NCBI RefSeq assembly: GCF_012927185.1
Contig: NZ_JABBGB010000001.1
Coordinates: 868,001-932,000, forward strand
Direction: 5' to 3'
Length of the DNA stretch: 64,000 bases
DNA from: Pseudoflavitalea sp. G-6-1-2
GTDB taxonomy: Bacteria; Bacteroidota; Bacteroidia; Chitinophagales; Chitinophagaceae
Every line of letters starts with the position of its first letter. Positions within the stretch are counted from its first letter, which is position 1. The notes beneath the pieces are model-generated. The model was given only the letters and a program-made list of their open reading frames with translations, did no database searches and had not been told where the DNA came from. This document shows positions 1-64,000 of this stretch, in pieces. The translations under genes were made by a program, and so were the position numbers.

Positions 1-353
1 GCGCAATACATTGCGCCATTTTACCATTGGTACTAACTAGCCTGCCCGTTTTTGGTATCAATATCATTGAAAATGAGCCTTTTGAATATTTCATGATCTT
101 CCTCGCCTTTGCTATCGGATCTTATTCGCTCTGGCATGGCTATAAGAAACATCATCATAGTTTTGTTCCCTGGGCTTTGTTTTCTGCCGGCATTATCTTA
201 TTGATTGCCAAGCAGGTATGGCATCATTTACAGTTCTGGATCCTTCCTTTCGCTGTTATTGCCATCATCGCTGCCCATTTGCTCAACTATCGTCTTTGCC
301 GGGTTCACAATCATGCCCATGCAGATGATTGCGATCATTCTTCTCCCGTATAA
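1..353 (+). CDS. MerC-domain membrane protein (5' truncated)
   Basis: The reading frame is open to the left edge of the window, so the N-terminus is missing. The first visible residues (AIHCAILPLVLTSLP) match the conserved Cys-containing helix of MerC-type four-helix membrane proteins. Two or three further hydrophobic segments follow, with a His-rich loop (KKHHH) and a His/Asp-rich tail (HNHAHADDCDH) that could bind metal. The MerC family is named for mercury uptake, but chromosomal Bacteroidota members have no proven substrate. The TTG at position 27 is not needed as a start because the frame continues upstream. Family confidence is good; function is unknown. Confidence 0.7.
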   Translation, partial: AIHCAILPLVLTSLPVFGINIIENEPFEYFMIFLAFAIGSYSLWHGYKKHHHSFVPWALFSAGIILLIAKQVWHHLQFWILPFAVIAIIAAHLLNYRLCRVHNHAHADDCDHSSPV

Positions 354-502
354 ACAATTCAGCAGGCATTTCGTTTGTAAAGAAGAAAATTTAATCGGCA
401 ATGGCTCACTGCATAATCCGGAGCCGCATTCCTGAACGGCAGATTTTCGTTTGTCGCAGGTGCTTTTCCCGAATTAAAAAACAATTGCTGGCCGGTCTTT
501 GT

Positions 503-510
503 TATTTTTG
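503..510 (+). promoter_or_regulatory. -7 promoter element (TATTTTTG) of nfu
   Basis: TATTTTTG fits the Bacteroidota -7 consensus TAnnTTTG and ends 19 bp before the nfu ATG. A TTG at 485-487 could serve as a weak -33 element, though the spacing is short. Confidence 0.5.
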
Positions 511-529
511 CAAGTAAACAACGTGTACT

Positions 530-1126
530 ATGATCAAAACAGGAAATCCTGTCATTAGCATTTATACCGAAATGACTCCTAACCCGGAAACGATGAAATT
601 CGTGGCCAATAAGCTGTTGTACCCCGGTAAAAGCATCGATTTTCCTGATGTGGAAAGCGCAAAACCTTCTCCGCTCGCTATTGAACTGTTCGGCTTTCCT
701 TTTATCAGAGCCGTATTCATCGCCAGCAACTTCGTTACGCTCACTAAAACTCAAGATACAGAGTGGACAGATGTGATTCCTACCATTCGCCAGTTCCTGA
801 AAGAATATCTCGAAGAGAACAAAGCGGTAGTGAATGAAGATGAAGTGGCCGCTATCAAACCGGAAAGCAGCAACCTCGTTGCCGCCGATGATGATGATGT
901 GGTAAAACGTATCAAAGAACTGCTCGAAAACTATGTGAAACCAGCCGTGGAAATGGATGGTGGTGCCATTCAGTTCAAGAGCTACGAAGAAGGTGTGGTA
1001 AACCTGATGTTACAGGGAAGCTGCAGCGGATGCCCATCTTCCATGATCACCCTCAAAGCGGGTATCGAAGGAATGATGAAACGCATGATCCCCGAAGTAA
1101 AAGAAGTAGTTGCCGAAGCCGAGTAA
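530..1126 (+). CDS. Nfu-type Fe-S cluster scaffold/carrier protein
   Basis: This 198-residue protein has the two-domain Nfu layout. Residues about 10-100 form the Nfu N-terminal domain (starting TEMTPNPETMKF), an acidic linker follows (DDDD near 120-123), and residues about 124-198 form the NifU C-terminal domain with the cluster-binding pair C165-S-G-C168 in GSCSGCPSS. The family assembles or carries 4Fe-4S clusters to apoproteins in the cytoplasm. The ATG at 530 sits behind a good -7 promoter element and a strong terminator follows, so it is probably monocistronic. One client could be the Fe-S enzyme NadA encoded at 29-30 kb, but that is inference. Confidence 0.93.
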   Translation: MIKTGNPVISIYTEMTPNPETMKFVANKLLYPGKSIDFPDVESAKPSPLAIELFGFPFIRAVFIASNFVTLTKTQDTEWTDVIPTIRQFLKEYLEENKAVVNEDEVAAIKPESSNLVAADDDDVVKRIKELLENYVKPAVEMDGGAIQFKSYEEGVVNLMLQGSCSGCPSSMITLKAGIEGMMKRMIPEVKEVVAEAE

Positions 1127-1147
1127 TGCTTCTTTCAAATATTATTG

Positions 1148-1179
1148 AAAGCCGTTTCCTATGGGAGCGGCTTTTTTTG
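1148..1179 (+). terminator. Rho-independent terminator after nfu
   Basis: Hairpin with arms AAGCCG and CGGCTT extended by TCC/GGGA, followed by a run of seven T on the plus strand. Confidence 0.85.
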
Positions 1180-1250
1180 TGTTGTCGAAACAGTAAGGCG
1201 TGGCTTGACTTTTGCCGTTGATTAACGTAAATTAGGTAAACCGCTTGCTT

Positions 1251-1790
1251 ATGGTTGTTGTGTATGCAATATTGCTGATACTGGGTCTGCTGATTGTGGC
1301 AGCACTGCTGATAGCTGTTCTGTTGCCAAACAGTTATCTCGTCGAAAAAAGCATCATCATAGCAAAACCTGTTGCCGATGTAATGGGTAAGGTTGCAGAC
1401 CTGAACTTCTATGCCAAATGGAACCCCTGGCAGAAGACCGAACCAGACAGTCTGCAGGAAATTACCGGCACTCCCAAATCAGCCGGCCACCGATATCACT
1501 GGAAAGGAAAAAAGATCGGGGAAGGAAGTTTAACCCTTCGTGATATCGACGCTAAACACGTTCACTTCGATCTCGAATTTCTCAAACCATGGCGCGCCAG
1601 CGCAAGCGACAACTGGGTCTTCGAAGAATGGGGAAACGGCGAAACAAAAATCACCTGGCAGAACAATGGCGATCTCCCTTACCCCATCGGCAGATTGATG
1701 GGGCTGATGATCAATAAAACCCTCCAGAAACAATTTGAACAGGGTTTGCTGAATCTGAAATCTCTCTGCGAAAAACAACATTTCGCCTAG
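1251..1790 (+). CDS. SRPBCC (START-like) family protein, membrane anchored
   Basis: A protein of 179 residues with one N-terminal transmembrane helix (residues about 3-25, VVYAILLILGLLIVAALLIA) followed by an SRPBCC/polyketide-cyclase-like domain. The typical opening EKSIIIAKPVADVMGKVADL, the NFYAKWNPW motif and the C-terminal amphipathic helix with MINKTLQKQFEQGL are visible. Such proteins have a hydrophobic cavity for a lipid or small molecule; the ligand here is unknown. The ATG at 1251 is preferred over the in-frame TTG at 1245. It stands alone between the nfu terminator and a convergent SDR gene. Confidence 0.85.
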   Translation: MVVVYAILLILGLLIVAALLIAVLLPNSYLVEKSIIIAKPVADVMGKVADLNFYAKWNPWQKTEPDSLQEITGTPKSAGHRYHWKGKKIGEGSLTLRDIDAKHVHFDLEFLKPWRASASDNWVFEEWGNGETKITWQNNGDLPYPIGRLMGLMINKTLQKQFEQGLLNLKSLCEKQHFA

Positions 1791-1830
1791 TCGCTAAAAC
1801 CCTTGCCCATCGTAGCTTTCAGCCCACTCT

Positions 1831-2637
1831 TTATTCCGGAACCGCCTTCTTGAATATATTGATGGCAACCGTTGGAAAGAAACGCATCAGCCAGATTGCC
1901 ATTCTTTCTTTTGAAACCGGCTTCCCTACATACTTCTCATACTTCCCTTTTTCAACTGCCCGCAAAATCTGCTTCGCAGTTTTATCAGGAGCATATCCAC
2001 TGCCGATATTCTTTCCTTCTTCATTGAGTGCAGCCCCGGTAGCAGTCATGGCATTTCTGCTCACATTGGTTCGGATATATCCCGGCGTTATGATGGTTAC
2101 TTTTGCATTGAATGGCCAGATCTCCGCACGAAGACAATCGAAAAATCCATGCAGCGCATGTTTGGCGGCGGCATAGGCAGAACGCATAGGCGTTCCGATC
2201 TTTCCCATCACAGAGCTGATCACTACAAAATGTCCGGTTTGCCTTTGCTGAAAATGCGGCAGCAGTAATCTGGTGAGTTCGATATAACTGAAGTAATCCA
2301 CTTCCATCACTTTCCGCTGCACTGCAGGTAATGTATCGATCACTTTGGAACGCTGACTGATCCCTCCATTGTGGATCATTATATCCACTTGCCCGAATGA
2401 AGCAATAGCATTGTTCACGGCCATTTCAAAGCTTTCCGGTTTTTCGAGATCGAGTACCAGCGTGCGCACTTTGGCAACATCGCCCGTTTGCTGCGCCACT
2501 CTTTTGAGCTCTTCCTCTCTCCGGGAACTCACAATAATCTTTGCTCCCTGCCTAACCAGTTCTATGGCCAGCGCCTCCCCGATTCCGGACGATGCACCGG
2601 TGATCCAAACCACTTTGTTTTGGTAAAATGACATCAT
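1831..2637 (-). CDS. SDR family NAD(P)-dependent oxidoreductase
   Basis: A classical short-chain dehydrogenase of 268 residues. The cofactor motif TGASSGIG lies at residues about 14-21, the NNAG equivalent is HNGG (about 90-93), and the catalytic Ser...Tyr-x-x-x-Lys set is ISS and YAAAK. The C-terminus (ERMAIWLMRFFPTVAINIF) resembles DhrB/YqjQ-like short-chain dehydrogenases of Bacteroidota that may act on lipophilic substrates. Substrate is not predictable. A second ATG three bases downstream of the first is equally possible. It converges with the SRPBCC gene and is divergent from pnuC. Confidence 0.9.
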   Translation of the reverse strand: MMSFYQNKVVWITGASSGIGEALAIELVRQGAKIIVSSRREEELKRVAQQTGDVAKVRTLVLDLEKPESFEMAVNNAIASFGQVDIMIHNGGISQRSKVIDTLPAVQRKVMEVDYFSYIELTRLLLPHFQQRQTGHFVVISSVMGKIGTPMRSAYAAAKHALHGFFDCLRAEIWPFNAKVTIITPGYIRTNVSRNAMTATGAALNEEGKNIGSGYAPDKTAKQILRAVEKGKYEKYVGKPVSKERMAIWLMRFFPTVAINIFKKAVPE

Positions 2638-2724
2638 TGTGATTTTTATAGATTCAAATATCTGAAATGATTCACTCTAAAACCAGTGTTGCTTTCTGCT
2701 GTATCTTGCATTCCATATTCATTT

Positions 2725-3345
2725 ATGAGCCTGGCCGACATTATCCAACAATTCCTCGATGGCATGCAGCGCACAACCCTGCTGGAGTATGTGGCTGTAA
2801 TCGCCGGCATTGCCAGCGTGTGGTTTTCGAGAGTGGAGAATATCTGGGTTTACCCTACCGGTATCGTAAATACCATCATCTACATTTATCTCAGCCTGCA
2901 ATATCACCTCATCGGCGAAGCCAGTGTGAATCTGTATTACACCGTAATGAGCATTTATGGCTGGATACTCTGGACCAGAAAAGATGAGCAAAAACAACTG
3001 GTAGTAAACATCCGGTTTTCTACCCGGAGAGAATGGATGCAGCAACTCGCCTTCTTCACAGCATTTTATATCGTAATTTTTGCGGCACTGCGCTGGCTGA
3101 AACGCGATTTTGCTCCCGAAGCCATCCCCTGGGCCGATGCACTCGCCTCCGCATCTGCATACACAGGCATGTGGCTGATGGCTAAGAAAAAAGTGGAAAG
3201 CTGGTACTGGTGGATCATTACCAATATCGCTTCTATCCCACTTTACTTTGTAAAACATCTTGTATTCACCAGCGTTTATTATCTGGTACTGCTGGTACTG
3301 GCAATAGCAGGATTGATTGAATGGAAAAAAAGAGCGAGTCGATGA
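2725..3345 (+). CDS. pnuC: Nicotinamide riboside transporter PnuC
   Basis: A membrane protein of about 206 residues with roughly seven transmembrane helices and PnuC signatures: the aromatic WFSRVENIWVYPTG loop, NLYYTVMSIYGW, and WYWWIITNIASIPLY near the C-terminus. PnuC lets nicotinamide riboside diffuse into the cell, where phosphorylation traps it. The ATG at 2725 is chosen over an upstream in-frame start because it opens directly at the conserved amphipathic N-terminus. Its stop overlaps the start of the next gene (ATGA), which encodes a NadR-type kinase; this is the known transporter plus trapping-kinase arrangement. Confidence 0.93.
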   Translation: MSLADIIQQFLDGMQRTTLLEYVAVIAGIASVWFSRVENIWVYPTGIVNTIIYIYLSLQYHLIGEASVNLYYTVMSIYGWILWTRKDEQKQLVVNIRFSTRREWMQQLAFFTAFYIVIFAALRWLKRDFAPEAIPWADALASASAYTGMWLMAKKKVESWYWWIITNIASIPLYFVKHLVFTSVYYLVLLVLAIAGLIEWKKRASR

Positions 3346-3884
3346 AAAAGATCGTGATCATAGGCCCCGAATCTACAGGCAAAAGCACACTCTGCGAACA
3401 GCTGAGCGATCACTTCGGTACTCCCTGGGTGCCTGAGTACGCACGTGAATACCTGTTGAAAAACGGAACTGATTATACCTACGATAATCTGCTCACCATT
3501 GCTCAGGGTCAGCGCGATCTTGAAGACGAATACGCAGCTGCATTGAGTAAAAGTTCCTCACCTGCTGGTCCGCTGATCATAGACACAGACCAGTATGTAA
3601 TGAAGGTCTGGTGCGAATTTGTTTTTCAGCGCTGCCATCAATGGATACTCGATCAGATAGTAGAACACCAATACGATCTCTATCTTCTTTGCAATATCGA
3701 TCTCCCCTGGGTGCGCGACGAACTCCGCGAATACCCCGATCTCGAATCACGCAAACAACTCTATCATATCCACAAAGACATCATGATCAACCAATCTGTT
3801 CCATGGATTGACATCTCCGGAAACTATGAGCGCAGACGCAGTACAGCCGTGGATGCCGTAGAAAAATTGATGCGCCAATCCTGA
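3342..3884 (+). CDS. NadR-type nicotinamide riboside kinase (AAA P-loop)
   Basis: A 180-residue cytoplasmic P-loop kinase with Walker A GPESTGKST at residues 8-16, the EYAREYL motif and the DTDQYVMKVW segment typical of the C-terminal ribosylnicotinamide kinase domain of NadR. The NadR adenylyltransferase and helix-turn-helix domains are absent, so this is a stand-alone kinase. The ATG at 3342 overlaps the pnuC stop by ATGA and is preferred to the ATG at 3321. Together with PnuC it should import nicotinamide riboside and convert it to NMN. Function follows from family and operon context. Confidence 0.9.
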   Translation: MKKIVIIGPESTGKSTLCEQLSDHFGTPWVPEYAREYLLKNGTDYTYDNLLTIAQGQRDLEDEYAAALSKSSSPAGPLIIDTDQYVMKVWCEFVFQRCHQWILDQIVEHQYDLYLLCNIDLPWVRDELREYPDLESRKQLYHIHKDIMINQSVPWIDISGNYERRRSTAVDAVEKLMRQS

Positions 3885-3919
3885 ACTTTGCTGGCATTTG
3901 AATTGTTCCTGATACTTGT

Positions 3920-5599
3920 ATGTTAGCCACCATCCGGAAACATCATCTAGCATTTTTTTATGGCGCATGGATTATCCTCAATTTCATTCAGGCTGGTTTT
4001 ACTGAACTGATTGATGATGAAGCATACTATTGGGTATACGCCCGGTTTCCGGCATGGGGTTATTTTGACCACCCCCCAATGATTGCCCTTCTCATAAAAG
4101 CAGGTTATGCAATTTTTCCACATGAGTTTGGCGTAAGGTTCTTTACGGTTATCCTCAATACCGCTACGATTTTCCTCACCAGAAAATTGATTCCGCAAAA
4201 GAACGATTACCTCTTTTATGGCATTGCTTTCACTATGGTGGCAGCACAGATCGGAGGCATCATTGCCGTGCCCGATGCTCCGCTCATTTTCAGTGTGGCG
4301 CTTTTCTTCTGGCTGTATAAAAGATTCAGCGCCGATGCCTCCCTGAAGAACGCGCTGCTGCTGGGTTTCGGCATGGCGTTGATGTTGTACAGCAAGTATC
4401 ATGGCGTGCTGATCATCTTCTTCACGCTGCTTTCCGATTTCTCTCTTTTCAAAAAATACCAGACATGGATAGCGGGTTTATTCACAGCAGTGCTGTTTGC
4501 TCCGCATTTGTACTGGCAGTATCAGCACGGTTTTCCTTCTGTACAGTTTCATCTTTTTGAACGCAGCGCAGATGTATACAAACCCAGTTACACTATCGAA
4601 TACCTGTTAGGGCAGATTGCACTGACGGGTCCGTTGATGGGATGGCTGTTGCTCTGGGCAGCTTTTCAGTTCAAACCCAAAGCGCCGTTGGAGCGGGCTT
4701 TGAAATTTTCGCTGATCGGCATCTACGCGTTCTTTCTACTGATGACTTTCAAAGGACGTGTGGAAGCCAACTGGACTTTACCCGCTTTCATACCGCTGAT
4801 GATACTGAGTTATCAGGTATTGATCAATGATGCAGGAAGACAGCAATGGCTGATGAAAAGCGTACCCATCACATTGGTGCTGGTTTTGCTTACGAGGATA
4901 TACCTTTCATCTTTCTTTCCATCAACCGGGCTCGGTATCAAGTCCGATGAAGTTCATGGAAACAAAACCTGGGTGAATGCAGTGCATCGGCATGCAGCAG
5001 GGTTGCCGGTGGTATTCACAGATTCGTATCAGCGGGCATCGAAATACTGGTTCTATTCGGGGCAACCCACCATGTCGCTGAACAGCATTTACTATCGCAG
5101 AAATAATTACAATTTCTGGCCTGTGGAAGATTCGATGATCGGTAAAAAAGTGATGGTGATTACAAAAGCGCACGGCGGAAAAAATGGGCTCTACTCGGAT
5201 GCGCTGCCTCAAACCGATTCGTTGACCACCTATACAGCCGATCGATATTATGCTTTCAGCAAAGTGATGGTGAAAACCAATCATTCGGCCACCATAAACA
5301 AAGGGGTGTTTTCAGCCGATTGCAATATTGTATCGCCACGCAATTATCTTCGATTCTATCAGCAACCTGATTTAGGAGATGCGTTTCTCGCAGTGAGTTT
5401 CTATTCTTCCAAACAAGATGCTGTTCATGTTCCCTTGCATTGTACCCTGAAAGAAATCAGGGATACATCATTTAATTATCAGGTAAAGATACCTGTTAGC
5501 TTGCCGCCGGGTGATTACACGGCGAAGTTTGGGATCAGCACCTGCATCCCCGGTTTCTACACGCTGAACTCTACCAGTTTCGATATTGAAGTGAAATAA
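3920..5599 (+). CDS. GT39/ArnT-like membrane glycosyltransferase
   Basis: A 559-residue polytopic protein of the PMT_2/dolichyl-phosphate-mannose mannosyltransferase family. The first periplasmic loop has the catalytic acidic motif IDDEAYYW (D32, D33) followed by GYFDHPP, as in ArnT and related lipid-linked sugar transferases. About ten hydrophobic segments reach residue about 330, and the last 220 residues form a soluble, probably periplasmic, domain. The donor is expected to be a polyprenyl-phosphate sugar; the acceptor could be lipid A, a surface glycan or a protein and cannot be decided. It converges with mtgA with only 8 bp between the stops. Confidence 0.85.
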   Translation: MLATIRKHHLAFFYGAWIILNFIQAGFTELIDDEAYYWVYARFPAWGYFDHPPMIALLIKAGYAIFPHEFGVRFFTVILNTATIFLTRKLIPQKNDYLFYGIAFTMVAAQIGGIIAVPDAPLIFSVALFFWLYKRFSADASLKNALLLGFGMALMLYSKYHGVLIIFFTLLSDFSLFKKYQTWIAGLFTAVLFAPHLYWQYQHGFPSVQFHLFERSADVYKPSYTIEYLLGQIALTGPLMGWLLLWAAFQFKPKAPLERALKFSLIGIYAFFLLMTFKGRVEANWTLPAFIPLMILSYQVLINDAGRQQWLMKSVPITLVLVLLTRIYLSSFFPSTGLGIKSDEVHGNKTWVNAVHRHAAGLPVVFTDSYQRASKYWFYSGQPTMSLNSIYYRRNNYNFWPVEDSMIGKKVMVITKAHGGKNGLYSDALPQTDSLTTYTADRYYAFSKVMVKTNHSATINKGVFSADCNIVSPRNYLRFYQQPDLGDAFLAVSFYSSKQDAVHVPLHCTLKEIRDTSFNYQVKIPVSLPPGDYTAKFGISTCIPGFYTLNSTSFDIEVK

Positions 5600-5607
5600 G
5601 GATTTGC

Positions 5608-6312
5608 CTATTGCAGCAAAGTCTGAATATCCGGATCATTCTGCAGATTGTTCATCTGGCGCATCACCCACGGATATTTTCCGGCCACAAATGCGGACAT
5701 TGGTTTCACCGTAAATTTCTTTGGATTGGGAAGGCAGGCTGCAATCATAGCTGCTTCCTGACGCGAGAGTTGTTTGGCGGGTTTCTTGAAATATTCCTGT
5801 GAGGCGGCTTCGATACCGAAAATGCCGGGACCCATTTCTGAAATGTTCAGGTACATTTCGAGTATTCTTTTCTTGCCCCAGATCTTTTCGATCATGAAAG
5901 TGAAATACACTTCAAGTCCTTTACGGATCCAGCTTCTGCCCTGCCAGAGGAAAACGTTCTTGGCAACCTGCTGACTGATGGTGCTGGCTCCACGAACACG
6001 GCCGGGTTTGCGCTTGTTGTATTCCATCGCTTTTTCGATATGCTTCCAGTCGAATCCGCTGTGATCGGGATAGAGCTGGTCTTCGGAGGAGATCACCGCG
6101 AGTTTTGCATACGGACTCATTTCGTCCATATCAACATAATCTCTTTTCAATCCATTCCCTGTAATCCAGCTTCCCAGTTGCGTGAGCGTAATGGGAGGAT
6201 CAACCCATTTGCACAGGAAGATGTAGAATAATTGAAAAAAGAAAAGGAAGATAAACAACCGTTTGAGAAACCGTAAGACTTTAAGACCTAAACCGCGGGT
6301 TTTTATTGCCAT
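5608..6312 (-). CDS. mtgA: Monofunctional biosynthetic peptidoglycan transglycosylase
   Basis: A GT51-family enzyme of 234 residues with one N-terminal transmembrane helix (about 18-36). The catalytic Glu is E77 in VISSEDQLYPDHSGFDW, and the conserved RGASTISQQVAKN segment is at 107-119. The donor-site motif NISEMGPG follows at about 156-163. The length matches MtgA and there is no penicillin-binding transpeptidase domain. It polymerises lipid II into glycan strands at the periplasmic face. It stands alone, converging with the GT39 gene. Confidence 0.95.
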   Translation of the reverse strand: MAIKTRGLGLKVLRFLKRLFIFLFFFQLFYIFLCKWVDPPITLTQLGSWITGNGLKRDYVDMDEMSPYAKLAVISSEDQLYPDHSGFDWKHIEKAMEYNKRKPGRVRGASTISQQVAKNVFLWQGRSWIRKGLEVYFTFMIEKIWGKKRILEMYLNISEMGPGIFGIEAASQEYFKKPAKQLSRQEAAMIAACLPNPKKFTVKPMSAFVAGKYPWVMRQMNNLQNDPDIQTLLQ

Positions 6313-6389
6313 CCTTTTTGCAGCTTTGGCTGCAAGATACTAATTCAGTCTGAGTGGCAAAGTGCAGACAGGCATTAACCTGAACAGAG

Positions 6390-7010
6390 CTATTCGGGTT
6401 CGTTCCATTTTTCTACAGCAGGATTGAATTTGATGGAGCCTGCTTTTACATACACCACTTTCATTTTGCCGTTGCTGTTTTCTTTCCTGGTTTTCTGCAA
6501 CATCCAAAAATAGCCGGCGGCTGCAACGCCTGCGGCGATGCCTAATGAAACAAGTTTATTATTGTCGCTGAAAGAATCTCCTCTGATAAGGGTGTTGATA
6601 GATTCCAATGCAATGAAACCTACACCTCCAACCATCATAAGGCCGGGTGCACTAATCACAGAAAATCCACTGGCCCTGCCAAAGCGATCGGTGCCTTTTT
6701 CGTAATTGAATCTTTTTATCTGACGATAGTCGAATGCCAGGCGGTAAAAAACAGTATCGAGGGTGGAGCCGAATTCGGTGCCGAACATTCTTATTTCCTG
6801 CTGCATCACATAGATGGAATCGTTGCTGATTTTGCTGATGAAGCCATGCAATTCAAACCCATTGTGCATTTTGCAACTGAGAAAACTGCCTGCAGTATAT
6901 GTTGCAACAGTGCGGTTATTCTTTTTCTTCAGAATAATGAAATCTGATTCCTGCGAAAAGGAGAGAATGGTGAAGGATAAAAATAATAAGGTGAGTATAG
7001 ATGATTTCAT
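6390..7010 (-). CDS. Secreted or membrane-anchored hypothetical protein
   Basis: A 206-residue protein I do not recognise. It has a clear signal peptide (residues 1-19, ending SFSQ) and a middle region predicted to be beta-rich. Two hydrophobic stretches lie at about 121-145 (SAPGLMMVGGVGFIALESI) and 153-170 (SLGIAAGVAAAGYFWML), and the C-terminus is basic. The layout suggests an exported protein that ends in the inner membrane or forms a small helical hairpin. It is on the same strand as, and follows, the LysE-type exporter gene, 37 bp apart, so they may be co-transcribed. Confidence 0.7.
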   Translation of the reverse strand: MKSSILTLLFLSFTILSFSQESDFIILKKKNNRTVATYTAGSFLSCKMHNGFELHGFISKISNDSIYVMQQEIRMFGTEFGSTLDTVFYRLAFDYRQIKRFNYEKGTDRFGRASGFSVISAPGLMMVGGVGFIALESINTLIRGDSFSDNNKLVSLGIAAGVAAAGYFWMLQKTRKENSNGKMKVVYVKAGSIKFNPAVEKWNEPE

Positions 7011-7047
7011 TCGCCAACAAGTTAGTACAGCCGAAACTGTAATTCAT

Positions 7048-7698
7048 CTAATGATTTGTTAAGACTGCATCCTTCAGAAATATCGCGCCATACAGCAGCG
7101 CAACACCGAATGCCACGAGAATAACACCTGTAACCTTGTTGATTATCGAGATATTGTTGATGGTTAATTTGTTGCCGAGTCGTCCTGCGAGCAGAACCTT
7201 GGCAACATCCGCAACAATATTAAGGGCTATGCAAACTGTAAAGATCAGCACCCGCTCATTGAAAGTATATTTCGCAGCAAAGGCCGATGCGGTTCCTACC
7301 CAGAAAAGTAAAACACTTGGATTGAGCGTATTGATCAGAAATCCGCTGGAAAATATTTTGAACATTTCGCGCTTCCGGAATTTCATCATTTGTCCGTCTG
7401 CATCTGTTCGCAGCGACACCTTCTTATAAAACAGGTAATAGATGCCCATCAGCAGCAGAAAGGCAGAACCGAAGTAGGCAATTACAGTGGTATATTCCGA
7501 AATTTCCGCCACCAATGCAGAGAAGGCATTGGCTACAACTACCATTACGATATCGCTGACCCATACACCGGCAACAAAAGAGAATCCACCGGTATGACCA
7601 TTCACCAGACTTTGCTTAATAATGGTAAAGATCACAGGCCCCACCGATAAGGCAAGAATACAACCAAGCGTTAATCCACTGACAATGGCCTGCCACAT
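7048..7698 (-). CDS. LysE/RhtB family exporter
   Basis: A 216-residue membrane protein with six predicted helices. The LysE-family opening GCILALSVGPVIFTIIKQSL (with the conserved GP) is at about 11-30, and SSGFLINTLNPSVLLFW, with its NP motif, is mid-protein. LysE-type carriers export amino acids or related small molecules by proton exchange; the substrate here is unknown. It lies between the GH3-type gene and the hypothetical protein, all on the minus strand. An inverted repeat near 7767-7789 probably separates it from GH3. Confidence 0.88.
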   Translation of the reverse strand: MWQAIVSGLTLGCILALSVGPVIFTIIKQSLVNGHTGGFSFVAGVWVSDIVMVVVANAFSALVAEISEYTTVIAYFGSAFLLLMGIYYLFYKKVSLRTDADGQMMKFRKREMFKIFSSGFLINTLNPSVLLFWVGTASAFAAKYTFNERVLIFTVCIALNIVADVAKVLLAGRLGNKLTINNISIINKVTGVILVAFGVALLYGAIFLKDAVLTNH

Positions 7699-7766
7699 GC
7701 GTAATTATAAAAGGAAATAAGTTTTAAAGTGACAATTTACACAATTAGACGTTACGACCGTGAACA

Positions 7767-7789
7767 AATTACCGGTGTGCCCGGTAATT
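7767..7789 (-). terminator. Hairpin at the GH3 stop codon, possible terminator
   Basis: Perfect inverted repeat AATTACCGG / CCGGTAATT with a 5-nt loop, overlapping the GH3 stop codon. On the minus strand it is followed by only a short T-rich tract (TTTGTT), so termination may be weak. Confidence 0.45.
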
Positions 7790-9302
7790 ACTGAACAAAG
7801 GTCTTCCAGTCTTCGAGCATCTTCCCTTTCATTACACGCGGGAATTTATGCTGCCCTCCTACTTTTCCTTTCATGGTCATAAATTCCATGAACTTGCTTT
7901 CGGGGAGAATGGTGAGAAACACATCTTTCAATGCGCTTCCTCTTTCAACTGCGTAATCGTCGTTGAGCTCTTTCAGTTTGCAATCGATTTTTGTACGAAG
8001 CAGTTCCGGATCTACTTTATCGTCACAGGCAACATACCAGTGATGGGCAAAGAACAATCCGTGCGGAACGCCGGCTACTGTGTATTCAGGAATGTACACA
8101 TTCAGTTCGTCGCTCACGAGCTGAACGGCTTTGTTCATATTGTCTACACTCAGGTGCTCGCCTACGAGACTGAGGAAGTGTTTGGTCCGGCCGGTGATGA
8201 TGATCTCCATTCTTTCCGTATCCACAAAACGAACGGTGTCGCCGATAAGGTAACGCCATGCGCCGGCAGATGTGCTGAGCAGAATGGCGTAATCCTTTCC
8301 TTCTTCTACTTCGTGGATCATCAGTGTTTCCGGGTTTTCCACCACATTCCCTTCGGCATCGAAATTCTCGTCGTTGAACGGAATGAATTCGAAGAAGATA
8401 TGATCGTTCAGCGCGAGGCGCATGCCTTTGGCATACTGCCTGTCCTGATAAGCAATAAAACCTTCGGAAGCGAGATAGGTCTCGATATAAGTAAGTGGTT
8501 TGGCCACTAATTTCTCAAATCCTTTTTTGTAGGGTTCGAAGCTCACGCCGCCATGCACAAAGAAGGCCAGGTTAGGCCATATGTCGTGAATGGTTTTGAG
8601 GTTGTAGCGTTCGATGATCTTTTCCATGCACATCTGAATCCATGCAGGTACACCTACTACAAAGCCGATATCCCAGTTGGGGGCCTGTTCTACGATGGCT
8701 TCGAGTTTCTCATCCCAGTCTTTGGTGCGGGCAATCTTTTTGCCGGGCTTATAGAATGGAGAGAACCAGAAAGGCACTTTCTTGGCGGTGATGCCGCTAA
8801 GATCACCTGCATAATAGGTAGGACCTTTCTGCAGATCGGTGCTTCCGCCGAGCATAAGCCATCCCTTGCCGATGCTTCTTACAGAAATATCGTGATAGGT
8901 TCTGAGCGACAGCAGCTGTTTGATCATTACGATCTTGTTGCCGCGCATGAGATCATTGGTGATAGGAATATACTTGCTCGCTGCTTCGGAGGTGCCGGAG
9001 CTGAGTGCAAAGAATTTTATTTTGGAAGGCCAGCACACATCGGGTTTTCCTTCGAGTGCTTTATGCCACCACTCTGCATAGATCTTAGAGTAATCGTATA
9101 CGGGAACATGCTGCTGAAATTTCTTTCCTGCATGTTTGCTAAGCAACAACTCGTCAAACCGGTATTCCTGCCCGAACTCAGTGAATCGGGCTTTCTTCAG
9201 TAGTTTCTTTAATACCCTGATCTGCTGTCGCTTGGGCGACCTTTCAGGCAATCGTAGTGCTCTGGCAATAGATCTGGGTAATGAAATATCAATTAACGCC
9301 AT
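7788..9302 (-). CDS. GH3-type acyl-acid-amido synthetase/acyl-adenylating enzyme
   Basis: A 504-residue member of the family first described as plant auxin-responsive GH3 proteins, which belong to the adenylate-forming (firefly luciferase) superfamily. ATP-binding motif A is SSGTSEAASKYIP at residues 101-113. Motif B is seen in YLASEGFIA, and motif C includes YLIGDTVRF followed by GRTKHFLSLVGEHLS. Plant homologues conjugate acyl acids to amino acids. Bacterial members are common in Bacteroidota, and their substrates are unknown. It lies 34 bp behind a GT2 glycosyltransferase gene and has its own -7 element overlapping that gene's stop. Confidence 0.88.
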   Translation of the reverse strand: MALIDISLPRSIARALRLPERSPKRQQIRVLKKLLKKARFTEFGQEYRFDELLLSKHAGKKFQQHVPVYDYSKIYAEWWHKALEGKPDVCWPSKIKFFALSSGTSEAASKYIPITNDLMRGNKIVMIKQLLSLRTYHDISVRSIGKGWLMLGGSTDLQKGPTYYAGDLSGITAKKVPFWFSPFYKPGKKIARTKDWDEKLEAIVEQAPNWDIGFVVGVPAWIQMCMEKIIERYNLKTIHDIWPNLAFFVHGGVSFEPYKKGFEKLVAKPLTYIETYLASEGFIAYQDRQYAKGMRLALNDHIFFEFIPFNDENFDAEGNVVENPETLMIHEVEEGKDYAILLSTSAGAWRYLIGDTVRFVDTERMEIIITGRTKHFLSLVGEHLSVDNMNKAVQLVSDELNVYIPEYTVAGVPHGLFFAHHWYVACDDKVDPELLRTKIDCKLKELNDDYAVERGSALKDVFLTILPESKFMEFMTMKGKVGGQHKFPRVMKGKMLEDWKTFVQ

Positions 9303-9331
9303 TCGGTTATTCCTGTTTGATCAGGCAAATT

Positions 9332-9339
9332 CAAAATTA
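9332..9339 (-). promoter_or_regulatory. -7 promoter element (TAATTTTG) of the GH3-type gene
   Basis: The minus strand reads TAATTTTG, a full match to TAnnTTTG, 29 bp before the GH3 start and overlapping the end of the GT2 gene. It suggests GH3 can be transcribed separately from the upstream glycosyltransferase. Confidence 0.45.
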
Positions 9340-10500
9340 AGGGTTTAAATGCATTTCGGACAGTAATTTGAAGAGAATCACCTCTCCCTGCCTTTCTTTG
9401 GAAGCGCTGCCCACCGCGCATTCTGTGCCGCTTCCATGCACAAAAGCACGTTTGCCGGAACCTGTTTTGCCGATGCTGCCGATCAGTTCGGTGAACGGAT
9501 AGCCAGGCCCTTCGCAATAGATCAACACGGCTGCCTGATTGGGATCGTTGGTAATTTTGTCTTCTCCCAACCCTCTCATGATGGCCTTTACTGCCTGTTC
9601 GTCTCCAGTAACCGCTATAGTTTCTTTTGTGCTCAAAGCAGGTACCGGTGCAGGTTTCAGCTGTATCAGGCTGCGGATGGCTATCATCCCTTTCAGCAAC
9701 ATCACATAGAACCAGGCTCCCACTCCTTTATAGTGCTTGCGCACGTACAGGATCATCGCTTCATAGAACCTGCGCACATAGCGTATATCTTTTAACGTAC
9801 TTTCTCCCTTAAAATGTATGATGCTGGTGTCTGCACAATAAAAATTTTCGTACCCAGCCTGTTTGATTCGGTAACTCAGGTCGATATCCTCGGCATACAT
9901 AAAGAATCTTTCGTCGAAACCACCGGTTTTATCGAGCACAACCTTCCTTGTGAGCATAAAAGCGCCTGCCAGTACATCCACAACATTATTCCGGTTTTCG
10001 GGCAAATGGCCCATGTAATAACGGGCAAATACCCGCGAAGCCGGAAACAATCTGATCAATCCCCCCAGTTTACAGAAAGACACCCACGGTGTAGGAAACC
10101 CCCTCTTCGACTCTGGTAAATATTTTCCTCCACCGTCGATCATGCGAACTCCCAGCGCGCCGATCTGCTGCTGCCGCTGCATCTGGCCGATGCAGACAGT
10201 GAAACAATCCTCTCCAACAATAGTATCGGGATTCAGGAAAAGTATAAACTCCCCTTTGCACAATGGCAATGCCTGATTATTCGCACGGCCAAAGCCCGCA
10301 TTTTCGGGATTCTGTATAAATATTACCGAAGGAAATTTCGGAGCAAGCGCTTCGATGCTTCCGTCTGTACTCAGATTATCTACCACTATCACTTCACACT
10401 GGCCCTTTGGCAGCCTGCCGGCAGCCTTCATCACCGAACAGAGGCACTGTTCGAGAAAGTGTTTTACGTTGTAGTTTACAATAATTACAGACAGCAACAT
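9337..10500 (-). CDS. GT2 glycosyltransferase with C-terminal extension
   Basis: A 387-residue protein whose first 250 residues are a rhamnosyltransferase-like GT-A domain: VIIVNYNVKHFLEQCL, VVDNLSTDGS, the metal-binding region in LFLNPDT, and GFDERFFMYAEDIDLSYR. A hydrophobic stretch at about 258-275 may lie at the membrane. The final 90 residues (from about ALSTKETIAVTGDEQ) form an alpha/beta-like extension, not part of the usual GT2 domain, that reads like a small Rossmann-type segment. The glycan it builds is unknown. It is divergent from the inositol-monophosphatase gene. Confidence 0.88.
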   Translation of the reverse strand: MLLSVIIVNYNVKHFLEQCLCSVMKAAGRLPKGQCEVIVVDNLSTDGSIEALAPKFPSVIFIQNPENAGFGRANNQALPLCKGEFILFLNPDTIVGEDCFTVCIGQMQRQQQIGALGVRMIDGGGKYLPESKRGFPTPWVSFCKLGGLIRLFPASRVFARYYMGHLPENRNNVVDVLAGAFMLTRKVVLDKTGGFDERFFMYAEDIDLSYRIKQAGYENFYCADTSIIHFKGESTLKDIRYVRRFYEAMILYVRKHYKGVGAWFYVMLLKGMIAIRSLIQLKPAPVPALSTKETIAVTGDEQAVKAIMRGLGEDKITNDPNQAAVLIYCEGPGYPFTELIGSIGKTGSGKRAFVHGSGTECAVGSASKERQGEVILFKLLSEMHLNP

Positions 10501-10537
10501 GATATTACGAAAATAACCAGTTTCTTCAACAACAACC

Positions 10538-10545
10538 TATCTTTG
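10538..10545 (+). promoter_or_regulatory. -7 promoter element (TATCTTTG), only 4 bp from the ATG
   Basis: TATCTTTG matches TAnnTTTG and ends 4 bp before the ATG at 10550. If used, the transcript would start at or next to the start codon (leaderless). No -33 TTTG is seen at the expected place. Confidence 0.4.
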
Positions 10546-10549
10546 CTCC

Positions 10550-11326
10550 ATGTTAAAGGAAACCCTTTTGAATGCCACCGAAGCGGGGGCAGCAGTGCTG
10601 CAACACTACTTCAACAGCAAAAACCTGCAGATAAGCCACAAAGAAGGTATCAACAATCTCGTAACCGAAGCGGATCATGCATCGGAGAAAGCGATACTGG
10701 AAAGTATCCGTGCCTCTTTCCCCGATCATTATATCCTCAGCGAAGAAACGGGTGAGATAATAATGGACAGTGAGTACAAGTGGATCATCGACCCTATCGA
10801 TGGTACCATCAACTTCGCTCATGGCATTCCCATCTGCTGCGTTTCAATAGGCCTCGAAAAAAATGGCGAAATGATTCTTGGAGCGGTTTACAATCCCTTC
10901 CTCAAAGAATTCTATGTTGCCGAAAAAGGAAAAGGCGCCACACTCAACAGCGATCAGATCCACGTAAGCACGGAGTCTGAAGTACTGAAAAGCTGTTTGG
11001 TAACCGGTTTCCCTTACACGTATCTGAATCAGCCCAATGGCCCGCTCGAAGCGTTCGGCCGTTTCATCCGCGCAGGAATTCCTGTTCGCCGTCTCGGTTC
11101 AGCCGCCATGGATCTGTGCTGGGTTGCCGCCGGAAGATTCGATGGTTTCTATGAGCACAAACTCCAGGCATGGGACAGCGCCGCCGGTTTCCTCATCGTA
11201 GAAGAAGCGGGTGGTAAAGTAACCGACTTCAAAGGCAATTACTACAGCCCGCATCAGCCGCAGATTGTAGCAACCAATGGAAAGATCCACAACGAATTGC
11301 TCAAATGGATCAATGATCAGCAATAA
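10550..11326 (+). CDS. Inositol monophosphatase family phosphatase
   Basis: A 258-residue Mg2+-dependent phosphatase. The metal-binding residues are in SEETG (E65/E66), DPIDGTINFAHGIP (D81, D84) and AWDSAAGFLIVEEAGG near residue 207. Substrates in this family include myo-inositol-1-phosphate, fructose-1,6-bisphosphate, histidinol phosphate and 3'-phosphoadenosine 5'-phosphate, and sequence alone does not separate these. The ThiL gene follows after 11 bp, so the two are probably co-transcribed, although no functional link is known. Confidence 0.92.
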   Translation: MLKETLLNATEAGAAVLQHYFNSKNLQISHKEGINNLVTEADHASEKAILESIRASFPDHYILSEETGEIIMDSEYKWIIDPIDGTINFAHGIPICCVSIGLEKNGEMILGAVYNPFLKEFYVAEKGKGATLNSDQIHVSTESEVLKSCLVTGFPYTYLNQPNGPLEAFGRFIRAGIPVRRLGSAAMDLCWVAAGRFDGFYEHKLQAWDSAAGFLIVEEAGGKVTDFKGNYYSPHQPQIVATNGKIHNELLKWINDQQ

Positions 11327-11337
11327 AATTTTTTGCA

Positions 11338-12375
11338 ATGAGTGAAGAACGTACAGAAATATCCACGTTAGGTGAGTTCGGTTTGATCGATCACCTCACT
11401 AAAAACATAGAGATCCACAATGCCTCCACCGTTCTGGGTGTAGGTGACGATGCAGCCGTGATCGATCATTTCGGTAAACAAACCGTGGTCACCACAGATA
11501 TGTTGATCGAAGGCGTTCACTTCGACCTGATGTATACCCCGCTGAAACACCTGGGATACAAAAGCGTGATTGTGAACCTCAGCGATATCTACGCTATGAA
11601 TGCTACTCCCACGCAAATCACCATAGCGCTGGGTTTCAGCAGCCGCTTCAGTCTCGAAGCACTCGACGAATTCTACGAAGGCGTATATGCCGCCTGCGAT
11701 AAATATGGTGTTGACCTCATCGGAGGAGATACCTGCACTTCACAGAAAGGATTGATAATTTCGGTTACTGCTATCGGTGAAGTAAGTCCGGGTAATTTCG
11801 TAAAACGCAGCACTGCACAAAAAGGCGACCTGCTTTGCTGCAGCGGCGATCTCGGCGCTGCCTATGTAGGACTGCTCTTTCTCGAAAGGGAAAAGAAGAT
11901 CTATCTGGAACATCCGCAGCTGCAGCCCGATCTGGAAAATGAATCATACGTAATCGGTCGCCTGCTGAAACCCGAAGCACGGAAAGATATTATCGAGTTC
12001 CTCGAACAGAACAATATCAAACCCACTTCCATGATCGACATCAGCGATGGTCTCAGCTCGGAGATCCTGCATCTCTGCAAGCAGAGCCAGCTGGGTGTAG
12101 TATTGTATGAAGATAAAATTCCTTTTTCGGAAGATATGAAGCGTGCCGCCTTCAAATTCGAGATCGACCCCACCGCCTGTGCACTCAGCGGCGGAGAAGA
12201 TTATGAATTACTCTTCACGCTCCCACAATCTGAATACGATAAACTCGTTTTGAATGAACAGATCAGCGTTATCGGTTACATGACGGAACCGGAACAAGGC
12301 GCTAAGATCATCACCAAAGGAGGTCATACGCACCCCATCACCGCACAGGGATGGAATGCTTTCAAAGGCCGCTGA
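11338..12375 (+). CDS. thiL: Thiamine-monophosphate kinase
   Basis: A 345-residue ThiL of normal length. It shows the N-terminal GVGDDAAVI motif, TTDMLIEGVHFDL, the nucleotide-binding LIGGDTCTS, and DISDGLSSEI followed by GGEDYELLFTL. ThiL phosphorylates thiamine monophosphate to thiamine diphosphate, the last step of cofactor synthesis, in the cytoplasm. No other thi gene or TPP riboswitch is visible nearby, so regulation by thiamine is not evident here. Confidence 0.95.
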   Translation: MSEERTEISTLGEFGLIDHLTKNIEIHNASTVLGVGDDAAVIDHFGKQTVVTTDMLIEGVHFDLMYTPLKHLGYKSVIVNLSDIYAMNATPTQITIALGFSSRFSLEALDEFYEGVYAACDKYGVDLIGGDTCTSQKGLIISVTAIGEVSPGNFVKRSTAQKGDLLCCSGDLGAAYVGLLFLEREKKIYLEHPQLQPDLENESYVIGRLLKPEARKDIIEFLEQNNIKPTSMIDISDGLSSEILHLCKQSQLGVVLYEDKIPFSEDMKRAAFKFEIDPTACALSGGEDYELLFTLPQSEYDKLVLNEQISVIGYMTEPEQGAKIITKGGHTHPITAQGWNAFKGR

Positions 12376-12390
12376 TAAACGGATTTTTTC

Positions 12391-13953
12391 ATGTGCAACC
12401 GGATTGCAGCATTGTTTTTAGCTCTGATCGGATTGGCGGTTACCAGCTGCTCGTCCAGACATGCTTTTGATCCCAACAGAAAGTTTGCACCCGAAAAGCT
12501 CCGGCAGGATTACACGCTCTTCAGAAACATTCTCGAAGAGAGCCATCCCAGCTTATATTGGTTTACGCCGAAAGACAGTATGGACCTGTATTTCAGCAAT
12601 GGCTTCAATCAGCTTACAGATAGCATGACCGAACCACAGTTCCGCAATGTGATCAGCACCGTGATCTCGAAAGTGAAATGTGGCCATACCTCGGTCCGCT
12701 ATTCAAAAAAATACTCGGCTTATATCGATACTGCCCGCCAGCGGATGTTCCCTTTTACCGTAAAAGTATTTGGGCCCGATTCGATGGCGGTAGTGTCGAA
12801 CCTCAATCGCCGCGATTCCATACTCAAACGCGGAACAGTGGTTACAGCCATCGATGGACGAAGCACCACCAGCCTGATCGATACATTTTCGAATTATCTA
12901 CAAAGCGACGGCAATATCGAAACCGGCAAATGGCAGATGATCAGCAACCGCAATTCATTCGGCAATCTCTATCGCGCGGTATACGGATTGAACGATACTT
13001 TCAAAGTTGACTATATCGACAGCAACGGATTTGCTCAAAGCACCGTCGTAGCTGCATTTGATCCACCAAAAAAAGTGGCAGAGAAAAAACCGGAGGGGGG
13101 CAAACCTGCGAAACCAGCTACACCCGCTCCCAAAACTCCGAAAGAAAAACCGGAACCAAAGTCTGTTACGCTCAATGCCACCCGCAATGTGCAGATCGAT
13201 ACCACACTCCGGTCTGCTTACATGACGGTGAATACTTTTGCCAGAGGATATCGCCTGAGATCTTTCTTCCGCAGAACATTCCGTGAGCTGAAACGCAGAG
13301 ACATCAAATACCTCGCCATCGACGTCCGCAATAATGGCGGAGGTGATGCAGGCATGTCTACCCTGCTCACCAAATACCTGGTGAACAAAAAATTCAAGCT
13401 GGCCGATTCGCTGTACACCACAAAAAGAAGCAGCAAGTACAGCAAGCATATCGAACTGCAGAAACTGTATTGGTTGTGGACGCAGCTGGTAACACATAAA
13501 GCCGCTGACGGAAAATATCATTTCGGCTTTTTCGAGCGGCATTACTTCAAACCGAAGAAGCGTAGCCATTTCGATGGACAGGTATACATTCTCACCGGCG
13601 GGAATTCCTTTTCTGCTACAACACTTTTTGCAAAAGCCATTCAGGGGCAACCGAACGTAAAAGTTGTTGGCGAAGAAACAGGGGGTGGAGCCTATGGCAA
13701 TACTGCCTGGATGATACCAGATGTAACATTGCCGAATACGCATGTACGATTCAGACTGCCAAGATTCAAACTTATCATGGATACTTCGCTGGTGAAAGCC
13801 GGAAGAGGCATTATGCCGGATATCGAAGTGGGAATTTCCAGCTCGATGATAAAACGTGGTGTTGATCCGAAACTCGCCGTGGTGGCGCGCATCATCAGAG
13901 ACAGCGCGAGAGCGGATGCAAGCAAAATGTCTTCAAAGTCTTCAGCAAATTAA
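12391..13953 (+). CDS. S41 family peptidase, lipoprotein
   Basis: A 520-residue exported C-terminal-processing-type protease. A lipoprotein signal peptide ends at LAVTSC (Cys20). Residues about 25-110 form an N-terminal helical region, about 115-200 a PDZ-like domain, and about 228-262 a low-complexity Lys/Pro/Ala linker (KPAKPATPAPKTPKEKPEP). The S41 catalytic domain follows, with YLAIDVRNNGGG and the nucleophile Ser in GGNSFSATT. The EETGGGAYG segment is the usual substrate-binding region. It is likely a periplasmic or outer-membrane lipoprotein protease with unknown substrate. The 3' end overlaps the convergent nitrilase gene by 4 bp. Confidence 0.88.
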   Translation: MCNRIAALFLALIGLAVTSCSSRHAFDPNRKFAPEKLRQDYTLFRNILEESHPSLYWFTPKDSMDLYFSNGFNQLTDSMTEPQFRNVISTVISKVKCGHTSVRYSKKYSAYIDTARQRMFPFTVKVFGPDSMAVVSNLNRRDSILKRGTVVTAIDGRSTTSLIDTFSNYLQSDGNIETGKWQMISNRNSFGNLYRAVYGLNDTFKVDYIDSNGFAQSTVVAAFDPPKKVAEKKPEGGKPAKPATPAPKTPKEKPEPKSVTLNATRNVQIDTTLRSAYMTVNTFARGYRLRSFFRRTFRELKRRDIKYLAIDVRNNGGGDAGMSTLLTKYLVNKKFKLADSLYTTKRSSKYSKHIELQKLYWLWTQLVTHKAADGKYHFGFFERHYFKPKKRSHFDGQVYILTGGNSFSATTLFAKAIQGQPNVKVVGEETGGGAYGNTAWMIPDVTLPNTHVRFRLPRFKLIMDTSLVKAGRGIMPDIEVGISSSMIKRGVDPKLAVVARIIRDSARADASKMSSKSSAN

Positions 13954-14747
13954 GTCAGCAGATTAAACTCGTCGCCATCCTGCAAAAACGGGAGTTTTGT
14001 TCTCACTTCATTCAACTGATCGCGTTTAAGCGTCACCGTTATGATGCCTTCGTCATGCACTAAAGTTTGCATCACAGTTCCCATAGGATCCACTACCATA
14101 CTGTCTCCGCTGTGATAGATCTGATTTCCGTCGTTACCGATTCTGTTCACTCCCGCAACAAAACATTGGTTTTCTATCGCGCGGGCCTGCAGTAAAGTTT
14201 TCCATGCATGATTGCGGCGTTCGGGCCAGTTGGCCACATACACCAGCAGATCATATTCAGGTGATCCGTCTTCCGTATCGGGGCTTTGCCTTGCCCACAC
14301 AGGGAAACGAAGATCATAGCAAACCATCAGATTTACTTTCCATCCGTTCACTGCAGCGATCAGGCGGCGGCCGCCCGGAGCATAATGTTCATGTTCGTTG
14401 GCAAAAGCGAAGAGATGTCGTTTATCATAAAAACCCGATTGTCCGTTTGGCAACATCCATACCAGACGATTATGATAATTTCCTTCTTCTTCAATCATCA
14501 GGCTACCGGCGAGTATCACTTTGCGTTCTGCGGAAATACGTTTCATCCACTCTACCGTTGGGCCATGCATGGTTTCGGCGAGAGATTCAGGTTTCATGCT
14601 GAACCCCGTGCTGAACATTTCGGGCAGCAGAATAATATGTGTTTTTTCTTTTATGCTATTGATCTTCTGCCCGAACATTTCGAGATTGGCCTCTTTGTTC
14701 TCCCAATGAAGATCAGACTGGATAAGGGATATGATGAGATCAGACAT
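13950..14747 (-). CDS. Nitrilase-superfamily amidase (omega-amidase-like)
   Basis: A 265-residue carbon-nitrogen hydrolase with the complete Glu-Lys-Cys triad: E43 in LLPEMFSTGF, K109 in YDKRHLFAF and C143 in MVCYDLRFPVW. Length and motifs match the YafV/omega-amidase branch, which hydrolyses alpha-ketoglutaramate or ketosuccinamate as a repair step. It probably shares a strand and transcription unit with the upstream glucosidase gene, 26 bp away, but no shared pathway is obvious. Confidence 0.88.
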   Translation of the reverse strand: MSDLIISLIQSDLHWENKEANLEMFGQKINSIKEKTHIILLPEMFSTGFSMKPESLAETMHGPTVEWMKRISAERKVILAGSLMIEEEGNYHNRLVWMLPNGQSGFYDKRHLFAFANEHEHYAPGGRRLIAAVNGWKVNLMVCYDLRFPVWARQSPDTEDGSPEYDLLVYVANWPERRNHAWKTLLQARAIENQCFVAGVNRIGNDGNQIYHSGDSMVVDPMGTVMQTLVHDEGIITVTLKRDQLNEVRTKLPFLQDGDEFNLLT

Positions 14748-14773
14748 AACTTTTCAATTTCTTCGATCTAAAG

Positions 14774-17389
14774 TTACTGCTTATTCAGCTCTTTGATGAG
14801 GGATGCTACGAGGGCCGTCCAGCCTGTCTGATGCGAAGCACCCAGTCCACTTCCGTTATCGCCGTGGAAATATTCGTAGAACAGCACCAGTTCTTCATTG
14901 CCCGGTTGTTTGTAGAACCAATTGTAATTGCCGTAGATGGCACGATTGCCTTCGCCGCTATTTTCAAAAAGTTGTACCAGACGGGCAGTGAGTGCATCGG
15001 CCACCTGATTGAGATTCAGCTGAACGCCGCTTCCGGTGGGATATTCAACCATCAGCTCATTTCCGTAAAAATCGCCGAAACGGCGGATACTCGAAATAAT
15101 GATGTAGTTGATCGGCATCCACACCGGCCCGCGCCAATTGGAGTTTCCTCCGTAGAAATCTGAAGTGGAGTCGCCGGGATCGTATTGAATATGGTAGTTG
15201 GTTCCATCGATCTGAATGCTGAACGGATGGTTCTCGTGATACTTGCTCAATGCACGGATACCACCATCAGAAAGGAACTGCGCTTCGTCGAGCAATCTTT
15301 GCAGCAGCTGCACCAGCTTATCGCGCGGAACCAGCGACAGCAATATCTGATCTCCTTCTTTCTTTTCTTCGTTCGGCCAGAAGCGGCCGTTCTTCAGTCG
15401 GTAATTTTCAAACCAGCTGATGCGTTTTTTGAAATCGCTCAGTTTATCGAGTGTTTTCTTTTCGATGATGGATACTGCAAAAAGCGAGGTCAGTCCAACA
15501 ATGGAGTATACGCGCAAATGCAGTGGTGTAGCGCCTGAGAGCGAAAGTGTATCGTAAAAGAATTTGTCTTCGGCATTCCACATTCCCTGTTCATTGAGCG
15601 CTTCGGCGATGAGTACGAAGTGTTCGAAGAAGCGAGTGGCGGCGTCTTCAAAGGAATCGTCTTTCATGGCAATCTCCAAAGCGATCTCCATCATGTTGAG
15701 TGCATACATGCCCATCCAGCTGGTGCCGTCTGCCTGTTCGAGCTGCATGGCGCCGGGTATTACACTGCTTCGGTTGAACACGCCGATATTGTCGAGGCCA
15801 AGGAATCCGCCTTCAAACATATTATTGCCGTTGGGATCTTTCCGGTTGATCCACCAGGTGAAATTCACGATCAGCTTTTGGAAAACCCGTTTCAGAAATG
15901 CAATATCGCCTTTGCCTGTATTGCTCTTTTCAATGCGATACACCTGCAATGCAGCCCAGGCTTGCACGGGAGGGTTCACATCACTGAAGTTCCATTCGTA
16001 AGCGGGAATTTGTCCATCGGGTTTCATATACCATTCGCGCATGATCAGCGTGAGCTGATGTTTGGCGAATGTAGGATCTACCATTGCCATGGGGATGCAC
16101 TGAAAAGCCAGGTCCCATGCGGCATACCAGGGGTACTCCCATTTATCGGGCATGGAAATGATATCCTGATTTTTGAGATGCTTCCAATCGTGATTGCGTC
16201 CGGTGAGTTTGCCGGGATTAACCGGACTGATACCGTCGCTCGATGTAAGCCATTTTTCCACATCGAAATGATAGAACTGTTTATTCCACAGCAATCCGGC
16301 CAATGCCTGCCGTTGTATGTTTCTGGTAACCGGGTTCGGATTATTGCCGAGCAGTACATTGTAATAATCGTCTGCTTCTTGTTTCCTTTTGGTGAACTTA
16401 TCGGTGAAACCAACGCCAAACGGACTTTCCAGCGATTTATTACTCAGTCTGCAATAGATGGTTCGTTTACCGCCGCCTTCGATATGATAATTGTATACAG
16501 GTGCAAAGCGGGTTCCGGATTTCTTCTGCTGCAGCGCTTCGATATGTTCTTTTCTGATCACTGCATTGTGGAATGCATCTTTGGTGAAGATGCTGTGATT
16601 GGGTCTGCCGGCTACAATCTCGAAGTTGGTTTCGTTGTCCGTCATCCAACCATCGGTGGGTGGCTCATAATAAAAGTAGTATCCGCCGAGTCTTGGATGA
16701 CTGGCTTTTACCGAATGAGCGTCCCTTCGGGTGATCACCGGTTTCTTTTCGGAATCATCTGCCTGCCAGCGATTGTAAAACCAAAGCATGGGAAGCACGG
16801 TAATATCGGCCCCTTCGTGATAGCGGTTGGTGATGTCTATTTTGATGCAGATATCTTTCGCGCTTTCTTTTGCATAGGTAACCAGCACATCGAAATACTG
16901 ATTGTTGTTGAACACACCGGTATCGAGTATCTCGAACTCCGGTTCCAGCCTGCTTCTGCGGCGATTCTCTTCAATCAGTTGATCATATGGAAATGCCTGT
17001 TGCGGATATTTGTACAGGTACTCCATATAATAATGTGTAGGCAGATTATCGAGATAGTAGTAAAGTTCTTTCACATCTTCTCCGTGGTTACCCTGATAAT
17101 TGCCGAGGCCGAATAGCCGCTCTTTCAGAATGCGGTCTTTGCCATTCCAGAGAGCTACGGCGAAACAAAGGTTTTGGAAGAAGTCCGAAATTCCAGCCAG
17201 TCCATCTTCGCCCCAGAGGTAGGCGCGGCAATGGGCGTGATCGAAGGGAAAGTATCCCCAGGCATCACTGTGCTGACTGTAATCTTCACGAACGGTTCCC
17301 CATTGTCTTTCGCTCAGATAGGGGCCCCATTGTTCGAGGGGAATCTTTTTGGAAGCGTTTACGGTTAATCGCTGATGTTCGGCACTCAT
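14774..17389 (-). CDS. Large GH63/MGH1-like glucosidase
   Basis: An 871-residue protein resembling the mannosylglycerate hydrolase-like (MGH1) and GH63 (alpha/alpha)6-barrel glucosidases. Recognisable segments are WGTVREDYSQHSDAWGYFPFDHAHCRAYLWGEDGLAG near the N-terminus, GRNHDWKHLKN, DKWEYPWYAAWDLAFQCIPMAMVDP with a likely catalytic Asp, QIPAYEWNFSDVNPPVQAWA, and NWRGPVWMPINY near the C-terminus. No signal peptide is present, so it is predicted to be cytoplasmic. The natural substrate may be a glucosylated compatible solute or an alpha-glucan, but this is inference. Two terminator hairpins precede it. Confidence 0.85.
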   Translation of the reverse strand: MSAEHQRLTVNASKKIPLEQWGPYLSERQWGTVREDYSQHSDAWGYFPFDHAHCRAYLWGEDGLAGISDFFQNLCFAVALWNGKDRILKERLFGLGNYQGNHGEDVKELYYYLDNLPTHYYMEYLYKYPQQAFPYDQLIEENRRRSRLEPEFEILDTGVFNNNQYFDVLVTYAKESAKDICIKIDITNRYHEGADITVLPMLWFYNRWQADDSEKKPVITRRDAHSVKASHPRLGGYYFYYEPPTDGWMTDNETNFEIVAGRPNHSIFTKDAFHNAVIRKEHIEALQQKKSGTRFAPVYNYHIEGGGKRTIYCRLSNKSLESPFGVGFTDKFTKRKQEADDYYNVLLGNNPNPVTRNIQRQALAGLLWNKQFYHFDVEKWLTSSDGISPVNPGKLTGRNHDWKHLKNQDIISMPDKWEYPWYAAWDLAFQCIPMAMVDPTFAKHQLTLIMREWYMKPDGQIPAYEWNFSDVNPPVQAWAALQVYRIEKSNTGKGDIAFLKRVFQKLIVNFTWWINRKDPNGNNMFEGGFLGLDNIGVFNRSSVIPGAMQLEQADGTSWMGMYALNMMEIALEIAMKDDSFEDAATRFFEHFVLIAEALNEQGMWNAEDKFFYDTLSLSGATPLHLRVYSIVGLTSLFAVSIIEKKTLDKLSDFKKRISWFENYRLKNGRFWPNEEKKEGDQILLSLVPRDKLVQLLQRLLDEAQFLSDGGIRALSKYHENHPFSIQIDGTNYHIQYDPGDSTSDFYGGNSNWRGPVWMPINYIIISSIRRFGDFYGNELMVEYPTGSGVQLNLNQVADALTARLVQLFENSGEGNRAIYGNYNWFYKQPGNEELVLFYEYFHGDNGSGLGASHQTGWTALVASLIKELNKQ

Positions 17390-17484
17390 AACTGAAAATA
17401 GTTAATATGAAAACCAGGCGGGCAATCGTGGCCAATATATCGGCAAGTGTACCATGAAATTAAGGGATTGCGTCTATTACCCGA

Positions 17485-17513
17485 AACAAAAAAGCCTCCC
17501 CGAAGGAAGGCTT
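17485..17513 (-). terminator. Orphan terminator with UUCG tetraloop, minus strand
   Basis: The minus strand reads AAGCCTTCC-TTCG-GGGAGGCTT followed by six T: a 9-bp stem (one G-U pair) closed by a UUCG-type loop. It lies 96 bp upstream of the glucosidase gene rather than behind a gene, so it either ends a short unannotated RNA or acts as an attenuator. Confidence 0.85.
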
Positions 17514-17568
17514 GCCTAAACTATTCCGTAACTACTACTATGATTAGAGAACCCCGCTGACTAAGTTG

Positions 17569-17605
17569 AAAAATAAGGAGTGCCGGACACCCTCACCGGC
17601 ACCCC
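17569..17605 (-). terminator. Second terminator-like hairpin, minus strand
   Basis: The minus strand reads GGGGTGCCGG, a 9-nt loop, then CCGGCACTCC and TTATTTTT: a 10-bp stem with one G-U pair and a T-rich tail. It precedes the UUCG terminator by about 55 bp on the same strand. Confidence 0.65.
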
Positions 17606-17916
17606 TCAACGCACAATTCATTCTTACACAAAACCTCGCTTGCCTGTTATAGCTTCTTTTGATTTCTGATTAGCGAACCGACCGTCAATCATTAATCCAT
17701 TGCAAAAATGCAAACTCCTGCAAAATCCTGCAATAGCATAATGATGTGAGAAATCGGTTCTGCACACTGCTGCGATTTGATTTTTGATAATAGCGGTATG
17801 ATTCCGTCAGAATATTCTTCCACTCATCCCCCAAATCTGCAATGCTTACTACTAAGTGGTATCACATATCTGTGTGGTTTTTCAGGTTCAAAACCCCGAA
17901 AAAATGTGGAGTTGGT

Positions 17917-17924
17917 TATTTTTG
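17917..17924 (+). promoter_or_regulatory. -7 promoter element (TATTTTTG) of the sensor kinase gene
   Basis: TATTTTTG matches TAnnTTTG and lies 37 bp before the TTG start at 17962, which supports that start. No TTTG is seen 19 bp upstream. Confidence 0.45.
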
Positions 17925-17961
17925 ATCACACCCGACGGGTGTATCACTTCAACAGTATCGA

Positions 17962-20900
17962 TTGGTTCGTGTAATCACTTATACATGCGTGTTTTTGCTG
18001 CTTTGTTTGTCTGTAACCGGACAGCAGCCATCGCATCCTTTCAATCGGCTGAGCATGAAGGATGGATTAGCCTCCAATCATGTATATTCCATATTGCAGG
18101 ACCGGAAAGGATTCATGTGGTTCGGAACTGCGCATGGTCTTCAACGTTACGACGGACGGAAAACCGTGATGTACCGATCTCCTGCCGGCAATGCCAGATA
18201 CGTGCCCGGCAGCAATATCAATCAGCTGCTCGAAGATACCAGCGGCCTCTTCTGGATAAGACCCGATGGCGAAGTTGGTTTATTCAATCCGGAAACATTC
18301 CGTTATCAGAAAGTAGCGATCCATACTTTGCGCGAAGTGCCGCCCCGCGCAGATTACAGGCTGTTTCAAACATCCACTGGCGCTGTTTTTCTGTTGATCA
18401 CCAGATACGGCATATTGTATTTCGATCCCAAAAGCAATGCATTTGTAGAAGACAATTCGCGCATACAACTTCCTCCGGACTGGAAGCCCATCAACATGAC
18501 GGAAGATCCACAGAACGGAGATTACTGGATCGGATGCGAACCCGGCCTCGCCATTTTCAGGCCATCCACCAGAGAAGTATTTTATAAAGATCACAACCCC
18601 CATCATCATCCGCTGCTTTCGGATAAGCAATTTCACCAGCCCTTTACTGCCTTGTTCATCGACAAGCAGCAACGATGCTGGTTTACCACCTGGCCATCCA
18701 TCAACGAAGCATTCTATTGTTTCGACATTCGCTCCAATAAATTGCTGCCGTTCACCGCCGGCCTTGAAGACAGAGACAATGTCTACGGCGAACTTCACCG
18801 CTACTTTCAACACAGCAAAGGTGGCATCTGGGCTTCGGGCCTGATGGTACTGCACGAGTTCGACAGCACACAGCATAGATTTCAACGTATCCGCGATGAA
18901 CATATCGATGATTTCGGTATCCGTTTCGAGAAGGTCTGGCAAATGATTGAAGACCGGGAGCAAAACATCTGGATTGCCACCGACGAAGGCATTTTTATTT
19001 TCAATCCGGAACGACAGTTTTTTCACACTACCAGTTATTCGTGGTTCAAAGGAGCCGTTACTTCAAAAAGGCTGGCACTGAAATGCATTGTCGAGGCAAG
19101 CAATGGGAATATTTACGGTGGCAGCTGGGGTTGGGGCAGTTTCAGTTGGGATGCCGATCTGAATGCGATTCCCAATAATATCATGAACAGCAGCATTGCT
19201 GATAAAGACAGAGGGTATTACTTACAGTGGAGCATGTACGAAGACTCCGTAAATCACAAACTCTGGATCGGTTGCCAAAGCGGGCGACTGATTATTTATG
19301 ATCTTAAAACCAGGCAATCCTCCTTCTATATAGTGCCGTCCATCGATGAGAAAACCATTCGTCAGATAACCCGTGATGAAAACGGCAATATCTGGCTGGG
19401 TACGCAATATGGTCATCTTCTGAAATGGAGTGCTGATGCGGGTTACGGCGGAGGCTTCATCAAAGGTTTTCATCTTGCTGCAAACTTCGGAACCATCATA
19501 ATAAAATTGCTTCCGGTTAATAATCATCTGTGGATCGGTACACATAACAGAGGTTTGCACAAATTTGATATGTCTTCAGAAAAAGTGATCAGAACCTACC
19601 ATTCGAAACTCAGTGAAGGACAATCATTGCAATCGGATATTGTAAACGAGCTGATGCAGTACAACGACAGCATTTTGTTTGTTTCCACGGGGCAGCTCAA
19701 CAAACTCAACACCCGCAACGATAGTATCCAGATCATCGGTGCAGAGCAGGGACTTCCTTCTTCGAGCATCGGAACGCTGGTGAAAGACCATGATGGCAAT
19801 CTCTGGATCGGACTGATGAACGGCATTGCGCGTTATCATCCGATACGAAAAAGCTTCACGCTCTTTACACAGAAAGATGGAGTAATCAATGGAAACTTCG
19901 AATGCGATCTGCTCAAACGTAATGGGGATGTGGTTTTCGGCAATCCTCATGAAATTGTCGTATTCAATCCGCAGAACCTATACATAAAAGCTCCCCCGCT
20001 GGAAGTGCAGATAACCGATTTCAAATTATTCAACAGTTATCTTCCGGCCGATTCTATTCTTAAACTGAAAGAAGTAAAACTGGAGCATACGCAAAACAGC
20101 ATCACCATCGAGTTTGCCACGCTCAGTTATCTGCAGCGCGACAAAACCACTTATTTCTACATGCTCGATGGGCTGGAAAAAAACTGGATCAGGGCCGATC
20201 TCGGATTGTATGCAAACTATTCCATGCTTCCGCCGGGCAACTATGTTTTTAAAGTGATGTGCCGTAATGCCGATGGCATCGATTCTCCCAATATCACTAC
20301 ATTAAAGATTGTAGTGCAGCCGCCTTTCTGGCAAAGCTGGTGGTTCATCACATTGCTTGCCATGCTGGTGGCGGCGCTCGTGTATATGATTCACCGGTTC
20401 AGGCTCAACCGGGTATTGGAAATGGAAAAAGTACGCACCCGTATTGCGCGCGATTTGCACGATGATATGGGCTCTACACTCAGCACCATCAACATACTCA
20501 GTGAAATGGCCAAGATGAAAGTGAACAACGATGCGGCAAAAACAGGCGAGTATCTCAACAAGATCAGCGATAACAGCAGCCGTATGATGGAGGCAATGGA
20601 CGATATAGTCTGGAGCATCAATCCCAGCAACGACAGTATGCAAAGGATCACGGCACGCATGCGCGAGTTCGCAACAGGCGTACTCGAAGCACGCAATATA
20701 GAATTCAGCTTTCGGGTAGACGATCAGGTGCAGGATCTGAAACTGAATATGGAAGCCCGCCGGGATCTTTTCCTCGTTTTCAAAGAAGCCGTGAATAACC
20801 TGGCGAAATACTCATATTGCAAAAATGCTGATATAAGTCTGCGCGTGATAGATCATACACTTCTGCTTCGCATTGAGGATGATGGCATCGGCTTCGATCC

Positions 20901-21030
20901 CAATAATGCTGACAGTGGAAACGGACTGAACAATATGCAGAAGCGGGCACAGTCGCTCAAAGGAACCCTGCAGATTCTGTCCAAACCCGGAAAAGGAACA
21001 ACGGTTTTGCTGGAAGTGCCGGCTACCTGA
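17962..21030 (+). CDS. Two-component regulator-propeller sensor histidine kinase
   Basis: A 1022-residue sensor kinase. A signal peptide or first helix (VITYTCVFLLLCLSVTGQQ) is followed by repeated regulator-propeller units with motifs such as GFMWFGTAHGLQRYDG, NIWIATDEGI and NLWIGLMNGIARY, forming a periplasmic double propeller to about residue 690. A Y_Y_Y domain then leads to a transmembrane helix at about 793-812. The cytoplasmic part has a HisKA_3 dimerisation domain with phospho-acceptor H833 in IARDLHDDMGS and an ATPase domain with DDGIGFDPNN. Unlike hybrid HTCS regulators it lacks a fused receiver and AraC domain. The start is a TTG at 17962; no in-frame ATG precedes the mature region. 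The response regulator is encoded next. Confidence 0.88.
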   Translation: MVRVITYTCVFLLLCLSVTGQQPSHPFNRLSMKDGLASNHVYSILQDRKGFMWFGTAHGLQRYDGRKTVMYRSPAGNARYVPGSNINQLLEDTSGLFWIRPDGEVGLFNPETFRYQKVAIHTLREVPPRADYRLFQTSTGAVFLLITRYGILYFDPKSNAFVEDNSRIQLPPDWKPINMTEDPQNGDYWIGCEPGLAIFRPSTREVFYKDHNPHHHPLLSDKQFHQPFTALFIDKQQRCWFTTWPSINEAFYCFDIRSNKLLPFTAGLEDRDNVYGELHRYFQHSKGGIWASGLMVLHEFDSTQHRFQRIRDEHIDDFGIRFEKVWQMIEDREQNIWIATDEGIFIFNPERQFFHTTSYSWFKGAVTSKRLALKCIVEASNGNIYGGSWGWGSFSWDADLNAIPNNIMNSSIADKDRGYYLQWSMYEDSVNHKLWIGCQSGRLIIYDLKTRQSSFYIVPSIDEKTIRQITRDENGNIWLGTQYGHLLKWSADAGYGGGFIKGFHLAANFGTIIIKLLPVNNHLWIGTHNRGLHKFDMSSEKVIRTYHSKLSEGQSLQSDIVNELMQYNDSILFVSTGQLNKLNTRNDSIQIIGAEQGLPSSSIGTLVKDHDGNLWIGLMNGIARYHPIRKSFTLFTQKDGVINGNFECDLLKRNGDVVFGNPHEIVVFNPQNLYIKAPPLEVQITDFKLFNSYLPADSILKLKEVKLEHTQNSITIEFATLSYLQRDKTTYFYMLDGLEKNWIRADLGLYANYSMLPPGNYVFKVMCRNADGIDSPNITTLKIVVQPPFWQSWWFITLLAMLVAALVYMIHRFRLNRVLEMEKVRTRIARDLHDDMGSTLSTINILSEMAKMKVNNDAAKTGEYLNKISDNSSRMMEAMDDIVWSINPSNDSMQRITARMREFATGVLEARNIEFSFRVDDQVQDLKLNMEARRDLFLVFKEAVNNLAKYSYCKNADISLRVIDHTLLLRIEDDGIGFDPNNADSGNGLNNMQKRAQSLKGTLQILSKPGKGTTVLLEVPAT

Positions 21031-21200
21031 ATATCCATTCAGTAAAATTGTTCGCGCCCAACTATCATTAAATGATCAGTTCAATCAGCTAAATCCCGCA
21101 CTGGTATTGATTTTCTGTGCATTCAGCGAGGAAATCAGCGTTTCCCCCCTTTCAATCTTTTTTACATGATCATGTGATTGTCTTAGGTAAACGCATTTAT

Positions 21201-21208
21201 TAATTTTG
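21201..21208 (+). promoter_or_regulatory. -7 promoter element (TAATTTTG) of the response regulator
   Basis: TAATTTTG is a full TAnnTTTG match, 19 bp before the regulator ATG. ATTG at 21177-21180, 20 bp upstream, is a plausible -33 element. It suggests that the regulator has its own promoter separate from the kinase. Confidence 0.5.
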
Positions 21209-21227
21209 CTTTATTAAACTACCGAAC

Positions 21228-21860
21228 ATGATCAAAGTGGTGCTGTATGAAGATAATCCCCAGCTTCGCGAAGGACTGACCATGCTGCTGAATGGATCGG
21301 AAGGTTTTGAAGTTACCGGTGCTTTCAGGAACTGCAATGATGTGGTGAAAGAAGTGGCTGCCCTGGCGCCCGATGTGATTTTGATGGATATCGATATGCC
21401 AGGCATTAATGGAATCGAGGGTCTCAGGCTGATCAGGCAATCGAATATGAATGTGAAGATTCTGATGCTGACAGTTTTCGACGATAACAAAAATGTGTTC
21501 GAAGCTGTGAAGAACGGAGCCAATGGATATCTTCTGAAAAAAACACCTCCCGCCAAACTGCTCGAATACATTCAGGAAGCGCATACCGGTGGGGCTCCCA
21601 TGAGTTCGTCGATAGCAACGCAGGTGTTGAAAATGTTTTCGCAACTGCACAGCGATCCCCGCAGCGATTATAGTTTATCGGAAAGGGAGAAGCAGGTGCT
21701 GCAATTGCTGGTAAACGGATACAGCTACAAGATGATCGCAGCGGAGATCTACATTTCTATCGATACGGTTCGCAGTCATATCAAAAAGATCTATGAGAAG
21801 CTGCATGTGAATTCAAAGAGTGAGGCTGTAGCGAAGGCGTTTAAGCACAAGATAGTATGA
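21228..21860 (+). CDS. NarL/FixJ-family response regulator
   Basis: A 210-residue response regulator. The receiver domain covers residues 1-120 with phospho-acceptor D54 in VILMDIDMPG, a switch Thr in MLTVFDD and Lys in LLKKTPP. The LuxR-type helix-turn-helix is at about 143-205 (LSEREKQVLQLLVNGYS, then SIDTVRSHIKKIYEKL). It is the probable partner of the HisKA_3 kinase just upstream, a pairing typical of NarL-type systems. Target genes are unknown; the divergent glucosidase is a positional candidate only. Confidence 0.95.
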   Translation: MIKVVLYEDNPQLREGLTMLLNGSEGFEVTGAFRNCNDVVKEVAALAPDVILMDIDMPGINGIEGLRLIRQSNMNVKILMLTVFDDNKNVFEAVKNGANGYLLKKTPPAKLLEYIQEAHTGGAPMSSSIATQVLKMFSQLHSDPRSDYSLSEREKQVLQLLVNGYSYKMIAAEIYISIDTVRSHIKKIYEKLHVNSKSEAVAKAFKHKIV

Positions 21861-21923
21861 GCAGGCTGAAACCCGCTGCTGTACTGCATTTCAGAATTAT
21901 CGTTTATACATAGTTGTTAGTAT

Positions 21924-23189
21924 CTACATCTCCGAGATCCAGCCGAGGAGAAAACAGATCAGTACAATTACAGGGGAAGGAAGTTTAGTAAATGAGAGTA
22001 CGGCCCAGGTGCCGAGTATCACGCCGATATTGATAAGACTGACGGTTTTGAATTCGGTGATGGAAATATCTTTCATCATATAGGCGGTAGACGCCACCAT
22101 TATTCCCACTACAACGGCATTGATCCCTTCAATGGCCCGGAAAACAACGGCATATCGTTGCAGGTTATGCCATATAGGAAAAAAGAATAATACCAATAAT
22201 GCGCTGGGCAGAAATATGGCGATGGATCCGATCACGCAGCCGAGGATCTGCCAGCCGGTGCCGCGGTCGTTCATGGCCATTCCTCCCATAAAAGAAGAGA
22301 TGGAAAATACTGGTCCGGGCATAGCACGCACAATACCTGCGCCGGTATAGAAATCATCGCGATCGATGCTGACCACAGCGCCTTTTTTCTCCTGATTTTT
22401 TCGGATCACACGTTCAGACTTCGGCCTTTCCACAAACTGTTCGTACATCATGGGGATAAGCACTTGTCCACCTCCGAAAACCAAACTTCCGAAACGATAG
22501 GTATTCTCGAAAAGGTTGAGTGGGCGGCGATTTGGCCAGTCGTTCTTCCGCGCGGCTTCCGACAGGATACCAGCAGAAAGAAACAGAAAAGCGAAGAGCC
22601 AGATATTTCCCCATTTGATCTGTTTGGGTGGCTCTCCTTTTTGCGGAATCCGTTTATCGCTGAGATTGGTAACTACGCCACCGGCAACGATCAGCAGTGG
22701 AAATACCCAGGGAGTTTTGAAAAGGAAGAATGTGATCACCGTACTAACGGGAAGGATCACACGAGTAATAGTATTGTTGATGGCCAGCCTGAAACTCTTT
22801 GTGGCAGCGAATGCCAGAAAACCTACGGCCATGGGTTGAATGAAATGGAAGATGGCGACGCTTTGCGATTTCTTATCGAAATATTCGAGCAGAAAAGAGA
22901 ATGCGCCCATGAGAAAACAGGCGGGGAATATCCAGATCAGAAGGGTAAGGATGGCCAGCGGAATGCCGCCACGCTTGTATCCTATGAGTGTGAGCACTTG
23001 TGTACTCGATGCACCGGGAAGCAGCTGACAGAAAGAATTGTAATCGAGTACTTCTTTTTCCGTTACATCGTGCCGTTGGTGCACAAAGGTTTTCATCACC
23101 ATTCCAAAATGGCCCTGTGGTCCGCCGAAGGCGGAAATACTATGCAGAAATACAGCCCTCAGAAAAGGAATATGTCTTAGCATTATCAT
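21924..23189 (-). CDS. chrA: Chromate transporter (ChrA, two-domain form)
   Basis: A membrane protein of about 421 residues with two tandem CHR domains. The first has [13 protein letters not shown] near the N-terminus and the second the matching [11 protein letters not shown]; each is followed by hydrophobic helices. A charged linker with [14 protein letters not shown] lies between the halves. ChrA exports chromate by proton-driven antiport, though many family members may handle sulfate or other anions. The ATG at 23189 is chosen over an in-frame TTG at 23216. No chrB-like regulator is nearby. Confidence 0.88.
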
Positions 23190-23335
23190 GCAGACAGGTT
23201 CGGTTTTACTGTTCAATACGGAAGATCACTTGCTCACAAAACTTTGACGACGGAATTCCCGGGGAATTGTACAGAATATAAGTTAGTTCAAAATTTCTGA
23301 ATATGACGTTGAAGCCGGAAAGGTAAAAAAATGCT

Positions 23336-23911
23336 TTAGTTCCGGTAATAATTATTCTGCTCAATTTCTTCCATTACCTGATCGGGAACGAGAAAGCGGA
23401 TAGATTTTCCTTCTCTGATATTCTTACGTATATGGGTAGCCGAAATTTCGAGCAGCGGCGCATGCATTACAGTGATGTTGGCCATTTCGAAGTTATGATT
23501 CACTTCGTGGCCGGGGCGTTTGTAAATATAGATGGGGTAATGTTTGAGTATATGCTCATAGTTTTTCCAGCGTTCGATATTCTGGAAACTATCGCTGCCC
23601 ATTATCACGGAGAATTCGTGTGTTGGGTATTTTTCAGCCAGATAGGCCAGGGTAGTTACGGTGTAAGATGGTTTGGGGAGGCGGAATTCTATATCGATGG
23701 CTTTGAGCTGAGGTTCAGCTTTGATAGCGGTTTGTACAAGATAGAGCCTGTGATATTCATTCAATAATCCGTTGGATGGTTTCAATGGATTCTGTGGTGA
23801 AACAACAAACCATACCTGATCGAGATCGGTTTCCTGAACCATGTAACTGGCGATGATCAGATGACCGTGATGTATAGGATTGAATGAACCGAAGTATAAC
23901 CCGATTTTCAT
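23336..23911 (-). CDS. nadD: Nicotinate-nucleotide adenylyltransferase
   Basis: A 191-residue NadD with the adenylyltransferase signature GSFNPIHHGHLIIA at residues 8-21 and the C-terminal ATHIRKNIREGKSIRFLVP motif. It converts nicotinate mononucleotide to deamido-NAD, a step shared by de novo and salvage NAD synthesis. It follows feoA on the same strand by 18 bp. With pnuC/NadR kinase and nadA, the window holds three separate NAD loci. Confidence 0.95.
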   Translation of the reverse strand: MKIGLYFGSFNPIHHGHLIIASYMVQETDLDQVWFVVSPQNPLKPSNGLLNEYHRLYLVQTAIKAEPQLKAIDIEFRLPKPSYTVTTLAYLAEKYPTHEFSVIMGSDSFQNIERWKNYEHILKHYPIYIYKRPGHEVNHNFEMANITVMHAPLLEISATHIRKNIREGKSIRFLVPDQVMEEIEQNNYYRN

Positions 23912-23929
23912 GCAACAGTGTTAAGCAGA

Positions 23930-24157
23930 TTAAGAGAGTTCTTCTACAAAGATATTTTCTGCTTCGTTCAAACGTAAACTCAGGCTGTATCCTGCTACAC
24001 TGATCGAGATCGGATCACCGAGAGGTGCAATCTGATCTATCCTCACCAATTCTCCGGGAACACATCCCATTTCCATGAGCTTCAAAAAAAGATCATTGTT
24101 TTCAAATGAGAGTATTCTTGCTTTACGCCCTGAGTCCAATTCTGAAAGTCGTTTCAT
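23930..24157 (-). CDS. FeoA-family protein
   Basis: A 75-residue SH3-like FeoA domain protein. The typical elements are the LMEMGCVPGELVRIDQIAPLGDPISI core and the C-terminal LSLRLNEAENIFVEEL. FeoA is the small cytoplasmic partner of the ferrous-iron transporter FeoB, yet no feoB is in the window. The gene precedes nadD instead, and is divergent from ybeY. It may act in trans with a distant FeoB or as a small SH3 adaptor of other function. Confidence 0.9.
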   Translation of the reverse strand: MKRLSELDSGRKARILSFENNDLFLKLMEMGCVPGELVRIDQIAPLGDPISISVAGYSLSLRLNEAENIFVEELS

Positions 24158-24272
24158 CTCTTAATATTTATCACATTGATAACCAAAAGGAGGCGTATTC
24201 TGTTCGCAGCTTGCTGCAGTTTTTGCCCCGTTTTGAACCTAAACATTCTACATTCAGATTCAACAGCAAATG

Positions 24273-24280
24273 TAGCTTTG
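24273..24280 (+). promoter_or_regulatory. -7 promoter element (TAGCTTTG) of ybeY
   Basis: TAGCTTTG matches TAnnTTTG and sits 32 bp before the ATG at 24313. It lies inside a longer in-frame extension and so argues for the shorter start. Confidence 0.45.
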
Positions 24281-24312
24281 TATTCCTGAATAAATTATAC
24301 GAATTTCGAAAA

Positions 24313-24753
24313 ATGATGATAAAACATACGGCCAGCGTGACTTTCCATTTTGCAGAGCAGACTAGCCTGACCAACCGGACTGCCTTGAAATCATTCATAA
24401 TCGACCTGTTTAAGAAAGAAAAGAAGAAAGCGGGAGAACTGAGTTTTGTGTTCTGCTCAGATGCCTATCTGCTGGAGATCAATAAACAATACCTCAAGCA
24501 CAACTACTACACGGATATCATCACTTTCGATCTGTCGCAGACGCCTGGGGTTATTTCCGGGGAGCTTTACATCAGTGTAGACCGGGTGAAGGATAATGCC
24601 CAGAACTTCAATGTTTCATTTAAGGAAGAATTGCACAGGGTGATTTTCCATGGAGCCCTTCATCTTTGTGGATACAAGGATAAGACGGAGAAGGAAGAAG
24701 CTCTGATGAGGAAGATGGAAGACAAATACCTGAGACTATATTTTGCTAAATGA
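24313..24753 (+). CDS. ybeY: Endoribonuclease YbeY (16S rRNA maturation)
   Basis: A protein of 146 residues with the zinc-binding motif HGALHLCGYKDKT near the C-terminus, in which the third metal ligand is Asp (D of GYKD) as is usual in Bacteroidota. The upstream segments YTDIITFDLSQ and GELYISVDRVKDNA are conserved. YbeY is a single-strand endoribonuclease in rRNA processing and ribosome quality control. The frame is open upstream to 24106, but the ATG at 24313 fits the family N-terminus and the promoter element. A strong terminator follows directly. Confidence 0.93.
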   Translation: MMIKHTASVTFHFAEQTSLTNRTALKSFIIDLFKKEKKKAGELSFVFCSDAYLLEINKQYLKHNYYTDIITFDLSQTPGVISGELYISVDRVKDNAQNFNVSFKEELHRVIFHGALHLCGYKDKTEKEEALMRKMEDKYLRLYFAK

Positions 24754-24778
24754 TCCCTGCAGTGCAGGGATTTTTTTT
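24753..24778 (+). terminator. Rho-independent terminator overlapping the ybeY stop
   Basis: ATCCCTG / CAGGGAT hairpin followed by eight T. The first base of the stem is the last base of the ybeY stop codon. Confidence 0.9.
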
Positions 24779-24811
24779 GATAGGAACAGATCCTACTGGC
24801 CCGGTTCTTAC

Positions 24812-25546
24812 TTACTGCCCTTGCTCATCCCCTGCTTTTTTCTTCAATTGTCTCTTAGCGATTGCCGGAAGTACAGCTTCAACGGAGAGTTTTACACTAT
24901 TGAGAAGTAGGCATTTCAGCGGGTACTTTTCATTGCATGCGAACATATCTCCCTTGTTGAGCGCATCAGATTCCCGGTCTTCCTGAAGAATGAGTCCCTT
25001 TTCTGAGACTGAATAGAGGTTGCTGGTCATGAACATAGCGGGCACACCCTCCTTGTAATAAGTGCGGATATTGGAAAAGTAAAGAACATAGTTGGCCTTT
25101 TCCTTTGTTGCCAACTGCATAATGCTGGCCTTATCAATCGTAAATGGAGGAATTATCTGGAAGGTTGAATAAGGTTCTTCTTCATTGAACTGGAAGCTAT
25201 AGACTCCTTCGGAGTATTCAGCGATGAGATTGGCAACTCTCCAGGCGGCCAGTCCACCCTTTTTCGACTTTGCGAGTTCGGTAAGAATGATTGCTTTAAG
25301 GTCTCTTTCATCAGCATTGGTTGAATCCTTCAGGGTAAGTAAAGTAGCTTCCATCTCTCTGATACTTGCCTGATAAGTACGGATATACTCTGCCCGGATA
25401 CTATCAATATCCTTCGCCAGGGTTGGGTGTACCAGCATGGTATCAGGCTGAACGATAAGGAGTTTAAAGGGTTTTATCTGATTCTGCGCCTGAACAAGTC
25501 CACAGACCAGGAAATTCAGCACAATAAGAAACAGGAACTTCTTCAT
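24812..25546 (-). CDS. Secreted hypothetical protein
   Basis: A 244-residue protein I do not recognise. A signal peptide (MKKFLFLIVLNFLVCGLVQAQ) is clear; the ATG at 25546 is preferred to the one at 25558 because it opens the signal peptide directly. The first third is helical and charged, and the rest is mixed alpha/beta with the segment ANYVLYFSNIRTYYKEG. No enzyme motif is visible. It is the last gene before the long non-coding region with parS sites. Confidence 0.65.
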   Translation of the reverse strand: MKKFLFLIVLNFLVCGLVQAQNQIKPFKLLIVQPDTMLVHPTLAKDIDSIRAEYIRTYQASIREMEATLLTLKDSTNADERDLKAIILTELAKSKKGGLAAWRVANLIAEYSEGVYSFQFNEEEPYSTFQIIPPFTIDKASIMQLATKEKANYVLYFSNIRTYYKEGVPAMFMTSNLYSVSEKGLILQEDRESDALNKGDMFACNEKYPLKCLLLNSVKLSVEAVLPAIAKRQLKKKAGDEQGQ

Positions 25547-25902
25547 TTGAAATATCATTTAAGTGCCAAAGGCAGGTAAATTATCAGGGATAAAAGGGTT
25601 TTCCCTTTGCTAAATTAGGTCTCTGAAATGATTTCCAACCACTGGATCTCCCTTTCCCCGAACTCTTAACACCGCCCTATATGGTCAACTCACTAAACAC
25701 CTTAAGGATGGAGGTACAAATACATACCTGAAACCTCAGTTCTTCCAAACGGATATCATACATTTTCCCTCCTTCCTCCCCGGGACCAAGAGGATAATCC
25801 CAGAGAATCAATCCCCAATCATTCACCTAAACCACCTGAACTAAACTATAGTGAGTTAAAGTGCCAGACCATTCTACCATCCAATAATCCATCTCCCTAT
25901 CT

Positions 25903-25918
25903 AGTTCCACGTGGAACA
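25903..25918. promoter_or_regulatory. parS-like site 1
   Basis: AGTTCCACGTGGAACA is a 14-bp perfect palindrome (GTTCCACGTGGAAC) with a matching final A. It differs at one position from TGTTCCACGTGGAACA, a common variant of the ParB-binding parS consensus. Confidence 0.75.
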
Positions 25919-26391
25919 TTCCACAGAAGTTTCCACGGGATTAATACCTCAAGCATAAATAAATAAGGGTAATACAAAGAGTCCGCTTTACACCACAAGA
26001 ACAACATCCTCATCATAAGAGAGAACCCAGAGTAAATAAACACCCTTATCAAACCGGTCTCATACACTCCTCAATCTGGGATTCCGCAAGAGTTAGGTTT
26101 CAAGGAACAAAGCTAAGAGTCAGAATTAAAAAGTCTTCCTTAGAAAGAACCTGGGCTTCCTAAGGAAAGTGAGGTTAAATACCCAACCATATAATCCCAT
26201 TATCTACTTCCAGGAATGGAAACAAAGGGTTTCAAACCTCCATCCTCAGAAGAAGAAAGCCATCTTTCACTCAAAACAGGAGGATACGAAACGAAAGACA
26301 TTAAGGGTATCAGGTAATTTTACAGAATCCGACCACTCTCCTCTTTCCTATAAATCCATCCTCGTCTTCGATATTCCACACCTTAGTTTCA

Positions 26392-26407
26392 AGTTCCACG
26401 TGGAACA
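26392..26407. promoter_or_regulatory. parS-like site 2
   Basis: Identical 16-base copy of site 1 (AGTTCCACGTGGAACA), ending 38 bp before the mnmG start codon and 26 bp before its -7 element. ParB bound here could also affect mnmG transcription. Confidence 0.75.
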
Positions 26408-26433
26408 TTTCACGCTCTTCCATTTCATTCATT

Positions 26434-26441
26434 TAATTTTG
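26434..26441 (+). promoter_or_regulatory. -7 promoter element (TAATTTTG), 4 bp from the mnmG ATG
   Basis: TAATTTTG fits TAnnTTTG and ends 4 bp before the mnmG start. A transcript from it would be leaderless or nearly so. There is no TTTG 19 bp upstream, only TTTC at 26408-26411. Confidence 0.4.
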
Positions 26442-26445
26442 CACC

Positions 26446-28308
26446 ATGATATTCCCAACATATGATGTTATAGTGGTTGGTGCAGGACATGCAGGATGTG
26501 AAGCCGCAGCCTCTGCCGCCAACCTTGGCTCTAAGGTTTTGCTCATCACCATGAACATGCAGACCATTGCCCAGATGAGTTGCAACCCTGCCATGGGAGG
26601 TATTGCAAAAGGACAAATCGTGCGTGAGATCGATGCCCTCGGTGGTTACTCTGGTATAGTTACCGACCTTAGCATGATCCAGTTCAGGATGCTCAACAGG
26701 TCTAAAGGTCCTGCCATGTGGAGCCCCCGTACTCAAAACGACCGCATGCTTTTCGCTGCTACCTGGAGAGAAAAGCTCGAACAAACTAAGAATGTAGATT
26801 TCTATCAGGATATGGTTCGCTCCATCATCATCAAGGATGGCAGAGCTGCTGGTGTAGTTACCGGCCTTGGCCACTCCATTAACTCAAAAGCGGTGGTAGT
26901 TACCAGCGGAACCTTCCTTAACGGAATCATCCATATCGGTGAGAAACAGTTTGGAGGTGGACGTGTTGCTGAGAAAGCAGCCACCGGTATCACCGAACAA
27001 TTGGTTGAACTCGGATTTGAAGCAGATCGCCTCAAGACCGGAACCCCTCCCCGTGTTGATGGAAGATCCCTCGATTACTCCAGGATGGAGGAGCAAAAAG
27101 GTGATGATGAAATCACCGGATTCTCTTACACCAATACTCCGAAACCAACCAGACAGATCAGCTGCTGGATCACCTATACCAATCAGAAAGTACACGACCT
27201 GCTGAAAACAGGTTTCGACAGAAGTCCTATGTACTCCGGAAGAATTGAAGGAACCGGTCCGAGATATTGCCCAAGCATCGAAGACAAGATCAGCCGCTTT
27301 GCTGAAAGGGAACGTCACCAACTCTTTGTGGAACCCGAAGGATGGAATACCTGCGAGATCTATGTAAACGGATTCTCTACTTCCCTCCCCGAAGAAGTAC
27401 AGTACGAAGCTTTGAAACAGGTTCCCGGTTTTGAGAACGTGAGAATATTCCGTCCGGGTTATGCCATTGAGTATGATTATTTTCCACCTACTCAGCTTAC
27501 GCATTCCCTCGAAACAAAACTGATCAGCAATCTTTTCTTTGCCGGACAGATCAACGGAACTACCGGATATGAAGAAGCTGCCTGCCAGGGATTGATGGCT
27601 GGTATCAATGCACACCAGAAAGTAAGAGAACTGGAACCGGTTATTCTGAAACGCAGTGATGCTTATATCGGTGTACTCATCGATGATCTTATCAGCAAGG
27701 GAACCGAAGAACCATATCGCATGTTCACCTCACGCGCCGAGTACAGAACTTTGCTGAGACAGGATAATGCAGATCTCCGATTAACAGAACTGAGTTATCG
27801 TCTTGGACTTGCTTCCCAGGAAAGAATGGACGCCGTTATCACCAAGAGGAACGGAACAGAAAAGATCAGGCAGCTGATGAAAGAAATTTCAGTAGATCCG
27901 CTGGAAGCAGATCCTTTTCTGATCGCAAACAATTCTGCCCCAATGCCGCATAAGCAGAAATCGATTCAGTTGCTGCTTCGTCCGAATATAACATTGTCAG
28001 CAATGATCGAAGCAATGCCTTCGCTCGCTCCTCTGAAAGAATTTGCTCCGGAGATTATCGAGCAGGCAGAGATCCAGATAAAATACGATACCTACATCGA
28101 GAAAGAAAAAGAGATCGTGAAAAAAATGAGTCAGCTCGAAGATCTGATGATCCCCGAGAATTTCGATTACGACAGAGTTTCTGCTTTGTCGAATGAAGCG
28201 CTTCAAAAATTCAAAAAGATTAAACCCAGAACATTGGGTCAGGCAAGTCGCATCAGCGGAGTTAATCCGAGCGATGTGCAGATTCTGATGGTGTATATGG
28301 GAAGATAG
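26446..28308 (+). CDS. mnmG: tRNA uridine-5-carboxymethylaminomethyl(34) synthesis enzyme MnmG
   Basis: A 620-residue MnmG (GidA). The FAD-binding dinucleotide fold VVGAGHAGCEAA is at residues 11-22. It is followed by the family signature SCNPAMGGIAKGQIVREIDALGG, then GTPPRVDGRSLDYS, and FFAGQINGTTGYEEAACQGLMAG near the middle; the C-terminal helical domain is complete. With MnmE it modifies U34 of several tRNAs. In many bacteria this gene adjoins the replication origin, and here parS sites and DnaA boxes lie close by. Confidence 0.97.
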   Translation: MIFPTYDVIVVGAGHAGCEAAASAANLGSKVLLITMNMQTIAQMSCNPAMGGIAKGQIVREIDALGGYSGIVTDLSMIQFRMLNRSKGPAMWSPRTQNDRMLFAATWREKLEQTKNVDFYQDMVRSIIIKDGRAAGVVTGLGHSINSKAVVVTSGTFLNGIIHIGEKQFGGGRVAEKAATGITEQLVELGFEADRLKTGTPPRVDGRSLDYSRMEEQKGDDEITGFSYTNTPKPTRQISCWITYTNQKVHDLLKTGFDRSPMYSGRIEGTGPRYCPSIEDKISRFAERERHQLFVEPEGWNTCEIYVNGFSTSLPEEVQYEALKQVPGFENVRIFRPGYAIEYDYFPPTQLTHSLETKLISNLFFAGQINGTTGYEEAACQGLMAGINAHQKVRELEPVILKRSDAYIGVLIDDLISKGTEEPYRMFTSRAEYRTLLRQDNADLRLTELSYRLGLASQERMDAVITKRNGTEKIRQLMKEISVDPLEADPFLIANNSAPMPHKQKSIQLLLRPNITLSAMIEAMPSLAPLKEFAPEIIEQAEIQIKYDTYIEKEKEIVKKMSQLEDLMIPENFDYDRVSALSNEALQKFKKIKPRTLGQASRISGVNPSDVQILMVYMGR

Positions 28309-28328
28309 ATTTCTCTCTGCAAAATATA

Positions 28329-28365
28329 GCGCCGGTCGATTCATTTCGGCCGGCGCATTTTTTTA
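28329..28365 (+). terminator. Rho-independent terminator after mnmG
   Basis: GCGCCGG / CCGGCGC hairpin with a 14-nt loop, then A and seven T on the plus strand. It ends just before the convergent msrC stop. Confidence 0.88.
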
Positions 28366-28368
28366 GAA

Positions 28369-28845
28369 TCAGTTCCACTCGATGAGTGAAATAATTTCTT
28401 CGAGATATTGCTGATCTGTTGTGTCGAATTCTTCGAGCGAAGTACTGTCAACATCGAGTAGCGCTTTTACAATGTTCCCACGGATCACCGGCACAACTAT
28501 TTCCGATTTCGATAAACTGCTGCAGGCGATATGTCCGGGGAATTGTTCAACATCCGGCACTATCAATGTTGTTGCCTCTTTCCATGCTGCGCCGCATACT
28601 CCTTTACCATAACGGATACGCGTACACGCAACTGGTCCCTGAAATGGTCCGAGCACCAGCTCTTCGTTTTTCACGATGTAAAACCCCACCCACAACCATC
28701 CGAACTGTTCTTTCAGAGCGCCTGAAATATTTGCAAGGTTTGCAATGAGATCCGGTTCTCCTTCGAGCAATGCTTTGATCTGTGGAACAAGCGCTTTGTA
28801 CTGCTCTTCTTTTGTTCCGGAAATGATATGAAGATCTTCAGCCAT
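28369..28845 (-). CDS. msrC: Free methionine-(R)-sulfoxide reductase (GAF domain)
   Basis: A 158-residue single GAF-domain protein of the fRMsr type. The conserved substrate-pocket segment WLWVGFYIV, the Cys residues in CTRIRYGKGVCGAAW and HIACSS, and the acidic GNIVKALLDVDS segment are all present. The enzyme reduces free methionine-R-sulfoxide using a Cys relay and thioredoxin. It is convergent with mnmG and shares a divergent, DnaA-box-containing region with nadA's downstream end. Confidence 0.93.
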   Translation of the reverse strand: MAEDLHIISGTKEEQYKALVPQIKALLEGEPDLIANLANISGALKEQFGWLWVGFYIVKNEELVLGPFQGPVACTRIRYGKGVCGAAWKEATTLIVPDVEQFPGHIACSSLSKSEIVVPVIRGNIVKALLDVDSTSLEEFDTTDQQYLEEIISLIEWN

Positions 28846-28883
28846 AATTCCTGATTTACTGTTTCTGAAAAAATATCAGTCTA

Positions 28884-28891
28884 CAAATTTA
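28884..28891 (-). promoter_or_regulatory. -7 promoter element (TAAATTTG) of msrC
   Basis: The minus strand reads TAAATTTG, a TAnnTTTG match, 38 bp before the msrC start. The adjacent DnaA box at 28898-28906 falls within the region RNA polymerase would cover, so DnaA could repress msrC. Confidence 0.42.
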
Positions 28892-28897
28892 ATAGAC

Positions 28898-29106
28898 TTA
28901 TCCACATTATTCACCATTCGATTTCGAAAACATCTTCAGACAGCTCAAATTTCTCTCCTTTCACTATTTCACACCGAGATACCCACAACTTATATTCAAA
29001 GGTCTAAAAACAGCTTTAGAATAATCGGAGAAGGCATCCGGATGTTCTGCGTTGATGCAGAAAAAACAAAATCGAAATGCTGCTTTTCCACATTTTCTGT
29101 GGATAA
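28898..29106. promoter_or_regulatory. DnaA-box group between msrC and nadA
   Basis: A perfect plus-strand DnaA box TTATCCACA is at 28898-28906, followed directly by TTATTCACC (28907-28915). A perfect minus-strand box (TGTGGATAA) is at 29098-29106, with a one-mismatch TTTTCCACA at 29084-29092. These lie in the 266-bp gap between msrC and nadA, about 1 kb from the denser group at 30.2 kb. Confidence 0.6.
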
Positions 29107-29111
29107 TTCTT

Positions 29112-30122
29112 CTACAATCCGTATCTGGCGCTGATTTCAAGCATTCTGTCGATCGGTTTACGCGCTGCCTGGCGCAAAGTTTCGTCCATGTGGATCTCAG
29201 GCAGCTCATATTTCATACACAGATATAATTTTTCTAATGTATTCAGCTTCATGTGTGGACAATCATTGCAGGCACAGCTGTTGTCTGGTGGTGCGGGAAT
29301 GAAAGTTTTTTCGGGAGAGGCTTTCTGCATCTGATGCAGTATGCCGGTTTCTGTTGCCACGATGTATTCTGTGCCGCTGTCTTCCTGAGTGAATTTCAGC
29401 AGGCCTGTTGTTGAACCGATGTAGTCTGCATGACGAAGCAGTGCTTCTTCACACTCAGGGTGTGCGATCAGCTTTGCATTCGGATGACGCACTTTCAGTT
29501 TCAGGATCTTTTCGAGACTGAAGATCTCGTGCACCATGCATGCGCCATTCCACAGCACCATATCCCTACCCGTTTTTTTCACCAGATAAGCCCCAAGGTT
29601 CTTGTCGGGTGCAAAGATGATCTTCTGATCGGCGGGAATGCTTTCAACGATTTTTTGGGCATTGCTCGAAGTGCAGATGATATCGCTGAGCGCCTTGATG
29701 TCGGCAGTGCAGTTGATGTAGGAAATCACCAGGTGATCGGGATGCTGCTCTTTGAACTTCCTGAATGCAGCCGCCGGGGCACTGTCGGCCAGTGAACAAC
29801 CCGCTTTCAGATCGGGCAGCAATACTTTTTTGTTTGGATTGAGGATCTTGGCAGTTTCAGCCATGAAATGCACACCCGCAAAAACGATGATGTCCGCATT
29901 GGTTTTGGCTGCTTCCTGCGCAAGGCCGAGACTGTCCCCGATATAATCCGCCACATCCTGGATATCGGGCTCCTGGTAGTAGTGCGCGAGCACGATGGCG
30001 TTCTTTTCTTTTTTCAATTTTTCGATCTCCGAAAAAAGATCGATCTGCGGATCTACATCGATGTCGAGAAAACCTGCCTGCTCCACATTTTCTTTTGCAA
30101 AACCTATGTTGATATCTCCCAT
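29112..30122 (-). CDS. nadA: Quinolinate synthase A
   Basis: A 336-residue NadA of normal length. Three cysteines for the 4Fe-4S cluster are in [10 protein letters not shown], in WNGACMVHE and in [12 protein letters not shown] near the C-terminus. The N-terminal [22 protein letters not shown] motif is typical. NadA condenses iminoaspartate with dihydroxyacetone phosphate to quinolinate. nadB and nadC are not adjacent. Its start faces the candidate oriC. Confidence 0.96.
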
Positions 30123-30700
30123 AGTATTCTATATTAATTAATTATTTTTATAAAAACCCTATTACTATTACGGCTGTGGATTAGTGGATAATTCCTCCAC
30201 GTTAAATTTTGGTAAAGTTACAACAACGTGTTTATCCACAGTTATCCACAATTCCTTCACATTCAATAATCTCCGTCTGTGCTACATTTCCGGCTCTTTT
30301 CCACTTTGGTGGATTAAAAATGCACCCGGATAAAAACATACCTCTCAACAACAAATTTTTCTGTTAGTTGGTGTGGAATAACCTGGGGTTTATGTACACA
30401 GTCCGGAAGGCCGGACGACTCTTCGAAACTTACAACCCAACAATCCACGGTTGGCGATGTGCAAAAACCGGGGTTATCCACACAAAAACATGGTTATTAA
30501 CGACCCTGCGGGGAAACTGTTTTCACGGCACAGTTTCACGGTTTTCCTAACCGCCTGCAAATTGGTGTGGAAAGCCGAAATTTCAAAATCGACAAACCCT
30601 TTGGTGATGCTGCTTTTACGGTTTTTTCCACAGTTTGTTCATAAATGTATTTCCCTTATTTTTGCCATCCGTTTCAAAAACCGTACGGACTTATATCACT
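30123..30700. other. Candidate chromosomal replication origin (oriC)
   Basis: A 578-bp non-coding region between nadA and the ppiD-like gene. It has three perfect DnaA boxes TTATCCACA on the plus strand: 30232-30240 and 30242-30250 in tandem with a 1-bp gap, and 30474-30482. One-mismatch boxes are at 30175-30183, 30183-30191 and 30624-30632. The left edge (about 30121-30170) is a strongly AT-rich block (TATTAATTAATTATTTTTATAAA) suited to be the duplex-unwinding element. mnmG, parS sites and dnaN nearby add support. dnaA itself is elsewhere, so this is a strong but unproven call. Confidence 0.7.
30634..30664 (+). promoter_or_regulatory. Consensus Bacteroidota promoter of the ppiD-like gene
   Basis: TTTG at 30634-30637, exactly 19 bp, then TATTTTTG at 30657-30664: a perfect match to TTTG-N19-TAnnTTTG. 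The start codon is 36 bp downstream. A DnaA-like box (30624-30632) lies just before the -33 element. Confidence 0.8.
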
Positions 30701-32842
30701 ATGTCAGTTATTCAAACTATCCGCGACAAAGCCGCGTGGATCATTATCGCTGCGATTGCGCTAGCCCTTATCGCCTTTATTGTTCAGGATGCTTTCCAGG
30801 GCCGCGGTGGCGGACTCTTTGGAAGTTCAAGCGACGTTATTGGAAAAGTGGACGGAAAGAAAATTGATGCGTACGAGTTTGATAAAAGGTATAGAGCTGC
30901 AGAAGCAAACTACCAGGCACAAAACTATCCTGTTGATGAGCGTCTCCGCCAGCAGATCCGCGATGGTCTCTGGAATGAGTATGTAGAAGATGCTATCCTC
31001 AGCAAAGAATTCGACAAACTGGGTTTTGCTCAGCTTGGCAAAGATGAGCGTGGTGATATTCTTTATGGTGTAAATCCTCCGCAGGTTCTCCGCCAGCAGT
31101 TCACCAATCCTCAGACCGGCCAGTATGATGCAACAGCTGCTCATCAGGCGATCTCCCAACTTAAAAAGAACAGTGCTCAATATAACAGCTTCTGGGGTGA
31201 GTTTGTTCCGGCTCTGGAAAAATCGAGGATGAAAGAAAAATTCGTTTCTCTCATCGCTTCCAGCGCTTACACTCCAAAATGGCTGGCAGAAAAGATCAAT
31301 GCCGAAAACAGCCAGGTTTCTTCTATCTCTTATGTAAATGTTCCTTATGCTTCTGTTGGAGACTCTTCAATTAAAGTTTCTGATGAAGATGTTCGTGATT
31401 ATGTGAATAAACATAAAGAAATTTATCAGCAGGAAGAAGCAAGAGGTATTGAATATGTATTGTTCGATGCTGCTCCTACAAAGGCCGACAGCGCTATCTC
31501 TTATGATGCAGTTGCCAATGTGAGAAACGAATTCGGAACCACTGCAGAAAAAGATATCGATCAGTTCCTCTCCCGCAACAACAGCGAAACGCCTTTCTTC
31601 AACGGATACATCCTTGGCTCGAACATCAAAGTTGCTCAGGCCGATACTATCAAGAGACTGGCAGACGGAACAGTGTATGGTCCTTACCTCGATGGTGGAA
31701 ACTATACCCTCGCAAAAATGATCAGCCGCAGATCAATTCCTGATTCTGTAAAAACAAGACATATCCTCATCAAAATTTCCGATCCTCAGGCCGGACCACT
31801 CAGAACCGACAGCGCTGCAAAAGCACTGATCGACAGCATCACTGCTGCTATCCGCGGCGGAGCAAGCTTCGACAGCATGGTGGTTAAGTACAGCGACGAT
31901 CCGGGCAGCAAAGACAAACATGGTGAGTACGAATTCTCTTCTCTCCAGTTTGGAAACCTGAGCAAAGAATTCGCTGAAACAGTTTTCTACGGAGCTACCG
32001 GCGACAAGAAAACTGTGAAAGTCGAAAACCAGGCTTACAGCGGATACCATTATATAGAAGTACTCAGTCAGAAAGGAATCGGAACCGGATATAAAGTTGC
32101 GTACCTCAGCAGACCAATCATCGCAAGCCCCGAAACGGTGAACGGTGCTTCACTTGCTGCCGCTACTTTCGCTCAGGAGAGCCGCGACAAAAAATCTTTC
32201 GACGACAACGTGAAGAAGAAGAACCTGAACAAATATCCTGCAATGGATATCAAGCCGCTGGAATCCGGAATTCCTGGTCTCGGTGAAAACCGCGAGCTGG
32301 TGACCTGGATGTTCAGAACTGCAAAAGTTGGTCAGGTTGCAGAGCACCCTTATCAGATCGGCGACAAATTTGTAGTACCTATTCTCGCAGCTGCTTATGA
32401 AAAAGGAAATATGTCGGTAGACCGTGCAAGACCACAGGTTGAATACAAAATCCGCAATCTTAAAAAAGCAGACGAGATCATTAAGAAAGTAGGAAGCGCC
32501 AATACACTCGATGCCATCAGCAAAGCTGCCAACCAACCTGTACTGAGAGCAGACAGCATTCAGTTCAGCAATCCGTTTGTAGCCAATGTTGGTAACGAAC
32601 CTAAACTGATCGGTGCATCTTTCAACAAAGCGAACCAAACAGCAGTGTCTTCACCGGTTGTAGGTGAGCTGGGTGTGTTCTATGTGAAGATCGACAACCT
32701 CGGTGCACAGCCAAACCCCAACTTCGATGTTAAGCAGGTTCAGCAAATGATGAATCAGCAACAGAGAATGGCAGGAATGCGTGTACTCGATGCACTGAAA
32801 AAATCAGCAGACATTAAAGATTACCGTATCAAGTTCTTCTAA
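30701..32842 (+). CDS. PpiD/SurA-type periplasmic peptidyl-prolyl isomerase
   Basis: About 713 residues with an N-terminal membrane anchor (AAWIIIAAIALALIAFIVQDAF, residues about 11-32), a SurA_N-like helical region to about 230, and a parvulin domain starting at KTRHILIKISD with the conserved AGASFDSMVVKYSDDPGSKDKHGE-type segment. A second, divergent rotamase-like part follows. The layout is that of PpiD, an inner-membrane-anchored periplasmic folding helper for outer-membrane and secreted proteins. The ATG at 30701 is used because the consensus promoter lies between it and the upstream in-frame ATG at 30635. A strong terminator follows. Confidence 0.9.
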   Translation: MSVIQTIRDKAAWIIIAAIALALIAFIVQDAFQGRGGGLFGSSSDVIGKVDGKKIDAYEFDKRYRAAEANYQAQNYPVDERLRQQIRDGLWNEYVEDAILSKEFDKLGFAQLGKDERGDILYGVNPPQVLRQQFTNPQTGQYDATAAHQAISQLKKNSAQYNSFWGEFVPALEKSRMKEKFVSLIASSAYTPKWLAEKINAENSQVSSISYVNVPYASVGDSSIKVSDEDVRDYVNKHKEIYQQEEARGIEYVLFDAAPTKADSAISYDAVANVRNEFGTTAEKDIDQFLSRNNSETPFFNGYILGSNIKVAQADTIKRLADGTVYGPYLDGGNYTLAKMISRRSIPDSVKTRHILIKISDPQAGPLRTDSAAKALIDSITAAIRGGASFDSMVVKYSDDPGSKDKHGEYEFSSLQFGNLSKEFAETVFYGATGDKKTVKVENQAYSGYHYIEVLSQKGIGTGYKVAYLSRPIIASPETVNGASLAAATFAQESRDKKSFDDNVKKKNLNKYPAMDIKPLESGIPGLGENRELVTWMFRTAKVGQVAEHPYQIGDKFVVPILAAAYEKGNMSVDRARPQVEYKIRNLKKADEIIKKVGSANTLDAISKAANQPVLRADSIQFSNPFVANVGNEPKLIGASFNKANQTAVSSPVVGELGVFYVKIDNLGAQPNPNFDVKQVQQMMNQQQRMAGMRVLDALKKSADIKDYRIKFF

Positions 32843-32868
32843 GAAGTCCAAAACGGTTTTACAATATG

Positions 32869-32897
32869 AGCGGCTCCGGAAGGGGCCGCTTTTTTTT
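32869..32897 (+). terminator. Rho-independent terminator after the ppiD-like gene
   Basis: AGCGGCTCC-GGAA-GGGGCCGCT hairpin (one G-U pair) followed by eight T. Confidence 0.92.
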
Positions 32898-33253
32898 GCG
32901 TTCGACTCATAGAAACTAAAAACCGGCAGCCCTACCCTTTACCTTAATCAGAATACTGCAATCAAAAAACTTCCGGCTGTTGATTGTAACGGCAATAGCG
33001 GAAGAAGAGTACAATACTGCAGCTTCGCATACATAATATATAATAAGGAGCGTCCAGTAGTTGAGCCATTTACCTGCGGAATCGTTTTTTGAGGCAAAAG
33101 GCCCATTTTTCGAAAATTTTTTCGCCTTCGGCGAATTTTAGGCTCCTGCCAGACAAAACGCACCCCGCGAAATTTTCTAAGTGACTGTGGATAAACGTGA
33201 ACAACCACTGAAAACCCGAGAAAGATCGCCGGATTTAGCAACCATTTGAACCT
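32898..33253. other. Non-coding region with one further DnaA box
   Basis: I see no gene in this stretch. It contains a perfect minus-strand DnaA box (TGTGGATAA) at 33186-33194 and a short TTCGCC/GGCGAA hairpin at about 33120-33135 set in a T- and A-rich context. It may be an outlying part of the origin region. Confidence 0.45.
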
Positions 33254-33261
33254 TACCTTTG
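33254..33261 (+). promoter_or_regulatory. -7 promoter element (TACCTTTG) of the DUF2480 gene
   Basis: TACCTTTG matches TAnnTTTG, 24 bp before the ATG at 33286. Confidence 0.45.
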
Positions 33262-33285
33262 TTATTACAAGTGAAATAATACGGC

Positions 33286-33792
33286 ATGAGCGAAGAGATT
33301 ATCAATAAAGTTGCGCAGAGCGGCCTCATCACACTGGATCTGGAAGAATACTTTCCGAAAGAACCGATTGTAGTTTTTGATCTGAAAGACCATCTTTTCA
33401 TGGGAATGATCCTTAAAGAGAAAGACTTCAGAGCTGCTTTGCAAGCCACAGACTGGAGCGCATACCAGGGCAAACTGGTTGCAGTGACCTGCTCGGCCGA
33501 TGCCATCATTCCCATGTGGGCATACATGCTCATTGCGTCTTACCTCGGTCCGGTTGCAACCGGCATCGTTTATGGAGACGCCAATTCAGCCACTCAGCAA
33601 TTTCTGGTTCAAAAGATAGCAGCAATACCTGCAGCAGAATTCACCGATAAACGAATTGTAGTGAAAGGATGCGGAGACAAAACGATCGGAGAAGCCGCCT
33701 ATCTCACCATCGCCGCCCTGCTTCGGCCAGTGGCCAAAAGCGTGATGTATGGGGAACCCTGCAGTACTGTTCCTATCTTCAAAAATAAATAG
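33286..33792 (+). CDS. DUF2480 family protein
   Basis: A 168-residue protein matching the Bacteroidota-specific DUF2480 family. Recognisable segments are LITLDLEEYFP near residues 15-25, MGMILKEKDFRAAL, AVTCSADAIIPMWAYMLI and a C-terminal KGCGDKTIGEAAYLTIAALLRPVAKSVMYGEPCSTVP. Three Cys residues (in TCSAD, KGCGD and EPCST) are candidates for metal or cluster binding, but this is inference. The function is unknown. Predicted cytoplasmic, monocistronic, with its own promoter and terminator. Confidence 0.85.
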   Translation: MSEEIINKVAQSGLITLDLEEYFPKEPIVVFDLKDHLFMGMILKEKDFRAALQATDWSAYQGKLVAVTCSADAIIPMWAYMLIASYLGPVATGIVYGDANSATQQFLVQKIAAIPAAEFTDKRIVVKGCGDKTIGEAAYLTIAALLRPVAKSVMYGEPCSTVPIFKNK

Positions 33793-33799
33793 TTGTAAT

Positions 33800-33829
33800 A
33801 GCCGGTGCCAATGCATCGGCTTTTTTTTG
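33800..33829 (+). terminator. Rho-independent terminator after DUF2480 gene
   Basis: AGCCG / CGGCT hairpin with an inner GTGCC/TGCAT loop, followed by eight T. Confidence 0.82.
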
Positions 33830-33899
33830 CAACCGCCTTATCCTGCACTTCCGGTAGTGCGGCACCGGAACATCGTACACGGATTAAACCGCTTTCAAT

Positions 33900-35285
33900 A
33901 TGGACGTTGAAATCTTAGCACGCGTACAGTTTGCCTTCACCATTGCATTTCACTACATCTATCCGCCGATGAGCATCGGCCTTGGATTGCTGCTGGTGAT
34001 CTATGAAGGACTCTATCTCAAAACCGGCGATAAGAAATATGAAAAGATCGCCCGGTTCTGGATAAAGATCTTCGCACTCATCTTCGGTATCGGAGTAGCC
34101 ACGGGCATCATCATGGAATTTGAATTCGGCACTAACTGGGCCACCTACTCGAAATATGTGGGTGACATTTTCGGAAGCGCCCTCGCTGCTGAAGGCATCT
34201 TTGCTTTTGCACTGGAATCGGGCTTTCTCGGCATCCTCATCTTCGGTTGGAACCGTGTTGGACCCAAAGTGCATTTCTTCTCTGCCCTCATGGTTTTTCT
34301 GGGATCGATGTTCTCTGCAGTTTGGATTGTTGTTGCCAACTCATGGCAGCAGACACCGGCCGGATACCATATCGTAGGAGAAGGAATGAACGCCCGCGCC
34401 GAAATCACCGATTTCTGGGCGATGGTTTTCAATCCATCCAGTGTTGAAAGACTCACTCACGTATGGATCGGCGCCTTCCTCGCCGGCGCATTTCTGGTAT
34501 TGAGCGTGAATGCCTGGTATATTCTGAAAAAGAAACACCTCGATATAGCCATCAAATCGTTCAAAATTGCATTGGTGGTAGCCACCCTGTCTTCTCTTGC
34601 GCAGCTGGTGGCGGGCCATGCAAGTGCAGATGGCGTAGCAAAAAATCAACCCGCAAAACTCGCAGCCCTCGAAGGGCATTACGATACTTCGGCCAAAGCC
34701 GACCTCTACCTGATAGGGCATGTAAACAATAAAACGCAGAAAGTAACAGGCATCGGCATTCCGGGCGGACTGAGCTTTCTGGTGTACGGAAATTTCACCG
34801 AGCCGATCAAAGGACTGAATGCATTTCCTGAAGCCGACCGACCCAAACAAGTGAATGCTATTTTTCAGTTCTATCATATTATGGTGGCCTGCGGCATGAG
34901 CATGATTTTACTGACACTTCTCGGTTGCTGGTTCTGGTACCGGAAAAAATTATTCGATAAACGATGGCTGCTCTGGATTTTCGTATGGGCAGTACTGTTG
35001 CCTCAGATAGCCAATCAGGCAGGATGGTTCGCCGCCGAAATGGGCCGCCAGCCCTGGGTTGTATACGGATTGCTCCGCACATCCGATGCACTCAGCAAAT
35101 CGGTGACCGCCAATCAGGTAATGTTTTCACTGATTCTTTTTCTGGCTGTGTACATGATATTGTTCCTGCTCTTCCTGTATCTGCTGAACAAAAAAATTCA
35201 GCATGGTCCTGTCGACTACGGAACCAAAGAATCCATCGACGAAGGATCTAAACGCGACAACCCCATTCTCGATCACCAATCATAA
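33900..35285 (+). CDS. cydA: Cytochrome bd ubiquinol oxidase subunit I
   Basis: A 461-residue CydA. The N-terminal heme ligand His18 is in FAFTIAFHYIYPPMSIG, the conserved acidic/aromatic helix ATYSKYVGDIFGSALAAEGIFAFALESGF is present, and the C-terminal GRQPWVVYGLLRTSDA motif is intact. The quinol-binding loop is of the short type. With CydB it reduces oxygen to water using quinol without pumping protons and has high oxygen affinity. cydB follows after 17 bp. No cydX-like or cydDC gene is seen nearby. Confidence 0.96.
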   Translation: MDVEILARVQFAFTIAFHYIYPPMSIGLGLLLVIYEGLYLKTGDKKYEKIARFWIKIFALIFGIGVATGIIMEFEFGTNWATYSKYVGDIFGSALAAEGIFAFALESGFLGILIFGWNRVGPKVHFFSALMVFLGSMFSAVWIVVANSWQQTPAGYHIVGEGMNARAEITDFWAMVFNPSSVERLTHVWIGAFLAGAFLVLSVNAWYILKKKHLDIAIKSFKIALVVATLSSLAQLVAGHASADGVAKNQPAKLAALEGHYDTSAKADLYLIGHVNNKTQKVTGIGIPGGLSFLVYGNFTEPIKGLNAFPEADRPKQVNAIFQFYHIMVACGMSMILLTLLGCWFWYRKKLFDKRWLLWIFVWAVLLPQIANQAGWFAAEMGRQPWVVYGLLRTSDALSKSVTANQVMFSLILFLAVYMILFLLFLYLLNKKIQHGPVDYGTKESIDEGSKRDNPILDHQS

Positions 35286-35302
35286 CCACATAACTCATTT
35301 TT

Positions 35303-36337
35303 ATGCACACATTTCTTGGACTTGACCTCAACATCTGGTGGTTCCTGATTTTCGGAGGCGTGATCAGTGGTTATGCGATTCTCGACGGATTCGATCTCGG
35401 CGCAGGAGCCCTGCATTTATTTCTGAAAAAAGAACAGAGCCGGCGGATCGCACTCAATGCCATCGGTCCGGTTTGGGACGGAAACGAAGTATGGCTGGTA
35501 ATCGGCGGAGGTGCGCTCTTCGCGGGATTTCCGGTGGCATATGCCGCTATTTTCTCCGCATTCTATGTGCCCTTCATGATATTTCTGGTGGGCATCATCT
35601 GGAGAGCGGTAGCCATCGAGTTCCGAAGTAAAGAACCGATGGGCTGGTGGAGAAAAACATGGGACATAGTGTATTCTTTTGCCAGCATCACTATTGCGCT
35701 TTCGCTCGGGCTCATGCTCGGCAATGTTGCCTATGGCATTCCACTTAATAACGGCAAGGAATTCTCCGGCGACTGGCTTTCGTTCTTCAATCCGTTTTCG
35801 ATACTGGTAGCCATCACTACCCTCGCGCTTTTTATGATGCATGGCGCCATTTATCTTACCATGAAAACTGAGAACAGGTTGTTTGCCAAACTGCATATAC
35901 TTGCGAATAACTTCATCATATTCTTTGTGCTCAGTTTTGTGGTGACTACGTTGTATACGCTTTTGTACATTCCGCATCTGAGCGATTTCTTCAAAGAGAA
36001 TCCGGTTGGGTTTATCATTCCGATACTGATGGTGCTGGCGATTGCTAATATTCCGCGACAGATCAAGAAAGGAAAATACAGGTATGCATTCATCAGTTCT
36101 TCGGTTACCATTGCGTTGCTGCTGATAATGGTGGCGCTGGAAGTTTTTCCTTATTTGCTTTACTCCAATTCAGATCCGGCGAACAGCATTACAATTGATA
36201 ACGCCGCTTCTTCACCGAAAACTATGCGGATATTGTTGATCATGGCATTGGTAGGAACGCCGCTGGTGGGGATTTACACCAGTTTTGTTTTCTATACATT
36301 CAAAGGAAAAGTGAAGTTGGATGAGATGAGTTATTAG
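35303..36337 (+). CDS. cydB: Cytochrome bd ubiquinol oxidase subunit II
   Basis: A 344-residue CydB with the usual opening LNIWWFLIFGGVISGYAILDGFDLGAGAL, then IGPVWDGNEVWLVIGGGALFAGFPVAYA, and about eight to nine transmembrane helices. It is the structural partner of CydA in the inner membrane. It directly follows cydA and appears to be the last gene of that operon; the downstream gene has its own -7 element. Confidence 0.96.
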   Translation: MHTFLGLDLNIWWFLIFGGVISGYAILDGFDLGAGALHLFLKKEQSRRIALNAIGPVWDGNEVWLVIGGGALFAGFPVAYAAIFSAFYVPFMIFLVGIIWRAVAIEFRSKEPMGWWRKTWDIVYSFASITIALSLGLMLGNVAYGIPLNNGKEFSGDWLSFFNPFSILVAITTLALFMMHGAIYLTMKTENRLFAKLHILANNFIIFFVLSFVVTTLYTLLYIPHLSDFFKENPVGFIIPILMVLAIANIPRQIKKGKYRYAFISSSVTIALLLIMVALEVFPYLLYSNSDPANSITIDNAASSPKTMRILLIMALVGTPLVGIYTSFVFYTFKGKVKLDEMSY

Positions 36338-36350
36338 CAGAATCAATCTG

Positions 36351-36358
36351 TATTTTTG
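36351..36358 (+). promoter_or_regulatory. -7 promoter element (TATTTTTG) overlapping a TTG codon
   Basis: TATTTTTG matches TAnnTTTG and its last three bases are the TTG that would otherwise be the only ordinary in-frame start near the signal peptide of the next gene. If this promoter is used, that TTG cannot be translated. Confidence 0.4.
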
Positions 36359-37321
36359 CGGATCAATTTCTTAAACCCCGATATAAAAAAAATTCTGACA
36401 GGCATTTGCTTCCTGATGATCACCTTATCAACTACAGCCCAGTCAATAAGCACCATCAATCCATATCTCACATTTGACTCAGATACTGAGCAAAAATTTT
36501 TCGAACAGATTAATACAGGTGAGCAACCTGATTATTTTGCATTGCTATTGATGATCGGAACAAAAAATCCTCCCACAAAGGCAAGATGCTTTTCTTTGAT
36601 CAATAATTTCTTTGAGGAGTATCCAATGAAGGAATTCAATTCGGCAAACAAACTCAAAAGACTGCTGACCGAATCCGAATCATTTTTTTTGAGAGAACCC
36701 GGAAACAACAATACCACCTTTCAGGATTTGTTCGATAAGTTTGAGTTCAATGGAGCAACTGTTGCAGCGTTTTATGCCATGCTGCTGGATAACTTAAAGA
36801 TCGATTATAAAATATACCTTGGCTCCATTCCATATGTAAAAGCATTTTATGGGGGTAAAGCGGTTGATTTTTATCCAAAATCTTATCCGGAATCAGATTA
36901 TGCGTACATATATTCCAGCAAGGGCAGCTTCTACAATTACCTGAAAATCAGCAAAACCCATATTACGGAACAGGGGAAGAAAGATAATGTGGAAGAGCTT
37001 TTCAAACGTTATTTCTACGATACAGCAGCAATAAATCTGAAACAACTGGCGGCACTATTCTATATGAACAGGGGGATGGAATTTTTTTGGAAGAAGAACT
37101 ATACAGAAGCTTACAGGCAGATGGAGAAGGCTTATTTTTTATACCCCTGTCATAGAGTAAGATGGTTTACCGGAATTTCACTCGGCGCAATTGTTACAAA
37201 AGGGAAATTATCGGAGGAAGAAAAAATACCTTATCTCGAACGTGGAGTGGAGCTCGGAGCTGTTTACAATCCGGATGAATTTCCAGAGCTAAAACCAGCC
37301 GCGTCTTCTAAACACCCATAA
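36356..37321 (+). CDS. Secreted hypothetical protein, transglutaminase-like fold suspected; start uncertain
   Basis: About 310-321 residues, function not recognised. A signal peptide reads IKKILTGICFLMITLSTTAQ, with ATA (36383) where an ATG would be expected; the only ordinary upstream start is the TTG at 36356, which overlaps a promoter-like -7 element. The segment ATVAAFYAMLLDNLKIDYKIY followed by a DFYPKSYPESDY stretch resembles the core of transglutaminase-like proteins, but the catalytic Cys is absent. Residues about 220-275 look like one or two TPR-type helical pairs. The gene overlaps the convergent corA by 33 bp. Confidence 0.6.
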   Translation: MRINFLNPDIKKILTGICFLMITLSTTAQSISTINPYLTFDSDTEQKFFEQINTGEQPDYFALLLMIGTKNPPTKARCFSLINNFFEEYPMKEFNSANKLKRLLTESESFFLREPGNNNTTFQDLFDKFEFNGATVAAFYAMLLDNLKIDYKIYLGSIPYVKAFYGGKAVDFYPKSYPESDYAYIYSSKGSFYNYLKISKTHITEQGKKDNVEELFKRYFYDTAAINLKQLAALFYMNRGMEFFWKKNYTEAYRQMEKAYFLYPCHRVRWFTGISLGAIVTKGKLSEEEKIPYLERGVELGAVYNPDEFPELKPAASSKHP

Positions 37322-38392
37322 CATCCAGATTGGAATAAACAACATAGCGCCTACTGCAAAGTAGAATCCCCACTTGTGGTGGATATACGGAATCACTTCG
37401 AAGTTCATTCCGAAAATTCCACCGATCACCGTGGCGGGAGCCAGCAGACAGGTAACGATGGCCATTACCTTCATCACCTCATTGAGTTTGAGGTTTACAT
37501 TGTTGATATAGAGATCCTGCATACCCATTACGATATCGCGGTAGTTCTCACCGAGATCGTAGGCCTGCACAATATGATCATAAACATCTTTGAAGTACTT
37601 GGTGGTGCGATCGTCGAGCAGATCGCTTTCGCTGCGGATGATGCCGCCGACGAGATCCCGCACCGGTGCGAGGTTTCGCTTGAGAACAATCAGCTCTTTG
37701 CGGAGTTGATTGATGCGTGCGAGTGAACGGGTATTGCTTCTGCGGATCACTTCTTCTTCGATCATTTCAATCTGATCGCCCAGCTGTTCCATTACCAGAA
37801 AGTAGTTGTCTACAATCAGATCGAGCATGGAATAGAGCAGGTAATCGGCAGTGCGCTGGCGGGTTTTGCTGTTGGCCATATTGAGCCGCGAGCGAAGCGG
37901 ATCGAATACATCCCTGTGTGCATCTTCCTGAAAAGAGATCACGAAATCTTTTCCAAGTACAATGCTGATCTGTTCTGTTTCTACCGTTTTTTTCTCCTGA
38001 TTGTAGAAGAGCATGTTCAGCAGGCAGAAGAGTACGCCTTCCACTTCATCCATTTTCGGACGCTGATTGATGCTGAGAATATCTTCGATGAGGAGCGGAT
38101 GGACGTTGTAGGTAGTGCAGATGGATTCAACGTCGGACTTTCGGAGGCCTTCGATATTGATCCAGGCGATGCGGCCGTCGTTCTTGAATTTTTTGCAGGG
38201 GCCAACTGCTTTGTAATGATGCACCTGAATGCTGGTAGCATCATAATCATACACGGTAACTTCTACATCTGTGGCTTCTTCGCGTTGAGGAAGCACGGTT
38301 GGGTTCACAGAAAGTATCTCCTTGGTTCGTTGTGTACCGAACAGGCTGTTCAGGTTCAGACCGAAATAACGGAGATACTTCTGCGGACTCAT
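37289..38392 (-). CDS. corA: CorA-type magnesium/cobalt transporter
   Basis: A 367-residue CorA: a large N-terminal cytoplasmic domain, a long stalk helix, and two C-terminal transmembrane helices with the ion-selectivity motif GMN in IFGMNFEVIPY, then the second helix and a basic tail (RRRGWF). It is a pentameric channel for Mg2+ (and Co2+) uptake. It lies 3 bp behind the KdnB-like gene on the same strand, so both are likely translated from one mRNA. Confidence 0.95.
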   Translation of the reverse strand: MSPQKYLRYFGLNLNSLFGTQRTKEILSVNPTVLPQREEATDVEVTVYDYDATSIQVHHYKAVGPCKKFKNDGRIAWINIEGLRKSDVESICTTYNVHPLLIEDILSINQRPKMDEVEGVLFCLLNMLFYNQEKKTVETEQISIVLGKDFVISFQEDAHRDVFDPLRSRLNMANSKTRQRTADYLLYSMLDLIVDNYFLVMEQLGDQIEMIEEEVIRRSNTRSLARINQLRKELIVLKRNLAPVRDLVGGIIRSESDLLDDRTTKYFKDVYDHIVQAYDLGENYRDIVMGMQDLYINNVNLKLNEVMKVMAIVTCLLAPATVIGGIFGMNFEVIPYIHHKWGFYFAVGAMLFIPIWMLWVFRRRGWF

Positions 38393-38395
38393 TGG

Positions 38396-39490
38396 TTATA
38401 ATTTTTCGTAGAGTGCTCTCAGTTTTTCGCGGGTCATGATGGTTTCCCAATCTTTGCCGAGTGCGTTTTCCCAGAGAGGTTTCATGCCGAGAGATATATT
38501 GATCATGGTATCGAACTGTTCGTCGGAAAGTCCTTTGCAGATACCAACGGGAATATCGATTTTGTTTTTGTCTACCATGTGCTTGAATTCAACCACAGCT
38601 TCGGGATAGTAATCTTCGAGGTGGTTCATTACAATGCAGTTGCCGATACCGTGTTTGGTACCGAGGAGGTAGCTGAGGCCATAACTAACGGCGTGGGCTA
38701 CACCTACCTGTGAGTAGGCAATGCTCATGCCACCGGCGTAGGAAGCCATCATCAGTTTATCGTCGCAGTCTGCATCCCAGGTGTTCTTCTTTACAAATAC
38801 GTCGCGGCAAAGTTCGAGTGCTTTTTCGCCGTAAGATTTGCTGAATTCGTTGAGGAATGTTCCCTGCAGGCTTTCGATGCAGTGAATATAACAATCCATG
38901 CCGGTGTAGAAGCGCTGATTGGCCGGAGCGTTTGAAGTGAGTTCCGGATCGAGCACAATCTGATCGAATGGAGTGAAGTCTGAGTTCATGCCCAGTTTGC
39001 GGGTAGGTCCGGTAAGAACGGTGGTTCTCGAAACTTCGGCGCCTGTTCCGCTGAGAGTAGGGATACCGGCTTTGTACACGCCGGCAACTTTCACCAGGTC
39101 CCATCCCTGATAGTCGGCAGAAGAGCCGGGGTTGTTCATCATCAGGGCAACCGCTTTGGCGAGGTCCATTACAGATCCGCCGCCGATGCCGATTACACCG
39201 CTGATGGTTCCGAATTCTTCTTTCAGTTGCTGGGCGAGTTTATCTACCTGAGTGGTTTTTGGTTCGTAGGTAACATCTGCAAAAATCACTTTGTCTTTTC
39301 CACGGAGTGGGATACGGTTGATCAAAGGTTTGCCATTGCCGGTGTCTGCACCGTTCTCGAAATAATGATCGAGAAGGAAGATCATGGGAGCATCGCCTTT
39401 TCTCTGTGGAGCTAAGATTTCATCGAGCTGGTCGAAGCTTCCACGGCCATAAACCACATAGCTCACCATTTTGAAATTTCTGAACTTCAT
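38396..39490 (-). CDS. Iron-containing alcohol dehydrogenase, KdnB-like (Kdo 8-oxidase)
   Basis: A 364-residue group III (Fe-dependent) dehydrogenase with the nucleotide-binding GIGGGSVMDLAKAVALM and the metal-ligand region YTGMDCYIHCIESLQG and GVAHAVSYGLSYLLGTKHGIGN (conserved His residues). The N-terminus (FRNFKMVSYVVYGRGSFDQL) and overall pattern resemble KdnB, which oxidises C8 of Kdo on the way to the amino sugar Kdo8N. kdsB lies 2.6 kb away, which fits. The aminotransferase KdnA is not adjacent, so the specific role is inference; a generic alcohol or aldehyde reductase remains possible. Confidence 0.75.
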   Translation of the reverse strand: MKFRNFKMVSYVVYGRGSFDQLDEILAPQRKGDAPMIFLLDHYFENGADTGNGKPLINRIPLRGKDKVIFADVTYEPKTTQVDKLAQQLKEEFGTISGVIGIGGGSVMDLAKAVALMMNNPGSSADYQGWDLVKVAGVYKAGIPTLSGTGAEVSRTTVLTGPTRKLGMNSDFTPFDQIVLDPELTSNAPANQRFYTGMDCYIHCIESLQGTFLNEFSKSYGEKALELCRDVFVKKNTWDADCDDKLMMASYAGGMSIAYSQVGVAHAVSYGLSYLLGTKHGIGNCIVMNHLEDYYPEAVVEFKHMVDKNKIDIPVGICKGLSDEQFDTMINISLGMKPLWENALGKDWETIMTREKLRALYEKL

Positions 39491-40164
39491 ATCTATTAAT
39501 CAGTAGGTTAAAAATAGGTTTGAAAGTAGTGCGAAGGTAGGAGAATACGGCAACAAAAAAACGCAGCATGGAGCTGCGTTTTGTTATAAGAACCCTAACC
39601 AATCGCTGTATGTGGTGTACCAGCTATATTAACCTGTTCTGCGGTTATGGAAGCCACATAAATTCCATACCACGTAAGCGGATAAGATCCTCTTGCAGAC
39701 AGGGTAAAATGTTTACGGAATGATCAACGAATAAGGATAGTGGAAGGCAGGCCTGATAAAACGATTTAGCACATCAACATACAATACACGGTCATGCTCA
39801 GGCGCGTTGATTTTTCATGGATAAAATATTTTATATATCAAAAAACTTGTAAAGATTGGAGATTTCCGACCGAAGTATGGGTAAAGGTAATTTTTAAATG
39901 TATACAGTGTAAACTGTAATTGAAAAAAATTTGCATAAATCGACAGATACTCGCAGTTTTTTGCGATACCTGAGGGAATGAAGTGTATCATTTCCGGACA
40001 ATCCTGCAAAAAGCCGGAAATCTGCGGTAATCTTTCACATAAACTTTAAAAATAATTTATAGTAGCGGGTACTGCAAATACCTCGCTTTTCAAAGAGCGA
40101 ACTGTAAACTCCTGAGGTAAGCAATTTAGTATGTGAGTGTGAATAACTCCTTTCAAAGGATAGG
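39491..40164. other. 674-bp AT-rich non-coding region
   Basis: No gene is recognised. It holds a bidirectional-looking terminator (39554-39579), and a perfect ATTTCCGG / CCGGAAAT inverted repeat with a 16-nt loop at about 39990-40021. Poly-A/T tracts occur around 39,820-39,950. A minus-strand ORF at 39815-40009 has no support. It could hold a small RNA that ends at the terminator, but nothing proves it. Confidence 0.5.
39554..39579 (-). terminator. Terminator, minus strand (possibly bidirectional)
   Basis: Hairpin ACGCAGC / GCTGCGT with a 5-nt loop. The minus strand has seven T after it, and the plus strand four. It lies 64 bp upstream of the KdnB-like gene, about 0.6 kb after the ROK gene. 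Confidence 0.78.
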
Positions 40165-41085
40165 TTATGAAGGGCGATTTGCAACCAATGCTGCTGCTCC
40201 GAAAACACCGGCACTATCGCCAAGAGAAGGTTTGTACACAGGAACATCGAGCCGGTTATTGAAGATATGCTCACGCAGCGATTCGATGCCTGCCGAGTAT
40301 AAAACATCAATATTGCCAACACCCCCACCCACTACAACAATATCCGGGTCTAAAAGATTAATGATAACCGAAATTGCTTTTCCAAAAAACCAGGTTAACC
40401 TTTTGATGGTTTGTTTTGCGGCGGAATCCTCACCGTTGAGGTAAAGTTGTGTGATCTCTTTCAGGCTGGCCTTGCGGCCAGTAAGGGTATGGTAGAATTT
40501 TTCGAGGGCCGGACCGGAGAGGATGGTTTCCACACATCCTGATTTTCCGCAGTAACATGGGCCGCCGCTGGGGTCGAGGAAATTATGTCCCCACTCACCC
40601 GCGATTCCGTGACGCCCATTCCACACCTCACCATTGATTACGATGCCACCCCCTACTCCTGTTCCCATGATGATGCCAAACACAATTTCTGCGCCAGGCA
40701 TTTTTTCTTTCACCACTCCCCAATGCGTTTCTGCGAGTGCAAAACAATTGGCATCATTGGCGAGGGTAACGGGGATGTTCAGCATCGATTCAAGATCGCG
40801 TTTCAGGGGCTGACCATTCAGTGCGGTGCTATTGCAGTTTTTCATGGTCTGTAAAACGGGATCGAGTACGCCGGGTGTTCCAAAGCCGATAGAGGAAGGC
40901 TGTAATCCGCTCTGCTGCTGCATTTGATCGACCAGTTGTTTGATCTTGCCAAGAATATGGTCGTATCCTTTATGGCTTTCGGTATCAACACGCAAGCGCA
41001 GCAAAGGAGTAGCTTCCGACAGAGAAGGCAGAATCACACCTTCAATTTTGGTTCCTCCGAGATCGATGCCCCATAGTGGCTCCAT
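40165..41085 (-). CDS. ROK-family sugar kinase
   Basis: A 306-residue kinase with the N-terminal ATP motif GIDLGGTKIEGVIL, sugar-binding region LANDANCFALAE, GTGVGGGIVINGEVWNG and the ROK zinc-binding signature in CYCGKSGCVETILSG. No DNA-binding domain is present, so it is a kinase (glucokinase, fructokinase or N-acetyl sugar kinase) and not a repressor. The sugar cannot be chosen from sequence. It stands alone. Confidence 0.92.
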   Translation of the reverse strand: MEPLWGIDLGGTKIEGVILPSLSEATPLLRLRVDTESHKGYDHILGKIKQLVDQMQQQSGLQPSSIGFGTPGVLDPVLQTMKNCNSTALNGQPLKRDLESMLNIPVTLANDANCFALAETHWGVVKEKMPGAEIVFGIIMGTGVGGGIVINGEVWNGRHGIAGEWGHNFLDPSGGPCYCGKSGCVETILSGPALEKFYHTLTGRKASLKEITQLYLNGEDSAAKQTIKRLTWFFGKAISVIINLLDPDIVVVGGGVGNIDVLYSAGIESLREHIFNNRLDVPVYKPSLGDSAGVFGAAALVANRPS

Positions 41086-41200
41086 GAAAAAAATGTATCA
41101 TTAAATGTAAAGAAAATAGCAACTGAAATTGCTAACTCCGGGAAAATGCAACAATTTTGGTTTACCCGATAACAATTTTTAATATGTGTTTTGTTTGGGG

Positions 41201-41220
41201 AAGTAAGAATTCACTTACTT
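41201..41220. repeat. Inverted repeat upstream of the rhomboid gene
   Basis: AAGTAAG / CTTACTT, perfect 7-bp arms with a 6-bp spacer, 30 bp before the rhomboid ATG. It could be an operator or a hairpin in the leader. Confidence 0.45.
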
Positions 41221-41249
41221 AAACAACCAGCCGAATTCAAAGAGAAGAT

Positions 41250-42002
41250 ATGAACAGAACTGAAGAGCAATCTGGCATTGATCCCATTCAACAAAATGAA
41301 AAAAAGCCCGCAGGAGGCTTTACTATTCCCAAAGGATTTGTGATCACCCCGATCTTGATCGGCATCAATGTGCTGGTGTTTGCACTGATGGTGGTGTCTG
41401 GAGTTGACGTTTTCAAGCCTACTATTGAGTCATTGATTCAATGGGGCGGTAATGCCTACACACTGTCTGTGGGTACCGGAGAATGGTGGCGTGTTATCAC
41501 CAATAACTATGTTCATGTAGGTGTTATGCACCTGCTGGTAAATATGGTGAGTCTTTATATCATAGGAATACAGCTGGAGCCCATGATCGGCAAGAGCAGG
41601 TTTCTTGCAGCCTACATTACCACCGGCATCGCGGGAAGCGTGGTAAGTATGCTCTGGAAGACCAATGCTTTATCGGCGGGCGCCTCCGGCGCCATCTTTG
41701 GTATGTTTGGAGTATTCCTTGCGTTGATCACTACGCCGTTGATTGAAAAATCTGTGAGGAAAACCATCTTGTCCAATATCGTGAGCTTCCTTGTGATCAA
41801 TCTGGTGATTGGCATGATGCCAGGCATAGACTTCGCGGCGCACCTAGGCGGACTTATCTGCGGAATGATTATCGGATACCTGTATTACGCAGTAATAAAA
41901 ATGAACGTGAAACGGAAGATTGCCATGTCGGTTGCACTTGCAGCCCTGATTGCATTGGCCATAATAGTTATAGGATTCGGCATGGCAAAACCTATATTGT
42001 GA
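41250..42002 (+). CDS. Rhomboid-family intramembrane serine protease
   Basis: A 250-residue protein with six predicted transmembrane helices. The catalytic dyad is S146 in GASGAIFGMFG and H198 in DFAAHLGGLICG, with the conserved H94...N98 in GVMHLLVNM. The N-terminus is a hydrophilic tail of about 30 residues. Rhomboids cut membrane proteins within or near the bilayer; no substrate is evident. It is convergent with kdsB and shares a bidirectional terminator. Confidence 0.92.
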   Translation: MNRTEEQSGIDPIQQNEKKPAGGFTIPKGFVITPILIGINVLVFALMVVSGVDVFKPTIESLIQWGGNAYTLSVGTGEWWRVITNNYVHVGVMHLLVNMVSLYIIGIQLEPMIGKSRFLAAYITTGIAGSVVSMLWKTNALSAGASGAIFGMFGVFLALITTPLIEKSVRKTILSNIVSFLVINLVIGMMPGIDFAAHLGGLICGMIIGYLYYAVIKMNVKRKIAMSVALAALIALAIIVIGFGMAKPIL

Positions 42003-42068
42003 GCCATTGAAATACTAAATGATTATTTGCTGAAACATACTGCTGTGCTGTGTTACAGCCAGATAAAC

Positions 42069-42104
42069 AAAAAAAAGGATTGCTTTACAGGCAATCCTTT
42101 TTAA
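42069..42104. terminator. Bidirectional terminator between rhomboid and kdsB
   Basis: AAAGGATTGC / GCAATCCTTT hairpin with an 8-nt loop, A-run on the left and T-run on the right, serving both convergent genes. Confidence 0.9.
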
Positions 42105-42122
42105 TTGATATTGATAATTTCT

Positions 42123-42842
42123 TTAGAACAATTTTGCCGCACGCTCCAGATCGGCAGGCGTATCGATTTCGATGCCCATATAATCTACCACAATCATACG
42201 TAACGGTATGCCATATTCGAGATAACGGAGGCATTCCACTTTCTCTGCTGCTTCGAGTGGCGTCATGGGCCAGTTGGTGAAATCGATCAGGGCCTGCTTG
42301 CGGAATGCGTACACGCCAATATGCTCGTAGTAAGTAACAGGAGCTTCCGTATCGCGTGGATAAGGGATTACGCTGCGGCTGAACATCAGCGAATTCATAT
42401 TGCGATCCACTGCCACTTTCACGAAGTTGGGGTCTTCAATTTCTTCTTTTTTGCTAAGCACCTGCATCATCGATGCCACCTGAACGGTAGGGTCATTGAA
42501 ACATTTCAGCAGCGCTTCGAGTGGTTTCTTCTGAACAAAAGGCGTATCGCCCTGAACATTCAATACAATATCCACATCCATATCAGCAACAGCTTCCGCG
42601 ATGCGGTCGCTTCCGCTCTGGTGCTCGTTGATGCTCATTTTGGCTTTGCCTCCATGAGATACAATTTCGTTGTAGATAACATCGCTGTCGGTAACCACCA
42701 CCACTTCGTCGAAGAGGCCTGTAGCTACAGTATTGTCGTAAGTATGACGGATCACGGTTTTCTCACCGAGAGGTTGCATCAGTTTTGCGGGAAATCGGGT
42801 AGCGGCGTATCGGGCCGGTATCATTGCGATCATTCGTGCCAT
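42123..42842 (-). CDS. kdsB: 3-deoxy-manno-octulosonate cytidylyltransferase (CMP-Kdo synthase)
   Basis: A 239-residue KdsB. It opens with the nucleotide-binding IPARYAATRFPAKLM, then INEHQSGSDRIAEAV and the metal-binding VLNVQGDTPF, and ends with the IEIDTPADLERAAKLF tail. It activates Kdo (or Kdo8N) with CTP before transfer to lipid A. It is in the cytoplasm and has its own -7 element. The KdnB-like dehydrogenase 2.6 kb away could provide an 8-amino-Kdo substrate. Confidence 0.96.
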   Translation of the reverse strand: MARMIAMIPARYAATRFPAKLMQPLGEKTVIRHTYDNTVATGLFDEVVVVTDSDVIYNEIVSHGGKAKMSINEHQSGSDRIAEAVADMDVDIVLNVQGDTPFVQKKPLEALLKCFNDPTVQVASMMQVLSKKEEIEDPNFVKVAVDRNMNSLMFSRSVIPYPRDTEAPVTYYEHIGVYAFRKQALIDFTNWPMTPLEAAEKVECLRYLEYGIPLRMIVVDYMGIEIDTPADLERAAKLF

Positions 42843-42870
42843 AAGATATCTTCTTTAAAAGAGAAGGCTA

Positions 42871-42878
42871 CAAAGGTA
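42871..42878 (-). promoter_or_regulatory. -7 promoter element (TACCTTTG) of kdsB
   Basis: The minus strand reads TACCTTTG, a full TAnnTTTG match, 28 bp before the kdsB start. Confidence 0.45.
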
Positions 42879-42893
42879 ATACGCTGCTGAATA

Positions 42894-43712
42894 TCAGTAG
42901 TCGGTTTTCACGCTTTTATCGAAAGGGAGTTTCATTTGATACCCGATGCTTTCGTCGTTGGTGTTTTCGAGTACGTCCAGTCCGTATTGGAGCTTGCTGG
43001 GATCTGTGTAGGCAAATGTGCCGAAGAGGCGGTCCCAGAGCGAGAAAATATTGGAGTAATTGGTGTCTGTGTAAGGTCTTTTGTAGTGGTGATGCACTTT
43101 GTGCATGTTGGGTGAAACAAATATCCAGCTGATGGGCCTGTCGAGCCATTCGGGAACACGGATATTGGCATGATTGAAATGTGTGAAAATGGCGGCAGTG
43201 CTGCGATACAGAAAATACATCCAGATGGGAAGGCCAATGAGAAATGCACCGAGTATGGTGGTGGCTTCGCGGAACACCCATTCGCCGGGATGATGGCGGG
43301 TACCGGTGGTTACATCAACCTTGGTATCGCTGTGATGGATCATATGGAACTTCCACATCCATTTCACTTTGTGCATAGCGAAATGCGGCAGGTACTGAGA
43401 GAAAAAATCCATGAAGAAAAGCGATAAGAGAATGGTTGCCCAAAGCGGCCAGTTCAGCCAGTTGAGCAATCCGAAATTATGCGTGGACGTCCAGTGACAA
43501 ACGCCAATGGTAATGGTTCCCAGCAATAAGTTCAGCACAACCGTTGTGAGCAGAAACACCAGGTTCACGCCGGCATGTTTGTATCTTTTGAACGAAAAAG
43601 TAAAGAGCGGGTAAGCGCCTTCGATGAGCCAGAAGATCACCATGCCGCCCAGCAGTATCGCCATTCTCTGCCAGCTTTCGATGTTTTGCCAGAAATGAAC
43701 AAAGGTTTCCAT
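42894..43712 (-). CDS. Sterol desaturase/fatty-acid hydroxylase superfamily protein
   Basis: A 272-residue integral membrane di-iron enzyme. The His clusters are HFAMHKVKWMWKFHMIHHSD, then HHPGEW and HFNHANI, and NMHKVHHHYKRP, a set typical of the superfamily. Four to five hydrophobic helices are visible. In Bacteroidota such proteins may hydroxylate carotenoids, fatty acids or sphingolipid chains; the substrate is unknown. It is followed by kdsB on the same strand. Confidence 0.88.
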   Translation of the reverse strand: METFVHFWQNIESWQRMAILLGGMVIFWLIEGAYPLFTFSFKRYKHAGVNLVFLLTTVVLNLLLGTITIGVCHWTSTHNFGLLNWLNWPLWATILLSLFFMDFFSQYLPHFAMHKVKWMWKFHMIHHSDTKVDVTTGTRHHPGEWVFREATTILGAFLIGLPIWMYFLYRSTAAIFTHFNHANIRVPEWLDRPISWIFVSPNMHKVHHHYKRPYTDTNYSNIFSLWDRLFGTFAYTDPSKLQYGLDVLENTNDESIGYQMKLPFDKSVKTDY

Positions 43713-43753
43713 TCGGTTTGAGCTTATAAACCAATTTACGAATTTTCGGGCAC

Positions 43754-43780
43754 AAAAAAGGGCGCACCAAGTGCGCCCTG
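43754..43780 (-). terminator. Rho-independent terminator after dnaN
   Basis: The minus strand has GGGCGCAC-TTG-GTGCGCCC followed by six T. Confidence 0.92.
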
Positions 43781-43802
43781 TATCTAAAAATGAGATTGAT
43801 TC

Positions 43803-44918
43803 TTAACTGTTCAGCATCAGTGGCATAACCAGCATCAGCATCTCTTCGTTCTCTTCCTGCTCGGTTGGTTTAATGATACCGGCCTTAGTGGGGGTGCTCA
43901 GTTCGATCACCACATCATCACTTTCGGCGGCATTCAGCATTTCGATGAGGAACTTACCGTTGAAGGCAATCTGCAGGTCTTCGCCATTGTACTGGCACTT
44001 CATGCGCTCGGTTCCTTCAAAAGAGAAGTCTACGTCCTGTGCAGCCAGTTGCAGTTCGCTTCCGCTGATATTGAGCACAACCTGGTTGGTGCTTTTGTTA
44101 CTGAAGATGCTCACGCGGCGGAGTGCGCCCTGGAAGTCACCTTTATTGATAGTGAGTTTGTACGGATTGTCTGCAGGGATTACCACGCGGTAATCAGGGA
44201 AACGTGCATCGATCAGGCGACAGCTCATCTGAGTAGTGCCATGTTTAACGAAGAGGTGATTGCTGTTGTAGTTGATCACCAGTTCGTCGTCGTTATCGGG
44301 CATGGCTGATTTCAGCAGGTTGAGCGGTTTCTTGGGAACGATCAGTGAATCTGTTTTAGGGCAGCTCACATCAATTCTTTTATAGCGAACGAGGCGGTGA
44401 GCATCGGTTGCTACAAACTGCAATCCTTTCTTGTCCATTTCAAAGTACACACCTGTCATGGCCGGACGCAGATCGTCACTGCTCACAGCAAACAGGGTTT
44501 TATTGATGGCAGTAACCAGTGCAGAAGAGGTCATGGTGAAAGAAGTGGTATCATCAGCTACCGGTTCTTTCGGGAAATTGTCCGGGTTCTCTCCCATCAC
44601 TTTATACTTACCGTTATCACTGGTAAGCTCTACACCGAAGTTCTTATCGATATTGAAAGTAAGTGGCTGGTCCGGAATGTTTTTCAGAGAGTCCATCAGG
44701 ATTTTGGCAGGGATACACACACGGCCGGCATCTTTCGCTTCTACGTCCATCTGGATCTTCATCACAGTTTCGAGGTCAGTAGCTACTACGGTCAGTTTGT
44801 TTTTATCCACCTCAAACAGAAAATCTTCAAGGATTGGCAAAACTGTATTGGCGTTGATCACACCGCTGATCTGTTGCAACTGTTTCAACAAAGCCGAGGA
44901 AGAAACTATAAACTTCAT
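43803..44918 (-). CDS. dnaN: DNA polymerase III subunit beta (sliding clamp)
   Basis: A 371-residue clamp made of three similar domains. The N-terminus MKFIVSSSALLKQLQQISG and the C-terminal ending LMLVMPLML (the conserved PMR/PML-type tail) match the family. The frame stays open to 45071, but the ATG at 44918 starts the conserved domain and has a -7 element 20 bp upstream. The clamp tethers polymerase to DNA. Being 14 kb from the candidate oriC fits a gene often close to the origin, though dnaA is not adjacent. Confidence 0.96.
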   Translation of the reverse strand: MKFIVSSSALLKQLQQISGVINANTVLPILEDFLFEVDKNKLTVVATDLETVMKIQMDVEAKDAGRVCIPAKILMDSLKNIPDQPLTFNIDKNFGVELTSDNGKYKVMGENPDNFPKEPVADDTTSFTMTSSALVTAINKTLFAVSSDDLRPAMTGVYFEMDKKGLQFVATDAHRLVRYKRIDVSCPKTDSLIVPKKPLNLLKSAMPDNDDELVINYNSNHLFVKHGTTQMSCRLIDARFPDYRVVIPADNPYKLTINKGDFQGALRRVSIFSNKSTNQVVLNISGSELQLAAQDVDFSFEGTERMKCQYNGEDLQIAFNGKFLIEMLNAAESDDVVIELSTPTKAGIIKPTEQEENEEMLMLVMPLMLNS

Positions 44919-44938
44919 ATAATAGTTTAAGATTTGAG

Positions 44939-44946
44939 CAAATATA
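44939..44946 (-). promoter_or_regulatory. -7 promoter element (TATATTTG) of dnaN
   Basis: The minus strand reads TATATTTG, a TAnnTTTG match, 20 bp before the dnaN ATG at 44918. It supports this start over the longer frame. Confidence 0.5.
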
Positions 44947-45153
44947 GAATTATGAATGATACCTTTCACCTGTTTTTTTGAACAGGCAGGCCCCCCTGTT
45001 GTTAGCAACCAATGTATGCGGGTTGGCCTGCCGGTGGCCAGTTTCCGGCAACCTTGCAAGGTTGGTTGCAAAAGCCGTTAAATTGAATAACTTCATGCCC
45101 TCATTCGGGTTCCCGGTATCGGGCATTTTAATAAAAGATATATATTATTGAAT

Positions 45154-46467
45154 ATGGTATTTGATAAACTATTTGGATGGGGTAAAAAGAAGAAAGAAGA
45201 CCCGGCAATTACATTCGGCCGCTATTCGGACAATAACAAGTCGGTAGCCAAGGTAAATCGCTGGACAGACGCCGATAACCTGTTTAAGAACAAAGAATAT
45301 CATCAGTGTATCGAGGCTTTTTTCGATTATCTGCGAGACGAACAGGAGCAGAACGTTGTACTGGAGCGCAATGGTCAGGAAGGACGGTTCCAGGTATTTC
45401 AGGGTTCCAAAGTGGTAAGAGGTGAGTTCAACAACGAACGCCTGGTGGCCGAGATCACACTCGCCAAAATGCCGCAAAGCAGTGTTCCCGTGATGCGCCG
45501 CCTGCTCGAAATGAACTTCAATCTTTATTACAGCCGCTATGCCCTCGATGGCGACAGGCTCTGCATGCGCTTCGACAGCGATATTCAGATCGCCAATCCC
45601 AATAAACTGTACTATGGACTGAAAGAACTGGCCACTAAAGCCGACAAGCAGGATGATCTGCTGGTGCAGGAGTTCACAGCCCTTCAGACCATGGATACAG
45701 ACCATGTGCTCGAAATTCCGCAGACCGAGAAAGAAGTGAAATATCAGTGGTTCCAGAACTGGATCCGCGAAACGCTCGACTACATCAAAACGCTCGACGC
45801 AGACAAATACTCAGGAGGCATCGCCTACCTGCTGCTCACACTCGCTTTCCGCATCGATTACCTGATTGCTCCTGAAGGACAACTGCAAAACGATCTCGAA
45901 AAGCTGGTAGACATCTACTACAGAAAAGACGAAAAGCAAACCATCGAGCGTAATCAGCTTATGCGCGAAGCTTACGAGAAACTGCTGGCGAAACCCAAAG
46001 AAGAAGTATTCCCTTACCTCTTCCGCAGCCGTCACACATTTGCTATCGTAAGCCCGCAGAAATACGATGTGGTAGCCGAAGCCATTGCGGCCGCTGCAAC
46101 CAACATGCCTTTCTATAACGAGAACGGACATCAGTTTGTAGCCAATAAAGTAATGGAGTATCCGCTCGCATTCTGCCAGTATTCTTACAGCCTGCCCAAA
46201 CCATGGTCGGATCTGTTCCGCCTCTTTATGCAGGTGAACTATTCAGAATACTTTGCAGCGCTCGGATTCAACACGCAGTATTTTAATGCAGCACAGAAAG
46301 AATTCAATATCGATGCTGTTCAGGACGCGATCGGCAGAATCATTGCAGACTGGAAACCAAAGTATCCTCATCTGTCTTTCAAACTTCATAACCTGAAGTA
46401 CGACAACCTGGTTGTATTCAATCAGAGTTTCAGCAATGAGATCGCCACTTTGAATTTTGAAGCTTAG
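45154..46467 (+). CDS. Uncharacterised cytoplasmic protein, YbjN/secretion-chaperone-like fold suspected
   Basis: A 437-residue protein without signal peptide. It begins with a short amphipathic, Lys-rich stretch (FDKLFGWGKKKKEDP). Residues about 50-165 have the pattern of a YbjN/type III secretion chaperone-like alpha/beta domain, with VVLERNGQEGRFQVFQGSK and VMRRLLEMNFNLYYSRYALDGDRLCMRF. A helical middle and a second domain from about 310 (HTFAIVSPQKYDVVAEAI) follow. I do not recognise a named family. It begins an apparent operon with a protease and recX and is divergent from dnaN. The ATG at 45154 is preferred to the TTG at 45148. Confidence 0.7.
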   Translation: MVFDKLFGWGKKKKEDPAITFGRYSDNNKSVAKVNRWTDADNLFKNKEYHQCIEAFFDYLRDEQEQNVVLERNGQEGRFQVFQGSKVVRGEFNNERLVAEITLAKMPQSSVPVMRRLLEMNFNLYYSRYALDGDRLCMRFDSDIQIANPNKLYYGLKELATKADKQDDLLVQEFTALQTMDTDHVLEIPQTEKEVKYQWFQNWIRETLDYIKTLDADKYSGGIAYLLLTLAFRIDYLIAPEGQLQNDLEKLVDIYYRKDEKQTIERNQLMREAYEKLLAKPKEEVFPYLFRSRHTFAIVSPQKYDVVAEAIAAAATNMPFYNENGHQFVANKVMEYPLAFCQYSYSLPKPWSDLFRLFMQVNYSEYFAALGFNTQYFNAAQKEFNIDAVQDAIGRIIADWKPKYPHLSFKLHNLKYDNLVVFNQSFSNEIATLNFEA

Positions 46468-46487
46468 ACCCATTAACCAACATCGCT

Positions 46488-47591
<1,104 letters not shown>

Positions 47592-47594
47592 TCC

Positions 47595-48086
47595 ATGGCG
47601 TATCAAAAACAACAATTCAGCAAAGAACAGGCATTGCAAAAGGCCCGCCACTACTGCGGGTACCAGGAACGCTCTCACACAGAAGTGAAAGAGAAGCTCT
47701 ATTCCTATGGCCTCCGCAAAACGGATGTCGAAGAGATCCTTAGTTCCCTCATAGAAGACAACTATCTCAACGAAGAAAGATTCGCAGCTCAGTTTGCCGG
47801 CGGGAAATTCCGCATGAAGCAATGGGGCCGCGTGAAAATAAAATATGAGCTGAAGCAGAAAAGAGTCAGTGAGTACTGCATCAAAAAAGCGATGAAAGAA
47901 ATTGATGAGGAAGACTACCAGAAAACACTGGAGAAACTGGCATCAGCCAAATGGGACAGTGTGAAAGGAGAAGGTGTAAATCACTTTGTGAAGATGAGTA
48001 AAACCACCGACTATTTATTGCAGAAAGGATATGAATCAGAACTGGTAAGAGCAGTAGTGGCGGCACTTCGCGCGCCTGAAGGATAA
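47595..48086 (+). CDS. recX: RecX-family regulatory protein
   Basis: A 163-residue RecX with the three-helix repeats seen in RSHTEVKEKLYSYGL, the LIEDNYLNEERFAAQFAGGKFR motif (NDxRFA type), and WGRVKIKYELKQKRVS. RecX binds RecA filaments and limits their activity. Here it sits 3 bp behind the protease gene and not beside recA, so it is probably translated with an operon whose other members are uncharacterised. Confidence 0.92.
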   Translation: MAYQKQQFSKEQALQKARHYCGYQERSHTEVKEKLYSYGLRKTDVEEILSSLIEDNYLNEERFAAQFAGGKFRMKQWGRVKIKYELKQKRVSEYCIKKAMKEIDEEDYQKTLEKLASAKWDSVKGEGVNHFVKMSKTTDYLLQKGYESELVRAVVAALRAPEG

Positions 48087-48443
48087 ATTTTTTTTACCAC
48101 AAAGTGGTATTGTCAACGGTTGAAAATGGTGCTAACTTACGGTTCCAATTCCCCCCACATAGTAACCGTAGAACAGATTCCGCCCTGTTTGTAGTCCTCA
48201 TTCCTACCCGAATAAATTGTTACAAAGAGCTTGTGTAGTTGGTCAAACTATACTGGTTTTCTCATAGAGCAACTTTAACCTTCAATCAGCCAACACGGCT
48301 GAGCAGGATCATTGGAAGCAATGAGCTGTCGGCTGTAACCAGGTCTCAGCAGTGCCGGTATATCAGGTGGAGAATGCCGGCCTGCAGGAGACTTTTGTCT
48401 GATCTGCACAACATTCGATTCGTTAGCAACAGGTATACTAATA
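48087..48443. other. Non-coding region after recX
   Basis: No gene is convincing. Immediately after recX is a T-rich run followed by a short hairpin TACCAC-AAA-GTGGTA (48095-48109). The rest has no recognisable RNA or repeat. The ORFs at 48239-48517 (+) and 48275-48583 (-) overlap the M28 terminator and lack any domain. Confidence 0.5.
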
Positions 48444-48445
48444 AA

Positions 48446-48480
48446 AAGAGGCTGCCCGCATTTTGCTGTGGCAGCCTCTT
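48446..48480 (-). terminator. Rho-independent terminator after the M28 peptidase gene
   Basis: AAGAGGCTGCC / GGCAGCCTCTT hairpin with a 13-nt loop; the minus strand continues with TTTATT. Confidence 0.85.
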
Positions 48481-48500
48481 GCATTATTTCAACCGATCGG

Positions 48501-50165
48501 TTATTTCTTCTCTCTGATGGCTTTGAATTCAGAGCCATTCTTCCATCCGGGCATTTTTTCTTCGAATGCCAGTTTCTTACCAACCTGGAACATCAGCTTC
48601 AGGTCTTCGATGGCTCCTTCCATTGTCCAGGTAGAGGCATCGAACTCGTCGGCAGGGCGGTGATAACGATTGTCGTTGTACTCTTTGTCGAGCTGCTCAC
48701 CGTATTCTTTTCCTTTTCCAACTACATCTATGCCACGCTCTGTGTACAATGCGGGGATGCCCACTTTAGCGAAGTTGAAATGGTCCGAACGATAGTAGTA
48801 TCCGGCTTCGGGATGCGTTTCGAAGGAAATGGTGCGGCCCGCTTTGGTAGCGGCTTCCAGCAGATAATCTTCGAGGTCGCTTTGTCCGCGGCCAACAACG
48901 ATGATATCGCTTGTTTTACCGAATGGATTCAGCACATCCATATTGATATTGGCTACTGTTTTATCGGCAGGATAGATGGGGTTCTGCGCATAGTACTCGG
49001 AGCCGAGCAGTCCTTGTTCTTCTGCAGTTACTGCGAGTAAGATGATGGTACGCTCAGGCGCCTCAGGCAGGCTCTTGAATGCGCGTGCAATTTCGATAAG
49101 ACCTGCTGTTGCACTGGCATTGTCCATGGCGCCGTTGTAGATGGAGTCGCCTTTCTCATCTGCTTTACCAACACCAAGGTGATCCCAGTGTGCAGTGTAG
49201 ATGATCACTTCATCCGGACGTTTAGAACCAGTGATCTTTCCGATAACATTATGCGATTTGTTGTATTCTGCTTTAACCTGAATGCCGGTGCTCAGTTGCT
49301 CGTTGAGCGGAACAGCTTTGAAACCTTTCTGGTCGGCTTTGGCGAGCAGGGTTGAATCATAGCCGGCGGCAGTGAGCAGCTTATTGGCTGCGGGGCCGGA
49401 TATCCAACCGATCACATCAGCATGTTTTTCATTTTTTCCGCGGGGATCGAGACGGAGGCGCGAGCCATTCCAGTTATTCTGAACTACTGCGAACGGATAA
49501 CTTGCTGCTTCTGTGCTGTGGATGATGAGACAGCCGCGTGCACCCTGGCGGGCAGCTTCTTCAAACTTGTAAGTCCAGCGACCGTAGTAGGTCATGGTTT
49601 TGCCTTTGAAGAGTGTGGAGTCTCCGCTATTGTAACCGGGATCGTTCACCAGTACGAGCACTACTTTTCCTTTAACGTCGATTCCCGCATAGTCGTTCCA
49701 GTTATACTCCGGCGCAACTACTCCATAACCTGCGAAAACAAGATCAGATTTATCGAGCGATACATTCTCTGTTTTGTTGGTCCAGATAACGTAATCTTCC
49801 AATCCTTTGAGTTTGAAATTTCCTTTGGGCGTGGTTACGGCCATGTCGGGAGCCGCAACAGTAGTGATGTTCACCATGGGAACATCCTGCAGATAGCTGC
49901 TGCCGTTGCCGGGTTCGAGACCAACCGCAGCGAATTTCTTTTGAAGGAAATCGATGGTAAGATCTTCGCCCATGGTAAAGGGCTTGCGGCCAAGAAAACT
50001 GTCGGAGGCCAATACCTGAATATTTTTGGCAAGGCTGTCGGCGCGCAGGGCAGTGAGGCCTGCATCGTCTTTCAATGTTGTCTTGTTGTTGTTGTCGCCA
50101 CAACTGGCAGCCAGAATGGTGGCTGCAGCCAGCGACAGCGGTACAAAGTAGGAACGCATATTCAT
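48501..50165 (-). CDS. M28-family metallopeptidase lipoprotein with PA domain
   Basis: A 554-residue exported aminopeptidase-type enzyme. A lipoprotein signal peptide ends at ILAASC. A PA-like domain lies in residues about 120-270. The zinc-binding catalytic domain has YTAHWDHLG, GAMDNASATAGLIEIARAF, the catalytic Glu in VTAEEQGLLGSEYYA, and YYRSDHFNFAKVGIPALY. It probably trims peptides in the periplasm or at the outer membrane. The ATG at 50165 is preferred over the TTG at 50186. Confidence 0.92.
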   Translation of the reverse strand: MNMRSYFVPLSLAAATILAASCGDNNNKTTLKDDAGLTALRADSLAKNIQVLASDSFLGRKPFTMGEDLTIDFLQKKFAAVGLEPGNGSSYLQDVPMVNITTVAAPDMAVTTPKGNFKLKGLEDYVIWTNKTENVSLDKSDLVFAGYGVVAPEYNWNDYAGIDVKGKVVLVLVNDPGYNSGDSTLFKGKTMTYYGRWTYKFEEAARQGARGCLIIHSTEAASYPFAVVQNNWNGSRLRLDPRGKNEKHADVIGWISGPAANKLLTAAGYDSTLLAKADQKGFKAVPLNEQLSTGIQVKAEYNKSHNVIGKITGSKRPDEVIIYTAHWDHLGVGKADEKGDSIYNGAMDNASATAGLIEIARAFKSLPEAPERTIILLAVTAEEQGLLGSEYYAQNPIYPADKTVANINMDVLNPFGKTSDIIVVGRGQSDLEDYLLEAATKAGRTISFETHPEAGYYYRSDHFNFAKVGIPALYTERGIDVVGKGKEYGEQLDKEYNDNRYHRPADEFDASTWTMEGAIEDLKLMFQVGKKLAFEEKMPGWKNGSEFKAIREKK

Positions 50166-50256
50166 GTGTTTTTTATTTCGGCACAAAAGGTACTGTAAAA
50201 ATCGCTTCGCGGAACAGGTGGGGATGATGAAGCGCCGGCAACTGTAAAGGATTCGA

Positions 50257-50264
50257 TATTTTTG
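50257..50264 (+). promoter_or_regulatory. -7 promoter element (TATTTTTG) of the GNAT gene
   Basis: TATTTTTG matches TAnnTTTG, 17 bp before the ATG at 50282. Confidence 0.45.
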
Positions 50265-50281
50265 CCAGCAAAACGGAGCCT

Positions 50282-50812
50282 ATGGAACTGCTTGCTGTAA
50301 CCAGTGTAAATGATCCGCATCTTGCGTATATCAAAGCATTGTATGAGTCAACTTTTCCTGTTCAGGAAAGGAGGGATTGGCCGAAGCTGTTGAAATTGCT
50401 GCAGGAACCCGCCATGAAACTGAGTACGGTACTCGCAGACAATGAAGCCATCGGTTTTGTGATCGGATGGCAGATCGGCGATTGGTACTATGTAGAACAT
50501 CTGGCCATCGACCCGGAACAACGCGGAAAGAAATACGGCGAACGCGTGATGGAAACTGTGCTGGAAGCGGGCCGTGGCAAAGTGATACTCGAAGTGGAAA
50601 GAGTGCACGATACCAACAGCCAGCGAAGGATCGGTTTCTATGAAAGGCTTGGATACACCGTGGTTAATTACGATTATGTGCAACCACCCTATCGTAAGGG
50701 CGAAGATGTACTTCCGCTGTTGCTGATGAGCCGCCCCGCCCTCACTGATGAAAATGAAGCAAGCATCCTAGCCAATCAAATAAAATACATGGTGTACAAG
50801 CGATATTATTGA
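50282..50812 (+). CDS. GNAT-family N-acetyltransferase
   Basis: A 176-residue acetyltransferase. The core shows the beta-4 strand and acetyl-CoA loop as VEHLAIDPEQRGKKYGERVMETVL (Q/RxxGxG/A-type), followed by VILEVERVHDTNSQRRIGFYERLGY. The substrate is unknown. It is divergent from the M28 peptidase gene and ends at a good terminator. Confidence 0.9.
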   Translation: MELLAVTSVNDPHLAYIKALYESTFPVQERRDWPKLLKLLQEPAMKLSTVLADNEAIGFVIGWQIGDWYYVEHLAIDPEQRGKKYGERVMETVLEAGRGKVILEVERVHDTNSQRRIGFYERLGYTVVNYDYVQPPYRKGEDVLPLLLMSRPALTDENEASILANQIKYMVYKRYY

Positions 50813-50876
50813 ACACTCAGTGCTCATTTTGCAGAAAAATTTGCACAGCTTCGCTGTGAAAGAAATGTGAATGGCT

Positions 50877-50902
50877 GCCGCAGAAATTCTGCGGCTTTTT
50901 AA
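50877..50902 (+). terminator. Rho-independent terminator after the GNAT gene
   Basis: GCCGCAGAA / TTCTGCGGC hairpin followed by five T. Confidence 0.85.
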
Positions 50903-51035
50903 TTCAATTATAATACCCATCGGCTTTTCAGTTTACATGCAATTAAGAGCGCGTTAAAATGGCTGCCTCCTTTTAAAAGCTGGCATATCCCGGCATGATG
51001 ATTGAAACTCACTCTCCAGTATTCATTGAACTTAT

Positions 51036-51044
51036 AAAAGGAGG
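51036..51044 (+). promoter_or_regulatory. Strong Shine-Dalgarno sequence of the 89-residue protein
   Basis: AAAAGGAGG, 5 bp before the ATG at 51050, is almost the full anti-SD complement. This is unusual in a phylum where most genes lack a Shine-Dalgarno sequence, and in this window no other gene shows one. Confidence 0.75.
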
Positions 51045-51049
51045 TTATT

Positions 51050-51319
51050 ATGAAAAACAGGAAAATCAAATCTATCACAGAAACATTCGACATTGTTTTA
51101 GAAGGAAGCCCTGTAACCGTAAAAGCTACTTCGTTTGAAACAGCTACAACAGAGGCTAGATATAGGGTGAGCATCAACGGTAGTCCCATTTATATTTTCG
51201 GATGGGACCCGCATAAGAACCGGCTGGCAGCAATTGAAAGAAGCGGAGCCGCAATGGCCATTCCTCCTCAGGTAGAACAAGCCGTGGCTATACAAATTCA
51301 AAATAAAATGGCGGCGTAA
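51050..51319 (+). CDS. Small hypothetical protein with strong ribosome binding site
   Basis: An 89-residue protein I do not recognise. It starts with a basic segment (MKNRKIKSITETF), then two likely beta strands, IVLEGSPVTVKATSF and RYRVSINGSPIYIFGWD, and a C-terminal helix (PPQVEQAVAIQIQNKMAA). No signal peptide is seen. The strong SD and a dedicated terminator suggest a real, well translated gene. It could be a small stress or regulatory protein, but this is speculation. Confidence 0.75.
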   Translation: MKNRKIKSITETFDIVLEGSPVTVKATSFETATTEARYRVSINGSPIYIFGWDPHKNRLAAIERSGAAMAIPPQVEQAVAIQIQNKMAA

Positions 51320-51344
51320 GATTTTGTGTGGAAAGAATTCCCGT

Positions 51345-51379
51345 GGGATGCGTGGCAGATGCTGCGCATCCCTTTTTTA
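51345..51379 (+). terminator. Rho-independent terminator after the small gene
   Basis: GGGATGCG / CGCATCCC hairpin with a 12-nt loop followed by six T. Its position inside the 5' extension of the Nudix frame shows that the Nudix start is downstream. Confidence 0.88.
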
Positions 51380-51393
51380 TGGACGATAATATT

Positions 51394-51401
51394 TACTTTT
51401 G
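51394..51401 (+). promoter_or_regulatory. -7 promoter element (TACTTTTG) of the Nudix gene
   Basis: TACTTTTG matches TAnnTTTG, 31 bp before the ATG at 51433 and downstream of the preceding terminator. Confidence 0.48.
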
Positions 51402-51432
51402 GCAAACTTCTAAATATTCATTTTACCGACCC

Positions 51433-51969
51433 ATGAAGCGCAATCAGATTATTTCTCTCCTTCGCAATTACAATACTACCGATGCTCACGAAAACGGCAT
51501 GCTTCAGAATATGCTCCGTTTCATTGAAACAAATACAGATTGCTTCGAACGGTCTTTGCTCATTGGTCACGTTACCGGTTCGGCCTGGATACTTAACAAA
51601 GAACGCACCCACGCCTTATTGATGCACCACAAAAAACTCAACAAGTGGTTCCAGCCCGGAGGCCATTGCGACGGAGACGCTGATGTAATGCATGTTGCAG
51701 CCAAAGAAGCCTTCGAGGAAACCGGATTGGAAGTAAACCCCATCTCAACGGCCATTTTCGATGTAGATCATCACCAGATCCCAGAAAGCAAAGGCATTCC
51801 CGAACATACCCATTACGATATAAGGTTTTTGTTTGAAGCAAACCGAACAACAGATGAGCTCGCGTCTAACAGCGAAGCACGCGCAGTTCGATGGATTGCA
51901 TTGGAAGAAATAGATCGATACAACAACGACGAAAGCATCATGCGCATGGTGAGGAAATCTGTTAGCTGA
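51433..51969 (+). CDS. Nudix hydrolase
   Basis: A 178-residue protein. The Nudix box is GGHCDGDADVMHVAAKEA followed by FEETGL; Lys replaces the usual Arg of the RE motif and Asp the first Glu, a variant common in Bacteroidota (GGHxDGD type). The C-terminal HTHYDIRFLFEA and VRWIALEEI are usual for this group. The substrate is not predictable (nucleoside diphosphate derivatives in general). The ATG at 51433 is used because a terminator and promoter lie upstream of it. It overlaps the convergent primase gene by 8 bp. Confidence 0.88.
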   Translation: MKRNQIISLLRNYNTTDAHENGMLQNMLRFIETNTDCFERSLLIGHVTGSAWILNKERTHALLMHHKKLNKWFQPGGHCDGDADVMHVAAKEAFEETGLEVNPISTAIFDVDHHQIPESKGIPEHTHYDIRFLFEANRTTDELASNSEARAVRWIALEEIDRYNNDESIMRMVRKSVS

Positions 51970-52858
51970 TCAGATGGATCAGCCACTCGTTCACATCTTT
52001 GTAAGCCGGGTAAGATTCATTCATCGGAGTATGTTCCAGCGGAGGATTTTCAACGCAGAAATTTTGAATGGATTCTGTAGCTTTCTTCCCGGTATCATCA
52101 TTATCGAACCAGGTATAGATGTATTTGTATGTTGACTTATCCAAAAGCGGTAAGGCCTGTTTCAGCATCATGGCTGAATTGAGGATGATCACATCGTCAT
52201 CCAGCTTCATTTTCTCTTCGAGCACCAGCACAGACAAAAAATCCATGAAACCTTCGAAGAGATGTACTCCTTCTGCCGAAGGATTTTTTCCCCGGATGCT
52301 AATTACAGCTTTTTTGCCGATGCATCCCTTGAACTGATAAGTTCTGTACTCGTAAGCGCCGAGATTGTTTTTGAATGCAATGGCTGTGAAACTGCGGCCG
52401 GTATCATTATCGTATAACCTGATCTCACGCAGGTATGCATGAGCCAGTTCATCAGGAATGCCTCTGTGATCGAGATACTCCAGCAACCCAACGGAACGCA
52501 GTTTGAAAACCGATCGGAGCACAATGCGTTTTTCTTCCTCCTCTCCTGTTTCAATGAAAGGCTTTACGGAAGGCGTAATGCCACTCAGGTTGGAGAGCCA
52601 GCGCAATGCATCAGATACCGAGCTGCTCTGAGCTTCGCTTTCGAGGTAGCTGCGTACAAATTTGATGATATCGCCACCGGCGGGGATTCCGAAATCGTAC
52701 CACACATTTCGGGCAAGATTCACTTTGAAGCTGGCAGTTCTTTCTGCACGGAAAGGAGACAGATACCAGACATCCCTCGTGTTCTTCTTTGTGGGATGAT
52801 GGCCCAGTTTATCCATCACATCGGTGATAGCTATCGTTCTTGCCTGCTCGATATTCAT
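51962..52858 (-). CDS. Primase-like protein with Toprim domain
   Basis: A 298-residue protein with an N-terminal CHC2-like primase zinc-finger fold (VWYLSPFRAERTASFKVNL, WYDFGIPAGGDIIKFV) in which the usual zinc-binding cysteines are absent, and a C-terminal Toprim domain with LFEGFMDFLSVLVLE and the metal-binding WFDNDDTGKKA. It is of the sort found on Bacteroidota mobile elements and islands and lacks a polymerase region typical of chromosomal DnaG. The ATG at 52858 is preferred since the further extension has no conserved content. Upstream lies a truncated methyltransferase. Confidence 0.85.
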   Translation of the reverse strand: MNIEQARTIAITDVMDKLGHHPTKKNTRDVWYLSPFRAERTASFKVNLARNVWYDFGIPAGGDIIKFVRSYLESEAQSSSVSDALRWLSNLSGITPSVKPFIETGEEEEKRIVLRSVFKLRSVGLLEYLDHRGIPDELAHAYLREIRLYDNDTGRSFTAIAFKNNLGAYEYRTYQFKGCIGKKAVISIRGKNPSAEGVHLFEGFMDFLSVLVLEEKMKLDDDVIILNSAMMLKQALPLLDKSTYKYIYTWFDNDDTGKKATESIQNFCVENPPLEHTPMNESYPAYKDVNEWLIHLIS

Positions 52859-52902
52859 TGTAACTAAGGTAGGTACAATCAGGCGCAGCAGCAAAATGGA
52901 AT

Positions 52903-53091
52903 TCAGGAACCAGGCACTGCTATCAAACAAAAAGAGGCGATGCTGGTGAGCTTGCCGGATGTGAGTTTTGCCGCAAGCAGCTCTGCCAGCAAACCCGCGC
53001 CACATCCGATTTCAAGGATAGGATCTTTCGGAGCCGGATCGATGATCGACACCGCCCATTCAAACCTGCTTTGATGCGCTATTTGAATTGA
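52903..53091 (-). pseudogene. Remnant of a SAM-dependent methyltransferase
   Basis: The minus strand encodes SIQIAHQSRFEWAVSIID, then PAPKDPILEIGCGAGLLAEL and LAAKLTSGKLTSI: the N-terminal third of a class I methyltransferase with motif I (LEIGCGAG). Then similarity ends at about 52940 and the frame stops at 52903. About 150 residues of the usual enzyme are missing, and there is no ATG. The 5' part overlaps the end of the acetyltransferase gene. It looks like an enzyme cut off by a deletion or by arrival of the primase gene. Confidence 0.7.
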
Positions 53092-53563
53092 TTTTCCATA
53101 TCATGTCGTACCGGTGCATGCCTTTGGCATATCCGTCTTCCGTGAACTGCTGAATGGTAAATCCGAATTTTTCGAAGAAAGGATAAGAATGCTGGGTGGT
53201 GTCTAACCAGAGTGTGGCGCCGGGATAAAGAGAGGCAATGCGTTCCAGCCTGAACTCAAGCAGTTTTCTGCCGATGTTCTTCTTGTGATATTCACTGTGA
53301 ACCAGTCCCCAGGCAAGCACAGCTTTTTTAGTAGCCTCACTGTAACCAAACCCTCCGCAACCGATCACCTCCTGATTGTGAAGTACCACAAAATAAAGGC
53401 TTTCAGAATCGGGGTATTCGATAGTGGCACCCTCCATATGATCGAGCCAGGTACCGAATTGAGCGATCTCTTCGGTGGCGAAGAACTTCGGCACGTTCGA
53501 AAGGAAGGCTGCCATACATCCTTCACGATAAGCTTTTGAATATGGGACGATTGTAATCTCCAT
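53060..53563 (-). CDS. GNAT-family N-acetyltransferase
   Basis: A 167-residue acetyltransferase. The acetyl-CoA-binding segment is LVHSEYHKKNIGRKLLEFRLERI, followed by LWLDTTQHSYPFFEKFGFTIQQF. The N-terminus (EITIVPYSKAYREGCMAAFLSNVPKFF) is typical of a stand-alone GNAT. Its 3' end overlaps the methyltransferase remnant. Substrate unknown. Confidence 0.88.
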   Translation of the reverse strand: MEITIVPYSKAYREGCMAAFLSNVPKFFATEEIAQFGTWLDHMEGATIEYPDSESLYFVVLHNQEVIGCGGFGYSEATKKAVLAWGLVHSEYHKKNIGRKLLEFRLERIASLYPGATLWLDTTQHSYPFFEKFGFTIQQFTEDGYAKGMHRYDMIWKINSNSASKQV

Positions 53564-53729
53564 AGCAATAAAGGTCAGTTAAAAACCGTAACAACAAACG
53601 GGCGATATTGTGCTCCGCCTGTTAAAAAATTGTTTTAATAGACAAGTGAACGCAATTGCATATTGACATATTCAAACAGATGAGTATTTTAAACGAACAA
53701 TTATTCTAATAACCCCCATTAGCCCAAAA

Positions 53730-54242
53730 ATGACAAAAAACATTACCTACTCCCTGCTGCTTTTTTTATCTGTGTTCATTCTCAATAGCTGCGCCACCAT
53801 TATTAGTGGCTCAAAACAAGCTATCGATATTTCGAGCGAACCTACAGGCGCAAAAATTACCATCGACGGAAAGGACTTTGGAAAAACGCCACAGCTGATT
53901 GAGTTTCACCGCAAAGGAAAAAACAAAGGCGATAGCGCATCCAAAAAATCCTACGCAGTAAAACTTGAATTGGATGGTTATCAGCCTTATGAAATCAACA
54001 TCACCAGAAAGGTGAATGGATGGGTGTTCGGCAACATTCTTATCGGTGGCATTATCGGCGTTGTTATCGATGTAGCCACCGGATCGATGTATTCGCTTAC
54101 ACCTAAGCAAATAGCAGCGCAGCCTACCAAAAACCTTACTACTTACAAGGCGGATAATGGAAGTGTGTACATCGCAGTAACCATGCACCCCGATCCCAGC
54201 TGGGAGAAGATTGGAACACTTACAAAAACAGCCATCAGGTAA
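53730..54242 (+). CDS. PEGA-domain lipoprotein
   Basis: A 170-residue lipoprotein with a signal peptide ending at ILNSC (Cys21). The PEGA-like domain at about 33-90 has DISSEPTGAKITIDGKDFGKTP and LELDGYQPYEINI. A hydrophobic Gly-rich segment (FGNILIGGIIGVVIDVATGSMY) at about 105-126 is common in these small outer-membrane lipoproteins. PEGA domains are found in surface and S-layer-associated proteins, but their role is unclear. Confidence 0.85.
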   Translation: MTKNITYSLLLFLSVFILNSCATIISGSKQAIDISSEPTGAKITIDGKDFGKTPQLIEFHRKGKNKGDSASKKSYAVKLELDGYQPYEINITRKVNGWVFGNILIGGIIGVVIDVATGSMYSLTPKQIAAQPTKNLTTYKADNGSVYIAVTMHPDPSWEKIGTLTKTAIR

Positions 54243-54275
54243 AACGAAAAGTTTGCACTGGAAATACTGAAAACA

Positions 54276-54315
54276 GAAAAAGGGTGTCTCAAAAATAATT
54301 GAGACACCCTTTTTG
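54276..54315. terminator. Bidirectional terminator between the PEGA lipoprotein and the T9SS gene
   Basis: AAAAAGGGTGTCTCAA / TTGAGACACCCTTTTT perfect inverted repeat with an 8-nt loop. It has A and T runs at the ends and so serves both convergent genes. Confidence 0.92.
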
Positions 54316-54331
54316 TTTATGAAAAATTATT

Positions 54332-57300
54332 TTAACGGAAGAGAGCGAAGCTGCCTAACTGTTTTTGTTTTTTTTCATCTGTTAAATGAAGCCAGTACAT
54401 ACCGGCGGGAAAAAGGGCGCCTTCAATCACAAAACCAGATGCGTTTTTCACACGGCCTTGCCAAACTACCTGCCCAGAAGTGTTTACCAGTTTCAACAGG
54501 TAAGTTTTGGAGGTTTGAAGCCCTTTGATATGGATACTGCCTTTAAAAGGATTGGGGCCGATTGATATTTTGCTATTCGGAAATTCAGGATCGATAATAC
54601 CGGTTGGAGTGCTTTTCACAATCAGTATACTATCAAGCCCATATTGATCAGAATAGCAGGTTGCACTGGTTTTCATCCGAACATAGATCTTGTTATCTCC
54701 TGTTGCAAAAACGGATGGCTGCAACGTAATGCTGTTGGTGGTTGATTCACCCTGAATAATACTTGCAAAGCTTTTGTCTTTAGCAAAAGTGAACAGAGGT
54801 TGAGAACCTCCACCTGTTTGTGCTGATACTGTAATGGTAACGGGTGAAGATTGATCCGTGATATTTACTGCAGTGGCAGAAAGCGTCAGATCGGGTGTTA
54901 CCGGCTCAACAATAGTGAATTTCACGGAGGCGGTGCTTGTACCCGAAGTATTGGTGTATACTACTTCGAGTTTGTTTTCTCCGGCATTCAATGCAGTTGT
55001 ATTAATGGTGATACTGCCATTATTTACTGTCACCGGAGTACCGTTTATCGATGCAGTAACAGTTGTTCCGCTTGTTGCCGTAGGTAAATTATCGAGCGCA
55101 GCTGTGAGTGACCCTGCATTTCTGCAATTGGTACTTTGGATGCCACTGATAGAAGGCTGATCTGGTTTTACAATCACCAGTGTTGTCTGATGCAAATTGG
55201 TGATCACCGGCAGGTTGTAATCGAAGAATATAGCAGCAGAATTTTCCAGTACCGATCCCACAGAAAGGCCGGGTACCGGTTTTACCCGGAATGATACAAA
55301 ACCGTGACTCCGGGGTTCATTGCGATTGCTGTCCGGAAGCAGGATGCGCTTGAATTTCCAGATATAGATATTATCCTTTACTCTGTTGAGTTGATATGGA
55401 TGGCTTGCAGCAATCATTTCAAGACTGCTTCTGTCGAACCGGTTGCTTAGGGTATCGGTGATGGTAATGTTGAATGCAGTATCCGTTCCAGTATTCTGGA
55501 AGCGGATGGTATAGTACAGATAATTTCCTTTATCGTAGGCTGATTTCGACCAGCTGTTTCCTGTGCTGGTGATCTTGTCGTTAGGATCATACGAACCTGT
55601 TACAATCTGATTAAGTGTAAAGAAGTTATCATCTCTGGCCAGATCGCCCACGGAATCTACATTTACGGTGCTAATCAATGTATCGTTAAGGTTGAGATCG
55701 GGAGGGATGGCGGCATTGAAGCGAAGCTGGATCTTAACAGTGGAGTCCGGGTATACATTATTCAGCACCCACTTCAGAGTATCGCCAGAGTTATAGGATT
55801 GAGTGGGTACAGCGTCAACAAAAAACAGTCTGCTGTCTTTTATCATTTCTACTGTTCTGTTCTTTAAAGTATCGGTGCCTTTGTTCTGGACAACCACTTC
55901 GTATAGTATTTCTTCCCCGGGCCTTGCAGGCGTGAGAGGAATGATGGCTGCAGAGTAGTTGCGTTTTCCCGGCAGCATCGTAAGTGCGAAATCTACTTTG
56001 TCTTCATTGCCATAATTGGAGAACGATGAGTTGTGAGATACTGGCTGAACACTGTAGAAAGGATTGGTGAGCACCGTAGTAACATAGTTGCCGGTATCAG
56101 TCTGATTGTTATAGATACCGCCGTAAGGAATTGCTTCGATTGTTTCAGTGCCTTTGGTTGTGCGTACTTTGAACTGATCGAACAGTTTATCGCCTGCATC
56201 GAATTGCTGGTTGTTGTTGTGGTCGATATAAACCAGTCCGCTTACCAGATTCTTTTTGATATCTGCTGAATCGTTGAGGCCTACGATCCAGAAGTCGTTC
56301 ATCCCTTTATTTCCGGTGAGGTCGCCATCTGAAGAAGAAGAAAAACCGGCTACAACAAAGCCTGACCCCAATTCTCTTTTGATGGCAGAAAATCCATCTT
56401 CATTGCTGCCACCGAAATAGAGTGGAGCTGGCTTGTCTGGTCCGTTGAAACTGTACCTGAAGAGGAACGCTTTACCATTTGAAGGATCCTCCTCCCCATT
56501 AGGAAAGGTAATGCGCTGGCCTGTGATCAGCAGATTGCTGTCTGTAAGAGCAAGGATACTATTAGGAGTAAGGATATTGGCATGACTGGTAATAAAACCT
56601 TCAAATTGATCAATAGGATGTTGTTTGTAAAGGTTGGTGGTAGTTCCATCATACCGGTTAAGATACATGGCAAACACGGTTTGATTGGGGTAAGCCTGAC
56701 CTGAGCCGATAATTCCGTTTTCTACCAGCACAATGCCATAAGGGGTAAGCTGAAGTGCGCCCTCAGAGCGGTCGGCTCGAGGATTGAAAAAAGGAGGAGG
56801 TGTAGGACCAACGATCGGTTTTTGCCATATTTTTTCACCATCCGGTTTCAGTTTTATCAGCCAGGCTTGGCTCTGAAAGGGGTTTTGAGGGAAAGTGAAA
56901 CCTTCATTACCCAATACCGGTTGAACAGACATCAGCAAATTTCCATCCGGCAGTAAACGGAGATCCTGTCCGGAACTGCCTGAAGCGTTTGGAAAGGTAT
57001 GACCGCCCAGGAAATTTCCTGATTCATTAATCCTGAAATACCAGATCGTATGATTCAGGCCCGATATCACCGCGTTGACCTGACCATCTGATGAAGAAGA
57101 GTTTCCGGTGATCATATATCCACCGCCCGGAATGGCAACCATATTGCCGGCAGTATCTTTTGCGCTTCCGCCGTAACTTTTACTCCAGATGATATTGCCG
57201 TCTCCGGAGAATTTGATTACCCAGATATCCTGTCCGCCGAAGTTGTTGGTGATATCGTAATCAGCTGTTGAGGAAGTGCCGAGTGCGATGAAGTTTCCAT

Positions 57301-57625
57301 CACTTGTTTTGAGTACAGATCTCAGGTGATCATCCCCTGTTCCTCCTGCACTTTTCTGCCATACGATCTCCTTCTTTGCATTTAATCTTACGATCCATCC
57401 ATCGGAAGTAGAAGTGCTTCCATGATGCCCTGTTACATCACCATCATTTGAAAAAGAATAACCAACTACAAGGTAGCCGGAATCGCTCAGGGGAAGAATG
57501 TCGTTGGCCCGGTCTTTCTGGCTTCCGCCGAAGTTCTTTTGCCATTTAATAGAATAAGGTAGCTGGGCCATAGCAAACGTACCCAAATGCACCATCAGAA
57601 AAATCAGGTAGAATTTGATTTTCAT
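54332..57625 (-). CDS. Large secreted protein with T9SS C-terminal sorting domain
   Basis: A 1097-residue exported protein. After a signal peptide (MKIKFYLIFLMVHLGTFAMAQ), residues about 25-460 hold repeats of about 50 residues with motifs such as FGGSQKDRANDI, DGWIVRLNAKKEIVWQKSAGG and SSSSDGDLTGNKG, likely a beta-propeller. A DUF11/DUF7619-like region (SYDPNDKITSTG, then YTIRFQNTGTDTAFNI) and Ig-like segments follow. The last 80 residues (IDPEFPNSKISIGPNPFKG to GSFALFR) are a type IX sorting domain, so it should be exported and cut at the cell surface. Its role is unknown. Confidence 0.9.
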   Translation of the reverse strand: MKIKFYLIFLMVHLGTFAMAQLPYSIKWQKNFGGSQKDRANDILPLSDSGYLVVGYSFSNDGDVTGHHGSTSTSDGWIVRLNAKKEIVWQKSAGGTGDDHLRSVLKTSDGNFIALGTSSTADYDITNNFGGQDIWVIKFSGDGNIIWSKSYGGSAKDTAGNMVAIPGGGYMITGNSSSSDGQVNAVISGLNHTIWYFRINESGNFLGGHTFPNASGSSGQDLRLLPDGNLLMSVQPVLGNEGFTFPQNPFQSQAWLIKLKPDGEKIWQKPIVGPTPPPFFNPRADRSEGALQLTPYGIVLVENGIIGSGQAYPNQTVFAMYLNRYDGTTTNLYKQHPIDQFEGFITSHANILTPNSILALTDSNLLITGQRITFPNGEEDPSNGKAFLFRYSFNGPDKPAPLYFGGSNEDGFSAIKRELGSGFVVAGFSSSSDGDLTGNKGMNDFWIVGLNDSADIKKNLVSGLVYIDHNNNQQFDAGDKLFDQFKVRTTKGTETIEAIPYGGIYNNQTDTGNYVTTVLTNPFYSVQPVSHNSSFSNYGNEDKVDFALTMLPGKRNYSAAIIPLTPARPGEEILYEVVVQNKGTDTLKNRTVEMIKDSRLFFVDAVPTQSYNSGDTLKWVLNNVYPDSTVKIQLRFNAAIPPDLNLNDTLISTVNVDSVGDLARDDNFFTLNQIVTGSYDPNDKITSTGNSWSKSAYDKGNYLYYTIRFQNTGTDTAFNITITDTLSNRFDRSSLEMIAASHPYQLNRVKDNIYIWKFKRILLPDSNRNEPRSHGFVSFRVKPVPGLSVGSVLENSAAIFFDYNLPVITNLHQTTLVIVKPDQPSISGIQSTNCRNAGSLTAALDNLPTATSGTTVTASINGTPVTVNNGSITINTTALNAGENKLEVVYTNTSGTSTASVKFTIVEPVTPDLTLSATAVNITDQSSPVTITVSAQTGGGSQPLFTFAKDKSFASIIQGESTTNSITLQPSVFATGDNKIYVRMKTSATCYSDQYGLDSILIVKSTPTGIIDPEFPNSKISIGPNPFKGSIHIKGLQTSKTYLLKLVNTSGQVVWQGRVKNASGFVIEGALFPAGMYWLHLTDEKKQKQLGSFALFR

Positions 57626-57767
57626 AGCAGCGTGAAGTTTATAAATTAATTGTTAGAGACCGGTACTAAAAAGCACGGGTAATATGGGCTGGCTGTATCT
57701 TGTAAAAAGCTGATACAAAATAACAAAGAATAATCTGATATTGAAAGAATGCAATTCCCGGGGGATA

Positions 57768-58481
57768 TCAAATGAGTCTGTTGCTGATCCGTTGATTGAA
57801 TAAATCCCTGTAACTGTTGCTAATAGGCAGTTTTGCGTTATGGATCTCCACGAGGCCCGGCTCGATACTTTTTATGTATTGCAAATTGATGATATAGGAG
57901 TTGTGAATGCGTACAAACTCCGCAGGCAACTGCTCCGCCATTTCCTTCATGCGCTTGTATACGAGTACCGTACCCGTATTGGTGTGAATAGCGATGTATT
58001 CTTTCAATGCTTCTATAAAGTAAATGCCGGCATAATTGATTCTGTGGATCTGCTTTCCGCTTTTTACGAATAGAAAATCGTGCGACTCTTCTGTAGTCTG
58101 TTTTTCTGCAACGGAGACGGGTGCTGTGAGGTATTGCAGTTTATTGATGGCCTGCATGAACCGTTTGAAAGAAATCGGTTTCAGCAGGTAGTCGATCACA
58201 TGAAATTCAAAACTGCTGAGCGCATGCTCCGAATAAGCTGTGGTGAAAATAATTTTCTGATAAGGAGGAAGCATTGCCGCCAGTTCTATGCCATTCAGTT
58301 GCGGCATATTGATATCGAGAAAAATCAAATCGCACTGATGGGCTGAAAGAAACTGCGCTGCTTCGGCCCCATCGTAACACTTGCGGATCGGTTGCAGGTA
58401 AGGAACCTTGGCAATATGATCTTCGAGCAACTGCATGGCAGGCGGCTCATCTTCAACTATCATGCAGGTGATCTTTCTCAA
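57768..58481 (-). CDS. LytTR-family response regulator
   Basis: A 237-residue regulator with a receiver domain (phospho-acceptor D56 in LIFLDINMPQLNG, Lys in YLLKPISFKRF) and a C-terminal LytTR DNA-binding domain (residues about 135-235, VKSGKQIHRINYAGIYFIEALKEYIAIHT, then FVRIHNSYIINLQYI). Such regulators bind tandem repeats near target promoters. Its gene overlaps the start of the sensor kinase's 3' end by 4 bp, so they form one operon. Confidence 0.95.
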   Translation of the reverse strand: MRKITCMIVEDEPPAMQLLEDHIAKVPYLQPIRKCYDGAEAAQFLSAHQCDLIFLDINMPQLNGIELAAMLPPYQKIIFTTAYSEHALSSFEFHVIDYLLKPISFKRFMQAINKLQYLTAPVSVAEKQTTEESHDFLFVKSGKQIHRINYAGIYFIEALKEYIAIHTNTGTVLVYKRMKEMAEQLPAEFVRIHNSYIINLQYIKSIEPGLVEIHNAKLPISNSYRDLFNQRISNRLI

Positions 58482-59491
58482 ATGGGAATATTTAGTTGTG
58501 TACGATAGATTCCTTGCTCTTCTGCTGAAACCAGACTGTAATCCGCGCCATAGATCAGATCGAGGCGGGATTGGAGGTTGGTTAATCCTTTTCCGCTTTT
58601 GCTGCTTTCGTCGCGATGTGCAATGCGATTGCGAACCTGCACGAATAAAAACCCGGATTGCATAGTCAGCTTCAACTCGATAAAATTATCGTTTCTTCTT
58701 TTATCGATTCCATGTTTGAATACATTTTCAACAAGTGGTATCAGCATCATGGGCGGCAGTTCGATGCTCTGATCGATGTGCTGATCGGCAATGGTTACTT
58801 CAAGCGGAAAGCGCATGCGCAGCTTTTCGAGTTCGATATATCCTTTTACAAATTTCAGTTCTTCTGACAAATGGACTTTGTTTTTTGGGGCTTCATCCAC
58901 AAAGTACCGCATGATGGCAGAAAGCTGTTCCAGCAAAGCCGCTGTAGCAGGAGATTCCCGGTGTGCAGTAGCGTAGATGTTGTTGAGCGTGTTGAACAGA
59001 AAATGAGGCTGCACCTGTGCTTTCAGCAGGTTCAGTTCGGTTTCTGCATTTTTCTTCTGCAGCTCTTCCTGTTTTCTGCGAAGCCGGAAATAATTCATGG
59101 CAATCCGGAAAAGAATGCCGGAGATGAAAACAAGTGTAATAGACAAAGCAGAATTAATAACGGCCGCCCATTGGAAGAACGACGGCTCTTTTGCAAAGAA
59201 TCTCGAATAAATAAAGTAGCTGGCAAAAAAGCGCCCTAATGTAATGGCTATAACAAAAACCAGCGAACAGAGAATGTAGAGCAGCTTATGTCCACGTTCA
59301 TATAATCTGGGCAGCAGAAAAAAAGCATTGCCATAAAAAGTGATCACATAAGAAACAATGAAGAGCAATGAATAGCTGCCGGCTTGGATAATAGGATCAT
59401 AGGGAAGCAGTGAAACGATATTCAACCCAAGTAGAATTATCCAGATAATCCACTGCGCCTGCACCACTGATAACTGCCTTGCTTTATTCAT
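58478..59491 (-). CDS. LytS-type sensor histidine kinase
   Basis: A 337-residue membrane kinase with four transmembrane helices in the first 135 residues. The His_kinase domain has phospho-acceptor H163 in LKAQVQPHFLFNTLNNIYA, and an ATPase region with PPMMLIPLVENVFKHGI and GLTNLQSRL. No extracellular sensor domain is seen, so the signal may be in the membrane. It partners with the LytTR regulator, downstream, overlapping ATGA-style. Confidence 0.95.
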   Translation of the reverse strand: MNKARQLSVVQAQWIIWIILLGLNIVSLLPYDPIIQAGSYSLLFIVSYVITFYGNAFFLLPRLYERGHKLLYILCSLVFVIAITLGRFFASYFIYSRFFAKEPSFFQWAAVINSALSITLVFISGILFRIAMNYFRLRRKQEELQKKNAETELNLLKAQVQPHFLFNTLNNIYATAHRESPATAALLEQLSAIMRYFVDEAPKNKVHLSEELKFVKGYIELEKLRMRFPLEVTIADQHIDQSIELPPMMLIPLVENVFKHGIDKRRNDNFIELKLTMQSGFLFVQVRNRIAHRDESSKSGKGLTNLQSRLDLIYGADYSLVSAEEQGIYRTQLNIPI

Positions 59492-59496
59492 ATGTA

Positions 59497-59504
59497 CAAA
59501 ACTA
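59497..59504 (-). promoter_or_regulatory. -7 promoter element (TAGTTTTG), 5 bp from the kinase ATG
   Basis: The minus strand reads TAGTTTTG, a TAnnTTTG match, and then 5 bp before the ATG at 59491. A transcript from it would be nearly leaderless. There is no TTTG at -33. Confidence 0.4.
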
Positions 59505-59673
59505 TTTATTCGCCCATCTATGCCCTGATTTTTTCAACGCATTGAAGCGGTTTTTCAACGGATCATCTGATTGATCATAAACGCAGATCCGTTAAAACCT
59601 TGTGCTGTATTGTTGAATTCAGCAGCAACCGCAAACCGCAGTGCTGCACCTTTATCTCACAATCACTTAAATT

Positions 59674-60456
59674 ATGAAAAAAGAATGGCTATTAGTACTG
59701 CTGCTGATTGCTCAGCTGTCAGTTAACGCACAAAAAACCGATACCGTTCGGATCGATTCCAAACAACTCGATACCAAGGTACTGATACCAGGCACTCATC
59801 GCTGGCTGGTCTATTACAAAATGGGAAAAGACAGCAGCCGTACCTGGCTTCATATCTGGACACGCAAAATAGATCTCATCAATTATCAGGGTCGCGACGC
59901 TATCAGCATCACACAGGAATGGGAAAGCGATAAAGAGATCATGCATACAGCCTACTCCGTTTGCGACCGCAAAACCTTTGCGCCACTGGTGCATAATTTC
60001 TGGTGGCTGAAACCCGGCCAGAAATGGGCCATGAATTTTGAGAAAAAAGAATTTACCATAGACGGCGTAGCCAAAAGCAATGCCGATACCACAAAAGCCA
60101 TCCGTACTGCCTGGAATTCGCTGGACTCTGCGGTACTTGAACCCACAACAGCCCTCAACTGGCATCTCGATCTGGAAACCTTTCCCCTGCTGCCTTTCAA
60201 AGAAAACAGAACATTTCTGATAAACTATTTCGAACCCGGCTTTTCTGCTCCGCAATGGGTGCCATATACCGTAACCGGATCTGCAAAACTCGAAGGCTAC
60301 GATAAACAGGCCATCGATTGCTGGATAATGGAACATAACAGCAACTGGGGAACAGAAAAGTTCTGGATCAGTAAAAAAACAAAAGAAGTTTTGAAGCTCG
60401 AGCAGGGATTTGGAGGAAGATTCAGGTATAAAGTGAAGCTCGGTTTCAGCGCATAA
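59674..60456 (+). CDS. DUF3108-like secreted protein
   Basis: A 260-residue protein with a signal peptide (MKKEWLLVLLLIAQLSVNAQ). The body is beta-rich with Trp-rich segments (HRWLVYYKMGKDSSRTWLHIWTR, FWWLKPGQKWAMNFEKKEF) and ends in FWISKKTKEVLKLEQGFGGRFRYKVKLGF, which resembles DUF3108-type proteins that may form a lipid-binding beta fold. The function is unknown. It is divergent from the LytS kinase gene and has a good terminator. Confidence 0.75.
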   Translation: MKKEWLLVLLLIAQLSVNAQKTDTVRIDSKQLDTKVLIPGTHRWLVYYKMGKDSSRTWLHIWTRKIDLINYQGRDAISITQEWESDKEIMHTAYSVCDRKTFAPLVHNFWWLKPGQKWAMNFEKKEFTIDGVAKSNADTTKAIRTAWNSLDSAVLEPTTALNWHLDLETFPLLPFKENRTFLINYFEPGFSAPQWVPYTVTGSAKLEGYDKQAIDCWIMEHNSNWGTEKFWISKKTKEVLKLEQGFGGRFRYKVKLGFSA

Positions 60457-60514
60457 TGCAGATCCTTTTTTTCACATGAGAGAGAGTCTCGAAAGATGAT
60501 CGCTGTTTTGGTTC

Positions 60515-60552
60515 GCCCCGGTAGAGCTCACTCTTTCCGGGGCTTTCTTTTA
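60515..60552 (+). terminator. Rho-independent terminator
   Basis: GCCCCGG / CCGGGGC hairpin with a 15-nt loop, then TTTCTTTT. Confidence 0.82.
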
Positions 60553-60594
60553 CAGGGAGAGATGTTGTAAATTAGGGGGATAAACCCTGCCGGA

Positions 60595-61413
60595 ATGCAA
60601 TGGCTTCCTTCTGAAATATTAAGGCCTTATGTGAAGAATTATACGCTGATCACTATCGACGTTGATCTGGAAGACGAAGTTTTCTATCCCAGCGGATATG
60701 TTGATTTTGTAATGAATGTTTCAGACGGCAATGCAACTACACTGATCGATGGCCGCAAAAGAAAATTGCCCGGTGTAGAAGTGCTTGGGCATTTGACCAC
60801 CTGGTCCCGCCTGAGTGTCTCAAAAGGAACTTCGGTGCTGATCGCCCGCATCTATCCTCACGCCAGCTCATTGTTCTTCATCAGCTCCATGTCGGAGCTT
60901 ACCAACTATGCAACAGATGCGCATGGAATATTTTCCAAAGAGATCAATGAGTTTTACGGCAGACTGCAGGATCAATCTACCATAGAAAAGAAAATTGCTG
61001 TACTGGAAGAGTTTCTGATCAGTAAACTAATCAGAAATGAAAAGCTGCATAAGAAAACTACACTGATTGCACAGGTATGCGGAGACATCTTTTCGATGGG
61101 CGAAGCATACAGCAGCAAAGCGATATCAGCGGCATATGGACTTTCTGAGAGGTACCTCGAAAAACTGTTTACAGATCATGTAGGCATAACGCCCAGTGCA
61201 TTTTTCTCCGTGCACAGATTCAATAAAAGCCTCGGCCAGATCTTAACATCCGACCGAAGCCTTACATCGATTGCATATGAAAGCGGCTACTTCGATCAAT
61301 CTCATTTCATACGCGAATTCAGAAAATTCACAGGCATAACTCCTTTTGAGGCCAGGGCTTCGTTGCTGAAAAACGGAGAAGAGTTTCAGCAAACAGTGAA
61401 TATTGGTTTCTGA
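60595..61413 (+). CDS. AraC-family transcriptional regulator
   Basis: A 272-residue regulator. The first 165 residues form an N-terminal domain of the DUF6597 type (LPSEILRPYVKNYTLI). The C-terminal AraC-type double helix-turn-helix has ISAAYGLSERYLEKLFTDHVGI and LTSIAYESGYFDQSHFIREFRKFTGITP. The target is unknown; the neighbouring NTF2-like gene is convergent. Confidence 0.93.
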   Translation: MQWLPSEILRPYVKNYTLITIDVDLEDEVFYPSGYVDFVMNVSDGNATTLIDGRKRKLPGVEVLGHLTTWSRLSVSKGTSVLIARIYPHASSLFFISSMSELTNYATDAHGIFSKEINEFYGRLQDQSTIEKKIAVLEEFLISKLIRNEKLHKKTTLIAQVCGDIFSMGEAYSSKAISAAYGLSERYLEKLFTDHVGITPSAFFSVHRFNKSLGQILTSDRSLTSIAYESGYFDQSHFIREFRKFTGITPFEARASLLKNGEEFQQTVNIGF

Positions 61414-61427
61414 GCTAACTGCAGTTG

Positions 61428-61880
61428 TTATTGCTGTACTGCCCGATTGCTGCTGAACATATCGCGGTGCATCTTCCAGCCATCTTTTGTTTTCTTCCAG
61501 ATCACTATTATTTTTCCTTCATCGATTAACTTGTGGTTAAGGTCATAGAGCTCATAGTTGCTTTCTTCTGTAACGAAATCATTGCCTGAGCCATAGATAT
61601 TCTGAATGATGAATTTGCAGTGCACTTTAGGGCCGCCATTGAAAAACTTCAGAATGTTTTCCTTGCCACAAAGCGGCGCTGCATTGGGAGGAAGCAGACA
61701 GGCGTCCTCGGTGTATCTGCTGAGAATGGATCCATCGCCTTTCATGGCGAGGTCGGAAAAAACGGCATTACTGGCGGTGATGGCTTTTCTGGCTTCTTCG
61801 AGTTGCTGATTGTTCTTAGACTGGGCTTCACTGATGCCGGCAATGGCCAGCAATGGAAAGAGGAAAATGATTTTTTTCAT
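61428..61880 (-). CDS. NTF2-like (SnoaL/DUF4440) secreted protein
   Basis: A 150-residue protein with a signal peptide (MKKIIFLFPLLAIAGISEAQ). The NTF2-like fold is suggested by the helical start AITASNAVFSDLAMKGDGSILSRYTEDACLLPP and the strand pattern up to WKMHRDMFSS. Such domains may bind small ligands or act as ketosteroid-isomerase-like enzymes. The role is unknown. It converges with the AraC gene. Confidence 0.82.
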   Translation of the reverse strand: MKKIIFLFPLLAIAGISEAQSKNNQQLEEARKAITASNAVFSDLAMKGDGSILSRYTEDACLLPPNAAPLCGKENILKFFNGGPKVHCKFIIQNIYGSGNDFVTEESNYELYDLNHKLIDEGKIIVIWKKTKDGWKMHRDMFSSNRAVQQ

Positions 61881-61981
61881 GTGCTATTTTTAGGCAAAGC
61901 AACGGCACGGGGTCGGCTGGAAATTGTACAATTCCGCATAAACAGCAAAATGTATGGGCGAAATCATGCCTTATACATTTT

Positions 61982-62012
61982 TTTGGAAATCGATCAATGC
62001 AAACTAATTTTG
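61982..62012 (+). promoter_or_regulatory. Consensus Bacteroidota promoter of the TylF-type gene
   Basis: TTTG at 61982-61985, exactly 19 bp, then TAATTTTG at 62005-62012: a perfect TTTG-N19-TAnnTTTG match, 38 bp before the ATG. Confidence 0.8.
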
Positions 62013-62050
62013 GAACAGAGGGCATTTATTTTCGATAACAAACGTATCTA

Positions 62051-62806
62051 ATGTTAGTAAGACTCATTAATAAGGCTGCCGGCAAGTTTGGATTTGAGCT
62101 GACAAAAAAAGAACCTTCGCTTAGCTTCGACATCAAGCAGGATAAGGCTTTCATGGACATTTACAATAAATGCCAACCCTTCACCATGACCAGTGCAGAA
62201 CGGATGTACAGCTTATACAAGGCCATCGAGTACACGCTCGCAAAAAACATTCAGGGAGACTTTGTGGAATGCGGTGTTTGGAGAGGAGGAAGCTCCATGC
62301 TGATAGCCTTGACCCTTCTCCAGAAAGGCATAAGCAACAGAAATATTTATCTGTACGATACTTTCGAGGGAATGAGTGCGCCTACCGAAGCAGACATCGC
62401 TCATTCGGGCGATAGCGCCAGCAAACTATTGAGCGAGCAGGATAAAGCCAAAGATGATTCCGTTTGGTGTTATTCGCCAATCGATGCAGTGAAGGCCAAC
62501 CTGATCTCAACAGGCTATCCAGAAAACCAGCTCCACTTCGTAAAAGGCAAAGTTGAGGATACATTGCCACACACTTCTCCATCGAATATTGCACTGCTTA
62601 GGCTGGATACAGATTGGTATGAGTCAACAAAAGTTGAAATGGAAATACTCTACCCACTGCTGCAACGCGAAGGCATTCTTATTATCGATGATTTTGGCTT
62701 TTGGGAAGGCGCCCGAAAAGCAGTAATGGAATATTTTGAGAAGACCGGTCAAAAACCTTTCATACACAGAATTGATGATACGGGAAGGCTGGTGATCAAA
62801 AGCTGA
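62051..62806 (+). CDS. TylF/MycF-family O-methyltransferase
   Basis: A 251-residue methyltransferase of the TylF family, seen in antibiotic and glycan modification. Motifs are GDFVECGVWRGGSSMLIAL, LYDTFEGMSAPT and LLRLDTDWYESTKVEMEILYP with LIIDDFGFWEGARKAV, the catalytic/metal-binding Asp region. It lacks a signal peptide. In Bacteroidota such enzymes may methylate sugars of surface glycans. The substrate is unknown. Confidence 0.9.
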   Translation: MLVRLINKAAGKFGFELTKKEPSLSFDIKQDKAFMDIYNKCQPFTMTSAERMYSLYKAIEYTLAKNIQGDFVECGVWRGGSSMLIALTLLQKGISNRNIYLYDTFEGMSAPTEADIAHSGDSASKLLSEQDKAKDDSVWCYSPIDAVKANLISTGYPENQLHFVKGKVEDTLPHTSPSNIALLRLDTDWYESTKVEMEILYPLLQREGILIIDDFGFWEGARKAVMEYFEKTGQKPFIHRIDDTGRLVIKS

Positions 62807-62935
62807 TGCAATGCGAACGAATCCATAGTTATTAAATGCTATGCGTTTTTCTGCTGGTATTAAAGCCGGGCATAATACCTACCTTTCTGATTAATTACCA
62901 TTAAGCGGAAATCTATCTCAAAAAAGCTCTGCCCT

Positions 62936-64000
62936 ATGCGATTATTATTCTTCATTTGTTTTATTTCTCTTTCAGTTTCATCCGTACAAAGTCAGCCAAC
63001 CAACAAGAAACCCATTCTAACCGGAGCAGAGCAGGTGAATAAATACCTGCCATACCTGAAAGGAAAAAGAGTGGCGATCATGGCCAACCTAACTACAATC
63101 ATTGGCAAGAAGCACCTGGTTGATAGTCTTCAGTCGCTTGGCGTAAAGATTGTAAAGGTGTTCGGTCCTGAGCATGGTTTCAGAGGCAATGCAGGTGCGG
63201 GAGTAGATGTAAAAGATGAAGTAGACGCTGCTACAGGCATCCCCATTATTTCTTTATACGGACCCAAAAATAAACCCAGCAAGCAGGATCTGGTGGATGT
63301 GGATATTCTCATCTACGACCTGCAGGATGTTGGTGTTCGGTATTACACCAATATCAATGCACTCGTTCGGTTAATGGATGCCTGTTATGAAAGCGGAAAA
63401 GAAATGCTGATACTCGACAGGCCCAATCCAAACGCATATCTGATAGACGGTCCCATCCTGGATATGAAGTACAAATCAGGAATCGGCATGTTTCCTATTC
63501 CTATGTCTCATGGATTAACTGTTGGTGAGTTTGCACAAATGGCCAACGGTGAAGGCTGGCTCACCAATAAAGCGAAATGTAAGATCAAAGTAATACCGGT
63601 AGCAAATTATAATCATGATATGGAATATGTGTTGCCTGTAAAACCCTCTCCGAATCTGAATACGCAGCAGGCGATTATGTTGTATCCTTCTGTGTGCATG
63701 TTTGAAGCCACTTACCTCAATCATGGCAGAGGCACTTATTTCCCGTTTACTGTTTTTGGAAGTCCGGAATTAAAAGGGATTTATGAGTTCTCATACACAC
63801 CTACCAGCATAAAAGGTATGTCTGCAACACCGTTGTTCATGGATCAGGTATGTTATGGGATCGATCTGCGGAATTATGATGTAAGCAAGTTGCGCAAAAG
63901 CAAAAAGATCAATCTGCAATGGATAATGGAGCTGTATAAAGCGCATCCGCATAAAGAAAAGTTCTTCGATTCGAAGCTGAGCAAGGAGATGAATGCGATT
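62936..64000 (+). CDS. DUF1343 exo-beta-N-acetylmuramidase (NamZ-like), 3' truncated
   Basis: The first 355 residues of a DUF1343 protein; the gene runs off the window. It has a signal peptide (MRLLFFICFISLSVSSVQSQ), then LKGKRVAIMANLTT, FGPEHGFRGNAGAG, LIYDLQDVGVRYYTNI and RPNPNAYLIDGPILD, all conserved in the family. NamZ releases terminal MurNAc from peptidoglycan fragments, in the recycling pathway. It is predicted periplasmic. ATG at 62936 is a clear start. Confidence 0.9.
   Translation, partial: MRLLFFICFISLSVSSVQSQPTNKKPILTGAEQVNKYLPYLKGKRVAIMANLTTIIGKKHLVDSLQSLGVKIVKVFGPEHGFRGNAGAGVDVKDEVDAATGIPIISLYGPKNKPSKQDLVDVDILIYDLQDVGVRYYTNINALVRLMDACYESGKEMLILDRPNPNAYLIDGPILDMKYKSGIGMFPIPMSHGLTVGEFAQMANGEGWLTNKAKCKIKVIPVANYNHDMEYVLPVKPSPNLNTQQAIMLYPSVCMFEATYLNHGRGTYFPFTVFGSPELKGIYEFSYTPTSIKGMSATPLFMDQVCYGIDLRNYDVSKLRKSKKINLQWIMELYKAHPHKEKFFDSKLSKEMNAI

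Follow-up and report, generated by a model that had tools for sequence, protein, structure and literature searches.

A probable chromosomal origin of replication beside nadA and distant from dnaA in a lineage of the Chitinophagaceae

In Escherichia coli, oriC is located between gidA/mnmG and mioC, far from dnaA, and sites of the datA/DARS type are dense DnaA-box clusters away from dnaA. The basal unwinding system (BUS) of Bacillus subtilis comprises two DnaA boxes, a GC spacer, DnaA-trios and an AT-rich duplex-unwinding element (DUE) (PMC6669920, PMC8287927, PMC10201434). Trios of the form 3'-[G/A]A[T/A]-5' are a feature of this system (PMC10201434, PMC7561715), and the BUS program searches for a DnaA box with at most two mismatches that lies 0-16 bp from three or more NAN triplets (PMC8287927). 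Read from the boxes to the AT block, the origin of B. subtilis presents CTACTATTACTTCTACTA, with the trios on the complementary strand (PMC10201434), that of C. difficile CTACTACTATTACTACTA (PMC7561715) and that of H. pylori YTR triplets (PMC8235120). The DUE of T. maritima contains TTATT, a TAG eTrio and a DnaA-trio; its TAG triplets are on the strand running from the AT block to the boxes, the same polarity as in the other published origins (PMC10316083). No paper describing the oriC of the family Chitinophagaceae was found in our literature search, nor anything on a nadA-linked origin; DoriC was outside this search, and a prediction may exist there.

The window, a stretch of 64,000 nucleotides of Pseudoflavitalea sp. 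G-6-1-2 (C1:868001-932000 of a 6.12-Mb genome in six contigs), contains a non-coding gap of 578 bp between nadA and a ppiD-like gene. This gap is very probably the chromosomal oriC of this Chitinophagaceae lineage, because a box cluster, an AT-rich block, nearby parS sites, a family core present in a single copy and a skew change in a complete genome of the same genus coincide there. They support the reading as an origin that was proposed in a preliminary description of the sequence. The features are, in window coordinates:

25903..25918, parS-like site AGTTCCACGTGGAACA, one of the two in the genome
26392..26407, parS-like site AGTTCCACGTGGAACA, the other of the two
26446-28308, plus strand, mnmG
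28898..29106, second box cluster past nadA: perfect box at 28898 (+), one-mismatch box at 29084 (+), perfect box at 29098 (-)
29112..30122, minus strand, nadA (quinolinate synthase), the steadiest neighbour of the core
30123..30700, nadA-ppiD intergenic gap, the proposed oriC region, with six boxes, AT block and conserved core
30121..30170, AT-rich block, 88 % AT, proposed duplex-unwinding element, its right end overlapping the repeat
30159..30170, plus strand, DnaA-trio-like repeat CTA TTA CTA TTA (minus strand TAATAGTAATAG), conserved in the family
30171..30174, GC-rich spacer CGGC, read from the sequence
30175..30183, minus strand, DnaA box TAATCCACA, one mismatch, proximal to the repeat, position conserved
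30183..30191, minus strand, DnaA box TTATCCACT, one mismatch, second of the pair, position conserved
30207..30226, plus strand, conserved element TTTTGGTAAAGTTACAACAA, close to invariant among close relatives
30232..30240, plus strand, perfect DnaA box from the motif scan, first of the tandem pair
30242..30250, plus strand, perfect DnaA box from the motif scan, second of the tandem pair
30474..30482, plus strand, perfect DnaA box, found at the same position in the genus and in Niastella
30624..30632, plus strand, DnaA box TTTTCCACA, one mismatch, immediately upstream of the ppiD promoter, retained by most family members
30634-30637 (TTTG) and 30657-30664 (TATTTTTG), putative Bacteroidota-type ppiD promoter, assigned from the consensus TTTG/TAnnTTTG of this phylum
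30701..32842, plus strand, ppiD-like SurA_N/rotamase gene, a frequent yet not constant neighbour of the core
43803-45071, minus strand, dnaN, 13 kb from the gap

Boxes were scored against the consensus TTATCCACA as perfect or with one mismatch. The three perfect boxes, two of them in tandem, and the three one-mismatch boxes of the preliminary description were all present, and nadA, the ppiD-like gene, mnmG, the two parS-like sites and dnaN were positioned as it had reported. Thirty-eight boxes with at most one mismatch were counted in the window, against 16 ± 3.9 in shuffled sequences. The gap holds six, where a first-order Markov model gave a mean of 0.23 and none of 2000 simulations reached six; a dense box cluster in non-coding DNA is as expected of an oriC. 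Genome-wide, 33 perfect boxes were found, five of them within 1.6 kb (C1:896898-898482) and a sixth nearby at C1 901186. Randomly placed boxes gave four within 1.6 kb in a fraction of 1e-5 of the simulations and five never in 200,000. The tandem TTATCCACAGTTATCCACA occurs once in the genome, even when two mismatches are allowed. The adjoining element is AT-rich by its base content: the block at 30121-30170, correctly described before as strongly AT-rich, is the joint-top 50-bp window of the whole 64 kb, and the block is AT-rich in every relative aligned. A search for structured RNA within the window found none; the predicted DNA hairpin of the box region is moderate (z -2.15) and is accounted for by the opposite orientations of the boxes.

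The core of the gap reads 5'-CTATTACTATTA-CGGC-TGTGGATTA-GTGGATAA-3' on the plus strand and lies between the AT block and the other boxes. The AT-rich block is followed by CTATTACTATTA, the GC spacer and then two DnaA boxes aimed back at the block. Across 1.14 Mb of this genome, the core was the sole site at which a box with no more than one mismatch had four TAN triplets at a distance of 8 bp or less. Five features keep their place in an alignment of the gap with ten close relatives: the core, TTTTGGTAAAGTTACAACAA, the tandem position, the perfect box at 30474 and the box ahead of the ppiD promoter. The element TTTTGGTAAAGTTACAACAA matches no origin element known to us; a role as protein site or promoter is conceivable. 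By the ppiD-like protein, the nearest named relatives are Pseudoflavitalea rhizosphaerae (79 %), a Pseudobacter MAG, Niastella and Longitalea, all of which we take to be Chitinophagaceae.

A comparison with related genomes, proposed with the preliminary description, bore the site out. The pattern TANTANTATTANNNNTGTGNATNNGNGGA, a 29-base signature searched with one mismatch allowed, matched 84 of the 148 genomes of the family; 83 have a single site and G157 has two. Its reversed control had two matches in the family set. In a set of 197 class genomes, the pattern occurred in four of the five that belong to the family and in one of the other 192. An oriC is expected once per chromosome and conserved in relatives, as is seen here. 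The fragmented assembly G157 holds two differing copies (C38:33435 and C40:32289), each near a ppiD match, which probably reflect mixed strains rather than two origins. In the remaining 64 family genomes the pattern was unmatched; some carry a degenerate form, and others, G018, G108, G031, G115 and G006 among them, have neither a degenerate core nor nadA beside ppiD. Sixty-three of the 85 core sites are 416-1043 bp upstream of ppiD on the same strand, and nadA is beside the core in 28 of 30 loci read. In G062, G111 and G022 the distance from the core to ppiD is 528, 55 and 28 kb. The linkage of nadA and ppiD was absent in 27 loci read from other families. Beside mraZ another arrangement was seen: in G031, G115, G045, G051 and G127 (loci L070, L071, L074, L076 and L077; about positions 1420-1610), this gene, whose identity was checked with Pfam for two of the five, is immediately preceded by three perfect boxes, of which two are close to each other. 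These boxes hint that DnaA controls the cluster of division genes, or that G031 and G115, where the nadA core is missing, have an origin there.

The boxes may alternatively belong to a DnaA-controlled double promoter that regulates nadA and ppiD only, with the origin elsewhere, for instance at the skew minimum near C1:1.018 Mb. Divergent promoters are present in the gap, TTTTCCACA abuts the ppiD promoter in most relatives, and the skew minimum of this genome is 120 kb off. However, the genome-wide scan found no perfect box from 945,945 to 1,186,113, and the parS sites and the skew change of complete relatives are located here. Moreover, the core persists where its neighbours change, which a gene-specific operator would not: in some nadA-flanked cores ppiD is replaced by a gene for an S46-like peptidase, by purH or by others (names assigned by eye from translations), and in G017 and G121 core and ppiD are kept and nadA is not beside the core. 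Since it survives the replacement of ppiD and the absence of nadA, the core probably does not serve either gene as an operator and rather is an element that tends to stay beside nadA. We therefore regard a mere double promoter as improbable and prefer oriC as the function of the gap.

With up to one mismatch allowed, the genome has no parS-like sites other than the two that lie 4 kb from the gap, before mnmG; parS nearby is usual for an oriC, not strictly defining. As the reversed control pattern matches four sites, their count is not above chance, and the evidence is their closeness to each other and to the gap, not their number. The position 4 kb from the gap and before mnmG is shared by this genome and seven of nine close relatives. 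The complete genome of the same genus (G154) has two parS-like sites at the matching place and none in the other sampled stretches. These sites also bear on a further alternative, a DnaA-titration or reactivation site of the datA/DARS type near an unrecognised origin. As is generally known from E. coli, such sites are dense box clusters away from dnaA, but they do not need an AT block with a repeat adjoining the boxes, would not be expected beside the only parS sites of the genome, and would leave this genome with no other cluster to serve as origin; this explanation is highly improbable.

An origin beside dnaA, the textbook arrangement, would be the default expectation, but has next to no probability here. 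dnaA, present in a single copy at 1.893 Mb, is 1.0 Mb away from the gap, and dnaN 13 kb. The 16-kb stretch of this genome that was read around dnaA is free of perfect boxes; the denser cluster at dnaA that the preliminary description had named as evidence against the gap does not exist. In 13 complete relatives dnaA is at least 0.4 Mb from the ppiD locus and has no box cluster at its side (no more than three perfect or one-mismatch boxes over some 3.5 kb). The skew is positive on both sides of dnaA in this genome and in G154. In G106, which is numbered from dnaA, the 0.7 Mb ahead of dnaA are positive, thus the sign change is not at dnaA. The gene context without dnaA, which had been called unusual, is indeed so relative to dnaA-linked origins, whereas in this family it is the usual one.

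GC skew was sampled in 20-kb stretches. In the complete G154, 10 of the 11 stretches to one side have negative skew and eight of the nine to the other have positive skew; the sign changes between 1.62 and 1.64 Mb, with the gap at 1.632 Mb, although the flip is bracketed less tightly than these limits suggest, because 1.66-1.74 Mb was unsampled. A local minimum lies 3 kb away from the gap. Of four further complete genomes, three (G050, G106, G128) also change sign at the locus, while G079 has no consistent change; a skew minimum as expected of an oriC is thus seen in these three and in G154, and is not clear in G079 or in the own genome. In the latter the skew is weak, with averages of -0.019 for the stretches left of the window and +0.017 for those to the right. 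The preliminary description had looked to a skew minimum at 30 kb: a merely local minimum, near 0.90 Mb, is indeed close to the site, but over C1:0.70-1.22 Mb the cumulative skew reaches its lowest value at 1,018,549, which is 120 kb away. Given this distance, the skew of this genome is too weak for a precise placement of the origin. A rearrangement as source of the offset was ruled out, as the region is collinear with G154, and a correction for gene strand did not bring the minimum to the gap. In C1:700001-1220000 of this genome (G000) third codon positions are C-rich on the coding strand, with a skew of about -0.15, and thus gene strand disturbs the finding of the origin by GC skew. The tRNA and rRNA genes near the site were too few for an orientation test.

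Two features go beyond the preliminary description, the conserved repeat between AT block and boxes and the second box cluster past nadA. The latter lies in a gap (window 28846-29111) that has one or two boxes in seven of eight relatives examined, and a two-part origin flanking nadA is possible. With oriC of B. subtilis the locus shares a box pair, a short GC spacer, a trinucleotide repeat with constant TA and an AT block in that order, as well as a further box cluster past a neighbouring gene; unlike it, the nadA core is not at dnaA. With oriC of E. coli it shares the position away from dnaA, mnmG three genes off, a box aimed at the AT-rich side and, in part of the family, the E. coli-type TTATT on the same strand, but it differs in its nadA/ppiD flanks, the lack of GATC 13-mers and another box arrangement.

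The repeat matches the published loose pattern, with the box at 30175, a spacer of 3 bp and four triplets. On the strand with its 5' end at the AT-rich side, however, 3'-[G/A]A[T/A]-5' triplets are absent; this strand reads 3'-CAT TAT CAT TAT-5'. From boxes to AT block the sequence is TAATAGTAATAG here versus CTACTATTACTTCTACTA in B. subtilis, and the 3'-[G/A]AT-5' form sits on the strand opposite to the trios of the B. subtilis type. The two free positions of the repeat are pyrimidines in 168 of 170 cases at 85 family sites. As in the family repeat, the T. maritima strand from AT block to boxes begins with CTATTATTA, but T. maritima needs TAGTAGTAG on this strand, where only TAT/TAC triplets are present here. 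As one defining feature was looked for and is absent, membership in the unwinding system of the B. subtilis type is left open. Judged by these triplets, the repeat may be read in two ways, as an opposite-strand trio or as a T-rich, E. coli-like element. Tentatively, and with the odds against it, DnaA might open the family origin on a trio-like repeat of inverted polarity, either with the oligomer on the strand opposite to that in B. subtilis or with DnaA reading 3'-[C/T]AT-5'. Thus three features are unusual for an oriC: the linkage to nadA, the absence of dnaA and a repeat whose trio consensus is on the strand opposite to that of B. subtilis, H. pylori and T. maritima.

As far as sequence can tell, the locus should behave as a DnaA-dependent origin. 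DnaA would bind the pair at 30175-30191 as well as the stronger boxes (30232-30250, 30474). The pair points towards nadA and the AT-rich block there; a DnaA oligomer would spread across the spacer into the CTATTACTATTA repeat. The AT-rich block may then be opened up to the start codon of nadA, and the helicase would be loaded there. In the manner of two-part origins, the second cluster past nadA would serve as accessory lobe, and ParB would use the two parS sites 4 kb off to segregate the new origins.

For the Chitinophagaceae, the 29-base signature would locate the origin beside nadA even in draft genomes. The location would help growth-rate estimates from read depth and correct records that are numbered from dnaA. 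The inverted repeat makes the question of strand capture by DnaA testable in a further phylum; if the inverted polarity is true, the choice of the origin strand or the triplet code would not be universal.
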